38,368 bases of DNA. Origin: Candidatus Aminicenantes bacterium. GTDB taxonomy: Bacteria; Acidobacteriota; Aminicenantia; UBA2199. Where the stretch lies: positions 1 through 38,368 of the forward strand of contig JAPKZL010000107.1 in assembly GCA_026393795.1 (NCBI GenBank), in the 5' to 3' direction. Shown in pieces: positions 1 to 38,368 of this stretch. The notes beneath the pieces are model-generated. The model made no database searches. It saw only the letters and a program-made list of their open reading frames with translations, and was not told the DNA's origin. Position 1 is the first letter of the stretch; each line of letters opens with the position of its first letter. Both the position numbers and the translations under genes were made by a program.

Positions 1-1
1 G

Positions 2-91
2 TGCGGCGACCACCGCGAACTGCTCAAAAAAAGGGGGCTTTACTACTCGCTCTACAATTTGCAATTCCCGGAAATGAATATTATAATGTGA
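2..91 (+). CDS. C-terminal end of an ABC exporter (MsbA-like), partial
   Basis: Reading from base 2 gives 29 codons and a TGA at 89-91. The peptide starts CGDHRELLKKRGLYYSLYNL. A 'G-x-H-x-E-L-L ... G-x-Y-x-x-L-Y' tail is typical of the end of the nucleotide-binding domain of MsbA-type lipid and multidrug ABC exporters, where the conserved His/Glu lie just after the H-loop region. Only this tail is in the window, so the Walker motifs and the membrane domain cannot be checked. An MsbA-type gene would fit the LPS genes elsewhere in the window. The assignment rests on a short motif and is tentative. The yicC promoter lies inside this coding end. Confidence 0.55.
   Translation, partial: CGDHRELLKKRGLYYSLYNLQFPEMNIIM
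59..87 (+). promoter_or_regulatory. Promoter of the yicC operon, leaderless type
   Basis: TTGCAA (59-64), a 17-bp spacer, then TATAAT (82-87). The -10 box ends 7 nt before the ATG at 95, so transcription is expected to begin at or next to the start codon. No Shine-Dalgarno sequence precedes the ATG. Confidence 0.6.
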
Positions 92-94
92 CCC

Positions 95-979
95 ATGAAC
101 AGCATGACCGGATTTGCCCAGGGGAGGTTCAATTTCAGGGATTTCTCGCTGTTCGTCTCCTTCAAGTCCTACAACAACCGCTACCTGGAGATCGCCTTCA
201 AGGGCAGCGGCATCTCCGCCGCCAGCGAAAAAATGATCAAGGAGATGCTGAAGGCCAAGCTGCAGCGCGGCAAGGTCGAGATCGTCTTCGACCTGTTCCT
301 GAACAACCAAAAAAACTGGGACGTGCAGCTGAACGCCGCCCTGCTTGAAAAAATTCTCAAGCAGGTCATGCCATTGCAAAAGAAATTCGGCCCGGGCTTG
401 AGCCTGTCACTGGATGGGCTGCTCAAGCTGCCGATGGTCTTCCGCCTCGACAACGACCTGGAGCGCCTCGGCCGCAAGGACCAGGCCGACATCAAGCGCT
501 CGCTGTCCAAGGTCTTCGGCAATTTCCTGAAGAGCCGCAGCCAGGAGGGAGAGTTCATCGGCCGCGACCTGCACGACAGCATCGCCCTGATCGAAAGCCA
601 CATGCGCGTCATCGGCGCCAGGGAAAAGGATTTCGAGCGGGACATGTTCATCAGCTACAAGAAGAAAATTGCCCGCTTCGTCAAGGGCATGGCGATTGAT
701 GAGAAAAGGATCGCCCAGGAAGCGGCCATCAGCGCCGAAAAAGGCTCCATCGCCGAGGAGATCAACCGCCTGAAAACCCACGGCCAGAGGCTGAAAAGCC
801 TGCTCAAGGACAAAGCGCACGACACCGTCGGCCGCGAAGCCGATTTCCTGTCGCAGGAAATGCTGCGCGAAACGCACACCATAGCCGCCAAGACCAGCTG
901 CCTGGACATCCACCAGCACATTCTGATCATCCGCCGTGAAATCGAGAAGATCAGGCAGCAGGTTCAGAACATCGAATAA
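95..979 (+). CDS. yicC: YicC family endoribonuclease
   Basis: 294 aa, the usual length for YicC. The protein begins with the family hallmark MNSMTGFAQG. It has the central EEINRLKTHGQRLKSLL stretch and ends with the DUF1732 signature, here 'ADFLSQEMLRE' followed by the terminal EIEKIRQQVQNIE. Family knowledge: YicC proteins are RNA endonucleases linked to stationary-phase survival and small-RNA turnover. The ATG at 95 was chosen because the family signature starts there and a TATAAT box ends 7 nt upstream. gmk follows after 8 nt, the common bacterial order yicC-gmk. The gene is probably the first of a tightly packed operon running through the PriA homologue to 5320. Confidence 0.93.
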   Translation: MNSMTGFAQGRFNFRDFSLFVSFKSYNNRYLEIAFKGSGISAASEKMIKEMLKAKLQRGKVEIVFDLFLNNQKNWDVQLNAALLEKILKQVMPLQKKFGPGLSLSLDGLLKLPMVFRLDNDLERLGRKDQADIKRSLSKVFGNFLKSRSQEGEFIGRDLHDSIALIESHMRVIGAREKDFERDMFISYKKKIARFVKGMAIDEKRIAQEAAISAEKGSIAEEINRLKTHGQRLKSLLKDKAHDTVGREADFLSQEMLRETHTIAAKTSCLDIHQHILIIRREIEKIRQQVQNIE

Positions 980-987
980 CGCCCCGC

Positions 988-1593
988 ATGCGCCACCTGG
1001 TCATCGTCTCGGGTCCGTCGGGTTCGGGCAAGTCGACCCTGATCCAGCGGCTGCTCGCCGCCTGTCCCGAGCTGCATTTCTCGGTCTCGCACACCACCCG
1101 GCCGGCGCGGGAAAACGAGGTCGACGGCCGCGATTACCATTTCGTCAGCCGCCCCGTTTTCCTGAAAATGAGGGGCCGGCGCGAGTTCGCCGAGTGGGCC
1201 GAAGTGCACGGCCAGCTCTACGGCACCAGCTGGCTCGAGCTGCGCCGCAAATCGGGACGGGGCCGGACGCTGGTCCTGGACATCGACGTCCAGGGGGCGC
1301 GCCGCATCAAGCGCCGTTACCCCGAAACCATGGCCGTTTTCGTGATCCCGCCCTCCCTGGCCGAGTTGAAGCGGCGGCTGCGCCGGCGCGAAAAGAAATG
1401 GAGCCCGGAAGCCGAGCAGCGGCTGCAGAAAGCCCTGAACGAAATGGCCGCCTACGAATTGTACGACTACCTGATCGTCAACCATGAACTGAAAAAGGCA
1501 TCCGCCGAACTGCGCTGCCTGCTGGCCGCCTTCGGCCGGCAAATGGCCCGCAACGGGGATAAAATTGAAAAAATGATCCGAGGCCGAAAATGA
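988..1593 (+). CDS. gmk: Guanylate kinase
   Basis: 201 aa. Converts GMP plus ATP to GDP plus ADP in purine nucleotide synthesis. The P-loop GPSGSGKST lies at residues 7-15. The GMP-binding region follows, with 'SHTTRPARENEVDGRDYHFV', and later FAEWAEVHGQLYGTS. Another family motif, LDIDVQGARRIK, corresponds to the Walker B side. The start ATG at 988 puts the P-loop at the usual distance from the N-terminus. Its stop overlaps the start of coaC by 4 nt (ATGA at 1590-1593). The rpoZ gene that often sits between gmk and coaBC is absent here. Confidence 0.96.
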   Translation: MRHLVIVSGPSGSGKSTLIQRLLAACPELHFSVSHTTRPARENEVDGRDYHFVSRPVFLKMRGRREFAEWAEVHGQLYGTSWLELRRKSGRGRTLVLDIDVQGARRIKRRYPETMAVFVIPPSLAELKRRLRRREKKWSPEAEQRLQKALNEMAAYELYDYLIVNHELKKASAELRCLLAAFGRQMARNGDKIEKMIRGRK

Positions 1594-2120
1594 AGCTTGT
1601 TCTGGGCGTCAGCGGTTCGATCGGCGCCTACAAAGCGGTCGACATCATGCGTTTGTTTCAAAAAGAGGGCCACGCCGTCTCGGTGGTCATGACCCGAGCG
1701 GCGACGAAAATCATCGCGCCGCTGACATTCGCCACCTTCGCCCCGGGAAAAGTGTTCGTCGAACTGTTCGCCGACAACCAGGATCCCCTGCTGCACATCA
1801 ACCTGAGCAAGGAGAACGACCTGCTGCTGGTGGCGCCGGCCACCGCCGACATCATCGGCAAGATGGCCAACGGCATCGCCGACGACCTCCTGTCCACCTT
1901 GTTCTGCGCCTTTTACCGCAAGGTGGTGGTGGCCCCGGCCATGAACCCGCGCATGCTGGAAAATCCCGCGGTCAGGGACAACATCGGCCGGCTGAAAAGC
2001 CGGGGCGTCGAAATCATCGAACCGGTCGAGGGGCTGCTGGCCAACCGCGAGACCGGCAAAGGGAGGCTGCCCGCCCCCGAAGACATTTACCGCCGCTGCC
2101 TGGATGCCGTTGCCGTTTAA
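1590..2120 (+). CDS. coaC: Phosphopantothenoylcysteine decarboxylase domain (CoaC), stand-alone
   Basis: 176 aa flavoprotein corresponding to the N-terminal half of the usual bifunctional CoaBC (Dfp). It decarboxylates 4'-phosphopantothenoylcysteine in coenzyme A synthesis. Visible motifs are the N-terminal GVSGSIGAYKA, the catalytic His69 in LLHINLS, the FMN/substrate region TADIIGKMANGIADDLLST, and PAMN at 116-119. In the substrate-recognition clamp, where the E. coli enzyme has A-C-G-x-x-G-x-G-R, this protein has A-N-R-E-T-G-K-G-R, so Asn152 replaces the usual catalytic Cys. The gene overlaps gmk by 4 nt and coaB by 17 nt in a different frame. Either the two activities are encoded separately or an ancestral fusion has been frameshifted. 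Confidence 0.88.
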   Translation: MKLVLGVSGSIGAYKAVDIMRLFQKEGHAVSVVMTRAATKIIAPLTFATFAPGKVFVELFADNQDPLLHINLSKENDLLLVAPATADIIGKMANGIADDLLSTLFCAFYRKVVVAPAMNPRMLENPAVRDNIGRLKSRGVEIIEPVEGLLANRETGKGRLPAPEDIYRRCLDAVAV

Positions 2121-2778
2121 TAAAATAATCATCGCTTCCGGCCCCACCCTGGAGCCGATCGACCCGGTGCGCTTCATTTCCAACCGCTCATCGGGGAAGA
2201 CCGGCTTCCACCTGGCCATGGAGGCCAAAGCCAGGAATATCGGGCCGGTCGTCTTCATCACCGGACCGACCTGCTTCCTGCCGGCGGGAGTCGAGCTGAT
2301 CCAAGTGGAGACGGCCCAGGAGATGCAAGCCGCCATCGACGGCCATTTCCGCTCATCCGAGGTGGTCATCATGGCGGCGGCGGTCAGCGACTACCGCAGC
2401 CGAAAATATTACACCGACAAGCTAAAAAAAGACGGGGAAAAGATCGTCCTGGAACTGGTCAGAACCCCCGATATCCTCCTCGACCTGGGCCGGCGCAAGC
2501 GCAAAAACCAGCTCCTGGTCGGTTTTGCCGCCGAGACCGAGGATATTTTCGTCAATGCCCAGAAAAAACTGCTGGCCAAGAACCTTGACCTGCTGGTCCT
2601 GAACGAGATCTCGGACAGCAACCCGGCTTTCGGCAGCGATGAGAACCAGGTTTATTTGCTGCGCCGGGACGGCATCCGCAAGATTGAAAAAACAAAAAAG
2701 TCCCGCGTCGCCGCCTTCATCTGGGACGAAGTCCTCGACCTGGCCGGACATACCCAGGGCGCGGCGAAGATCCGATGA
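2104..2778 (+). CDS. coaB: Phosphopantothenate-cysteine ligase domain (CoaB), stand-alone
   Basis: 224 aa, matching the C-terminal half of CoaBC. It joins 4'-phosphopantothenate to cysteine using a nucleotide triphosphate. The protein opens with the family start 'IIIASGPTLEPIDPVRFI', then SNRSSGKTGFHLA (nucleotide and dimer region), MAAAVSDYR, the KLKKDG lysine motif, RTPDILLDLG and VGFAAET. Starting at the ATG at 2104 leaves only a 6-residue leader before the Rossmann strand, so little is missing. No clear ribosome-binding site is visible, and translation probably couples to coaC through the 17-nt overlap. The stop overlaps the next gene's ATG by 4 nt. Confidence 0.92.
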   Translation: MPLPFNKIIIASGPTLEPIDPVRFISNRSSGKTGFHLAMEAKARNIGPVVFITGPTCFLPAGVELIQVETAQEMQAAIDGHFRSSEVVIMAAAVSDYRSRKYYTDKLKKDGEKIVLELVRTPDILLDLGRRKRKNQLLVGFAAETEDIFVNAQKKLLAKNLDLLVLNEISDSNPAFGSDENQVYLLRRDGIRKIEKTKKSRVAAFIWDEVLDLAGHTQGAAKIR

Positions 2779-3428
2779 GCGAATTGAAGGAAATATTGAA
2801 GTTCTACCAGGAAATGGGGGCTGAATTCCTCCATATGCCGGTGAGCGACCCGCGCGCCGACCTGGCCGCTTTGAACTGCGATATCCTGCAATGCCAACAC
2901 TGCCGCCTCCATCAGAGCAAGACCCACTATGTCCCCGGCGAGGGCTCCAGCCGTCCCGATATTTTTTTCATCGGCGAAGGGCCGGGCCAGACCGAGGACC
3001 AGTTCGGCCGCCCCTTCATCGGCAACGCCGGGCAGCTGCTGGACAAGATCATCCAGAAGATGGGCTACCGCCGCGAAGACGTATTCATCGGCAACGTGGT
3101 GAAGTGCCGGCCGCCGAACAACCGCGAACCGCTGGCCGACGAGGTCGAAGCCTGCCTCCCCTTCCTGCGCCGGCAGATCGAGCTGCTGAAGCCGAAGATC
3201 ATCGTCTGCCTGGGCAGGGTCGCATTGAACAACCTGCTCGGCACCAGTCACAGCATGGGCCGCATCCGCGGCCAGCTGTTGCGCTTCAACGGCATCCCCC
3301 TGATCCCCACCTACCATCCCTCCTTCATCCTGCATAAAAAGGAGAAGGAGGAGATATCTCAGGCCAAGCGCGAAGTCTGGGAGGACATGCAGAAAGCGCT
3401 GGCCGTTATCTCCGGGCAACGGCCTTGA
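2775..3428 (+). CDS. Uracil-DNA glycosylase, family 4 (Fe-S)
   Basis: 217 aa. Removes uracil from DNA to start base-excision repair. Family-4 hallmarks are present: GEGPGQTED (residues 68-75), GRPFIGNAGQLLD, NVVKCRPPNNR and TYHPSF. Four cysteines have the spacing of the [4Fe-4S] ligands of thermophile family-4 enzymes: C40-x2-C43, C111 and C127. The first about 35 residues form a leader similar to the one found in SPO1 polymerase-type members. The gene overlaps coaB by ATGA and the next gene by TTGA, so it belongs to the same operon. Its pairing with a PriA homologue groups two DNA-maintenance functions. Confidence 0.93.
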   Translation: MSELKEILKFYQEMGAEFLHMPVSDPRADLAALNCDILQCQHCRLHQSKTHYVPGEGSSRPDIFFIGEGPGQTEDQFGRPFIGNAGQLLDKIIQKMGYRREDVFIGNVVKCRPPNNREPLADEVEACLPFLRRQIELLKPKIIVCLGRVALNNLLGTSHSMGRIRGQLLRFNGIPLIPTYHPSFILHKKEKEEISQAKREVWEDMQKALAVISGQRP

Positions 3429-5320
3429 AAATCAGCGTCGCGCTCTCCTGCAACGTCCTTGAAGCGCTGACCTACGGAAACGGCTCGGCCGGGCTGCGGG
3501 TCGGAATGCGGGTGCTGGTGCCTCTGGGGAGCCGGATCGTTTCCGGCTGGGTGCTCGGCCTGGATTCCGCCTACCCGGGCAAAGTAAAAAACATCATCGG
3601 CGTCATCGACGATCCCTTCCGCCCCGACGCCGAGTTCCTGAAATTCGCCAAGCGCAGCGCCAGGGCCTATTTTGCCTCGCCCGGGATCGTGCTGGACCAC
3701 GCGCTGCCGCCAAGCAAAAAAAACCTGAAAAAGCTCCTGCTGGAAAAGGACGGGCAGGTCAGGAAGATCGGCGATTTTCAGCCGGCGCAGCTGGCCCGTC
3801 TGGGCTCGGCGCAGCCCCTGCGCTTTTTTTTCAAGGAGAGGAAAACCGCGCCGTCAGCAGAAGCAGAAGCCGGTGCCGCCTCCCCGTCCGGGGGGGCGCC
3901 GGCGCTGCCGTTGGACCGTCTCCTCCTCGGCCCCGGCGGCCGCGAGAGCGAGTACCTGGAAAGCTGCCGCGCGGTCCTGGCCTCCGGCCGGAGCGTCCTG
4001 CTGCTCGTCCCCGACAATGCCACCGCCCGCTATTGGCAAAACGTCTGGCCGGAACTGGACATCTACAATTCGGAGACCCGGCCCGCGGCCCGGGAGGAGA
4101 TCTGGGCCCGCTACCAGCAGGGGAATAGCGGCATCGTCTGCGGCGGCCTGTCGGCCGCCATGTTTCCGATGAGTAACCTGGGGCTGCTGATCATCGACCG
4201 GGCGACGTCGTCCCTCTACCAGCGCACTTTTCATTCGCCCTTCAAAAGCGACCACCTGGGCCGCATCCGCGCCCAGGTCGGGGGCATCCCCATCCTGCAG
4301 GGGGCCGCGGCCCATTCCTGCGCCACCTACCAGCAGCGGGGTTCGCTGCCGGTGACTGACCGGCGCCGCGATACCGGCGCCTTGCTGCAGGTGCACATGC
4401 TCAAAGGCAGGGATAGGGGCATACCGGCTGACCTGGTCCAATTGATCAGCCAGAATTATTTGCAGGCAAAGAAAACCCTGGTCCTGGTCAACAAGATCCA
4501 GCCGTCGCTCAACCTTTTTTGCGCCGCCTGCGCCAAAGTCGTAACCTGCCCCAATTGCGGCGGCATCCTGCAGGTGGACGACGCACAGGCCGCCGCTTGC
4601 CGAAGCTGCAGCTTCAGCCAGGAAAAACTGGCCGCCTGCCCGCGCTGCCGCAAGGAGCTGACCATGCTCCACGACATCAGCCTGGATTCGCTGGCCCGGG
4701 CCGTCGAGCGCGTCGTCGGCGAGAACGCGGTCCTGACCCTGCGCGCCGCCGACTTGAAGGAGTTAAAGGCAGTCGCGCCGGCTCTCGCGGCCAGTGCCGT
4801 CGTCATCGCCACTCCGGCCGCCTTGAACCCGTTTTTCAGGGAAAAATTCTCCGCCGCCGTCTACGTCAAGCCCGAATCGTTTTTCGGCATGGACGAATTC
4901 AATTCGGCGGAAATGATCTTCGCCACCGCCGCCGAAATCATGGAAACCCTGGCCCCGGGAAGCGTGTTGCACGTCTTCTCGGTCTTTCACTTTCATTATG
5001 CGCTGCAGTTCCTCCTCGACGAAAACCGCTTTTTCGAGCGTGAATTGAAGTACCGGCAGTGGTTCATGCTGCCGCCTTTCAGCGACGTGTACAAGCTGGA
5101 GATCCGCAACAGCGGCTTGCGGGCGCTGGCAGCCGACATGCGCGGCCTGTATGCGCAGCACAAGCTCGGCTTAATGATTAAAAAAATCTACCTGGTCTCG
5201 CGCCGGCCGCAGCGGGGCTCGTTTCTCGGCGTCCTCGAGCTGCACTCAGGCGCGGAAAAAATCATCGCCGCCGGGGTGCCGGGATTAAAAAAAAGCTCGC
5301 TCAGCCTGCTGGCGGGGTAA
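3425..5320 (+). CDS. priA: PriA homologue with degenerate helicase motifs
   Basis: 631 aa (PriA is commonly about 730), starting with TTG at 3425. The N-terminal 1-100 resembles the PriA 3'-DNA-binding domain (GSRIVSGWVLGL). The eight-cysteine zinc region is intact at about residues 366-408 (CAAC, CPNC, CRSC, CPRC). The C-terminal 'FFERELKYRQWFMLPPF' matches the PriA end domain. The ATPase motifs are not intact. The Walker A site reads GPGGRESEYLES (169-180) where GxTGSGKTEVYLE is expected, the DEEH box reads DRAT (258-261), and the GSATPS motif reads GAAAHS. It is therefore probably a non-helicase PriA that acts as a DNA-binding or primosome scaffold, as described for actinobacterial PriA. 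Last gene of the operon. Confidence 0.85.
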   Translation: MKISVALSCNVLEALTYGNGSAGLRVGMRVLVPLGSRIVSGWVLGLDSAYPGKVKNIIGVIDDPFRPDAEFLKFAKRSARAYFASPGIVLDHALPPSKKNLKKLLLEKDGQVRKIGDFQPAQLARLGSAQPLRFFFKERKTAPSAEAEAGAASPSGGAPALPLDRLLLGPGGRESEYLESCRAVLASGRSVLLLVPDNATARYWQNVWPELDIYNSETRPAAREEIWARYQQGNSGIVCGGLSAAMFPMSNLGLLIIDRATSSLYQRTFHSPFKSDHLGRIRAQVGGIPILQGAAAHSCATYQQRGSLPVTDRRRDTGALLQVHMLKGRDRGIPADLVQLISQNYLQAKKTLVLVNKIQPSLNLFCAACAKVVTCPNCGGILQVDDAQAAACRSCSFSQEKLAACPRCRKELTMLHDISLDSLARAVERVVGENAVLTLRAADLKELKAVAPALAASAVVIATPAALNPFFREKFSAAVYVKPESFFGMDEFNSAEMIFATAAEIMETLAPGSVLHVFSVFHFHYALQFLLDENRFFERELKYRQWFMLPPFSDVYKLEIRNSGLRALAADMRGLYAQHKLGLMIKKIYLVSRRPQRGSFLGVLELHSGAEKIIAAGVPGLKKSSLSLLAG

Positions 5321-5350
5321 TCCGGCCGCAACCAAAAACGACGCCGGCTG

Positions 5351-5388
5351 TATAATAGTAATAACGGAAAATCGAAACTGCCAAGGAG
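5351..5388 (+). promoter_or_regulatory. -10 box and ribosome-binding site of the ABC pair
   Basis: A perfect TATAAT lies at 5351-5356 with no good TTGACA at the matching distance. A strong AAGGAG ribosome-binding site follows at 5383-5388, 5 nt before the ATG at 5394. Unlike many genes in the window, this unit has a normal 5' leader of about 30 nt. Confidence 0.45.
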
Positions 5389-5393
5389 AGGTC

Positions 5394-6305
5394 ATGAACG
5401 AACAGGCATTGGCGCTGAACGGTCTGGTCAAGGATTTCGACGGCAAGCGGGCCGTTGACCGGATCTCCTTCACGGCCCGCAAGGGCGAGATCCTGGGGCT
5501 GCTGGGGCCCAACGGGGCCGGCAAAACCACCACCATCCGCATGATCATGAACATCATCGCCCCGGACCAGGGAACGATCGAGATCTTGGGACGCCCCTTC
5601 GCCGAAAAGATGAAGGACAAGATCGGTTACCTGCCCGAAGAGCGTGGCCTGTACCGGAAAATGAAGGTGATGGACGTTCTGGTCTACCTGGGCGAACTGA
5701 AGGGGTTGCGTCCGGAGACGATTCGCGAACGCGGACATCGCCTGCTTGAGCAGTTCGACCTGGAGCCCTATGAGCAGAAAAAGGTCGAGGAGCTTTCCAA
5801 GGGCATGGCCCAGAAGCTGCAGATCATCTCCACCATCCTGCATGAGCCGGAGCTGCTGATCCTCGACGAGCCTTTTTCCGGCCTGGACCCGCTCAACATC
5901 GAGCTGGTCACGCGCATCCTGCTGGAAAAGAAGAAGGACGGAGTTTCGATCATCCTTTCCACCCACCTGATGGAATACGCCGAAAAACTGGTCGACTCCG
6001 TGGTCATGATCGACCAGGGGCGCAAGGTTTTGGACGGGAAATTGGCCCAAATCAAGTCGCAGTACGGCACCAAGTTCATCCGCATCGAATACGATGGCGA
6101 CAGCGCCTTCATGCCGGGATTGAAATACGTCAAGAGCTTCAGGGATTACGGCCGGACGATGGAAATCGAGCTCGTCGACCTGGCCCACAAGAACCGCCTG
6201 CTCGAGGAGCTGAGCAAGCGCGTCAGCCTCAACGCTTTCCAGCTGACCGAACCGTCGCTGCAGCATATCTTCGTCCGCAAAGTCAACGAAGGAGCCCGCT
6301 CATGA
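5394..6305 (+). CDS. ABC transporter ATPase, NatA/YhaQ-like
   Basis: 303 aa. Drives the permease encoded next to it. Walker A GPNGAGKTTT lies near residue 42, the signature is LSKGM in place of LSGGQ, Walker B is LLILDEPFSGLDP, and the H-loop is STHLM. The last about 80 residues form the extra C-terminal domain (DUF4162 type) common in NatA-like proteins, ending near 'PSLQHIFVRKV'. NatAB systems of this type export sodium or peptides/antibiotics; the substrate here cannot be told from sequence. The stop overlaps the permease ATG (ATGA). Confidence 0.92.
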   Translation: MNEQALALNGLVKDFDGKRAVDRISFTARKGEILGLLGPNGAGKTTTIRMIMNIIAPDQGTIEILGRPFAEKMKDKIGYLPEERGLYRKMKVMDVLVYLGELKGLRPETIRERGHRLLEQFDLEPYEQKKVEELSKGMAQKLQIISTILHEPELLILDEPFSGLDPLNIELVTRILLEKKKDGVSIILSTHLMEYAEKLVDSVVMIDQGRKVLDGKLAQIKSQYGTKFIRIEYDGDSAFMPGLKYVKSFRDYGRTMEIELVDLAHKNRLLEELSKRVSLNAFQLTEPSLQHIFVRKVNEGARS

Positions 6306-7621
6306 AGCTCATCGCCATCATCAAGAAGGAATACCGCGAGATCGTCCGGAAGAAATCGTTCATCATCTCGACGGTGCTCACGCCGCTGATCATGGCCGCA
6401 TTCATGTTCCTGCCGGTGCTGCTGATGAAAGTCGGCAAGGGCGAAAAAACCATCCGCGTCGCCGATTACTCAGGCTTCATCTACGAAAAGATGCTGCAAA
6501 ACGGCAAGGCGGCCGGCAGCGAAAAGACGGCTTCCGCCAAGAGCAAGGCCGGCATCCGGCGCAACATGTTCGACGACGAAAACGACGGCGGAGCGAGCCA
6601 GCTGAAATTCGAAAAAATAAACACGGCCGGGCAGTCGCCCGCTACGCTGGTCGAGCGGAACATCAAGGCCATCCGCGCCAAGAAAATCGACGGCTTCCTG
6701 CTCATTCCGGCCGCCATTCAGAAGGAGAGGAAATTGTTCTACTACTCCGGCAACATATCGGACTTCGACACCAACAAGACCATCCAAACGGTGGTGCGCA
6801 CGGTGGTGTCGCGACAGGTCCTGATCGAAAAGCAGATCAACCCCGAAATCGTCGACGAAGCCACCCGCGACGTCGAATTCGAGACCATCAAGGTGAAAAA
6901 GGAGGGGACGAGCAAGTCGAGCGCCGGCATCGAGTACATGATGTCGCTGTTCATGCTGGCCATCCTCTTCTCCATCCTGATGGGCTACGGGCAGCTGATC
7001 ATGCGCGGCGTGCTCGAGGAGAAAAGCAGCCGCATCATCGAGGTGCTGATCTCCTCCACCGACACCCAGCACATCTTTTACGGCAAGATCATCGGCATCG
7101 GCCTGGCCGGCCTGACCCAGGTGGCCATCTGGTTCTTGCTCGCCATGGCCATGGTGGGAAAGTTTTCCCTGGGCCTGAGCAGCGGCATTATGAGTTTCTT
7201 GACCCTGGAGATCGGCCTGTACTTCGTCATTTTTTTTCTGCTCGGCTTTTTCATGTACGCCATCCTTTTCTCCATCGTCGGCGCCGCGGTCAACACCGAC
7301 CAGGAAGCCCAGCAATTCGCCGCCCCGATATCCTACCTGCTGATCATCCCCTTCGTCATGGGCATCATGGTCACCCAGAGCCCGAATTCGTCGCTGGCCC
7401 TGATCTCCTCGTTCATTCCCCTGTTCACCCCCACCCTGATGTTCATGCGCATCACCGTCTCCCCGCCACCGCTGGCGCAGATTTTGGCGGCCATCTCGCT
7501 GAGCCTGGCCTTCATCGCCTTCCTGGCCTGGCTGGGGGCGAAGATCTTCCGCGTCGGTATCCTGATGTACGGCAAAAAGCCCACCCTCGGCGAGATGCTG
7601 CGCTGGATCCGCTACAAGTAG
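6302..7621 (+). CDS. ABC-2 type permease, NatB/YhaP-like
   Basis: 439 aa inner-membrane protein. One N-terminal membrane segment (about residues 20-42, 'FIISTVLTPLIMAAFMFLPV') is followed by a large polar extracytoplasmic domain of roughly 170 residues. A cluster of five or so membrane segments fills the C-terminal half. The motif 'GVLEEKSSRIIEVLISS', directly before the C-terminal membrane block, is the conserved ABC-2 coupling helix seen in NatB and CcmB-like permeases. It is translationally coupled to the ATPase by a 4-nt overlap. Together they form a two-gene efflux system of unknown substrate. The Nramp promoter begins 4 nt after its stop codon. Confidence 0.9.
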   Translation: MKLIAIIKKEYREIVRKKSFIISTVLTPLIMAAFMFLPVLLMKVGKGEKTIRVADYSGFIYEKMLQNGKAAGSEKTASAKSKAGIRRNMFDDENDGGASQLKFEKINTAGQSPATLVERNIKAIRAKKIDGFLLIPAAIQKERKLFYYSGNISDFDTNKTIQTVVRTVVSRQVLIEKQINPEIVDEATRDVEFETIKVKKEGTSKSSAGIEYMMSLFMLAILFSILMGYGQLIMRGVLEEKSSRIIEVLISSTDTQHIFYGKIIGIGLAGLTQVAIWFLLAMAMVGKFSLGLSSGIMSFLTLEIGLYFVIFFLLGFFMYAILFSIVGAAVNTDQEAQQFAAPISYLLIIPFVMGIMVTQSPNSSLALISSFIPLFTPTLMFMRITVSPPPLAQILAAISLSLAFIAFLAWLGAKIFRVGILMYGKKPTLGEMLRWIRYK

Positions 7622-7625
7622 CCAA

Positions 7626-7654
7626 TTTGGAAATTCCCTGTTTTCGGTTATAAT
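7626..7654 (+). promoter_or_regulatory. Promoter of the Nramp gene, leaderless type
   Basis: TTTGGA (7626-7631), 17-bp spacer, perfect TATAAT (7649-7654). Seven nt separate the -10 box from the GTG at 7662, with no room for a ribosome-binding site. This supports GTG 7662 as the start of a leaderless message. Confidence 0.55.
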
Positions 7655-7661
7655 CAAAAAT

Positions 7662-8909
7662 GTGGAAAGCAACGGCGCGCAAAGGGAAAAGATTAGTTTT
7701 CTGAAATATGTCGGCCCCGGTTTTTTGGTAACGGTCGGGTTTATCGATCCGGGCAACTGGGCGGCCAATATGGCCACCGGCTCGCGCTTCGGCTATTCGC
7801 TGCTCTGGGTGGTAACGCTTTCCACCATTTTGCTGATCATCCTGCAGCACAACGCCGCCCACCTGGGCATCGCCAGTGGGCTCTGTCTTTCCGAGGCGGC
7901 CAGCACGTATTTCAAGCCATGGCTCAGCCGCAGCCTACTGGCCAGCGCCCTGGCCGCCGCGATGGCCACGGCCCTGGCCGAGATACTGGGCCTGGCCATC
8001 GGTGTGCACATGCTGTTCCGGTTGCCCCTCCCGGTCGGCGCCCTGCTGGGCACAGGGTTCAGCATTTTCATGCTGCTTGCCAACCAGTACCGCCGTTTGG
8101 AAAAATGGATTATAGCGTTCGTTTCCCTGATCGCTTTCTCTTTTATTTTCGAACTGCTGCTGGTCAAGGTGCAGTGGCCCGAGGCCCTGCGTCACTGGTT
8201 CGTGCCGGCCCTGCCCCGCCATTCGCTGCCGCTGCTGATGAGCGTTTTGGGAGCCGTGGTCATGCCCCATAACCTTTTCCTGCACTCGGAAATCATCCAG
8301 AGCCGGCAGTGGAACCTGCAGGAGGAGCGAGTCATCAAGAAACAATTGCGTTTTGAATTCATGGATACGCTGGCCGGCATGCTGGCCGGCTGGGTGATCA
8401 ACAGCGCCATGATCATCATCGCCGCCGCCGTCTTTTTCAGCCAGAAGCTGCCGGTCAGCGAGCTGCCCCAGGCCCAGGCCACGTTGAAACCGCTGCTCGG
8501 ACCGGCCGCCGCCGTTGTGTTCGCCCTGGCCCTGGTGTTTTCGGGTTTTTCCTCCGCCGTCACCGCGGCCATGGCCGGCGGCACCATATTCGCCGGCATT
8601 TTCAGGAAACCCTTCGCCCTGGCCGACCCGCAGACGCGCCGGGGAATATTCCTGACCATGGGCGGCGCCCTGCTGGTTGTTTTTTTTCTGAAAAATCCCT
8701 TTCAGGGGCTGATCTGGAGCCAGATCCTGCTGAGCCTGCAGTTGCCCTGGACGATTTTCCCGCTTATATTATTAACTTCTTCAAAAAAAGTCATGGGCAA
8801 ATACGCCAATAGCCCGCTCAATAAAGCGGTTTTGCTGGCGGTTACGGTTGTCGTGACCGCCTTGAACATCATGCTCCTGCTGGAATTGGTCTTTTCCGCC
8901 GGCAACTGA
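7662..8909 (+). CDS. Nramp family divalent metal transporter (Mn2+/Fe2+)
   Basis: 415 aa membrane protein with about 11 hydrophobic segments. The metal-site motifs of canonical Nramp are both present: D29-P-G-N in the first membrane segment (FIDPGNW) and M-P-H-N in the sixth (GAVVMPHNLFLHSE). The methionine is the residue family knowledge links to selectivity for Mn2+/Fe2+ over Mg2+/Ca2+. Proton-coupled import is expected. GTG 7662 was chosen because the first membrane helix starts about 10 residues later and a promoter ends 7 nt upstream. No metal-responsive operator is visible in the 40-bp gap before it. The gene is monocistronic, with repeat-rich DNA downstream. Confidence 0.92.
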   Translation: MESNGAQREKISFLKYVGPGFLVTVGFIDPGNWAANMATGSRFGYSLLWVVTLSTILLIILQHNAAHLGIASGLCLSEAASTYFKPWLSRSLLASALAAAMATALAEILGLAIGVHMLFRLPLPVGALLGTGFSIFMLLANQYRRLEKWIIAFVSLIAFSFIFELLLVKVQWPEALRHWFVPALPRHSLPLLMSVLGAVVMPHNLFLHSEIIQSRQWNLQEERVIKKQLRFEFMDTLAGMLAGWVINSAMIIIAAAVFFSQKLPVSELPQAQATLKPLLGPAAAVVFALALVFSGFSSAVTAAMAGGTIFAGIFRKPFALADPQTRRGIFLTMGGALLVVFFLKNPFQGLIWSQILLSLQLPWTIFPLILLTSSKKVMGKYANSPLNKAVLLAVTVVVTALNIMLLLELVFSAGN

Positions 8910-8986
8910 TCGCCGCCGCGTGTCTTGGTACGAAGCAGGAGATGATTGATTTTTTTTTAGAATATTGCTGTTTCTTCGAAAATCCG

Positions 8987-9018
8987 GATCCCCCTAAATC
9001 CCCCCTTGCTAAGGGGAA
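8987..9018 (+). repeat. ATCCCCCC-type palindromic repeat, copy 1
   Basis: Reads GATCCCCCTAAATCCCCCC, then TTGCTAAGGGG. The CCCCCTT/AAGGGG part forms a short hairpin. It closely matches copy 2 at 9131-9168. This motif type is widespread in unrelated bacteria. Confidence 0.7.
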
Positions 9019-9026
9019 ACGCCATA

Positions 9027-9104
9027 AATTAGGGACGGAGGGTTAATATTTGACTTTTTTTGCATCGGGAAAAATAGTCAAAAATTAAAGTACCGTTCCC
9101 AATT
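9027..9104. repeat. GGGACGG inverted-repeat element, copy 1 (78 bp)
   Basis: Bounded by AATTAGGGACGG on the left and CCGTTCCCAATT on the right, so the ends are near-perfect inverted repeats. The AT-rich interior contains TTTGACT and AGTCAAA, which extend the hairpin. It shares a nearly identical interior with the copy at 11190-11265. It has the form of a REP/MITE-like non-autonomous element, and no transposase is encoded within it. Confidence 0.75.
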
Positions 9105-9130
9105 CCGTCCGCAATCTTCCCAGCTGTCCC

Positions 9131-9168
9131 GATCCCCCCTCTATCCCCCCTTGCTAAGGGGGGACAAG
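9131..9168 (+). repeat. ATCCCCCC-type palindromic repeat, copy 2
   Basis: GATCCCCCCTCTATCCCCCC followed by TTGCTAAGGGGGGAC. Same orientation as copy 1. The CCCCCCTT / AAGGGGGG arms make a strong hairpin. Confidence 0.75.
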
Positions 9169-9218
9169 AGAGCAGAAGAACGGTATTGTGGCTTGCGTTA
9201 AGGGTTTCCTTTATTCTT

Positions 9219-9262
9219 ACCCCCCTTACCAAGGGGGGTGGCTCCCTTGGAGCCGGGGGGAT
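9219..9262 (-). repeat. ATCCCCCC-type repeat, copy 3, inverted
   Basis: On the minus strand this reads ATCCCCCC, then an inserted hairpin GGCTCCAAGGGAGCC, then CCCCCCTTGGTAAGGGGGG. It is in opposite orientation to copies 1 and 2 and carries a different spacer hairpin. Confidence 0.65.
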
Positions 9263-9298
9263 AATTTTTCGTTGATGCCGTATGGAAAAGCAAGCTCG

Positions 9299-9377
9299 AA
9301 TTGGGGACGGAGGTTAAAACTAGTAAACTCCACCTCATTGCTGGACAAATACAAGAATTATCTTACCGTCCCTAATT
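9299..9377. repeat. GGGACGG inverted-repeat element, copy 2 (79 bp)
   Basis: Bounded by AATTGGGGACGGAGGTTAA and CTTACCGTCCCTAATT. The outer arms match those of the 9027 copy, but the interior is unrelated. Conserved ends around variable middles are a feature of this family here. Confidence 0.7.
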
Positions 9378-9468
9378 TCTACGGCCAAGCCAGGATATTT
9401 TTTTTAATCGCCACGGTAACGCAAACATAGAGATATTCAAGATAAAAGCAGAATAAATGTAAACCAGC

Positions 9469-9514
9469 GTAGGGGTTCAATACGAGATTCCGGCAGCTCA
9501 TATTGAACCCCTAC
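9469..9514. repeat. GTAGGGG hairpin repeat, copy 1
   Basis: Left arm GTAGGGGTTCAATA at 9469-9482 is perfectly complementary to TATTGAACCCCTAC at 9501-9514, with an 18-bp loop. It is one of five GTAGGGG...CCCCTAC elements in the window. Confidence 0.8.
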
Positions 9515-9550
9515 CGCACATTAAACCCATACCCGATATGGAACCCCTGC

Positions 9551-9579
9551 TTGACAAACATCACGGCTTCACATAATAT
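9551..9579 (+). promoter_or_regulatory. Sigma70-type promoter of the DUF4143 ATPase gene
   Basis: Perfect TTGACA (9551-9556), 17-bp spacer, TAATAT (9574-9579). The predicted transcription start (about 9586) lies inside the dyad at 9580-9596. Confidence 0.7.
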
Positions 9580-9596
9580 TGTGATTGGTAATCACA
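9580..9596. promoter_or_regulatory. 17-bp dyad at the transcription start (candidate operator)
   Basis: TGTGATT and AATCACA form perfect 7-bp arms around GGT. The dyad starts directly after the -10 box and spans the expected +1, a position where a bound repressor would block transcription. The regulator is unknown. No DNA-binding gene lies beside it, so control by a distant regulator or by the ATPase itself is inference. Confidence 0.55.
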
Positions 9597-9632
9597 GACA
9601 TTTCGTAATTGTTTGTGAATGGCAGGCGAAGA

Positions 9633-10913
9633 ATGGATAATGCGGCTTTGAAGAGGATCATCGTTGATCAACGGGAGGAAATTGATCAGTTGCTGCATGG
9701 CGAGAAAATCGTCACCCGCGAACTGAACATCCTCCCATCCTTAAGCCACCCCAACGCGGTCATGATCACCGGCCCCCGCCGGGTGGGCAAATCTTTCCTT
9801 TCCTTCCTGACCCTGGGTGGCCGTTCGTTCGGCTACCTGAACTTCGACGACGAGCGCATCGCCCTGTCCGGGGAGAACTTGAACCAGGTGCTGGAATGCT
9901 TTTACGAACTGTATGGCGATCTGGACACGCTCGTCCTGGACGAAATCCAGAATATCGAAGGCTGGGAACTCTTTGTCAGCCGCCTGCGCCGCACCAAGCG
10001 GGTGATAGTCACCGGGTCGAATTCCAAACTGCTGTCCAGGGAGTTGGCGACGCGGTTGACCGGGCGCCATCTGGACCATACGTTGCTGCCCTTTTCTTTC
10101 CGCGAGCATTTGCAGATGAAGGGCATTCCGTTCGCGGCCGGGGCGACGGAATCGACGCGCCGGACGGCTGCGCTCAAGGAGGAATTGGGAATTTATCTGC
10201 GCAACGGGGGATTTCCCGAGGTACACAAATTCGGCAAGGCGATCCTGAAAACCATGTATGATGACATTATTCAAAAAGACATCATTCTGCGCCACAAAAT
10301 AAGAAAAACCGCGGAATTCAAAGACATGGCCCGCTACCTTTTTTCGATCTTCGGCCGGGAATTCACCTATTCCAGGCTGAGAAATGTCATCCGCATCAGC
10401 GATATCCATACCGTTAAAAAGTTCGTGGATTACATGGCTTCGGCATATCTGCTATTCGTGATCGAGCGTTTTTCCTTCAAACTGAAGCAGCACATCATCG
10501 CTCCCAAAAAAATTTACGGCTTCGATAGCGGTCTGATCAGGGCCATCTCCTTCCAGGTTTCTGAAAACCAGGGGGCGCTCTACGAAAATACCGTGGCGGT
10601 TGAGCTTCTGCGCCAAAAATTCTATGCCAACAGCGACCTGGAAATCTATTACTGGAAAAACGTCCGCCAGCAAGAAGTCGATTTTGTCGTCAAGTCCGGA
10701 AAAAAAGTCAGGCAACTGATCCAATCCTCATATTCCCTTGGTGATTTCCAGACACGGGAAAGGGAGATCAGGGCGCTGCTCAAAGCCGCGGACGAATTGC
10801 ATTGTCAGGACTTGATGATCATCACCGCCGATGAGGAAAAAACCGAAAAGCACGGCGGATACGCGATAAAAATCATCCCGCTCTGGAAATGGCTGCTCCA
10901 TCCGCTTTTATAG
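9633..10913 (+). CDS. AAA ATPase with DUF4143 domain
   Basis: 426 aa from ATG 9633; a TTG at 9609 would add 8 residues. The N-terminal ATPase domain has Walker A GPRRVGKS (47-54), the family's typical form. Walker B follows as LDTLVLDEIQNIEGWE, with sensor 'VTGSNSKLL' and the conserved arginine region TRLTGRH. The C-terminal DUF4143 part ends in a PD-(D/E)XK-like core with 'YENTVAVELL', 'YYWKN' and 'QEVDFVV'. Function is unknown; these ATPases are common in mobile or accessory gene pools of archaea and bacteria. Lower GC, repeats on both sides and its own promoter/dyad fit an acquired gene. Confidence 0.88.
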   Translation: MDNAALKRIIVDQREEIDQLLHGEKIVTRELNILPSLSHPNAVMITGPRRVGKSFLSFLTLGGRSFGYLNFDDERIALSGENLNQVLECFYELYGDLDTLVLDEIQNIEGWELFVSRLRRTKRVIVTGSNSKLLSRELATRLTGRHLDHTLLPFSFREHLQMKGIPFAAGATESTRRTAALKEELGIYLRNGGFPEVHKFGKAILKTMYDDIIQKDIILRHKIRKTAEFKDMARYLFSIFGREFTYSRLRNVIRISDIHTVKKFVDYMASAYLLFVIERFSFKLKQHIIAPKKIYGFDSGLIRAISFQVSENQGALYENTVAVELLRQKFYANSDLEIYYWKNVRQQEVDFVVKSGKKVRQLIQSSYSLGDFQTREREIRALLKAADELHCQDLMIITADEEKTEKHGGYAIKIIPLWKWLLHPLL

Positions 10914-11260
10914 GATTAAAATGCAGGCGAAACCATGAATCGAATATCCCGGTTTTATCAAGGCACTGGTTCGCCGCAAGGAGAAGGTTAAAGAAAAATA
11001 AAATAGTCTTATTCAGCCAGCAGGCAGGCAGCCCTAATGAGGTTGCCTCCTGTAGCGTTCAATCTGCCGTCGGGACAGATAAGCATCAGACCGGTGCCGA
11101 TGTTTTGCAGTCTTGTCGATGCTTCCCATATTTCTGACATCATAACCTTCTGGATTGCAGAAGGATTGCTGTCTAGTGTTAACGCCATTGATGGGGACGG
11201 AGTTTTAATATTTGACTTTTTTTGCATTAAAAAAATAATCGAAAATTAAAGTACTGTCCC
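10914..11260. other. Intergenic region with possible gene remnants
   Basis: 347 bp with no supported gene. On the minus strand a frame ending at 11009 reads through 'TGLMLICPDGRLNATGGNL', which looks protein-like but belongs to no family I recognise. Its only ATG lies inside the repeat at 11190-11265, so if real it is a truncated remnant. On the plus strand a short frame ending near 11000 (IKALVRRKEKVKEK, then stop) has no start. The right end is occupied by a GGGACGG element. Confidence 0.4.
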
Positions 11261-11265
11261 CTATT
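11190..11265. repeat. GGGACGG inverted-repeat element, copy 3
   Basis: GGGGACGG (11193-11200) pairs with CTGTCCCC (11254-11261). The interior TTTAATATTTGACTTTTTTT and the right-hand AAAATTAAAGTAC match the 9027 copy almost base for base. Its right end supplies the TAG stop codon of the phosphofructokinase gene (11261-11263, minus strand). Confidence 0.75.
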
Positions 11266-12460
11266 CCGTGAGCTTGTACGAGAGGGCTTCCTTGAGATCG
11301 AAAAAGTCGCTGCCGCGCGGTACGTTGCGCAAGCGAGTCAGCAGGGTCTGCGAGTCGATCAGCTGTTCGAAGGGGACGCCGACGATGGAGAAATTGTCCG
11401 AGACCGAGACCATGGAGGCGAACTGGCTGTTCTTGTACAGCTTGTACGCGCCAAAGCCGAGCATGCTAGCTAAAACCACGTCGAAGCTGATCGGCAGCGC
11501 GTTGCGCGTCTCGTAGCCGATCTGCTTGTAGATGATCTTTTTTTTGCGCCCGGTGCGGCGGCGGTAGACTTCCTCGGCAACATCGCGCAACACCCGGCCC
11601 ACTTCCGCCGTTCCCAGGATGACGTTGCCGTGGCGGTCCTTCTCGGTCGGCCGGTATTTTTCCGGCAGCTTGTCGGCCAAGCCCTCGGCCACGCAGATGA
11701 CCCCGTAATACTTGTCGTTCCTTTCCCGCAGCAGGATGGTGTCGACGATTTTTTCGGCCAGCTTTTCGAGGTCGAGCACCTCTTCCTCGACGTCCTCGGT
11801 GGAGACCATCTGGATCGCCTCGCCGGCGATGCCGGCGGCATAGGTCAGCCAGCCCGCCTTGCGGCCCATCAGTTCGACGATGAAATACGAGCCGGTGCTC
11901 TCGGCGTCGGCCTTGAGGTTGAGCAGCGCCTCCTGGCTGGCCTGCACGCTGCTCCAGTAGCCGAAGGTCCAGGCGATGCCGAAATAGTCGTTGTCGATGG
12001 TCTTGGGGATGTGGATCACCGGCAAGCCGAGACGGCTCAGGAAGTTGGCGGTCTTCAGGGTGTCGTCGCCGCCGATGGTGATCAGGCAGCCGATATCCAG
12101 GCTGTCAAGCGCCTCGAGGATGTTGCGCAGCCTTTTGTTCTTTTCGAGATCGTCCAGGTCGGGCGGCGACTTGATCAGGCGGCCGGGATTGGCGCGCGAC
12201 GTTTTCAGAAAGACGCCGCGCTGGTTGCGGATGCGCGAGATGCTGGCGTCGAGAACCTGGTAGTGGACGTTGGGCGACAAACAATAGCGGTTCTTGCTGT
12301 CGTAATCCTCCAGGAATTCGAAGCCGAAGAAAAAGCCGATGATCGGCACCCGGGCGTTGATGAAATTCAGCGCCACCGACGAGATGACGGCATTGGCCGA
12401 GGGGGCCGGGCCGCCGGAAAACAGCATGGCCACTTTTTTGTGTTTTGTAAAGTCGAACAT
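11261..12460 (-). CDS. pfp: 6-phosphofructokinase, PPi-dependent type
   Basis: 399 aa. Phosphorylates fructose 6-phosphate in glycolysis; the PPi type is reversible. The protein begins MFDFTKHKKVAMLFSGGPAP. The phosphoryl-donor site reads GGDD (130-133), and the next motif is PKTIDND (152-158). In family terms, Asp in GGDD and Lys in PKTIDND mark PPi enzymes, while ATP enzymes have GGDGS and PGTIDND. MGR at 198-200 binds fructose 6-phosphate. The start at 12460 was chosen because an open frame upstream of it is only the antisense of the thioesterase gene and because a promoter ends 7 nt before this ATG. The TAG stop lies in a repeat element, so the C-terminus may have been trimmed. Confidence 0.92.
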   Translation of the reverse strand: MFDFTKHKKVAMLFSGGPAPSANAVISSVALNFINARVPIIGFFFGFEFLEDYDSKNRYCLSPNVHYQVLDASISRIRNQRGVFLKTSRANPGRLIKSPPDLDDLEKNKRLRNILEALDSLDIGCLITIGGDDTLKTANFLSRLGLPVIHIPKTIDNDYFGIAWTFGYWSSVQASQEALLNLKADAESTGSYFIVELMGRKAGWLTYAAGIAGEAIQMVSTEDVEEEVLDLEKLAEKIVDTILLRERNDKYYGVICVAEGLADKLPEKYRPTEKDRHGNVILGTAEVGRVLRDVAEEVYRRRTGRKKKIIYKQIGYETRNALPISFDVVLASMLGFGAYKLYKNSQFASMVSVSDNFSIVGVPFEQLIDSQTLLTRLRNVPRGSDFFDLKEALSYKLTE

Positions 12461-12467
12461 GTACCTG

Positions 12468-12496
12468 ATGCTAAGCCATTTGCCCCCCCCTGTCAA
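12468..12496 (-). promoter_or_regulatory. Promoter of pfp, leaderless type, with a G8 spacer tract
   Basis: On the minus strand: TTGACA (12491-12496), 17-bp spacer, TAGCAT (12468-12473), then 7 nt to the ATG. The spacer begins with eight G residues (C8 at 12483-12490 on the plus strand), so slippage would change promoter spacing. Confidence 0.55.
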
Positions 12497-12509
12497 GGGC
12501 GCTCCTTGC

Positions 12510-12538
12510 TGGCCATCGCTCTGATTTAGGTGTATAAA
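12510..12538 (+). promoter_or_regulatory. Promoter of the thioesterase gene, leaderless type
   Basis: TATAAA (12533-12538) ends 6 nt before the ATG at 12545. A weak TGGCCA (12510-12515) sits 17 bp upstream. This argues for ATG 12545 over the in-frame GTG at 12530, which lies upstream of the -10 box. Confidence 0.4.
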
Positions 12539-12544
12539 TGGTCC

Positions 12545-12943
12545 ATGAGCGAATTCACCGACGATCACCATTGCTTTGTCTGCGGCCAGGAGAACCCGGC
12601 CGGGCTCAAGCTCGCATTCAGCCTGAACCCGCAGAGCGGGGAGGTCGAAGCCGACGTGGTCTTCCCGTCCCATCTTCAAGGCTGGCAAGACACGGTTCAC
12701 GGCGGTTTGCTGGCCACGGTCCTTGACGAATCCATGATCAAAGCCGCCGCCGCGGCCGGCCACAAGTGCGTCAGCGCCGAAATAACGGTCACCTACAAGC
12801 GGCCGGCTGCCACCGGCAAGGCTTACCGGGTGGCGGCCTGGGTAGTGGAAGCGCGGGGGCGCATCGTTCGCGCCGAAAGCCGCCTGTGCGATGGCTCGGG
12901 CCAGGTCCTGGCCCAGGCGACGGAAAAATTGTACAGGGTATGA
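12545..12943 (+). CDS. Hotdog-fold thioesterase (PaaI/YbgC-like)
   Basis: 132 aa, the size of a single hotdog domain. Visible features are the N-terminal 'HHCFVCGQENPAGL' found in many uncharacterised thioesterases, then DTVHGGLLATVLDESM (49-64). In the latter, the HGG turn and the acidic residue Asp61 form the usual active-site helix region. Substrate is likely an acyl-CoA, but it cannot be specified. The gene is divergent from pfp, with the two promoters packed in the 84-bp gap, and convergent with the GT9 gene across a long hairpin repeat. Confidence 0.82.
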   Translation: MSEFTDDHHCFVCGQENPAGLKLAFSLNPQSGEVEADVVFPSHLQGWQDTVHGGLLATVLDESMIKAAAAAGHKCVSAEITVTYKRPAATGKAYRVAAWVVEARGRIVRAESRLCDGSGQVLAQATEKLYRV

Positions 12944-12954
12944 TAGTTTTGAAG

Positions 12955-13037
12955 GTAGGGGCGACGGCAGCACAAATCATCCGCTGATCGTGGCGGATCT
13001 GATTTGTCTGCCCTCGAAGGGGGCCGGTCGCCCCTAC
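12955..13037. repeat. GTAGGGG hairpin repeat, copy 2 (long form)
   Basis: Outer arms GTAGGGGCGAC and GTCGCCCCTAC are perfect. Inside them GGCAG/CTGCC, ACAAATCA/TGATTTGT and TCCGC/GCGGA pair in order, making an 83-nt extended hairpin. It lies between convergent genes and probably acts as a bidirectional transcription barrier. The TAG of its right end (13034-13036, minus strand) is the stop codon of the GT9 gene. Confidence 0.8.
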
Positions 13038-14074
13038 AGTAAGGTCTTGGCCAGTTCGAATATCTCCTGTGGCGAAATCCGCTGCAGGCAGGTGCGATGG
13101 CCGCAAACGGGGAAAACGCCGTCGCGGTAGCAGGGGGCGCACCCCAGGTCCTGCCCTTTCCAGACAGTCACGCTGTTTTCGGTCAGCGGCTTTAATTCTT
13201 CGACCGGGGTCGGGCCGAAAATGGCGATGAGCGGGGTATTCATCGTTGCCGCCAGGTGCATCAGCCCCGAATCGTTGCAGATGACCAGCCGCGCCATTTT
13301 CATGACCGCCGCCGCCTCGGCCAGGCTGGTTTTGCCGGTCAGGTCGATGACCCCGGGTTGGGCAGCGCGTATGGCGGCGGCGATGGCCGCATCGCCGCCG
13401 TTGCCCAGCAACGCGACCGCATGGCCGGCGTGAAGCAGCATCCCGGCCAGGGCGGCGAAGTTTGCCCCGTCCCAACGCCGGCTGGACATTTCCTGCTTGA
13501 CGTTGACCGCCCCTCCCGGCACCAGGACGACCATGGAACGGTTCCCCGCCGCAGCCGGGAATTTTTCTGCGGCCGCCTCGGCTGCGCCTGGAGCCAGCGG
13601 GAACTCCATGGCAAAATCCATGCAAAAAACGCCGATCCGCCGCACCAGGTCGCAATAGCGGAAGATGGTGTGCCTGACCCCTTCGACCGGCACGGTTTCG
13701 CTCAGCAGGAACCGGCCGCGCCCCCGCCGGGGGGCGAAACCGATCCGCCGCTTGCATCCCGCCAGCAGCAGGATGATGCTGAAGCGCCAATCGCGTTGAA
13801 AATTAAAACCCAGGTCGAAGCGCTCGCGGCGCAGGCGCCGGGAAACCTTGAGCACCTCCGACAGCTTTTCCCAAAAACCGCCCTTGAAAATTTTCGCATC
13901 GTTTAGGAAAAAGACCTGGTCCAGGTGGGGGTTGCCCTTGACCGCGTCAGCGATGGAAGCCCCGGCCAGCAGAGCGAGGCTGTCGACCGTTGGCGCCAGT
14001 TTCAGCGCCCGCAACGCCGGCGTGGCCATCAGGAAATCGCCGATGGCCGCGATCTTGATGACCAGAACCTTCAT
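13034..14074 (-). CDS. Glycosyltransferase family 9 (heptosyltransferase-like)
   Basis: 346 aa, GT-B fold. The N-terminal 'VLVIKIAAIGDFLMATPALRAL' region is the classic WaaC/WaaF/RfaQ start. The nucleotide-sugar-binding half shows VLVPGGAVNVKQ, then RWDGANFAALA, 'DLTGKTSLAEAAAVM' and the motif CNDSGLMHLAA. Near the C-terminus lies a cysteine cluster (CAPCYRDGVFPVCGHRTC) also seen in other GT9 members. It probably adds heptose or a similar sugar to the LPS core. It overlaps the preceding reductase gene by 4 nt. The stop codon is inside a hairpin repeat. Confidence 0.88.
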   Translation of the reverse strand: MKVLVIKIAAIGDFLMATPALRALKLAPTVDSLALLAGASIADAVKGNPHLDQVFFLNDAKIFKGGFWEKLSEVLKVSRRLRRERFDLGFNFQRDWRFSIILLLAGCKRRIGFAPRRGRGRFLLSETVPVEGVRHTIFRYCDLVRRIGVFCMDFAMEFPLAPGAAEAAAEKFPAAAGNRSMVVLVPGGAVNVKQEMSSRRWDGANFAALAGMLLHAGHAVALLGNGGDAAIAAAIRAAQPGVIDLTGKTSLAEAAAVMKMARLVICNDSGLMHLAATMNTPLIAIFGPTPVEELKPLTENSVTVWKGQDLGCAPCYRDGVFPVCGHRTCLQRISPQEIFELAKTLL

Positions 14075-15027
14075 CGGCGCAGCCCCCGCCAGTTATCGAG
14101 GAGATCGCGCAATGTCGTTTCCAGGGAAAATTCGGGCTCCAGGCCGAACTCGCCCCGGATGCGCGCCGGGTCGCCGTTGATCCGCGGATTGTCCAGCGGC
14201 CTGAATTTGCCGGCGTCCACTTCCACCCGGACCGGCTTTTTCGCCAGCGCCAGCAGGATATCGAGGATGGCCTGGATCGAATAGCTCCGGCCCGAGCACA
14301 GGTTGTACACCTCGCCGCCCCGGCCGCGGGCGCCGATCGTCTGCACGTAGCGAGCCACGTCGCGGACGTCGGAAAAATCGCGCACAGCGGCCAGGTTGCC
14401 GACGCGGATCACCGCCTCCTGCTCCCCCTTTTCGATGGCGGCGATCTGGCTGGCGAAATCGGAGGCCACGAATTTGCTGTCCTGGCCGGGGCCGGTGAAG
14501 TTGAACGCCCGGATCGTGCATGCCTGCAGGCGGTGCGATTTCCAGTACAGGTCGCCAAGCATCTCCATGGCCAGCTTGGAGAGGGCGTAGGGGTTCTGGC
14601 ACTGGATGGGAGAGCGCTCGCTGATCGGGGCGGCCCCTTCGCTGCGGTAGACCTCAGCCGAGCCCATCAACACCAGCCGGGAACCGGGAACTGCGGCCAG
14701 CATGGCTTCGATCAGGTTGGAGCTCCCAAGAAAATTGACTTCATAGGTCAGAAGAGGATTCTTCCAAGCGAAGGCGACATTGGTCACCGCCGCCAGGTGG
14801 AACACGACATCGGGACGGACACGCTCGAGCAGGCGCATGACCTCGTCGCGGCAACGGATGTCCAGCTGGCAGGCGTCGACCTTGGGCCAGCTGAACCCGG
14901 GCACCTCGGTGATTCCGAAAATCTCGTTTTTTTCATCCAGCTGCAACCGCCGCAGCAGGTGGGCGGCCAGGAACCCGGAGCAGCCGGTGACCAGGACGCG
15001 GACGCGGTTTTTTTCGTTGTCTTTCAT
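14071..15027 (-). CDS. NAD(P)-dependent sugar-nucleotide reductase (GDP-6-deoxymannose reductase-like)
   Basis: 318 aa short-chain dehydrogenase of the extended type. It has the nucleotide-binding TGCSGFLAAHLL (third Gly replaced by Ala), HLAAVTNVAFAW, and GSAEVYRSEG. The catalytic Tyr/Lys pair is in NPYALSK. The stretch FNFTGPGQDSKFVASDF and then 'RVGNLAAVRDFSDVRDV' matches Rmd-type GDP-4-keto-6-deoxymannose reductases, which make GDP-rhamnose. Other epimerases of the family are possible. Start: ATG 15027 has an AGGA 5 nt upstream; ATG 15033 is an alternative. It follows lptD closely and overlaps the GT9 gene, so the three are probably one envelope operon. Confidence 0.82.
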   Translation of the reverse strand: MKDNEKNRVRVLVTGCSGFLAAHLLRRLQLDEKNEIFGITEVPGFSWPKVDACQLDIRCRDEVMRLLERVRPDVVFHLAAVTNVAFAWKNPLLTYEVNFLGSSNLIEAMLAAVPGSRLVLMGSAEVYRSEGAAPISERSPIQCQNPYALSKLAMEMLGDLYWKSHRLQACTIRAFNFTGPGQDSKFVASDFASQIAAIEKGEQEAVIRVGNLAAVRDFSDVRDVARYVQTIGARGRGGEVYNLCSGRSYSIQAILDILLALAKKPVRVEVDAGKFRPLDNPRINGDPARIRGEFGLEPEFSLETTLRDLLDNWRGLRR

Positions 15028-15034
15028 GTCCATC

Positions 15035-17230
15035 CTAGAAAAACGGGGTGACGGCGCCAAAGTTGCCCAGGGTGGGATAAAAGCGGTAGTCGTGGGCCAG
15101 CGAGCCGTTGAGCAGGTAGAAGCTCAGGTTGGCGTTGATGGTAATGCACTGGTAATCCATGACCGCCTTCACATAGCATCCGGTAAACTGCTTGCGGATC
15201 GAGTCGTACTCCGCTTCCAGCGCGAGGCTGAGGGGGAAATTGGCTATTTTCAGGCGCAGGTCGCCCCCCAGCAGGGACTGGACCGACGGGTGGTCGGCCG
15301 GGCCGTACGGGCTGCAGTATTTCCGGTAATAGAAGCCGCCGCTGAGCGGGGCATCCGCCTTGGCATAGTTCACGTGGAAGTTGACGTTATAGAGCCGGCG
15401 GTTGAAATCGCTCTGGTAGTGGTTGTAGGCCGCCTGGACCCCCAGGGAAAAAAATGTGCCGGGTTTGAAATCGAGCGAGGCGCCTAGCTCGGAAAAGGCG
15501 GGATACTTATCGTTGATCTTCATGCCGCGGTTTGCCGTTTCCGGGTCCAGGTAATAGCTCTGCTCGATCCTCAGCAGCAGGAGTTCCTGCGGGACCGTTT
15601 TCTCCCCGCTCTTCTTCATCAGCAGGCGCGAGACGAGCGCGAAGGTCGCCGTGGAGGAAAGGGTGTAATCGCCTGCGCCGACGCGCAAGACCCGGTCAAG
15701 GTTGGTCGCCTTGGAAGCGTAGGAGAAGGTGAGCGTGGGCTCGATCACGTGCCGGAAGCTGCGCGTGGCGCCGGAAAAGGTGCGCGAAAACGACGGCCCG
15801 CTCAGGTTGATCTGCGCCGTCTGGTACTGCACGGTCACCGGTTCATCGATGATTTCACCATTTTGTGGGTCCAGGCTGCGGGCATAGAAGGAATTCCTGG
15901 CGCCGAACGCCAGCGAGGCCTTCAGCCAGGGCGTCTGGATCAGCTCGAGCGAATAGGCGGGGTTGAAGCGCACCGTTTGCGAGGCTTCGCCGTAAACGAA
16001 GTCGGGCTGCACGTTCTGGGCCGTGCCGTTGCGAATCTGCCGGTCGTACTCAAGGGAGAAGGAGAACCGGCCGGGGATCGGGCCCAGTTTCTGCGGCTGC
16101 ATCGTCAGCGCGAGCGAAGGGAGGACATCTTCCTTTTCCGATTCGCCGCTGTTGATGTTGTAGACCTCGCGGCGCGACGCCGCCAGGTTCAAAGTGAAGA
16201 TGGAGACGCGGCTGGTCCAGGACAGCGAGGAGCTGAAGGTCATCAGGTTGTAGCGCTCGAACCCAGTGTCGAGGTAGCGCAGCGCCTCGGGCGTTCCCGG
16301 CAGGCGCGAACTGATGGTGAGTTGCGAATGCAGAAACGGGATATCCTGCTGATGGCTCATATCAAGGACGAAATTGTTGCCGTTGGCGCGCAAGCGGTCT
16401 ATGTCTTCGCTGCTGATCGGGTTCAGCGGGTCGGCCTTCACCCCCACCCCGGGCAGCAGGTGGAAGAGGCGCATGCTGCCGCTGGCATGGCGGAAGAGGT
16501 AGCGCAGCTCCTCGCTCAGGCCCAAGCCGAGATATTGGTAGTAGTCCAGGTTGAGGGTCAGGTCCAGGTTGGGCCGCACGGCCCAGAAAAAGGAGCTCTG
16601 GACAAAAAAACCGCGCAGCGACGACGTGCCGATGGCCGGGATCAGAAAACCGCTGCTGCGGCCATCCTGCTTGAGCGGATAACGCAGGTACGGGAGGTAA
16701 AAGACAGGGATGTTCTTGATGTGGAAGACGACATCCTTCATTTCGATATATTTTTCCTTCTTGATTTTCCCGGCCCGACCGGTGATCTTCCAGCGCGGCA
16801 CGATCTGGGCGCAGGCCGAAAGATCCAGGCGCTTGAAAGTCAGCGTCTGCAGATCGACCTGGGTGAGCCGGTCGGTTTCGTAGCGGAGGAAAGGGGTGAT
16901 CAGGCCGTAGGTGTCGACGAGTTCGCCGGCGTGCGTTTTCAGGTTGAATTTCAGTTTTTCGCCGCTGAGCACCGAATCCTTGCCGGCCATGGTCACCCGG
17001 CCTTCGGCGAACAATTCGCCCTTTTCCTGGTCGTATTCGACGGCGTCGGCGTAAATGACATACTCCTGCCAGATGATCTCCACGTGGCCGTAGGCGCGGA
17101 TGAATTTTTCGCGGATGACCTGGTTGTCGGCCCGAATCTGCGGGGAGACGCCGTCACTCTGGGCCCGCAACCGGGGAGCCGACCCGAGAAGGAGGGAGAT
17201 CAAGGCAAATGACAGCGCTGTTTTTTTCAT
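15035..17230 (-). CDS. lptD: LPS-assembly protein LptD
   Basis: 731 aa outer-membrane protein that inserts LPS into the outer leaflet. A signal peptide spans about residues 1-23 (cleavage after LRAQ or similar). The N-terminal OstA/LptA-like beta-jellyroll follows, with repeats such as YADAVEYDQEKGELFAEGRV. The conserved 'IPVFYLPYLRYPL' and 'GRSSGFLIPAIG' mark the start of the beta-barrel, which fills the rest of the protein with alternating aromatic strands. The sequence ends in Phe-Phe, as expected for a barrel terminus. Lengths are normal. A TTGATA/TAAATT promoter ends 9 nt before the ATG. It is the strongest evidence for an LPS-bearing outer membrane. Confidence 0.93.
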   Translation of the reverse strand: MKKTALSFALISLLLGSAPRLRAQSDGVSPQIRADNQVIREKFIRAYGHVEIIWQEYVIYADAVEYDQEKGELFAEGRVTMAGKDSVLSGEKLKFNLKTHAGELVDTYGLITPFLRYETDRLTQVDLQTLTFKRLDLSACAQIVPRWKITGRAGKIKKEKYIEMKDVVFHIKNIPVFYLPYLRYPLKQDGRSSGFLIPAIGTSSLRGFFVQSSFFWAVRPNLDLTLNLDYYQYLGLGLSEELRYLFRHASGSMRLFHLLPGVGVKADPLNPISSEDIDRLRANGNNFVLDMSHQQDIPFLHSQLTISSRLPGTPEALRYLDTGFERYNLMTFSSSLSWTSRVSIFTLNLAASRREVYNINSGESEKEDVLPSLALTMQPQKLGPIPGRFSFSLEYDRQIRNGTAQNVQPDFVYGEASQTVRFNPAYSLELIQTPWLKASLAFGARNSFYARSLDPQNGEIIDEPVTVQYQTAQINLSGPSFSRTFSGATRSFRHVIEPTLTFSYASKATNLDRVLRVGAGDYTLSSTATFALVSRLLMKKSGEKTVPQELLLLRIEQSYYLDPETANRGMKINDKYPAFSELGASLDFKPGTFFSLGVQAAYNHYQSDFNRRLYNVNFHVNYAKADAPLSGGFYYRKYCSPYGPADHPSVQSLLGGDLRLKIANFPLSLALEAEYDSIRKQFTGCYVKAVMDYQCITINANLSFYLLNGSLAHDYRFYPTLGNFGAVTPFF

Positions 17231-17239
17231 GAATATTGA

Positions 17240-17269
17240 AATTTAGCACATTTCCCCCAACCTTATCAA
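17240..17269 (-). promoter_or_regulatory. Promoter of lptD, near-leaderless
   Basis: Minus strand: TTGATA (17264-17269), 18-bp spacer, TAAATT (17240-17245) with a TGC extension before it, then 9 nt to the ATG at 17230. No ribosome-binding site is visible. Confidence 0.5.
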
Positions 17270-17307
17270 GAGAGAAATGCAAATCCCTCGATAATCCATG
17301 ATTTCCC

Positions 17308-17335
17308 GTAGGGGTTTGATTAATCAAACCCCTAC
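17308..17335. repeat. GTAGGGG palindrome, copy 3
   Basis: Perfect 28-bp palindrome. Left arm GTAGGGGTTTGATT is followed directly by its complement AATCAAACCCCTAC. It lies between the divergent lptD and PEGA-protein promoters. Confidence 0.85.
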
Positions 17336-17354
17336 CCAAACCCTGCCATACAAT

Positions 17355-17383
17355 GTGACCGCCAGCAATTTTTATGCTAAAAT
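17355..17383 (+). promoter_or_regulatory. Promoter of the PEGA gene, leaderless type
   Basis: GTGACC (17355-17360), 17-bp spacer, extended -10 TGCTAAAAT with TAAAAT at 17378-17383, then only 6 nt to the ATG at 17390. Confidence 0.55.
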
Positions 17384-17389
17384 ATTTGC

Positions 17390-18070
17390 ATGAAAAAAAT
17401 ACGCTTTTTACTGTTGGTTCTGTTTTTCATCAGCCTGGGCGTCGCCTGCACCATCCATTTTCCCTTCGACATGCTGGACGATTACGAAGGGGTGACCGTG
17501 GTCATGAAGATCGTTCCCGATGACGCCGACGTGCTGCTCAACGGCAGGTTCATCGGCGTTGCCTACGAATTCTCGACCCCGGGGTCGGCCCTGCGCCTGG
17601 CTTCGCGGCTGAACGAACTGGTCTTCAAGAAGGAGGGATACCGCGAAGAATCGGTCGACCTGCGCACCTATGCCTCGCGCAACATCACCCTGCGCCTGAA
17701 CCTGGAAGAGCGGTCCTTGAAAGCGGCACCGGAAACTCCGGCCAAAAACATCCCCGCTGAAGAAAACGACGAAGCCTACAAGGCCCAGAACGAAACTCCC
17801 CCACCCCTACCGGTTGCTGAAAAAACAGTACCGGAAAAAAACCGCTTCCTGGCAACGATTATCCTGACAGTCGCTCCGGCCGAGACCGCCCTCTACATCG
17901 ACGGCAAGTTCTGGGGTGTGGCGCCTGAAACCGGAAAAATCGAAAACCTGCGCCTGGAGCCGGGGAAATACCTCTTCGAAGCTTTCAAACCCGGCTACAA
18001 GAACTACAAGAAGGAAATTTCCGTTCCCAAGCAGGAAAAGTTCTCCCTGGATATCGCCCTGCAGAAGTAG
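17390..18070 (+). CDS. Exported PEGA-domain protein
   Basis: 226 aa. The N-terminus MKKIRFLLLVLFFISLGVAC is a signal sequence; the Cys at its end could be lipidated, but the residue three before it is Gly, a weak lipobox. Two PEGA-like modules follow: about residues 35-105 ('MKIVPDDADVLLNGRFIGVA' ... 'VFKKEGYREE') and about 155-225 (APAETALYIDGKFWG ... FKPGYKNYKKEI). They are joined by a Pro/Glu-rich linker. PEGA domains are thought to bind surface or extracellular partners, but the function here is unknown. The gene is monocistronic, transcribed from a leaderless-type promoter, and convergent with the ABC permease gene. Confidence 0.82.
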   Translation: MKKIRFLLLVLFFISLGVACTIHFPFDMLDDYEGVTVVMKIVPDDADVLLNGRFIGVAYEFSTPGSALRLASRLNELVFKKEGYREESVDLRTYASRNITLRLNLEERSLKAAPETPAKNIPAEENDEAYKAQNETPPPLPVAEKTVPEKNRFLATIILTVAPAETALYIDGKFWGVAPETGKIENLRLEPGKYLFEAFKPGYKNYKKEISVPKQEKFSLDIALQK

Positions 18071-18174
18071 ACCAGGCCGGTTGCGGCTGAAAAACCGTAT
18101 TGTATACTTCTGCTCCCGTTGGGGACAGATTCCGGTATGGTTGCGTGGGAGAGGAACGCGGAAAGGCTGAATTC

Positions 18175-18771
18175 TCAGGAAGCCAATTCGCGGCGGGAGA
18201 AAGAGAAAAGAGCCGCACCGAAGAAGAGGGCGATCAGGCCAGACAGCACCAGGAGATGGGAAAAATCCAAGCCATTGATCAGCACCGTATTTCCGTTGTA
18301 ATAGTAAAATGGGGAAAAGACCCGGTAGGGACGTAAAACCTCGACCATCGGCGCGTAGGCGTTGATCAAATAGGTGACGATGGCCAAACCGCCGCTGATG
18401 CCCACGCTGAGCTTCTTTTTCCCGCTCAGGCAGCCGATGGCCAGGGCGATGGTGAAAAATGCCATCCCCAGCAGGAAGCAGCTGAAAATCACTTCGGCCA
18501 GGCGCCAGCCGCTGACAGCGATATGAAAAATCCCCGTCCCGCCGGCCAGGCTGGTCCAGAAAACCAGCGCCAGGATGAAAAGCGCCAGGGCATGGGCCGC
18601 CGATTTTTCCATGACCACCCGTCCGCGCCTCAACTTCAGCAGCTCCCCGGCGCGGTTCATGAAAGGGTAGACATAGAGCAGATAAAGCGAAAGGGCCGCC
18701 AGGCCGATAGACCAGCCCAGCAGCGATAGCCTTTGATCGCGCAGCGTCTTGGCGAAAAGGCTAGCGAGCAT
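18175..18771 (-). CDS. ABC-2 permease with an internal deletion
   Basis: 198 aa; related permeases are about 260. Membrane segments lie at about 15-37, 59-85, 90-118, 122-144 and 170-190. From residue 51 (RVVMEKSAAHALALF) on it follows the usual family pattern, including 'YLINAYAPMVEVLRPYRVFSPFYYY'. Between YPFMNR (35-40) and AGELLKLRRGRVVMEK (41-56) the family normally has about 65 more residues, including a membrane segment and the AGEEExGTLxLLL coupling helix. That part appears to have been lost in frame, so the product may be inactive or altered. Start ATG 18771 has GGAG 9 nt upstream; ATG 18780 is possible. It overlaps the ATPase gene. Confidence 0.75.
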   Translation of the reverse strand: MLASLFAKTLRDQRLSLLGWSIGLAALSLYLLYVYPFMNRAGELLKLRRGRVVMEKSAAHALALFILALVFWTSLAGGTGIFHIAVSGWRLAEVIFSCFLLGMAFFTIALAIGCLSGKKKLSVGISGGLAIVTYLINAYAPMVEVLRPYRVFSPFYYYNGNTVLINGLDFSHLLVLSGLIALFFGAALFSFSRRELAS

Positions 18772-19669
18772 GCCTGTCATCTCCGTAAAAAGCCAGGAAG
18801 ACCTCTTCCAGGTCGGGTTCACGGCTGATGAAATCGTTGATCGAAAACCGGGCCGCTACTTTCAGCAGCTGATCCAGTTCGCCCTTGATCTGGCACTTCA
18901 GCCAGCGCTTGCCCGTGCCCAGCATGCGCAAATTCTCAAGGCCGGAAAATGCGCCGGCCACGTCGACGTCCTCGTTGAAATGAATCTCCACGTTGCGCAT
19001 GGTCCTGGCTTTGAGGGCGGCGACGCTTTCCACGGCCACCATCCTGCCGGCGCGGATGATGCCCACCCGGTCGCAGACCCGCTCCACCTCAGGCAGGTTG
19101 TGCGAGGAAAAAAATATCGTCTGCCCGGCGGCCCTGGCTTCGCCGAGAAGGCGGTAAAACTCATGCTGCATGAGCGGATCCAGGCCGTTGGTCGGCTCGT
19201 CGAGCATGATCAGCTCGGGCTTGTGCATGAACGCCTGGATCAGTCCGATTTTCCTCTTGTTGCCCTGGGAAAGGGTGGCGACGGGCTGGGAAAGGGGGCA
19301 TTGAAAGCGGGAAGCCAGCTCATCGACATAGGCCCAGTCGCCGTTGCCGCGCAAACGGCTGAAAAAGAGCAAAAGCTCGCGACCGTTCAGGTTTTCGTAC
19401 AAATTCAGCTCGCCGGGCAGGAAACCCATGCGCCGGCGGATGGGGACGCCATATTTTCGCACATCGAGGCCGAAGATCTCGGCCTTGCCGGCGCTGGCGC
19501 GGATGAAATCGAGCAGCACGCGGATGGTGGTGGTCTTGCCGGCCCCGTTCGGCCCCAGGTAGCCGAATATCTCGCCGGCAAAGATTTCAATATCGACGGC
19601 GGAAATTCCCAGCCGCCGGCCATAGTTTTTCCCCAGTTTTTCGGTTTTGATTATGGCTGTTTCGTTCAT
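18761..19669 (-). CDS. ABC transporter ATPase (drug/unknown substrate)
   Basis: 302 aa. Walker A GPNGAGKTTT lies near residue 39, the signature is LSQGNKRK, Walker B is LIMLDEPTNGLDP, and the H-loop is SSHNLPE. A C-terminal extension of about 80 residues ends 'REPDLEEVFLAFYG', the pattern of the DrrA/CcmA-like subfamily. It pairs with the overlapping shortened permease gene. All catalytic motifs are intact, which contrasts with the damaged permease. The ATG at 19669 is preceded by an extended -10 promoter 11 nt upstream. Confidence 0.9.
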   Translation of the reverse strand: MNETAIIKTEKLGKNYGRRLGISAVDIEIFAGEIFGYLGPNGAGKTTTIRVLLDFIRASAGKAEIFGLDVRKYGVPIRRRMGFLPGELNLYENLNGRELLLFFSRLRGNGDWAYVDELASRFQCPLSQPVATLSQGNKRKIGLIQAFMHKPELIMLDEPTNGLDPLMQHEFYRLLGEARAAGQTIFFSSHNLPEVERVCDRVGIIRAGRMVAVESVAALKARTMRNVEIHFNEDVDVAGAFSGLENLRMLGTGKRWLKCQIKGELDQLLKVAARFSINDFISREPDLEEVFLAFYGDDRHAR

Positions 19670-19680
19670 GCTGCTTATTT

Positions 19681-19709
19681 ATTCTAGCAAAAATCGACAG
19701 CGTCGGCAA
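19681..19709 (-). promoter_or_regulatory. Promoter of the ABC ATPase/permease pair
   Basis: Minus strand: TTGCCG (19704-19709), 17-bp spacer ending in TGC, TAGAAT (19681-19686). The gap to the ATG is 11 nt, so the 5' leader should be only about 4 nt. Confidence 0.5.
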
Positions 19710-19736
19710 ATGGCCACCGGCCGCGCTCGGCTCCCC

Positions 19737-21014
19737 TCACTGGTATTCGGCGAGAACCTTGGGGAATTTTTCTTTTAGCCAGCGGAAGTATCCGCGAACC
19801 GTTTTCTCCCCGGCCAGCCACCAGTCGTTGGCCAGGCCGTCTCTTCTCAAGGCATGAAAAGCCTGTTGCTCGCTTGCGCTCAAGGCGGCGGGGCGGCGCC
19901 GCGCGAAAGCGCTGCCGGCCAGCGGGAAAAAGTAGTGCACATGGAAGAAAACGCGGTATTTTCTCGTCAGGCTGCGCATCAGGTTAAGCAGGTCGCGGCG
20001 ATCGGCGGCCGTTTCATCCGGGAGGGCGATGATGAAATCGAGGTTGGCGGTGAAGCCCGCTTCGTTGGCCATGGCCACCGCCGCGACGACGTTATCCACC
20101 CGGTGGCCGCGGCCGATGGCCTCCAGGCGCCCGTCTCCGGCGCTCTGCGCCCCGAAGGTCAGGCGCCGGTTGGTCACGGTGCGCCGCAGCAGGCTCAAGC
20201 CGTCGTTGCTGGCCGTGTCGGGACGCAGCTCGGAAGGAAAGATACCGTACTCGATGAAGCGAAAACCGTTCTGCCGGCAAAGCTGGAGAAGTGCCGCGAT
20301 GGGCTCGAGATTGGGCTGCCTTTTTTCAACCGCCCCGAATTCCAGCGCCGAGGGGGCGATGAACCCGACCCGCCCCATGCGCCGCCGGCGCAACTCATCC
20401 AGGTAGATACGGATGGAGTCCATGTGCCTGAAGCGCGGTTTCATCCCTCCCGTCTGGCAATAGCCGCATTTCCAGAAACAGCCGCGGATGATCTCCAGCG
20501 GCGGGACGGTATTGAAATAGGCCGAAACCGGTATATAGCGCTCCCAGGCCGAATCCGGATCAACGCCGGGCGCTCCTTGGCGGCCGTCATAAACAGCGGT
20601 CTGCCCGGCGGCCACGTTTCCCGCCAGCAGGTCGCGGCCGAAGCGCAGAAAGGTTTCCTCGCCCGGGCCGCGGAAAATAGCGGTGAAGCCGCAGGCCGTG
20701 GCCAGCTCCGGCTCGGCGCTGACATGGGGGCCGCCGGCCGCCAGCAGCAGCGGCGCCGCGGCCCCGGCGCGCAGGCGGGCGGTTTCTTCCGCCACCCAAG
20801 GCAGGTGCGGCGTCATGAATGAATAGATGAAGACATCCCCGGCTTCAAGGGTTCCGGTCTGGCGCCGCGTGAGCCGCCCGGGGGCTGCGTCGGCCAGGCG
20901 GATGTCGAAGCAACGGTCCAGCCCGTTTTGCTCCCAGACATTCAGCAGCAGCGGCATGGTCAGCCGGTTGCCGGGAAAGACCCTGAAAAAGACGCGCCGT
21001 TTCTTTATACCCAT
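19737..21014 (-). CDS. B12-binding-domain radical SAM protein (MJ_1487-like)
   Basis: 425 aa. The N-terminal third resembles a cobalamin-binding-type Rossmann domain, with LLLAAGGPHVSAEPELA and 'GFTAIFRGPGEETFLRF'. The radical SAM domain has the [4Fe-4S] motif C-F-W-K-C-G-Y-C in EIIRGCFWKCGYCQTG, followed by RHMDSIRIYLDEL, 'FGAQSAGDGRLEAIGRGH' and NLDFIIALPDE. It resembles the uncharacterised group annotated as B12-binding/radical SAM, MJ_1487 family. Substrate is unknown; methylation or lipid modification are possibilities only. No promoter is evident in the 39 nt after atpC, so it may be read from the ATP synthase transcript. Confidence 0.8.
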   Translation of the reverse strand: MGIKKRRVFFRVFPGNRLTMPLLLNVWEQNGLDRCFDIRLADAAPGRLTRRQTGTLEAGDVFIYSFMTPHLPWVAEETARLRAGAAAPLLLAAGGPHVSAEPELATACGFTAIFRGPGEETFLRFGRDLLAGNVAAGQTAVYDGRQGAPGVDPDSAWERYIPVSAYFNTVPPLEIIRGCFWKCGYCQTGGMKPRFRHMDSIRIYLDELRRRRMGRVGFIAPSALEFGAVEKRQPNLEPIAALLQLCRQNGFRFIEYGIFPSELRPDTASNDGLSLLRRTVTNRRLTFGAQSAGDGRLEAIGRGHRVDNVVAAVAMANEAGFTANLDFIIALPDETAADRRDLLNLMRSLTRKYRVFFHVHYFFPLAGSAFARRRPAALSASEQQAFHALRRDGLANDWWLAGEKTVRGYFRWLKEKFPKVLAEYQ

Positions 21015-21053
21015 GCTGCTATAGGCGGCCGGCGCTCCGCCGCGGCCCCCCGG

Positions 21054-21481
21054 CTATTTTTTCCCCAGTTTTTTGCAGATCCCCAGCTTGAGGCGCAACT
21101 CCTTTTGCCCGTCCAGTTCCTGCCGCAGCTCCGATACCGACAGCGCCCCCTGAGGGGGTAATTTGACCTTTTTTTCGCTGGCCGCAAGCTGTTCAAGCAG
21201 ATCGGCTTCACGAAAATCCTCGCCGCGCTCGAAGCTATCGATGATCAGCGTGATGCGGTCGGAGCTCACTTCCATGAAACCCTCGCCGCTGTACAGGTAG
21301 TGGCGGACGTTGTCCAGGTCGAGATAGGAGATTTCGCCCGCCTTGAGCAGCGACAGGTACGGCAAATGGTGGGACTTGACGCCGGCTTCGCCGAGGAAAG
21401 CGGGAATATACAAGTCCCTGATCGCGCTGCGCAGCGAAATTTCGCGGAACGAGATGATCTCCAGTTCTATGCTGTCGGCCA

Positions 21482-21482
<1 letters not shown>
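21054..21482 (-). CDS. atpC: F-type ATP synthase epsilon subunit
   Basis: 142 aa. Central-stalk subunit. The N-terminal beta-sandwich includes 'LYIPAFLGEAGVKSHHLPYL' (the usual I-P-x-x-x-G-E-x-G-V-x-x-x-H pattern) and LKAGEISYL. The C-terminal half is helical and charged. The ATG at 21482 shares one base with the TAA of atpD (TAATG), showing tight coupling. It lacks any unusual insertion. Last atp gene of the cluster. Confidence 0.88.
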
Positions 21483-25343
<3,861 letters not shown>

Positions 25344-25889
25344 TTATCTTTCCCCTACGAGCGATTCACGAAGTTCCTGCAACCGGCCGGCCAGCGAATA
25401 ATCGTAGCGCAGCGAGCCCCGCTGCAGGCTGATGCCGGCGATCAGGTTCGGGTCGGTCTGGAATTGCAGGCGCACCGGTTTGCGCAGCGCTTTCTGCAGG
25501 TTGGCCAGCAAGCGTTCCTTCTGCGTTGCCGCCAGCTCGACGGCCGAAAAAATAACTATTTTTTCCACCCCGTGCACGTCGCACCAGGCGTCCGGGAGCT
25601 GGCGCACTATCTCTCCCAGGAACGCGAAACGGTTCTCCTCGGCCAGGGTCTGCAGGAAACGGAAACTGTTGTCGTGCAGCTTCATCTTGGCGCGAATGAT
25701 TTCCAGGGCCTTTATTTTCTCCGGCAAAGGGATTAAAAATGTCGCCATGCCGGTCTTCAGCTTGTCGTCGCCGGCCATCAGCCCGAGGACGGCGTTCAGG
25801 TCGGCGCTGATGCGCTTGAATTCGCCCTCGTCGTCGGCGCTCAGCACCACGGCCTTGGCGTAGCGTTTGACCAGGCTACTTTCCTTCAT
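25344..25889 (-). CDS. atpH: F-type ATP synthase delta subunit
   Basis: 181 aa, usual size. Links the peripheral stalk to F1. The N-terminal helical domain starts 'LVKRYAKAVVLSADDEGEF', as in OSCP/delta. The C-terminal domain has LANLQKALRKPVRLQFQTD, then PNLIAGISLQRGSLRYDYS and RLQELRESLV, the family's most conserved part. It overlaps atpF by 14 nt. Confidence 0.92.
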   Translation of the reverse strand: MKESSLVKRYAKAVVLSADDEGEFKRISADLNAVLGLMAGDDKLKTGMATFLIPLPEKIKALEIIRAKMKLHDNSFRFLQTLAEENRFAFLGEIVRQLPDAWCDVHGVEKIVIFSAVELAATQKERLLANLQKALRKPVRLQFQTDPNLIAGISLQRGSLRYDYSLAGRLQELRESLVGER

Positions 25890-26454
25890 CGATCTCTCCG
25901 CAGGCGGCGATATTGCGCTCGATGATCTTCTGCTGCGTGGCCGGGTCCATGGTTTTGACGAAATCCTCCTTGAAACGAGCGATGGCCAGATCGGCGATAT
26001 GGCCCTTGATCTGGCGCAGGGCGGCCTCGACCCGCAGCCGGATTTCCTCCTCGCTCAAGGCGATGATGCGCGCGGCCTCCATACGGCCGGCCGCTTCGAG
26101 GCGGGCCAGTTCCTCGCGGCCGCCGGCCTCAGCGCCGGCCTTGATCTGTTCCACTTCGGCTTTCACCTGCTGCAGGCGCTTTTCGATCTCTTCCAGGCGA
26201 ACGGCCGTTTCGGCCAGGCTCTTTTCCCGCTGGTTGAAATCGTTGACGATGGCGGCGCCTCTTTCGGACAGCATCGCGATCAGCGGCTTGCGCAGCATCA
26301 GGATCAGGCCGCCGAACAGGATGGTCGAATTGAAGATCTTGCCAAGCACGCTGAACCAACTGATATGGCCGGAGGCTTCCCCGGCCTCGCCCGCGGCGGC
26401 GGCCAGCAGGACGGCCGGCAGGAACAGGACAGCCAAGACGACGGTTTTCTTCAT
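25876..26454 (-). CDS. atpF: F-type ATP synthase b subunit with extra N-terminal hydrophobic segment
   Basis: 192 aa. After a signal-peptide-like first segment (residues 1-20, ending LAAAAGEAGEA), the true membrane anchor lies at about 36-55 (LGKIFNSTILFGGLILML). A long charged coiled coil follows (about 60-170), typical of the peripheral stalk. Some deltaproteobacterial-type b subunits have the same extra N-terminal segment. The two stalk genes b' and b overlap by 4 nt, so they probably form a heterodimer. Confidence 0.9.
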   Translation of the reverse strand: MKKTVVLAVLFLPAVLLAAAAGEAGEASGHISWFSVLGKIFNSTILFGGLILMLRKPLIAMLSERGAAIVNDFNQREKSLAETAVRLEEIEKRLQQVKAEVEQIKAGAEAGGREELARLEAAGRMEAARIIALSEEEIRLRVEAALRQIKGHIADLAIARFKEDFVKTMDPATQQKIIERNIAACGEIDEGK

Positions 26455-26864
26455 AAATACGCTTGCTTTATTTTTTCGCTGAAAACGACGATTTGCTTTT
26501 CCAGGGCTTTTTCAACGGAAACGACCTCGGCGGTCAACTCGTCCATTTTTTTACTCAGCGTCAGCGACGCCTTCTCCTTGGCCTCGGCCAGCGAGTAGGC
26601 GCGGACACCCTCCCCTTTCGCCAGCCACTCTTCCCTGATCTGCGCCGCCTCTTTGCGGGCCTGGGCGATCTGTTTTTCAAGACTCTGCGTGTGGCTTTCC
26701 ACCTGGTCCAGCATGCCCTGCAGGCGTTGGCTGTCGGCAGCGACCCGGCCTTCGCGCTCGGCGATGATTGTCCCGACCGGCTTGAAAAAAATACGCGTCA
26801 GGACCAGATAGAGCCCCCAGACCATGAAAAAGATCCAGAGCAGGGAAGAATTCAACTCTAACAT
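26451..26864 (-). CDS. atpF': F-type ATP synthase b' subunit, first gene of the operon
   Basis: 137 aa. One membrane segment (residues 8-27, LLWIFFMVWGLYLVLTRIFF) is followed by KPVGTIIAEREGRV and a heptad-rich coiled coil to the end. No signal peptide. The b'-b order and the absence of atpI, atpB (a) and atpE (c) upstream show that this is an F1-plus-stalk operon only. A promoter ends 6 nt before the ATG. The region upstream up to the DedA gene carries one repeat palindrome and the DedA promoter. Confidence 0.9.
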   Translation of the reverse strand: MLELNSSLLWIFFMVWGLYLVLTRIFFKPVGTIIAEREGRVAADSQRLQGMLDQVESHTQSLEKQIAQARKEAAQIREEWLAKGEGVRAYSLAEAKEKASLTLSKKMDELTAEVVSVEKALEKQIVVFSEKIKQAYL

Positions 26865-26870
26865 AGGGGA

Positions 26871-26899
26871 AATGTATCATATCGGCCGGCAAAAATCAA
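26871..26899 (-). promoter_or_regulatory. Promoter of the ATP synthase operon, leaderless type
   Basis: Minus strand: TTGATT (26894-26899), 17-bp spacer ending TGA, TACATT (26871-26876), then 6 nt to the ATG at 26864. A TATGAT overlapping it at 26874-26879 is an alternative -10, giving a short leader. Confidence 0.45.
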
Positions 26900-26950
26900 T
26901 ATGTTCCAGCGGGCCCTATCAGGAAGAATGATGTGAACAAATGAAAAAAA

Positions 26951-26978
26951 GTAGGGGCGAAAAATTTTTCGCCCCTAC
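26951..26978. repeat. GTAGGGG palindrome, copy 4
   Basis: Perfect 28-bp palindrome. GTAGGGGCGAAAAA is followed directly by TTTTTCGCCCCTAC. It lies between the divergent ATP synthase and DedA promoters. Confidence 0.85.
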
Positions 26979-26999
26979 CCGACGCACCTGACAAGGCTA

Positions 27000-27028
27000 T
27001 TGACACCATCCCCGGGCTCAGGTAAGAT
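27000..27028 (+). promoter_or_regulatory. Promoter of the DedA gene
   Basis: Perfect TTGACA (27000-27005), 17-bp spacer, TAAGAT (27023-27028). A leader of about 60 nt with an AGAGGAG ribosome-binding site precedes the ATG at 27096. Confidence 0.65.
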
Positions 27029-27095
27029 ACCCCATCAAACCACCGCTCGAATCTGAGTTGGGCATTTCAGCGATGCCGCCCCAAGAGGAGACGCC

Positions 27096-27752
27096 ATGGA
27101 ACTGATCGGCAAACTGTTTGCTTTCATCATGCATATTGACATCCACTTGAATACCCTGATCGTGACCTACCAACTCTGGACCTACCTGATCCTGTTCGCC
27201 ATTATTTTCTGCGAAACCGGCCTGGTCATCACCCCCTTCCTCCCCGGCGACTCGCTGCTCTTCGCCACCGGCGCCCTGGCCGCCACAGCGGGCAGCCCGC
27301 TGAAGGTCTATTGGCTGTTCCTGGTCCTCGCCGTTGCGGCCGTGCTAGGCGACACGGTCAACTACTGGATCGGCCACGCGATTGGCCCGAAGATCTTCAG
27401 CCAGAAAAAGATCCGCTTTCTAAAAAAGGAGCACCTGGAGCGGACGCACCAGTTTTATGAAAAGCACGGCGGCATCACCATCGTCCTGGCCCGCTTCATC
27501 CCCATCATCCGCACCTTCGCCCCGTTCGTGGCCGGCATCGGCCGCATGTCCTACTGGCGCTTCATCGCCTTCAATTTTTTCGGCGGCGTGGCCTGGGTGG
27601 CGCTCTTTGTCTTCGGCGGCTATTTCTTCGGCAACCTGCCGCTGGTCAAGCGCAATTTCACCATCGTCGTCTTGGCCATTATTTTCATCTCCATCCTGCC
27701 GGGGGTGATCGAGTACGTGCGGCAGAGGCGGAACAACAAAAGAGAAAAATAA
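27096..27752 (+). CDS. DedA family membrane protein
   Basis: 218 aa inner-membrane protein. Motifs: ETGLVITPFLPGDSLLFATG (re-entrant loop region), 'GDTVNYWIGHAIG', 'FYEKHGGITIVLARFIPIIR' with the conserved Arg pair, and FAPFVAGIGRMSYWRF. Family knowledge: DedA (SNARE-associated/VTT-like) proteins flip or transport undecaprenyl phosphate or phospholipids and support envelope integrity. It has its own promoter and ends at a hairpin terminator, so it is monocistronic. Confidence 0.92.
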   Translation: MELIGKLFAFIMHIDIHLNTLIVTYQLWTYLILFAIIFCETGLVITPFLPGDSLLFATGALAATAGSPLKVYWLFLVLAVAAVLGDTVNYWIGHAIGPKIFSQKKIRFLKKEHLERTHQFYEKHGGITIVLARFIPIIRTFAPFVAGIGRMSYWRFIAFNFFGGVAWVALFVFGGYFFGNLPLVKRNFTIVVLAIIFISILPGVIEYVRQRRNNKREK

Positions 27753-27753
27753 C

Positions 27754-27790
27754 GTAGGGGCGATCCGCCGGGTCGCCCCTACCCTTTTTT
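27754..27790 (+). terminator. GTAGGGG hairpin (copy 5) followed by T6, terminator of the DedA gene
   Basis: Arms GTAGGGGCGA (27754-27763) and TCGCCCCTAC (27773-27782) with a 9-nt loop, starting 2 nt after the DedA stop. CC and six T residues follow. The T run belongs to the duplicated sequence at 27783-27860, so the terminator combines a repeat and the flank of the duplicated gene end. Confidence 0.7.
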
Positions 27791-27860
27791 ATTCTTCTTT
27801 TTCTTCCAATTTGGCGATCTTGCCGCGCAGGCGCTGCAGCCGCTTTTCCAGCTCCTGCTG
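27783..27860. repeat. 78-bp direct repeat, left copy
   Basis: Aligns without gaps to 28766-28843 (offset 983) with 4 mismatches. It includes the last 24 codons or so of a gene, its TAA and six or so bases beyond. The two copies flank a GGGACGG element and a two-gene module. Confidence 0.85.
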
Positions 27861-27869
27861 CAAGCTGGG
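27789..27869 (-). pseudogene. Detached 3' end of the RNase H-like/TPR gene
   Basis: Reads VPSLQQELEKRLQRLRG then KIAKLEEKEE and stop on the minus strand. This is the same C-terminus as the intact gene ending at 28772. Bases 27783-27860 and 28766-28843 match at 74 of 78 positions. The four differences fall in Lys, Leu, Glu and Lys codons and none changes the protein. Upstream of this piece the sequence is cut off by a GGGACGG element, so it is a remnant. Confidence 0.85.
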
Positions 27870-27872
27870 AAC

Positions 27873-27953
27873 AATTAGGGACGGTAGGTTAATTCTTATA
27901 TTTGTTAATCAACGAGTGTGAAGTTTACAAGTTTTAAACTACCGTCCCCGATC
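27873..27953. repeat. GGGACGG inverted-repeat element, copy 4
   Basis: AATTAGGGACGGTAGGTTAA at the left and AAACTACCGTCCCCGATC at the right form inverted arms. The interior differs from that of the other copies. It abuts the truncated gene end on its left. Confidence 0.7.
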
Positions 27954-27984
27954 TGCGCTAATTTAGTATGAAATACTGATTATC

Positions 27985-28197
27985 TCAGGCGGGGCGCCTG
28001 CGGGCCGGAATCCGCCAGGCCGGGCGGACCGGTTTCTTTCCCACGGCCTTGCCGATGCCGGCAGCGATTTGCTGCAGCCGGACCACGACCTCAACCTTGC
28101 GGGCAAAGGGCATCGCGGCCTGCTTGCGCCGGAACTCGCTTTTCGCCCGCACCTTGCCTGCCAGCATGACGTCCGTGGCGGCCGCCTTATTTTTCAT
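27985..28197 (-). CDS. Small basic protein, partner of the nucleotidyltransferase
   Basis: 70 aa, strongly basic (about a quarter Arg/Lys). The core EFRRKQAAMPFARKVEVVVR followed by LQQIA has the 'MPF-x-x-K-V ... RLQ' pattern of small partner proteins often found directly after nucleotidyltransferase genes; I cannot name the family. Its ATG at 28197 overlaps the nucleotidyltransferase stop by 11 nt, so the two are translationally coupled. It could be an antitoxin or substrate of the enzyme, but no direct evidence is visible. The Pro/Arg-rich tail (RRRPA) may be disordered. Confidence 0.6.
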   Translation of the reverse strand: MKNKAAATDVMLAGKVRAKSEFRRKQAAMPFARKVEVVVRLQQIAAGIGKAVGKKPVRPAWRIPARRRPA

Positions 28198-28696
28198 CGT
28201 GCATCCGCTTCCATTGCAAGAATTTTTGCCGCAGACCGAACCGCTCCACCATTCTCGTTAGCTTGCTCTGGTCGATCTTGGTTTCTTCCATCATCTTGAA
28301 AAACCGCTCGCGGTCTTTGGCCCGCCCGGTTTGCACCATGACGGCCGCCAGGTGCTCCGCGGTCATGACCCGGGTAGCGGTTCCCTGATAGACGATCTCC
28401 CGCGCTTCGCTGACGGCCTCCTGCAGCAGCTCATTGTATGCCGGTAGGAACTGGACCGGGATCCCCTCGATGATGATTTGTTCTAGCTGCGGTCGGTAGC
28501 CCTTTTTTTTCAGGAAGCGATAGATGGCTTCCAGAGGCTGCAGGCCGGACTGATCGTCGGCGACAATGAAGACGTCCAAATCATAGGTGAGGAAAGGTTC
28601 GACATAAAAAACCGCTCCCATGCCGCCGCCGATGGCATAATCAGCGATAAAACCCTGCTTTTTCAGGTCATTCAGCACGGCCAGCGTCTTCTTCAT
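28187..28696 (-). CDS. Nucleotidyltransferase-fold protein (possible toxin-antitoxin enzyme)
   Basis: 169 aa from ATG 28696. The nucleotidyltransferase signature is present: GGG at 23-25, then D39-L-D41 in FLTYDLDVFIV, the metal-binding pair. The third acid expected in a following strand appears as Gln in GIPVQFLPAYN (Q82), so activity is uncertain. After that come EHLAAVMVQTGRAKDRERF and a C-terminal helical region. An in-frame ATG at 28732 exists, but a TTGCCA / 17 bp / TATTGT promoter covers it and ends 7 nt before ATG 28696. Similar proteins occur in AbiEii-type and other toxin-antitoxin modules. Confidence 0.75.
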   Translation of the reverse strand: MKKTLAVLNDLKKQGFIADYAIGGGMGAVFYVEPFLTYDLDVFIVADDQSGLQPLEAIYRFLKKKGYRPQLEQIIIEGIPVQFLPAYNELLQEAVSEAREIVYQGTATRVMTAEHLAAVMVQTGRAKDRERFFKMMEETKIDQSKLTRMVERFGLRQKFLQWKRMHDEK

Positions 28697-28703
28697 TGCT
28701 GAA

Positions 28704-28732
28704 ACAATAGCAGAAAAGCGGTTGTTTGGCAA
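28704..28732 (-). promoter_or_regulatory. Promoter of the nucleotidyltransferase module, leaderless type
   Basis: Minus strand: TTGCCA (28727-28732, five of six consensus bases), 17-bp spacer ending TGC, TATTGT (28704-28709), then 7 nt to ATG 28696. Confidence 0.55.
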
Positions 28733-28765
28733 TCGCCACTTTTACACATGACAGATTACCCATAT

Positions 28766-28843
28766 CCTTTTTTATTCTTCCTTTTCCTCCAGCTTGGCGA
28801 TCTTGCCGCGCAGGCGCTGCAGCCGCTTTTCCAGCTCCTGCTG
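28766..28843. repeat. 78-bp direct repeat, right copy (in the intact gene)
   Basis: The partner of 27783-27860; it covers the 3' end of the RNase H-like gene and the bases just past its stop. Confidence 0.85.
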
Positions 28844-30064
28844 CTGGCTCGGGCTGAGGCGGACGTTTTCCAGGGCCTTTTCCACGATCTCGACCGCCTG
28901 GTAGTAATTACGCTCGCGGTGTTCGTAATGGACCGAGATCTCGCGCAAGGCCTGGAGGTCGTTGGCGGAGGAGAGGATCTCCCAAAGTTGCAGGGCTTCC
29001 GTGTACAGTTTTTTCTTCTTCAGCAGCACCGACAGCCGGCGTACCGCCTGGATCTGCACATCGGCTCGTCCGCCGACATCCCTGGCGATCTGGTAGAAGG
29101 CCTCGGCCCTTTCCAGTAGCCCCGCCCTTTCGCAGAGCCGGCCGAGGCCGAGGATCTCGCCGCCGTCGTTGGTGAGCGAGTGGTCGTCCAGGTAGAGCGC
29201 GCCCAGCAGCACCACGGCCGCCAAGCCGACCAGGTCCATGGCGTTGTGCTCGACGACCGGTTCGATGGCGGCGAGATCGCCGCTGCGCAGGAAGCTGAAA
29301 TACAGGGCCGGGATGGCGCTGGCCTCGATATCGTCGGAGCGGGAAAGGCCCAGCAGCATCTCGCCCAAAAAACCCAGCTTGCGCGAATCGAAGGTGTTCT
29401 TCCAGATGGTGCGGGCCGGGAAAAGAAAATCGAGATGCGGCAGCCGCAGCAGCGGCAAGCGCCGGCGCTGCAGGATGTAGCGGGTTTCAAGCAAAGGGAA
29501 ATCGAAGGCCTTGCCGTTGAAGGTCACGGTGAAAGAATAATTGCCGGCGGCCAGGAAATCGTCGACCGCGGCCAGGAATTCCCCTTCCTTGTCCAGGTCC
29601 TGGAGGAGGAATATCTTTACCTGGAAGGACGTCGCGCTGAAAAAACCGAAACCGAGCATGAAGGGGATGGTTCCGGTTCCTCCGGCCAGGCCGGTCGTTT
29701 CGCTGTCGAAAAAAAGGGCCCGGCGCGGATCAAGGCCGGCGAAAGCCTCGCTGCCGGCGACGACCGCCAGCGTTTCCGCCTTCAGGTCGAACCACTTGCC
29801 CAGACGCACCTTGCCGTAGCGCCCGTCCAGGGAGTAGAAAAAATCCTTGACCAGGAAAGGTTCCCGGGCCGCGACACGGTGGGGGGCGGTGCCGGGGGCA
29901 ATCCCCCCCCCACCAGGGATTATGGCCCGCTGGCGCAGGTTCTGCTGGACAAGCTTCTCGAGCTTTTCCTTGGTGCTCAGCCTCTCGTCGGCATCCAGGC
30001 CGGACCATTTTTTCTGGATGTTTTTGCGATCGATTTCCTTCAGCCGCTCCTGCAATTTTCTCAT
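28772..30064 (-). CDS. YprB-like RNase H-fold (DEDD) nuclease with TPR-like C-terminus
   Basis: 430 aa from ATG 30064; a TTG at 30070 overlapping the upstream stop is an alternative. The nuclease core has D120-S-E122-T-T-G in 'RRALFFDSETTGLAGGTGT', then 'FTVTFNGKAFDFPLLETRY' and 'EHNAMDLVGLA', the three acidic motifs of DEDD-type exonucleases as in YprB/RNase_H_2. The last 130 residues are helical repeats ('LCERAGLLERAEAFYQIARD') and end in a charged coiled coil (ELEKRLQRLRGK). Codons 51-54 (Gly4) are a nine-G run, prone to slippage. It follows the sulfatase-fold gene by 2 nt or overlaps it. The substrate is unknown. Confidence 0.82.
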   Translation of the reverse strand: MRKLQERLKEIDRKNIQKKWSGLDADERLSTKEKLEKLVQQNLRQRAIIPGGGGIAPGTAPHRVAAREPFLVKDFFYSLDGRYGKVRLGKWFDLKAETLAVVAGSEAFAGLDPRRALFFDSETTGLAGGTGTIPFMLGFGFFSATSFQVKIFLLQDLDKEGEFLAAVDDFLAAGNYSFTVTFNGKAFDFPLLETRYILQRRRLPLLRLPHLDFLFPARTIWKNTFDSRKLGFLGEMLLGLSRSDDIEASAIPALYFSFLRSGDLAAIEPVVEHNAMDLVGLAAVVLLGALYLDDHSLTNDGGEILGLGRLCERAGLLERAEAFYQIARDVGGRADVQIQAVRRLSVLLKKKKLYTEALQLWEILSSANDLQALREISVHYEHRERNYYQAVEIVEKALENVRLSPSQQQELEKRLQRLRGKIAKLEEKEE

Positions 30065-30066
30065 GC

Positions 30067-31938
30067 TCAATTGTTGAGGTAGCCCAGGGCTTTCAGTTTT
30101 TCCATCAATTCCGGGTCGAGCCGATGGATGTTTTTTTTCAGGGCCTTGAGCCGGAGGATGTAATTGGCCAGCATTTTTCTATAGCGCGACTGGAAAGCCA
30201 TAGGCGGGAAATAGGGCTTGTCCGGCCCCATGGGGGTATCGGCCAGGGCGAACCATTCGTCACTGCTCGGGCACGGCTGCGGCGAAATCCCCTTTGCCGC
30301 AGTCAGCGGCGGCAAAAAATTGTGGATGTACTGATGCTGGTTGCGGACAAAGGAAACCTTCCCGAACAGGCCGCTATGGAAAGGGCTCACCGGCAGCGAC
30401 AGCTCCAACATCCGCTGCGCATCGGTGCGGACATCGTTGCCCGAATGGCCGGCATCATCGGCCAAACCGTATGGCGCCTTGATCAGGCCGGGGATATCGC
30501 TTATGCAAACCAGCTGGCCACGGATCTCACCGTTCTTTTGCCGCGGAAGCTTCATAACCAGTGGGATGCGGGTAAGCTCCGGGTAGAGAGTGTGCCCATG
30601 TTCCCAGTCGCCGTGGTCATAGAATTCCTCCCCGTGGTCGGCCAGAACGACCAGCAGCGCGTCGTCGAAACGCTTGCTGGCGCGCAAGTAAGCCAGGACC
30701 GGCTTCAGCAATTCCTGGTCGCTATAGAAAATGGAAGCGTCATAGAGGTCGATAAGCTTTTGCCGCTCCTCGGCCGCGGCAGGGGGCAGGGCGGGAATCC
30801 CCTTATGCAGCGTGCGCAGATCGTCGCTGACGACCAGCGAACCGGCATCCAGCCTGGGATTAAACGCCCTGAAATAGCTCTCGGGAGCCTTGTAGGGGGC
30901 GTGCATCTGATAGGTATGCAAAAAAACAAAAAGATCCTGGCCGGCAAAATTGGCCGCATCTTCCATGAATGAACCGTACAGCAATCCGGCAGCTTCCCTC
31001 TGAAAAACTTCATCGGAACGGCTGTTGTAACTTTGAAAACCGCGGAAAAAACCGTAATGCTCATCGACAAAGCCGCCGCCGGTCAGGGCCAGGGTGACGA
31101 AGCCGTCGGCCTGCATCGTTTCGGCCAGCAGCGGCAGATCGGCCGGGATCAGCGATTCGGGGGAGACGACGCCGTGTCCCAGAACATCGCGGCCGCTAAA
31201 GAGCGAAACATGGGCCGGCAACGTCCAAGACGAGGTGGAAAAAGCGCGGCTGAAAAGCAGGCTGCCCCTGGCCAGCTCATCCAGGGCCGGGGTGGTCCGG
31301 CGCTTGTAGCCGTAGGCCGAAACATGATCGGCGCGCAGGGTATCGAGCATGAGGATCAGCACCGTTCTGGGCCGGGGATGATCATGCAGCAGGCAGGGAT
31401 TGAGCCAGGCGCCGATGCCCTGGCCACGGGTTTCCAGAAGCAGATGCACCTTTTTCCCCCCGGCTGGCGGCAGGAACACCCTTTCAACCTTGCCGATCCG
31501 TTCCCGGGGAGTGATGCTGAACAGGATTTCTTCCTTCCCTGAAAGAACGGTCTTGACCAGGAAGGTAAGGAGCCCGGGCTGGAGAGCGAAGGGGGAAAAA
31601 ATCATTCGCTCGCCTTTTTGAGCGTCCAATTCGAGCTCGATGCGGCTGCCGGCCGGAGCCAGCAGGGCCTGGTAGCTGACTCCCCCATACTTCACCCGGC
31701 AATTTACCGCCTGATCCGGAAAAAAACGGTTGACGCGGTCACGCAAAAAAGTCCGCGCCGGTTCGCCTTGAGCGCCGATGGATTTCCAAGTCTGCTCTAT
31801 CAAGGCCGCGTCGAAGCCCAGCGGCCGGCCTAACAGGGATGGAATTTGCTTTTCTTTATCCGGGCGGAACAAAACAACCAGCAGCAGCACCCCCGCCGCT
31901 AGGCCCAGGGCGATCAAGAAAATTTTTTTTCGCGTCAT
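30067..31938 (-). CDS. Sulfatase-fold membrane-anchored hydrolase or phosphotransferase
   Basis: 623 aa. N-terminal membrane anchor (about residues 6-24), then a roughly 165-residue beta-rich domain, then the alkaline-phosphatase-like sulfatase domain. That domain opens with TVLILMLDTLRADHVSAYGY (metal ligand D199), followed by FSTSSWTLPAHVSLFSG. 'VVLADHGEEFYDHGDWEHGH' is the second metal site. True sulfatases have Cys or Ser as formylglycine precursor in C/S-x-P-x-R. Here the site reads T239-L-P-A-H, so a Thr nucleophile as in LtaS-like phosphotransferases is more likely. It is probably active in the periplasm. It is co-transcribed with the YprB-like gene. Confidence 0.82.
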   Translation of the reverse strand: MTRKKIFLIALGLAAGVLLLVVLFRPDKEKQIPSLLGRPLGFDAALIEQTWKSIGAQGEPARTFLRDRVNRFFPDQAVNCRVKYGGVSYQALLAPAGSRIELELDAQKGERMIFSPFALQPGLLTFLVKTVLSGKEEILFSITPRERIGKVERVFLPPAGGKKVHLLLETRGQGIGAWLNPCLLHDHPRPRTVLILMLDTLRADHVSAYGYKRRTTPALDELARGSLLFSRAFSTSSWTLPAHVSLFSGRDVLGHGVVSPESLIPADLPLLAETMQADGFVTLALTGGGFVDEHYGFFRGFQSYNSRSDEVFQREAAGLLYGSFMEDAANFAGQDLFVFLHTYQMHAPYKAPESYFRAFNPRLDAGSLVVSDDLRTLHKGIPALPPAAAEERQKLIDLYDASIFYSDQELLKPVLAYLRASKRFDDALLVVLADHGEEFYDHGDWEHGHTLYPELTRIPLVMKLPRQKNGEIRGQLVCISDIPGLIKAPYGLADDAGHSGNDVRTDAQRMLELSLPVSPFHSGLFGKVSFVRNQHQYIHNFLPPLTAAKGISPQPCPSSDEWFALADTPMGPDKPYFPPMAFQSRYRKMLANYILRLKALKKNIHRLDPELMEKLKALGYLNN

Positions 31939-31946
31939 CTATTTCT

Positions 31947-31976
31947 ATCATATCACGATTCCGCCCGGGGTAACAA
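31947..31976 (-). promoter_or_regulatory. Promoter of the sulfatase-fold gene
   Basis: Minus strand: TTGTTA (31971-31976), 18-bp spacer ending TGA, TATGAT (31947-31952), then 8 nt to the ATG. No ribosome-binding site is visible. Confidence 0.5.
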
Positions 31977-32002
31977 TCCTACCTGCTTTTAAGCCAATAC
32001 TA

Positions 32003-32031
32003 TTGACTTTTCGATGAAAATCAGGTAAAAA
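32003..32031 (+). promoter_or_regulatory. Promoter of hppA
   Basis: TTGACT (32003-32008), 17-bp spacer, TAAAAA (32026-32031). A leader of about 40 nt carries AAGGAGAGG at 32065-32073, which positions ATG 32076. Confidence 0.5.
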
Positions 32032-32075
32032 ACCATTTCTTTTCGAATCCCCGCCATTTTTTGCAAGGAGAGGAC

Positions 32076-34310
32076 ATGAGTTTAATGAACTTGTTTATCC
32101 TGGCGCCGCTGGGCTCCGTCTTGGCCCTGATCAGCGCCTTTTATTTTTACCGTTTCATGAAAAGGCAGGACCCGGGCACGGCCGACATGCAGCGCATCGC
32201 CGGCTACGTGCAGAAAGGAGCCATGGTCTACCTCAAGCGGCAATACCGCGTGGTGACCTTCGTGTTCCTTATGATCTTCCTTATTTTTTCCTTCATGGCC
32301 TACGTGCTGCACACGCAGAACCCATGGGTGCCCTTCGCCTTCATCACCGGCGGTTTCTTTTCCGGACTGTCAGGCTTTTTAGGCATGCGTACGGCCACCT
32401 TCGCCTCCAACCGCACCACCGCCGGCGCCAAGCACTCCCTGAACAAGGGGCTGCAGATCGCCTTCCGTTCCGGCGCCGTCATGGGCCTGGTGGTAGTAGG
32501 CCTGGCTTTGTTGGATATATCGCTGTGGTTTATCATTCTGCGCCATTTCATCCCTGAAAGCGTCAGCCAGCTCTCCATCATCACCACCACCATGCTGACC
32601 TTCGGCATGGGCGCATCGACGCAGGCCCTGTTCGCCCGCGTCGGAGGCGGCATCTTCACCAAGTCGGCCGACGTCGGCGCCGACCTGGTCGGCAAGGTGG
32701 AAGCCGGGATCCCCGAGGACGACCCGCGCAACCCGGCCACCATCGCCGACAACGTCGGCGACAATGTCGGCGACGTCGCCGGCATGGGCGCCGACCTGTA
32801 CGAGTCGTACGCCGGCTCGATCCTGTCCACGGCAGTTCTGGGCGTGGCCGCCGGCTACGGCCTGGGCGGCGTCCTGGCGCCGATGGTCATCGCCGGTATC
32901 GGCGTGATCTTCTCGGTCCTGGGCGTTTTTCTCGTGCGCTCGGAAGAGAAGGCCTCGCAGAAGGTTCTGCTGCGGGCGCTGGCACGCGGCATCAACGCCA
33001 GCACCTTCCTGACCCTGATCGCCTCCTTCTTCATCCTGGTGCTGTTCAAGGATTCGTTCCACGGGCGGCACGTGGGCATTTTCCTGGCGGTGATCACCGG
33101 CCTGATCGCCGGCTGGGTGATCGGCAAGATTACCGAGTATTACACCTCGCAGGATTACAAGCCGACCAAGTACGTGGCCGAACAGTCGCAGACCGGCCCG
33201 GCCACGGTCATCATCGCCGGCATCGCCACCGGCATGCAGTCCACCGGCTTCCCGGTGCTGATCATCGCCCTGGCGGTGATCGTCAGCTACGCCCTGAGCG
33301 GCGGCTTCAGCACCGACCCAAACGCCATCAACCTCGGCCTTTACGGCATCAGCTTCGCCTCGGTGGGCATGCTGTCCACCCTGGGCATCACCCTGGCCAC
33401 CGACGCCTACGGCCCCATCGCCGACAACGCCGGCGGCAACGCCGAAATGACCCATCAGGATCCCGAAGTACGCCAGCGCACCGACGCCCTCGACGCGCTG
33501 GGGAACACCACCGCCGCCACCGGCAAGGGCTTCGCCATCGGCTCGGCGGCCCTGACGGCCATGGCGTTGCTGGCCGCCTACATCGAGGAGATCAAGATCG
33601 GCTTCATGCACATGGGACAGAAGTTCATCACCATCAACGGCGTGCAAAAGGCCATCGCCGATACCTACATCAGCGATTGGATCTCCTATTACAACCTGAC
33701 CATATTCAATCCCAAGGTACTCGCCGGCCTGTTCATCGGCGCCATGATGGTCTTCGTTTTCTGCTCCATGACCATGAAGTCGGTCGGCCGCGCCGCCGGC
33801 AAGATGGTCGACGAAGTGCGGCGCCAGTTCCGCGAGATCGCCGGCATCATGGAAGGAAAGGCGGAACCCGACTACGGCCGCTGCATCGAGATCAGCACCC
33901 GCGCCGCCCAGCACGAGATGATCATTCCCTCGCTGACCGCCATCGTCGTCCCCGTGACCATGGGCCTGATTTTCGGGGTGGCCGGAGTGATCGGCCTGTT
34001 GGCCGGCGGCCTTACCTCGGGCTTCGTCATCGCCGTATTCCTGAACAATTCGGGCGGCACCTGGGACAACGCCAAGAAATACATCGAGGAAGGCCACCTG
34101 GGCGGCAAAAAGCTACCCGACGGCAGCCGCAACCCCAACCACAGCGCCGCGGTCATCGGCGATACCGTGGGCGACCCCTTCAAGGACACCGCCGGCCCCT
34201 CGCTGAACATCCTGATCAAGCTGATGTCCATGGTCGCGGTCGTCTTCGCCGGCCTGATCGTCAAATACGGCGACCTGCTGCAGCGGATCATTACCGCCTG
34301 GCAGCGCTGA
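32076..34310 (+). CDS. hppA: K+-dependent-type membrane pyrophosphatase (H+ or Na+ pumping)
   Basis: 744 aa with about 16 membrane segments. It hydrolyses PPi and pumps cations. The substrate loop [20 protein letters not shown], then [20 protein letters not shown], and the late '[10 protein letters not shown]' and '[20 protein letters not shown]' are all intact. The segment [20 protein letters not shown] has Ala where K+-independent enzymes have Lys (GNTTKA), placing it in the K+-dependent class. That class includes both H+ and Na+ pumps, so the ion is undetermined. Start: an in-frame TTG at 32061 lies before the ribosome-binding site, so ATG 32076 is used. Confidence 0.94.
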
Positions 34311-34362
34311 CCGGGACGCTAATTATCACTTCGCTCCCGAACGCAACGGATTTCTTTTCATT

Positions 34363-35103
34363 TCACCTGATTTTCAGGTTGAAGGTGATGGTGACCGTGA
34401 ACTGGACCGGCATGGGGATGCCATTGACCAGGTACGGTTCATAGATCCATTTTCTGACTGCTGTAAGGGCTTCCTGAATGAGCAGATTATGGCCGCTGAT
34501 GGCGCGGGTTTCATTCACCCGGCCGAAAATATCGGTTCTGGCTTCGATTACGACTTCGCCCGCTACTCTGGATAGGATTGCCAGAGGTGGATAATCTGGA
34601 TTCACGCGTTTGATCAACCGTGGAGCCCGTACAATTGTTTTTGTTCCAGCTTCTGGAATGATTTCATCAGTCTTGATCTCTTCCCCCATCTTCCAGGGCG
34701 ATTTCGGATCTATACCTTCAATTCCCGGGCCGACAGGTTCTTGAGGGATCAATTTGGTTGGATCTTCTTCGCTGACTTTGGCTGGAACTTTTCCCGGCGC
34801 GGTCAAGACAATGGGGCCTTCCCCATGGCCGGTTGATTTTCCCCCTTTGGGCGGTTCAGCATTTGTGGTACCTGGTCGCCCTCTCCGTCCACCCGGGCCG
34901 GGCGGCACGCCGGGCAGGATCGGCGAAGTGATCCGAATCATGGTGGGTTTAAACCTGGGCAGCTTACTCTCGGCCTGCAGTATCGGCATCACGATAACAG
35001 TAATGATTAAAGCGGCGTGGAGGAGTAGGGAAAAGGAGAAGGTCAACCCTTTGCGCACATTTTTTTTACTTGCCTCGTTTCCGGAAAGAAAGATGTCAAA
35101 CAT
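34363..35103 (-). CDS. TonB family protein
   Basis: 246 aa. A single membrane anchor lies at about residues 20-42 (LTFSFSLLLHAALIITVIVM). A long Pro/Gly-rich periplasmic linker follows (about 60-150: 'GVPPGPGGRRGRPG'). The C-terminal TonB domain is clear: LIKRVNPDYPPLAILSRVAG, then EVVIEARTDIFGRV, KWIYEPYLVNGIPMPVQFTV. It transmits inner-membrane energy to outer-membrane receptors, but no ExbB/ExbD genes lie beside it, so it would rely on proteins encoded elsewhere. AAGGGAGGTG precedes the ATG at 35103 by about 5 nt. It is convergent with hppA. Confidence 0.88.
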   Translation of the reverse strand: MFDIFLSGNEASKKNVRKGLTFSFSLLLHAALIITVIVMPILQAESKLPRFKPTMIRITSPILPGVPPGPGGRRGRPGTTNAEPPKGGKSTGHGEGPIVLTAPGKVPAKVSEEDPTKLIPQEPVGPGIEGIDPKSPWKMGEEIKTDEIIPEAGTKTIVRAPRLIKRVNPDYPPLAILSRVAGEVVIEARTDIFGRVNETRAISGHNLLIQEALTAVRKWIYEPYLVNGIPMPVQFTVTITFNLKIR

Positions 35104-35255
35104 GGTTCACCTCCCTTCAAATGTCCCACGACTATTATGTGCTATTGGCAGGGAAGAGAAATCCGGAATCATGATTCAAGACACTTTTTGGCGAAGAAAT
35201 TTCAGGCATAGTTTACTCGTCAGGTGTCACCAGTTGTTTATACAAATATGAAGTA

Positions 35256-35966
35256 TTAATAAATGATTTCAGAAACTTCGCCAGGAAGTGTTTCTCCCCA
35301 ATTGCCCCTCAAGGTTCTTTTTGCTAACCCCCTGCGCAGCCATTCCCGGTATTGCCGGCGCGGAATAGACCGGGCGCCCCAAGCGGCCAGGTGCGGCGAG
35401 TGCAGCTGGCAGTCGATGAGGACGAATTCCATTTTTCTTAAAATCAGGGCTAAGGCGACCAGGGCCGCCTTGGAGGCATTGGCTTCATCGTGAAACATCG
35501 ATTCGGCGAAAAAGCAGTGCCCTAGGGATATTCCGTAAAGGCCGCCAACGAGTCGCTGCCCGTGCCATGCTTCAAGGGAGTGGGCATAACCCAGCCGGTG
35601 CATCATGACAAAGGCGCGGCGCATCTCCGGCGTGATCCAGGTCCCGTCCTGACCAAGCCGCGGCCGGGCGCAGCCAGCGATGACTTCCGCGAAGGCGCGG
35701 TCGAAGCTCAGGCAGAATATTTTTTTATCCAGGATTTTTTTCAGGCTGCGCGGCATATGGACCTCGTCCGGGAACAGGACGAAGCGCGGGTCGGGCGACC
35801 ACCAGAGGATGGGCTGGCCCGCCTCGTACCAGGGAAAGATGCCGCGGCCGTAGGCGCGCAACAGCCGCTGCGGCGACAGGTCGCCGCCGACCGCCAGCAG
35901 CCCCTCGGCATCAGCCCTCTCCGCCGGCGGAAAATCGTTTTTAGCGCTCAGGTTGAAAACAGGCAT
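35256..35966 (-). CDS. aat: Leucyl/phenylalanyl-tRNA-protein transferase
   Basis: 236 aa, normal length. Adds Leu or Phe to N-terminal Lys/Arg of proteins, marking them for ClpAP (N-degron pathway). Conserved runs are 'GLLAVGGDLSPQRLLRAYGR', GIFPWY, ILWWSPDPRFVLFP, 'GTWITPEMRRAF', HSLEAWHGQRLVGGLYGI, FFAESMFH and 'FVLIDCQLHSPHLAAWGA'. All are typical, with no missing motif. An extended -10 (TGCTAAAAT) sits about 36 nt upstream and an ACGGAGAG precedes the ATG. Confidence 0.95.
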   Translation of the reverse strand: MPVFNLSAKNDFPPAERADAEGLLAVGGDLSPQRLLRAYGRGIFPWYEAGQPILWWSPDPRFVLFPDEVHMPRSLKKILDKKIFCLSFDRAFAEVIAGCARPRLGQDGTWITPEMRRAFVMMHRLGYAHSLEAWHGQRLVGGLYGISLGHCFFAESMFHDEANASKAALVALALILRKMEFVLIDCQLHSPHLAAWGARSIPRRQYREWLRRGLAKRTLRGNWGETLPGEVSEIIY

Positions 35967-36001
35967 CGGCTTTTTCTCTCCGTTCCAGGTACCATAGAGC
36001 T

Positions 36002-36007
36002 ATTTTA
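36002..36007 (-). promoter_or_regulatory. Extended -10 box of aat
   Basis: Minus-strand TGCTAAAAT with TAAAAT at 36002-36007; the matching -35 is weak. The leader to ATG 35966 would be about 29 nt. Confidence 0.4.
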
Positions 36008-36038
36008 GCAGACAAGGGCCAAGCATGCACGGCAGATA

Positions 36039-36067
36039 TTGACAAGTTCCGGGGTTCCATATATAAA
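36039..36067 (+). promoter_or_regulatory. Sigma70-type promoter of the M3 peptidase gene
   Basis: Perfect TTGACA (36039-36044), 17-bp spacer, TATAAA (36062-36067). An AAGGAGG ribosome-binding site follows at 36093-36099. Confidence 0.7.
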
Positions 36068-36110
36068 TCGTAAAAGGCGACACGCGAAACGCAAGGAGGA
36101 ATTGAAAACC

Positions 36111-38228
36111 ATGAAACGATCCTTTTTAACGATGCTGACACTGATCTGCCTCGGCTTGTTATTGTTTCAACCGGCTGCGGCCCAGGGCGGCCAGAAAGAC
36201 AACCCGCTTTTCAAGGCGCGCACCACACCATTCCAGGTGCCGCCCTTTGACAAGATAAGCAAGGAGCACTACCTGCCCGCCTTCAAAGAGGGCATCAAAA
36301 GGGAACAGGCCGAAATCGACGCCATCGCCGGCAGGAAGCAAGCGCCGAGCTTCGCCAATACCATCGTTGCCATGGACCACAACGGCCTCTTCCTCAGCGA
36401 CGTCAGCGCCGTATTCTACGCGCTGCTGGGCGCCGAGACCAACCCCGACCTGCAGGCCATCGCCCGCGATGTGTCGCCGCTGCTGTCGGCGCATCAGGAC
36501 AACATCAACCTAAACGAAAAGCTCTTCGCCCGGGTCAAAGTCGTCTACGATCAACGCGAAAAGCTGAAGCTCACTCTCGAGGAACGCTATCTTCTCGACA
36601 ATACGTACAAGGGCTTCATCCGCAACGGCGCCCTGCTGGACGCGGCCGGAAAGGCCCGCTTGCGCGAACTCAACGCCGAGCTCTCCCTGCTGGGGCTGAA
36701 GTTCGGCGAGAACCTTCTGGCCGAGACCAACTCTTCTTATATAGTCGTCGGAAACAAGGACGACCTGGCCGGGCTCCCTGACGGCATCGTCACCACGGCG
36801 GCCGAGACGGCCCAGGGCATGAACATGCCCGGGAAATGGGTGTTCACCGCCCAGAAACCCAGCTGGATTCCTTTCCTGCAGAACTCGACGCGGCGCGATC
36901 TGCGCGAGCAGCTGTACAGGGCTTACTGCATGCGCGGCGACCGCGACAACGGCAACGACAACAAGGAAACACTAAAAAAGATAGTTGCCCTGCGCGCCGA
37001 GCGCGCCCAGCTGCTCGGCTACCCGACTTATGCCGACTTCGTGCTCGAGGAGCGCATGGCCAAGAGACCGGCTACGGTCATGGCCTTCCTGCAGAAGCTG
37101 TGGTCGCCGGCGCTGGCCCGGGCCGAGCAGGAGGCGGCAGAGATGCAGGCGATCATCGACCGTACGAAGGGCGGCTTCAGCCTGGCCTCCTGGGACTGGT
37201 GGTTTTACGCCGAAAAGCTGCGCCAGGAAAAGTACGCCTTCGACGACTCGGCCCTTCGCCCCTATTTCTCCCTGGAGAACGTCAAAGGGGGGATATTCAC
37301 CCTCTGCGCCAAGCTGTACGGGCTGCAGTTCGTCAAGCTGGATAACATTCCCGTCTACAACCCCGAGGTCCAGGTCTACGAAGTAAAGGATGCCAACGGC
37401 AGCCATCTCGGCTTGCTCTTCATGGACTTCCACCCGCGCCCGGGCAAGCGCGGCGGCGCCTGGTCGGGCGGGCTGAGGGATGAATACTACGAAAAGGGCA
37501 AGCGCGTGGCGCCGATCTCCTTCCTGGTCTGCAACTTCACGCGACCAGCCGCCGGTGCCCCTTCGCTGCTGAGCATCGACGAAGTCAACACTTTTTTTCA
37601 CGAGTTCGGCCACTCGCTGCGCACATTGTTTTCCAATGGAAAATATCGCGATCGCACCACTCCTCGCGACGCGGTGGAGCTGCCGTCGCAGATCATGGAG
37701 AACTGGGCGCTGGAACCCGAGCTGCTCCAGCTCTACGCCCGCCACTACCAGAGCAACGAGGCGATCCCGACGGCTCTGGTGGAGAAGCTCAAAGCCGCCA
37801 GCCTGTTCAACCAGGGCTTCGAGACGGTCGAGTACCTGGCCGCCTCGCTCCTGGATATGGCCTGGCACACCCTGAAGGGGAGCGCCGCCATCGACGTGCG
37901 CAGCTTCGAAACCGGGGCCATGGCCTCGCTGGGGCTCATTCCGGCCATCGTTCCCCGCTACCGCAGCACCTACTTCAACCATATGATCTCCGGCTACGCC
38001 GCCGGCTACTACAGCTATATCTGGGCCGGAGTCCTCGACAAGGACGCCTACGAGGCATTTAAGGAGAAGGGGATCTTCGATCGGGCTACGGCCGCCTCCT
38101 TCCGCGCCAACATACTGGAAAAGCTGGGCACCGAGGATACCATGACCTTGTACAAGCGCTTCCGCGGCGCCGAGCCCCGGATCGAACCCCTGCTCAAAAG
38201 CCGCGGCTTGCTGCCGGAGACAAAGTAA
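36111..38228 (+). CDS. dcp: Secreted M3 family peptidyl-dipeptidase (Dcp-like)
   Basis: 705 aa zinc metallopeptidase. A signal peptide spans about residues 1-24 (ends PAAAQ), so it acts in the periplasm or outside, whereas the well-known E. coli Dcp lacks this. The N-terminal lid domain (NPLFKARTTPFQVPPFDKI) is followed by the catalytic domain with zinc motif H497-E-F-G-H501 in FFHEFGHSLRTLF. Later come 'DAVELPSQIMENWALEPELL' and 'FNHMISGYAAGYYSYIWAG', all typical of Dcp. Starting the frame further upstream would add basic residues overlapping the promoter, so ATG 36111 is used; it has a strong ribosome-binding site. Confidence 0.94.
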   Translation: MKRSFLTMLTLICLGLLLFQPAAAQGGQKDNPLFKARTTPFQVPPFDKISKEHYLPAFKEGIKREQAEIDAIAGRKQAPSFANTIVAMDHNGLFLSDVSAVFYALLGAETNPDLQAIARDVSPLLSAHQDNINLNEKLFARVKVVYDQREKLKLTLEERYLLDNTYKGFIRNGALLDAAGKARLRELNAELSLLGLKFGENLLAETNSSYIVVGNKDDLAGLPDGIVTTAAETAQGMNMPGKWVFTAQKPSWIPFLQNSTRRDLREQLYRAYCMRGDRDNGNDNKETLKKIVALRAERAQLLGYPTYADFVLEERMAKRPATVMAFLQKLWSPALARAEQEAAEMQAIIDRTKGGFSLASWDWWFYAEKLRQEKYAFDDSALRPYFSLENVKGGIFTLCAKLYGLQFVKLDNIPVYNPEVQVYEVKDANGSHLGLLFMDFHPRPGKRGGAWSGGLRDEYYEKGKRVAPISFLVCNFTRPAAGAPSLLSIDEVNTFFHEFGHSLRTLFSNGKYRDRTTPRDAVELPSQIMENWALEPELLQLYARHYQSNEAIPTALVEKLKAASLFNQGFETVEYLAASLLDMAWHTLKGSAAIDVRSFETGAMASLGLIPAIVPRYRSTYFNHMISGYAAGYYSYIWAGVLDKDAYEAFKEKGIFDRATAASFRANILEKLGTEDTMTLYKRFRGAEPRIEPLLKSRGLLPETK

Positions 38229-38251
38229 AAACGTAGCGACTGTCTTAAAAG

Positions 38252-38368
38252 TCAAGTACTTTTTGTAGATAGCAAGAGATGATTTCGCATCAGGGCATTC
38301 AGTCGGACAAGTAGTTTGCGCATCACAGCGGCAATGGCAACCTTTTTGGGTTTTCCGTTTTCGATAAG
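38252..38368 (-). mobile_element. C-terminal end of an IS110-type transposase, partial
   Basis: On the minus strand this gives 38 codons and TGA (38252-38254). The peptide begins LIENGKPKKVAIAAVMRKLL and continues VRLNALMRNHL. The 'G-K-P-K-K-V-A-x-x-A-x-M-R-K-L-L' tail is characteristic of IS110/IS902-family (DEDD) transposases. The rest lies beyond the window edge. Only 23 nt separate it from the peptidase stop, so the element's end must lie in that gap. Confidence 0.8.

Follow-up and report, generated by a model that had tools for sequence, protein, structure and literature searches.

Small gene cassettes beside duplicated 3' ends of core genes in a genus of Candidatus Aminicenantes

Background

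Integrative islands and phages that enter the 3' end of a gene or tRNA carry a copy of that end, which rebuilds the host gene while the original is displaced downstream. The loci described here differ from them in having no integrase and no fixed crossover, in lying at several unrelated host genes, and in carrying a cargo of one to few genes. The minimal mobile elements of Neisseria are reportedly swapped by recombination in both flanks, a process that duplicates no gene end; in our loci, an orphan end remains at one flank and successive layers can accumulate. Those elements (Saunders and Snyder 2002, cited in PMC1538595) are variable cassettes between conserved genes, with alternative or empty versions and no mobility gene, and the interval between yprB and dedA treated below is alike in holding a nucleotidyltransferase pair, other cargo or nothing, and no mobility gene.

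The closest precedent found by our literature searches, which turned up no report of gene-end capture in Aminicenantes, is provided by the orphan effector/immunity arrays of the Vibrio cholerae T6SS, for which homology-facilitated illegitimate recombination (HFIR) was proposed (PMC5361080). The likeness extends to an upstream homology anchor with illegitimate joining downstream, an old 3' end moved behind the new module, layering, and the lack of an integrase; the HFIR-type features in our loci are an orphan end joined to the native downstream neighbour and a variable 5' boundary. Unlike in V. cholerae, ordinary core genes serve as anchors, and their function has no relation to the cargo (toxin-antitoxin and restriction-modification genes, regulators, envelope proteins). 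On balance, and with somewhat better than even confidence, we favor recurrent, integrase-free, homology-anchored capture at the 3' ends of core genes in this genus. Bacteria could then gather toxin-antitoxin, restriction-modification and other genes at core-gene ends without an integrase while the gene and its neighbor still work, and orphan ends would be a readable fossil record of the order of arrival. Island finders keyed on integrases or tRNA sites would miss such insertions.

A displaced yprB end in the window

The window, the whole 38,368-nucleotide stretch of DNA that was analyzed, belongs to a Candidatus Aminicenantes MAG (G000), which we compared with 15 relatives in the genus. Its longest direct repeat is 94 nucleotides long and 90% identical, with a spacing of 983 (27776-27869 and 28759-28852). 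Copy A (28759-28852, minus strand) forms the in-frame 3' end, including the stop codon, of an intact YprB-like gene (RNase_H_2 domain, PF13482, 4e-27; 28772-30070, minus strand) that has orthologs in 44 of 60 relatives. We read copy A, which is contiguous with the cargo, as the new end of yprB, and copy B (27776-27869, minus strand) as the displaced, orphan end, which adjoins the native neighbor: a convergent dedA-like gene (VTT domain, PF09335; 27096-27752, plus strand) that is conserved in relatives. These two conserved genes flank a variable interval. A terminator-like hairpin occupies the gap between dedA and copy B (27754-27782, plus strand), and the 5' side of copy B is truncated by a REP/MITE-like inverted repeat of about 80 bp (27878-27948, no strand assigned), a dispersed element with further copies elsewhere in G000. 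Other copies of dispersed GGGACGG...CCGTCCC inverted-repeat elements lie in the window at 9018-9108, 9300-9377 and 11181-11269.

An initial annotation had described 78-bp direct repeats (27783-27860 and 28766-28843), matching at 74 of 78 sites, as copies of the 3' end of the YprB-like gene. This description holds: the repeat can be extended to 94 nucleotides, the upstream copy is the in-frame end with its stop codon, and all four differences in the 78-nucleotide core are indeed synonymous. The conclusion then drawn, that both copies had diverged under selection, does not follow. At each of the four sites the gene copy has G/C and the fragment A/T, and four random changes of this kind would all be synonymous with a probability of 0.09 (for any four transitions, 0.02); at a neutral chance of about 1 in 11, the synonymous differences are no evidence of selection. 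Moreover, the corresponding fragment in G012 contains an in-frame TAG and has lost its stop. Judged from the sequences, the four changes would fit AT-biased drift together with homogenization.

A MenT1-like nucleotidyltransferase and its small partner

Between the two copies, a gene for a 169-aa nucleotidyltransferase (NT; 28187-28696, minus strand, ATG at 28696) overlaps by 11 nucleotides a gene for a small basic partner of 70 aa (27985-28197, minus strand), a candidate antitoxin with two predicted helices; the nucleotidyltransferase fold and the overlap, at or near these coordinates, had been recognized in the initial annotation. A sigma-70-like promoter, TTGCCA-17-TATTGT (28704-28732, minus strand), ends 8 nucleotides before the NT start codon, is also conserved in G012, and is compatible with the leaderless reading proposed earlier.

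The structural model of NT (pLDDT 82.6) has a MenT1-like fold. Its best Foldseek match is MenT1/MenAT1 (8an5, E 1.2e-7), and the top five matches are all MenT1/MenAT1 (8an5, 8an4, 8rr5; E 1e-5 to 1e-7, TM 0.64-0.74). The catalytic residues of MenT1 are T39, D41, K137 and D152 (PMC10435456). When residues are matched to these by motif position, as opposed to residue-level superposition, T38 and D40 are present in 58 of 58 NT homologs, K128 in 57 (one has a gap) and an aspartate at D143 in 43. D42 and D129 are also invariant, but T38, D40 and D42 were part of the pattern used to find the homologs, so that only K128 and D129 are free of that bias. Related nucleotidyltransferases often have a third acidic residue where this family reads 'VQFLP', a position that is Gln in 57 of 58 members.

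With the MenAT1 system (MenT1 Rv0078A, MenA1 Rv0078B; PMC10435456, PMC11375011) the pair shares the nucleotidyltransferase fold, the T/D/K active-site residues and a small helical partner of about 70 aa. It differs in that NT is only 19% identical to MenT1 and that its partner has no recognizable homology to MenA1, by either a profile match to PDB sequences or a significant fold match. Since MenA antitoxins are diverse, this bars the statement that the pair is a MenAT1, but not that it works like one. On the evidence of the model, we regard the pair as MenAT1-like in architecture, with putative toxin and antitoxin roles. NT probably modifies tRNA or another nucleic acid, and the small helical partner would hold it in check.

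A search for the enzyme and the small protein as a pair, which the initial annotation had recommended, showed the partner directly downstream of NT in 59 of 61 homologous loci, across many phyla. None of Pfam, NCBIfam, PADLOC and PHROGs gave a significant family for NT, although four of seven NT relatives match DUF2204 (Pfam) weakly, and the pair found nothing of weight among NCBIfam and PDB sequence profiles. We rejected a phage origin of the pair (no PHROGs match) and its assignment to a known defense system (no PADLOC match of weight). With this pair comes a widespread family of MenT1-like proteins, for which our search of the Pfam and NCBIfam libraries found no specific model. Gene-end duplications were not found flanking the homologous pairs of five other genomes (G002, G003, G015, G031 and G033), so the pair is not tied to this mode of insertion.

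Empty and occupied sites among relatives

To support integration, the initial annotation had looked to empty sites with a single gene end and occupied sites with the same junctions. The genus has empty sites and an occupied site of the same arrangement. The yprB-dedA interval is empty in G003 (270 bp) and G015 (338 bp), and in G012 the pair again lies behind yprB, with a second, decayed yprB end after it. The annotation had also pointed to the opposite outcome, a full second yprB paralog that was later deleted. An orphan that is in frame and ends with a normal stop would suit such a history, but no genus relative has a second yprB in this interval, where G003 and G015 have nothing and further relatives have other genes. 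The paralog is largely excluded in those genus genomes that have yprB, and we regard it as exceedingly improbable.

Other cargo occupies the same site in other relatives. In G014, 4.8 kb with an M1-peptidase-like gene (on the opposite strand) and LuxR-type regulator/sensor genes lie between yprB and a second end of 239 bp that is 98% identical. Beyond this orphan end (L035, 3850-12200) is a spermidine-synthase-like gene, which is seen alone in the interval of G001; G010 and G013 have sensor kinases there. The lengths of the second yprB ends vary (94, 99 and 239 bp).

Could the junctions have been made by transposition of the REP/MITE-like element, or by its tyrosine transposase? The inverted repeat does abut copy B, and the yprB interval of G007 contains a transposase-like ORF. 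However, the element is missing from G012, where the same insert occurs, and was not seen at the other fragments, which makes it a later arrival; we therefore rejected it as the driver, and consider this origin of the junctions very improbable.

Returning to homology-anchored capture, the intact yprB ends of G000 and G012 have a GGC codon where copy B of G012 keeps the CAG of most outgroups. Copy B of the window has 4 differences to copy A versus 13 to copy B of G012. The greater likeness of copy B to the gene end in its own genome suggests either homogenization in the lineage of the window or a second event, one of which must be added to the capture model.

Whether a cassette travels with its gene end can be judged from a MutS-like gene found directly after yprB in G002, G007 and G008, and also in G006 (by DNA alignment). 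Between G006/G007 and G002/G008, the body of yprB is 72-74% identical, its last 60 bp 85% and the MutS-like cassette near 86%, and the four cassette-sharing pairs rank first among 42 cross-clade pairs for similarity of the yprB tail. The contigs at these loci end on the dedA side, and a possible exchange by homologous recombination can be followed at the yprB flank. As the pairs are non-independent, we take this as moderate sequence evidence that the cassette travels with the yprB end.

The same arrangement at other core genes

The phenomenon is wider than the window and would amount to a genus-wide tendency to take up small cassettes behind core genes. We scanned 688 kb (about 22%) of G000 for an intact gene, cargo and an orphan 3' end, and found the same anatomy at four genes besides yprB. 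One is an Asparaginase_C (gatD-like) gene with a 673-aa cargo and an orphan end of 259 bp (92%). The other three, whose regulator, HAL, PEGA, VapBC and HhH labels come from reading the sequences and not from a family search, are a sigma-54-type regulator with a helix-hairpin-helix-repeat-like cargo (orphan end 94 bp, 81%), a histidine-ammonia-lyase (HAL)-like gene with AbrB- and PIN-like (VapBC-like) genes and a 180-aa ORF (89 bp, 87%), and a PEGA-like gene with an 838-aa cargo (86 bp, 85%). Seven other repeats (L055, L162, L184, L193, L205, L214 and L244) were inspected and excluded because they were dispersed, of low complexity or hard to interpret. The scan gave hardly any clean equivalents at 5' ends.

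Native neighbors identify the older of the two ends. In eight relatives RNase P RNA comes directly after the regulator gene. In G000 and G009, whose cargo differs, it comes after the orphan end instead; a third kind of cargo accompanies the orphan end of G006. Likewise, the native terminator of the HAL-like gene follows the intact gene in G006 and the orphan end in G000 and G012, again with different cargo in the latter two. These junctions show the orphan to be the original end, and the end now on the intact gene to have come with the insert. At L237 (8810-9180, minus strand) and in the relatives L310-L322, the 3' end of the regulator gene meets or overlaps RNase P RNA, and the Rfam match starts about 30 nucleotides inside the coding end. 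The regulator fragment may thus have been kept as the holder of the 5' part of rnpB, perhaps including its promoter.

The PEGA-like locus (L245, 8779-14963) has a different look, with a 5' fragment of the upstream gene, the cargo, and a kinase C-terminus fused to the PEGA-like tail, all in tandem order. It is better fitted by the main rival to capture, namely that a tandem duplication, or the single-crossover (Campbell-type) integration of a circle with the host-gene end and cargo, was followed by deletion of most of one copy; its remnants count against capture. The orphan HAL end in G012 is internally deleted, as this explanation would have it, and transformation-driven merodiploids are documented (PMC3784515). 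The direct repeats would further let RecA excise and re-insert circles of cargo plus end, moving cassettes without an integrase. On the other hand, usually two deletions would be required per locus, each sparing the exact gene end and the native neighbor, and no complete second host gene was seen at yprB, gatD, HAL or the regulator in the genus. We consider duplication and deletion possible but on the whole unlikely.

Layered arrays at gatD

Most genomes of the genus that have the gatD-like gene also have orphan ends of it, whereas other genera of the family have essentially single gatD ends. An array in G007 contains four of them, separated by BrnTA-like genes and by a BglII-type REase with an MT-A70 methylase. 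Across the arrays of the genus (L186, L285-L292, L298) the cargo also includes a DUF4143 AAA protein and a TonB-like protein, and the tails are near-perfectly conserved to the stop codon. The BrnTA layer adjoins the intact gatD in G006 but sits behind the newer 673-aa cargo in G000, so new arrivals go beside the intact gene.

Several contigs end inside gatD arrays, and the genomes are drafts, mostly MAGs, so that mixed strains in a metagenome bin might have produced such structures by misassembly. Yet the same structures recur in independent assemblies (the window insert in G000 and G012, the layers in G006 and G007, the regulator in G000, G006 and G009), and the copies are decayed and non-identical; an assembly artefact is highly improbable.

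The gatD orphan ends always reach the exact C-terminus, but their start points vary widely, from aa 96 to 187 of 201, or about 45 to 318 bp before the stop. This bears on a further explanation, a site-specific recombinase acting in trans that recognizes gene 3' ends, the replacement end being brought by the element. An intact gene plus a displaced copy is the classic outcome of such a reaction, the regulator fragments of three genomes (G000, G006, G009) all start 94-107 bp before the stop, and divergence often begins at the stop codon. Against these points stand the spread of the gatD starts, the unrelated host genes, and the absence of integrases from the cargo examined, in a genome whose only three PF00589 genes are on contigs C109, C284 and C20, outside the window. 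A recombinase of this kind seems to us improbable.

A proposed mechanism for insertion

Under homology-anchored capture, incoming DNA, perhaps obtained by DNA uptake, would carry the 3' part of a host gene followed by cargo. That part would pair by homology with the resident gene, probably in a RecA-dependent manner, and the far side would be joined by illegitimate recombination at a point that varies, lying in the final portion of the resident gene or past it. This would leave an intact host gene with a donor-derived end, followed by the cargo, and would strand the resident end as an orphan beside its native neighbor, where it would decay. Repeated capture at one gene would stack layers, the newest nearest to the intact gene. 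Variable starts, unrelated host genes, native junctions past the orphan and layering all fit this model. The ComEC- and DprA-like genes of G000 are in keeping with it, although such genes are too common to prove competence.

The initial annotation had suggested an element that inserts at the 3' end of this gene and rebuilds it with a copy of its own. Entry at the gene end is supported by the empty sites in G003 and G015, the occupied site in G012 and the junctions with native neighbors; a single dedicated element is not, as cargo and host gene vary freely. The unit does lack an integrase, as had been observed, as does all other cargo that we examined, and the fixed junctions typical of integrases were not found, fragment length ranging from about 45 to about 300 bp across loci.

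Some observations sit less easily with capture. No donor sequence with the predicted junction was found. HFIR is rare in the laboratory (PMC5361080), whereas insertions here are frequent, which counts against the model. Nor does capture alone predict the usual loss of homology between the two ends within a few bp of the stop codon; both this boundary and the strong preference for 3' ends are unexplained.

A gatD-tailed cassette at an unlinked place

Outside the array, G007 has a second copy of the REase/MTase cassette at an unlinked place (L302, 2158-3631, contig C81), which includes a gatD tail and is 85% identical to the array copy. A simple capture model leaves this cassette unexplained, and its gatD-tail-led form favors duplication with deletion. 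It also raises the thought that core-gene 3' ends are real cassette attachment sites, the tail traveling with each cargo, even to unlinked places, and a dedicated, unrecognized recombination activity stacking the cassettes in an integron-like acquisition without a known integrase. We hold this to be doubtful; if true, gene tails would be the attachment sites of a new cassette system. In G006, another stray gatD tail lies near an AbiEii-type toxin gene with an AbiEi-like neighbor (L301, 1-2416, contig C287).
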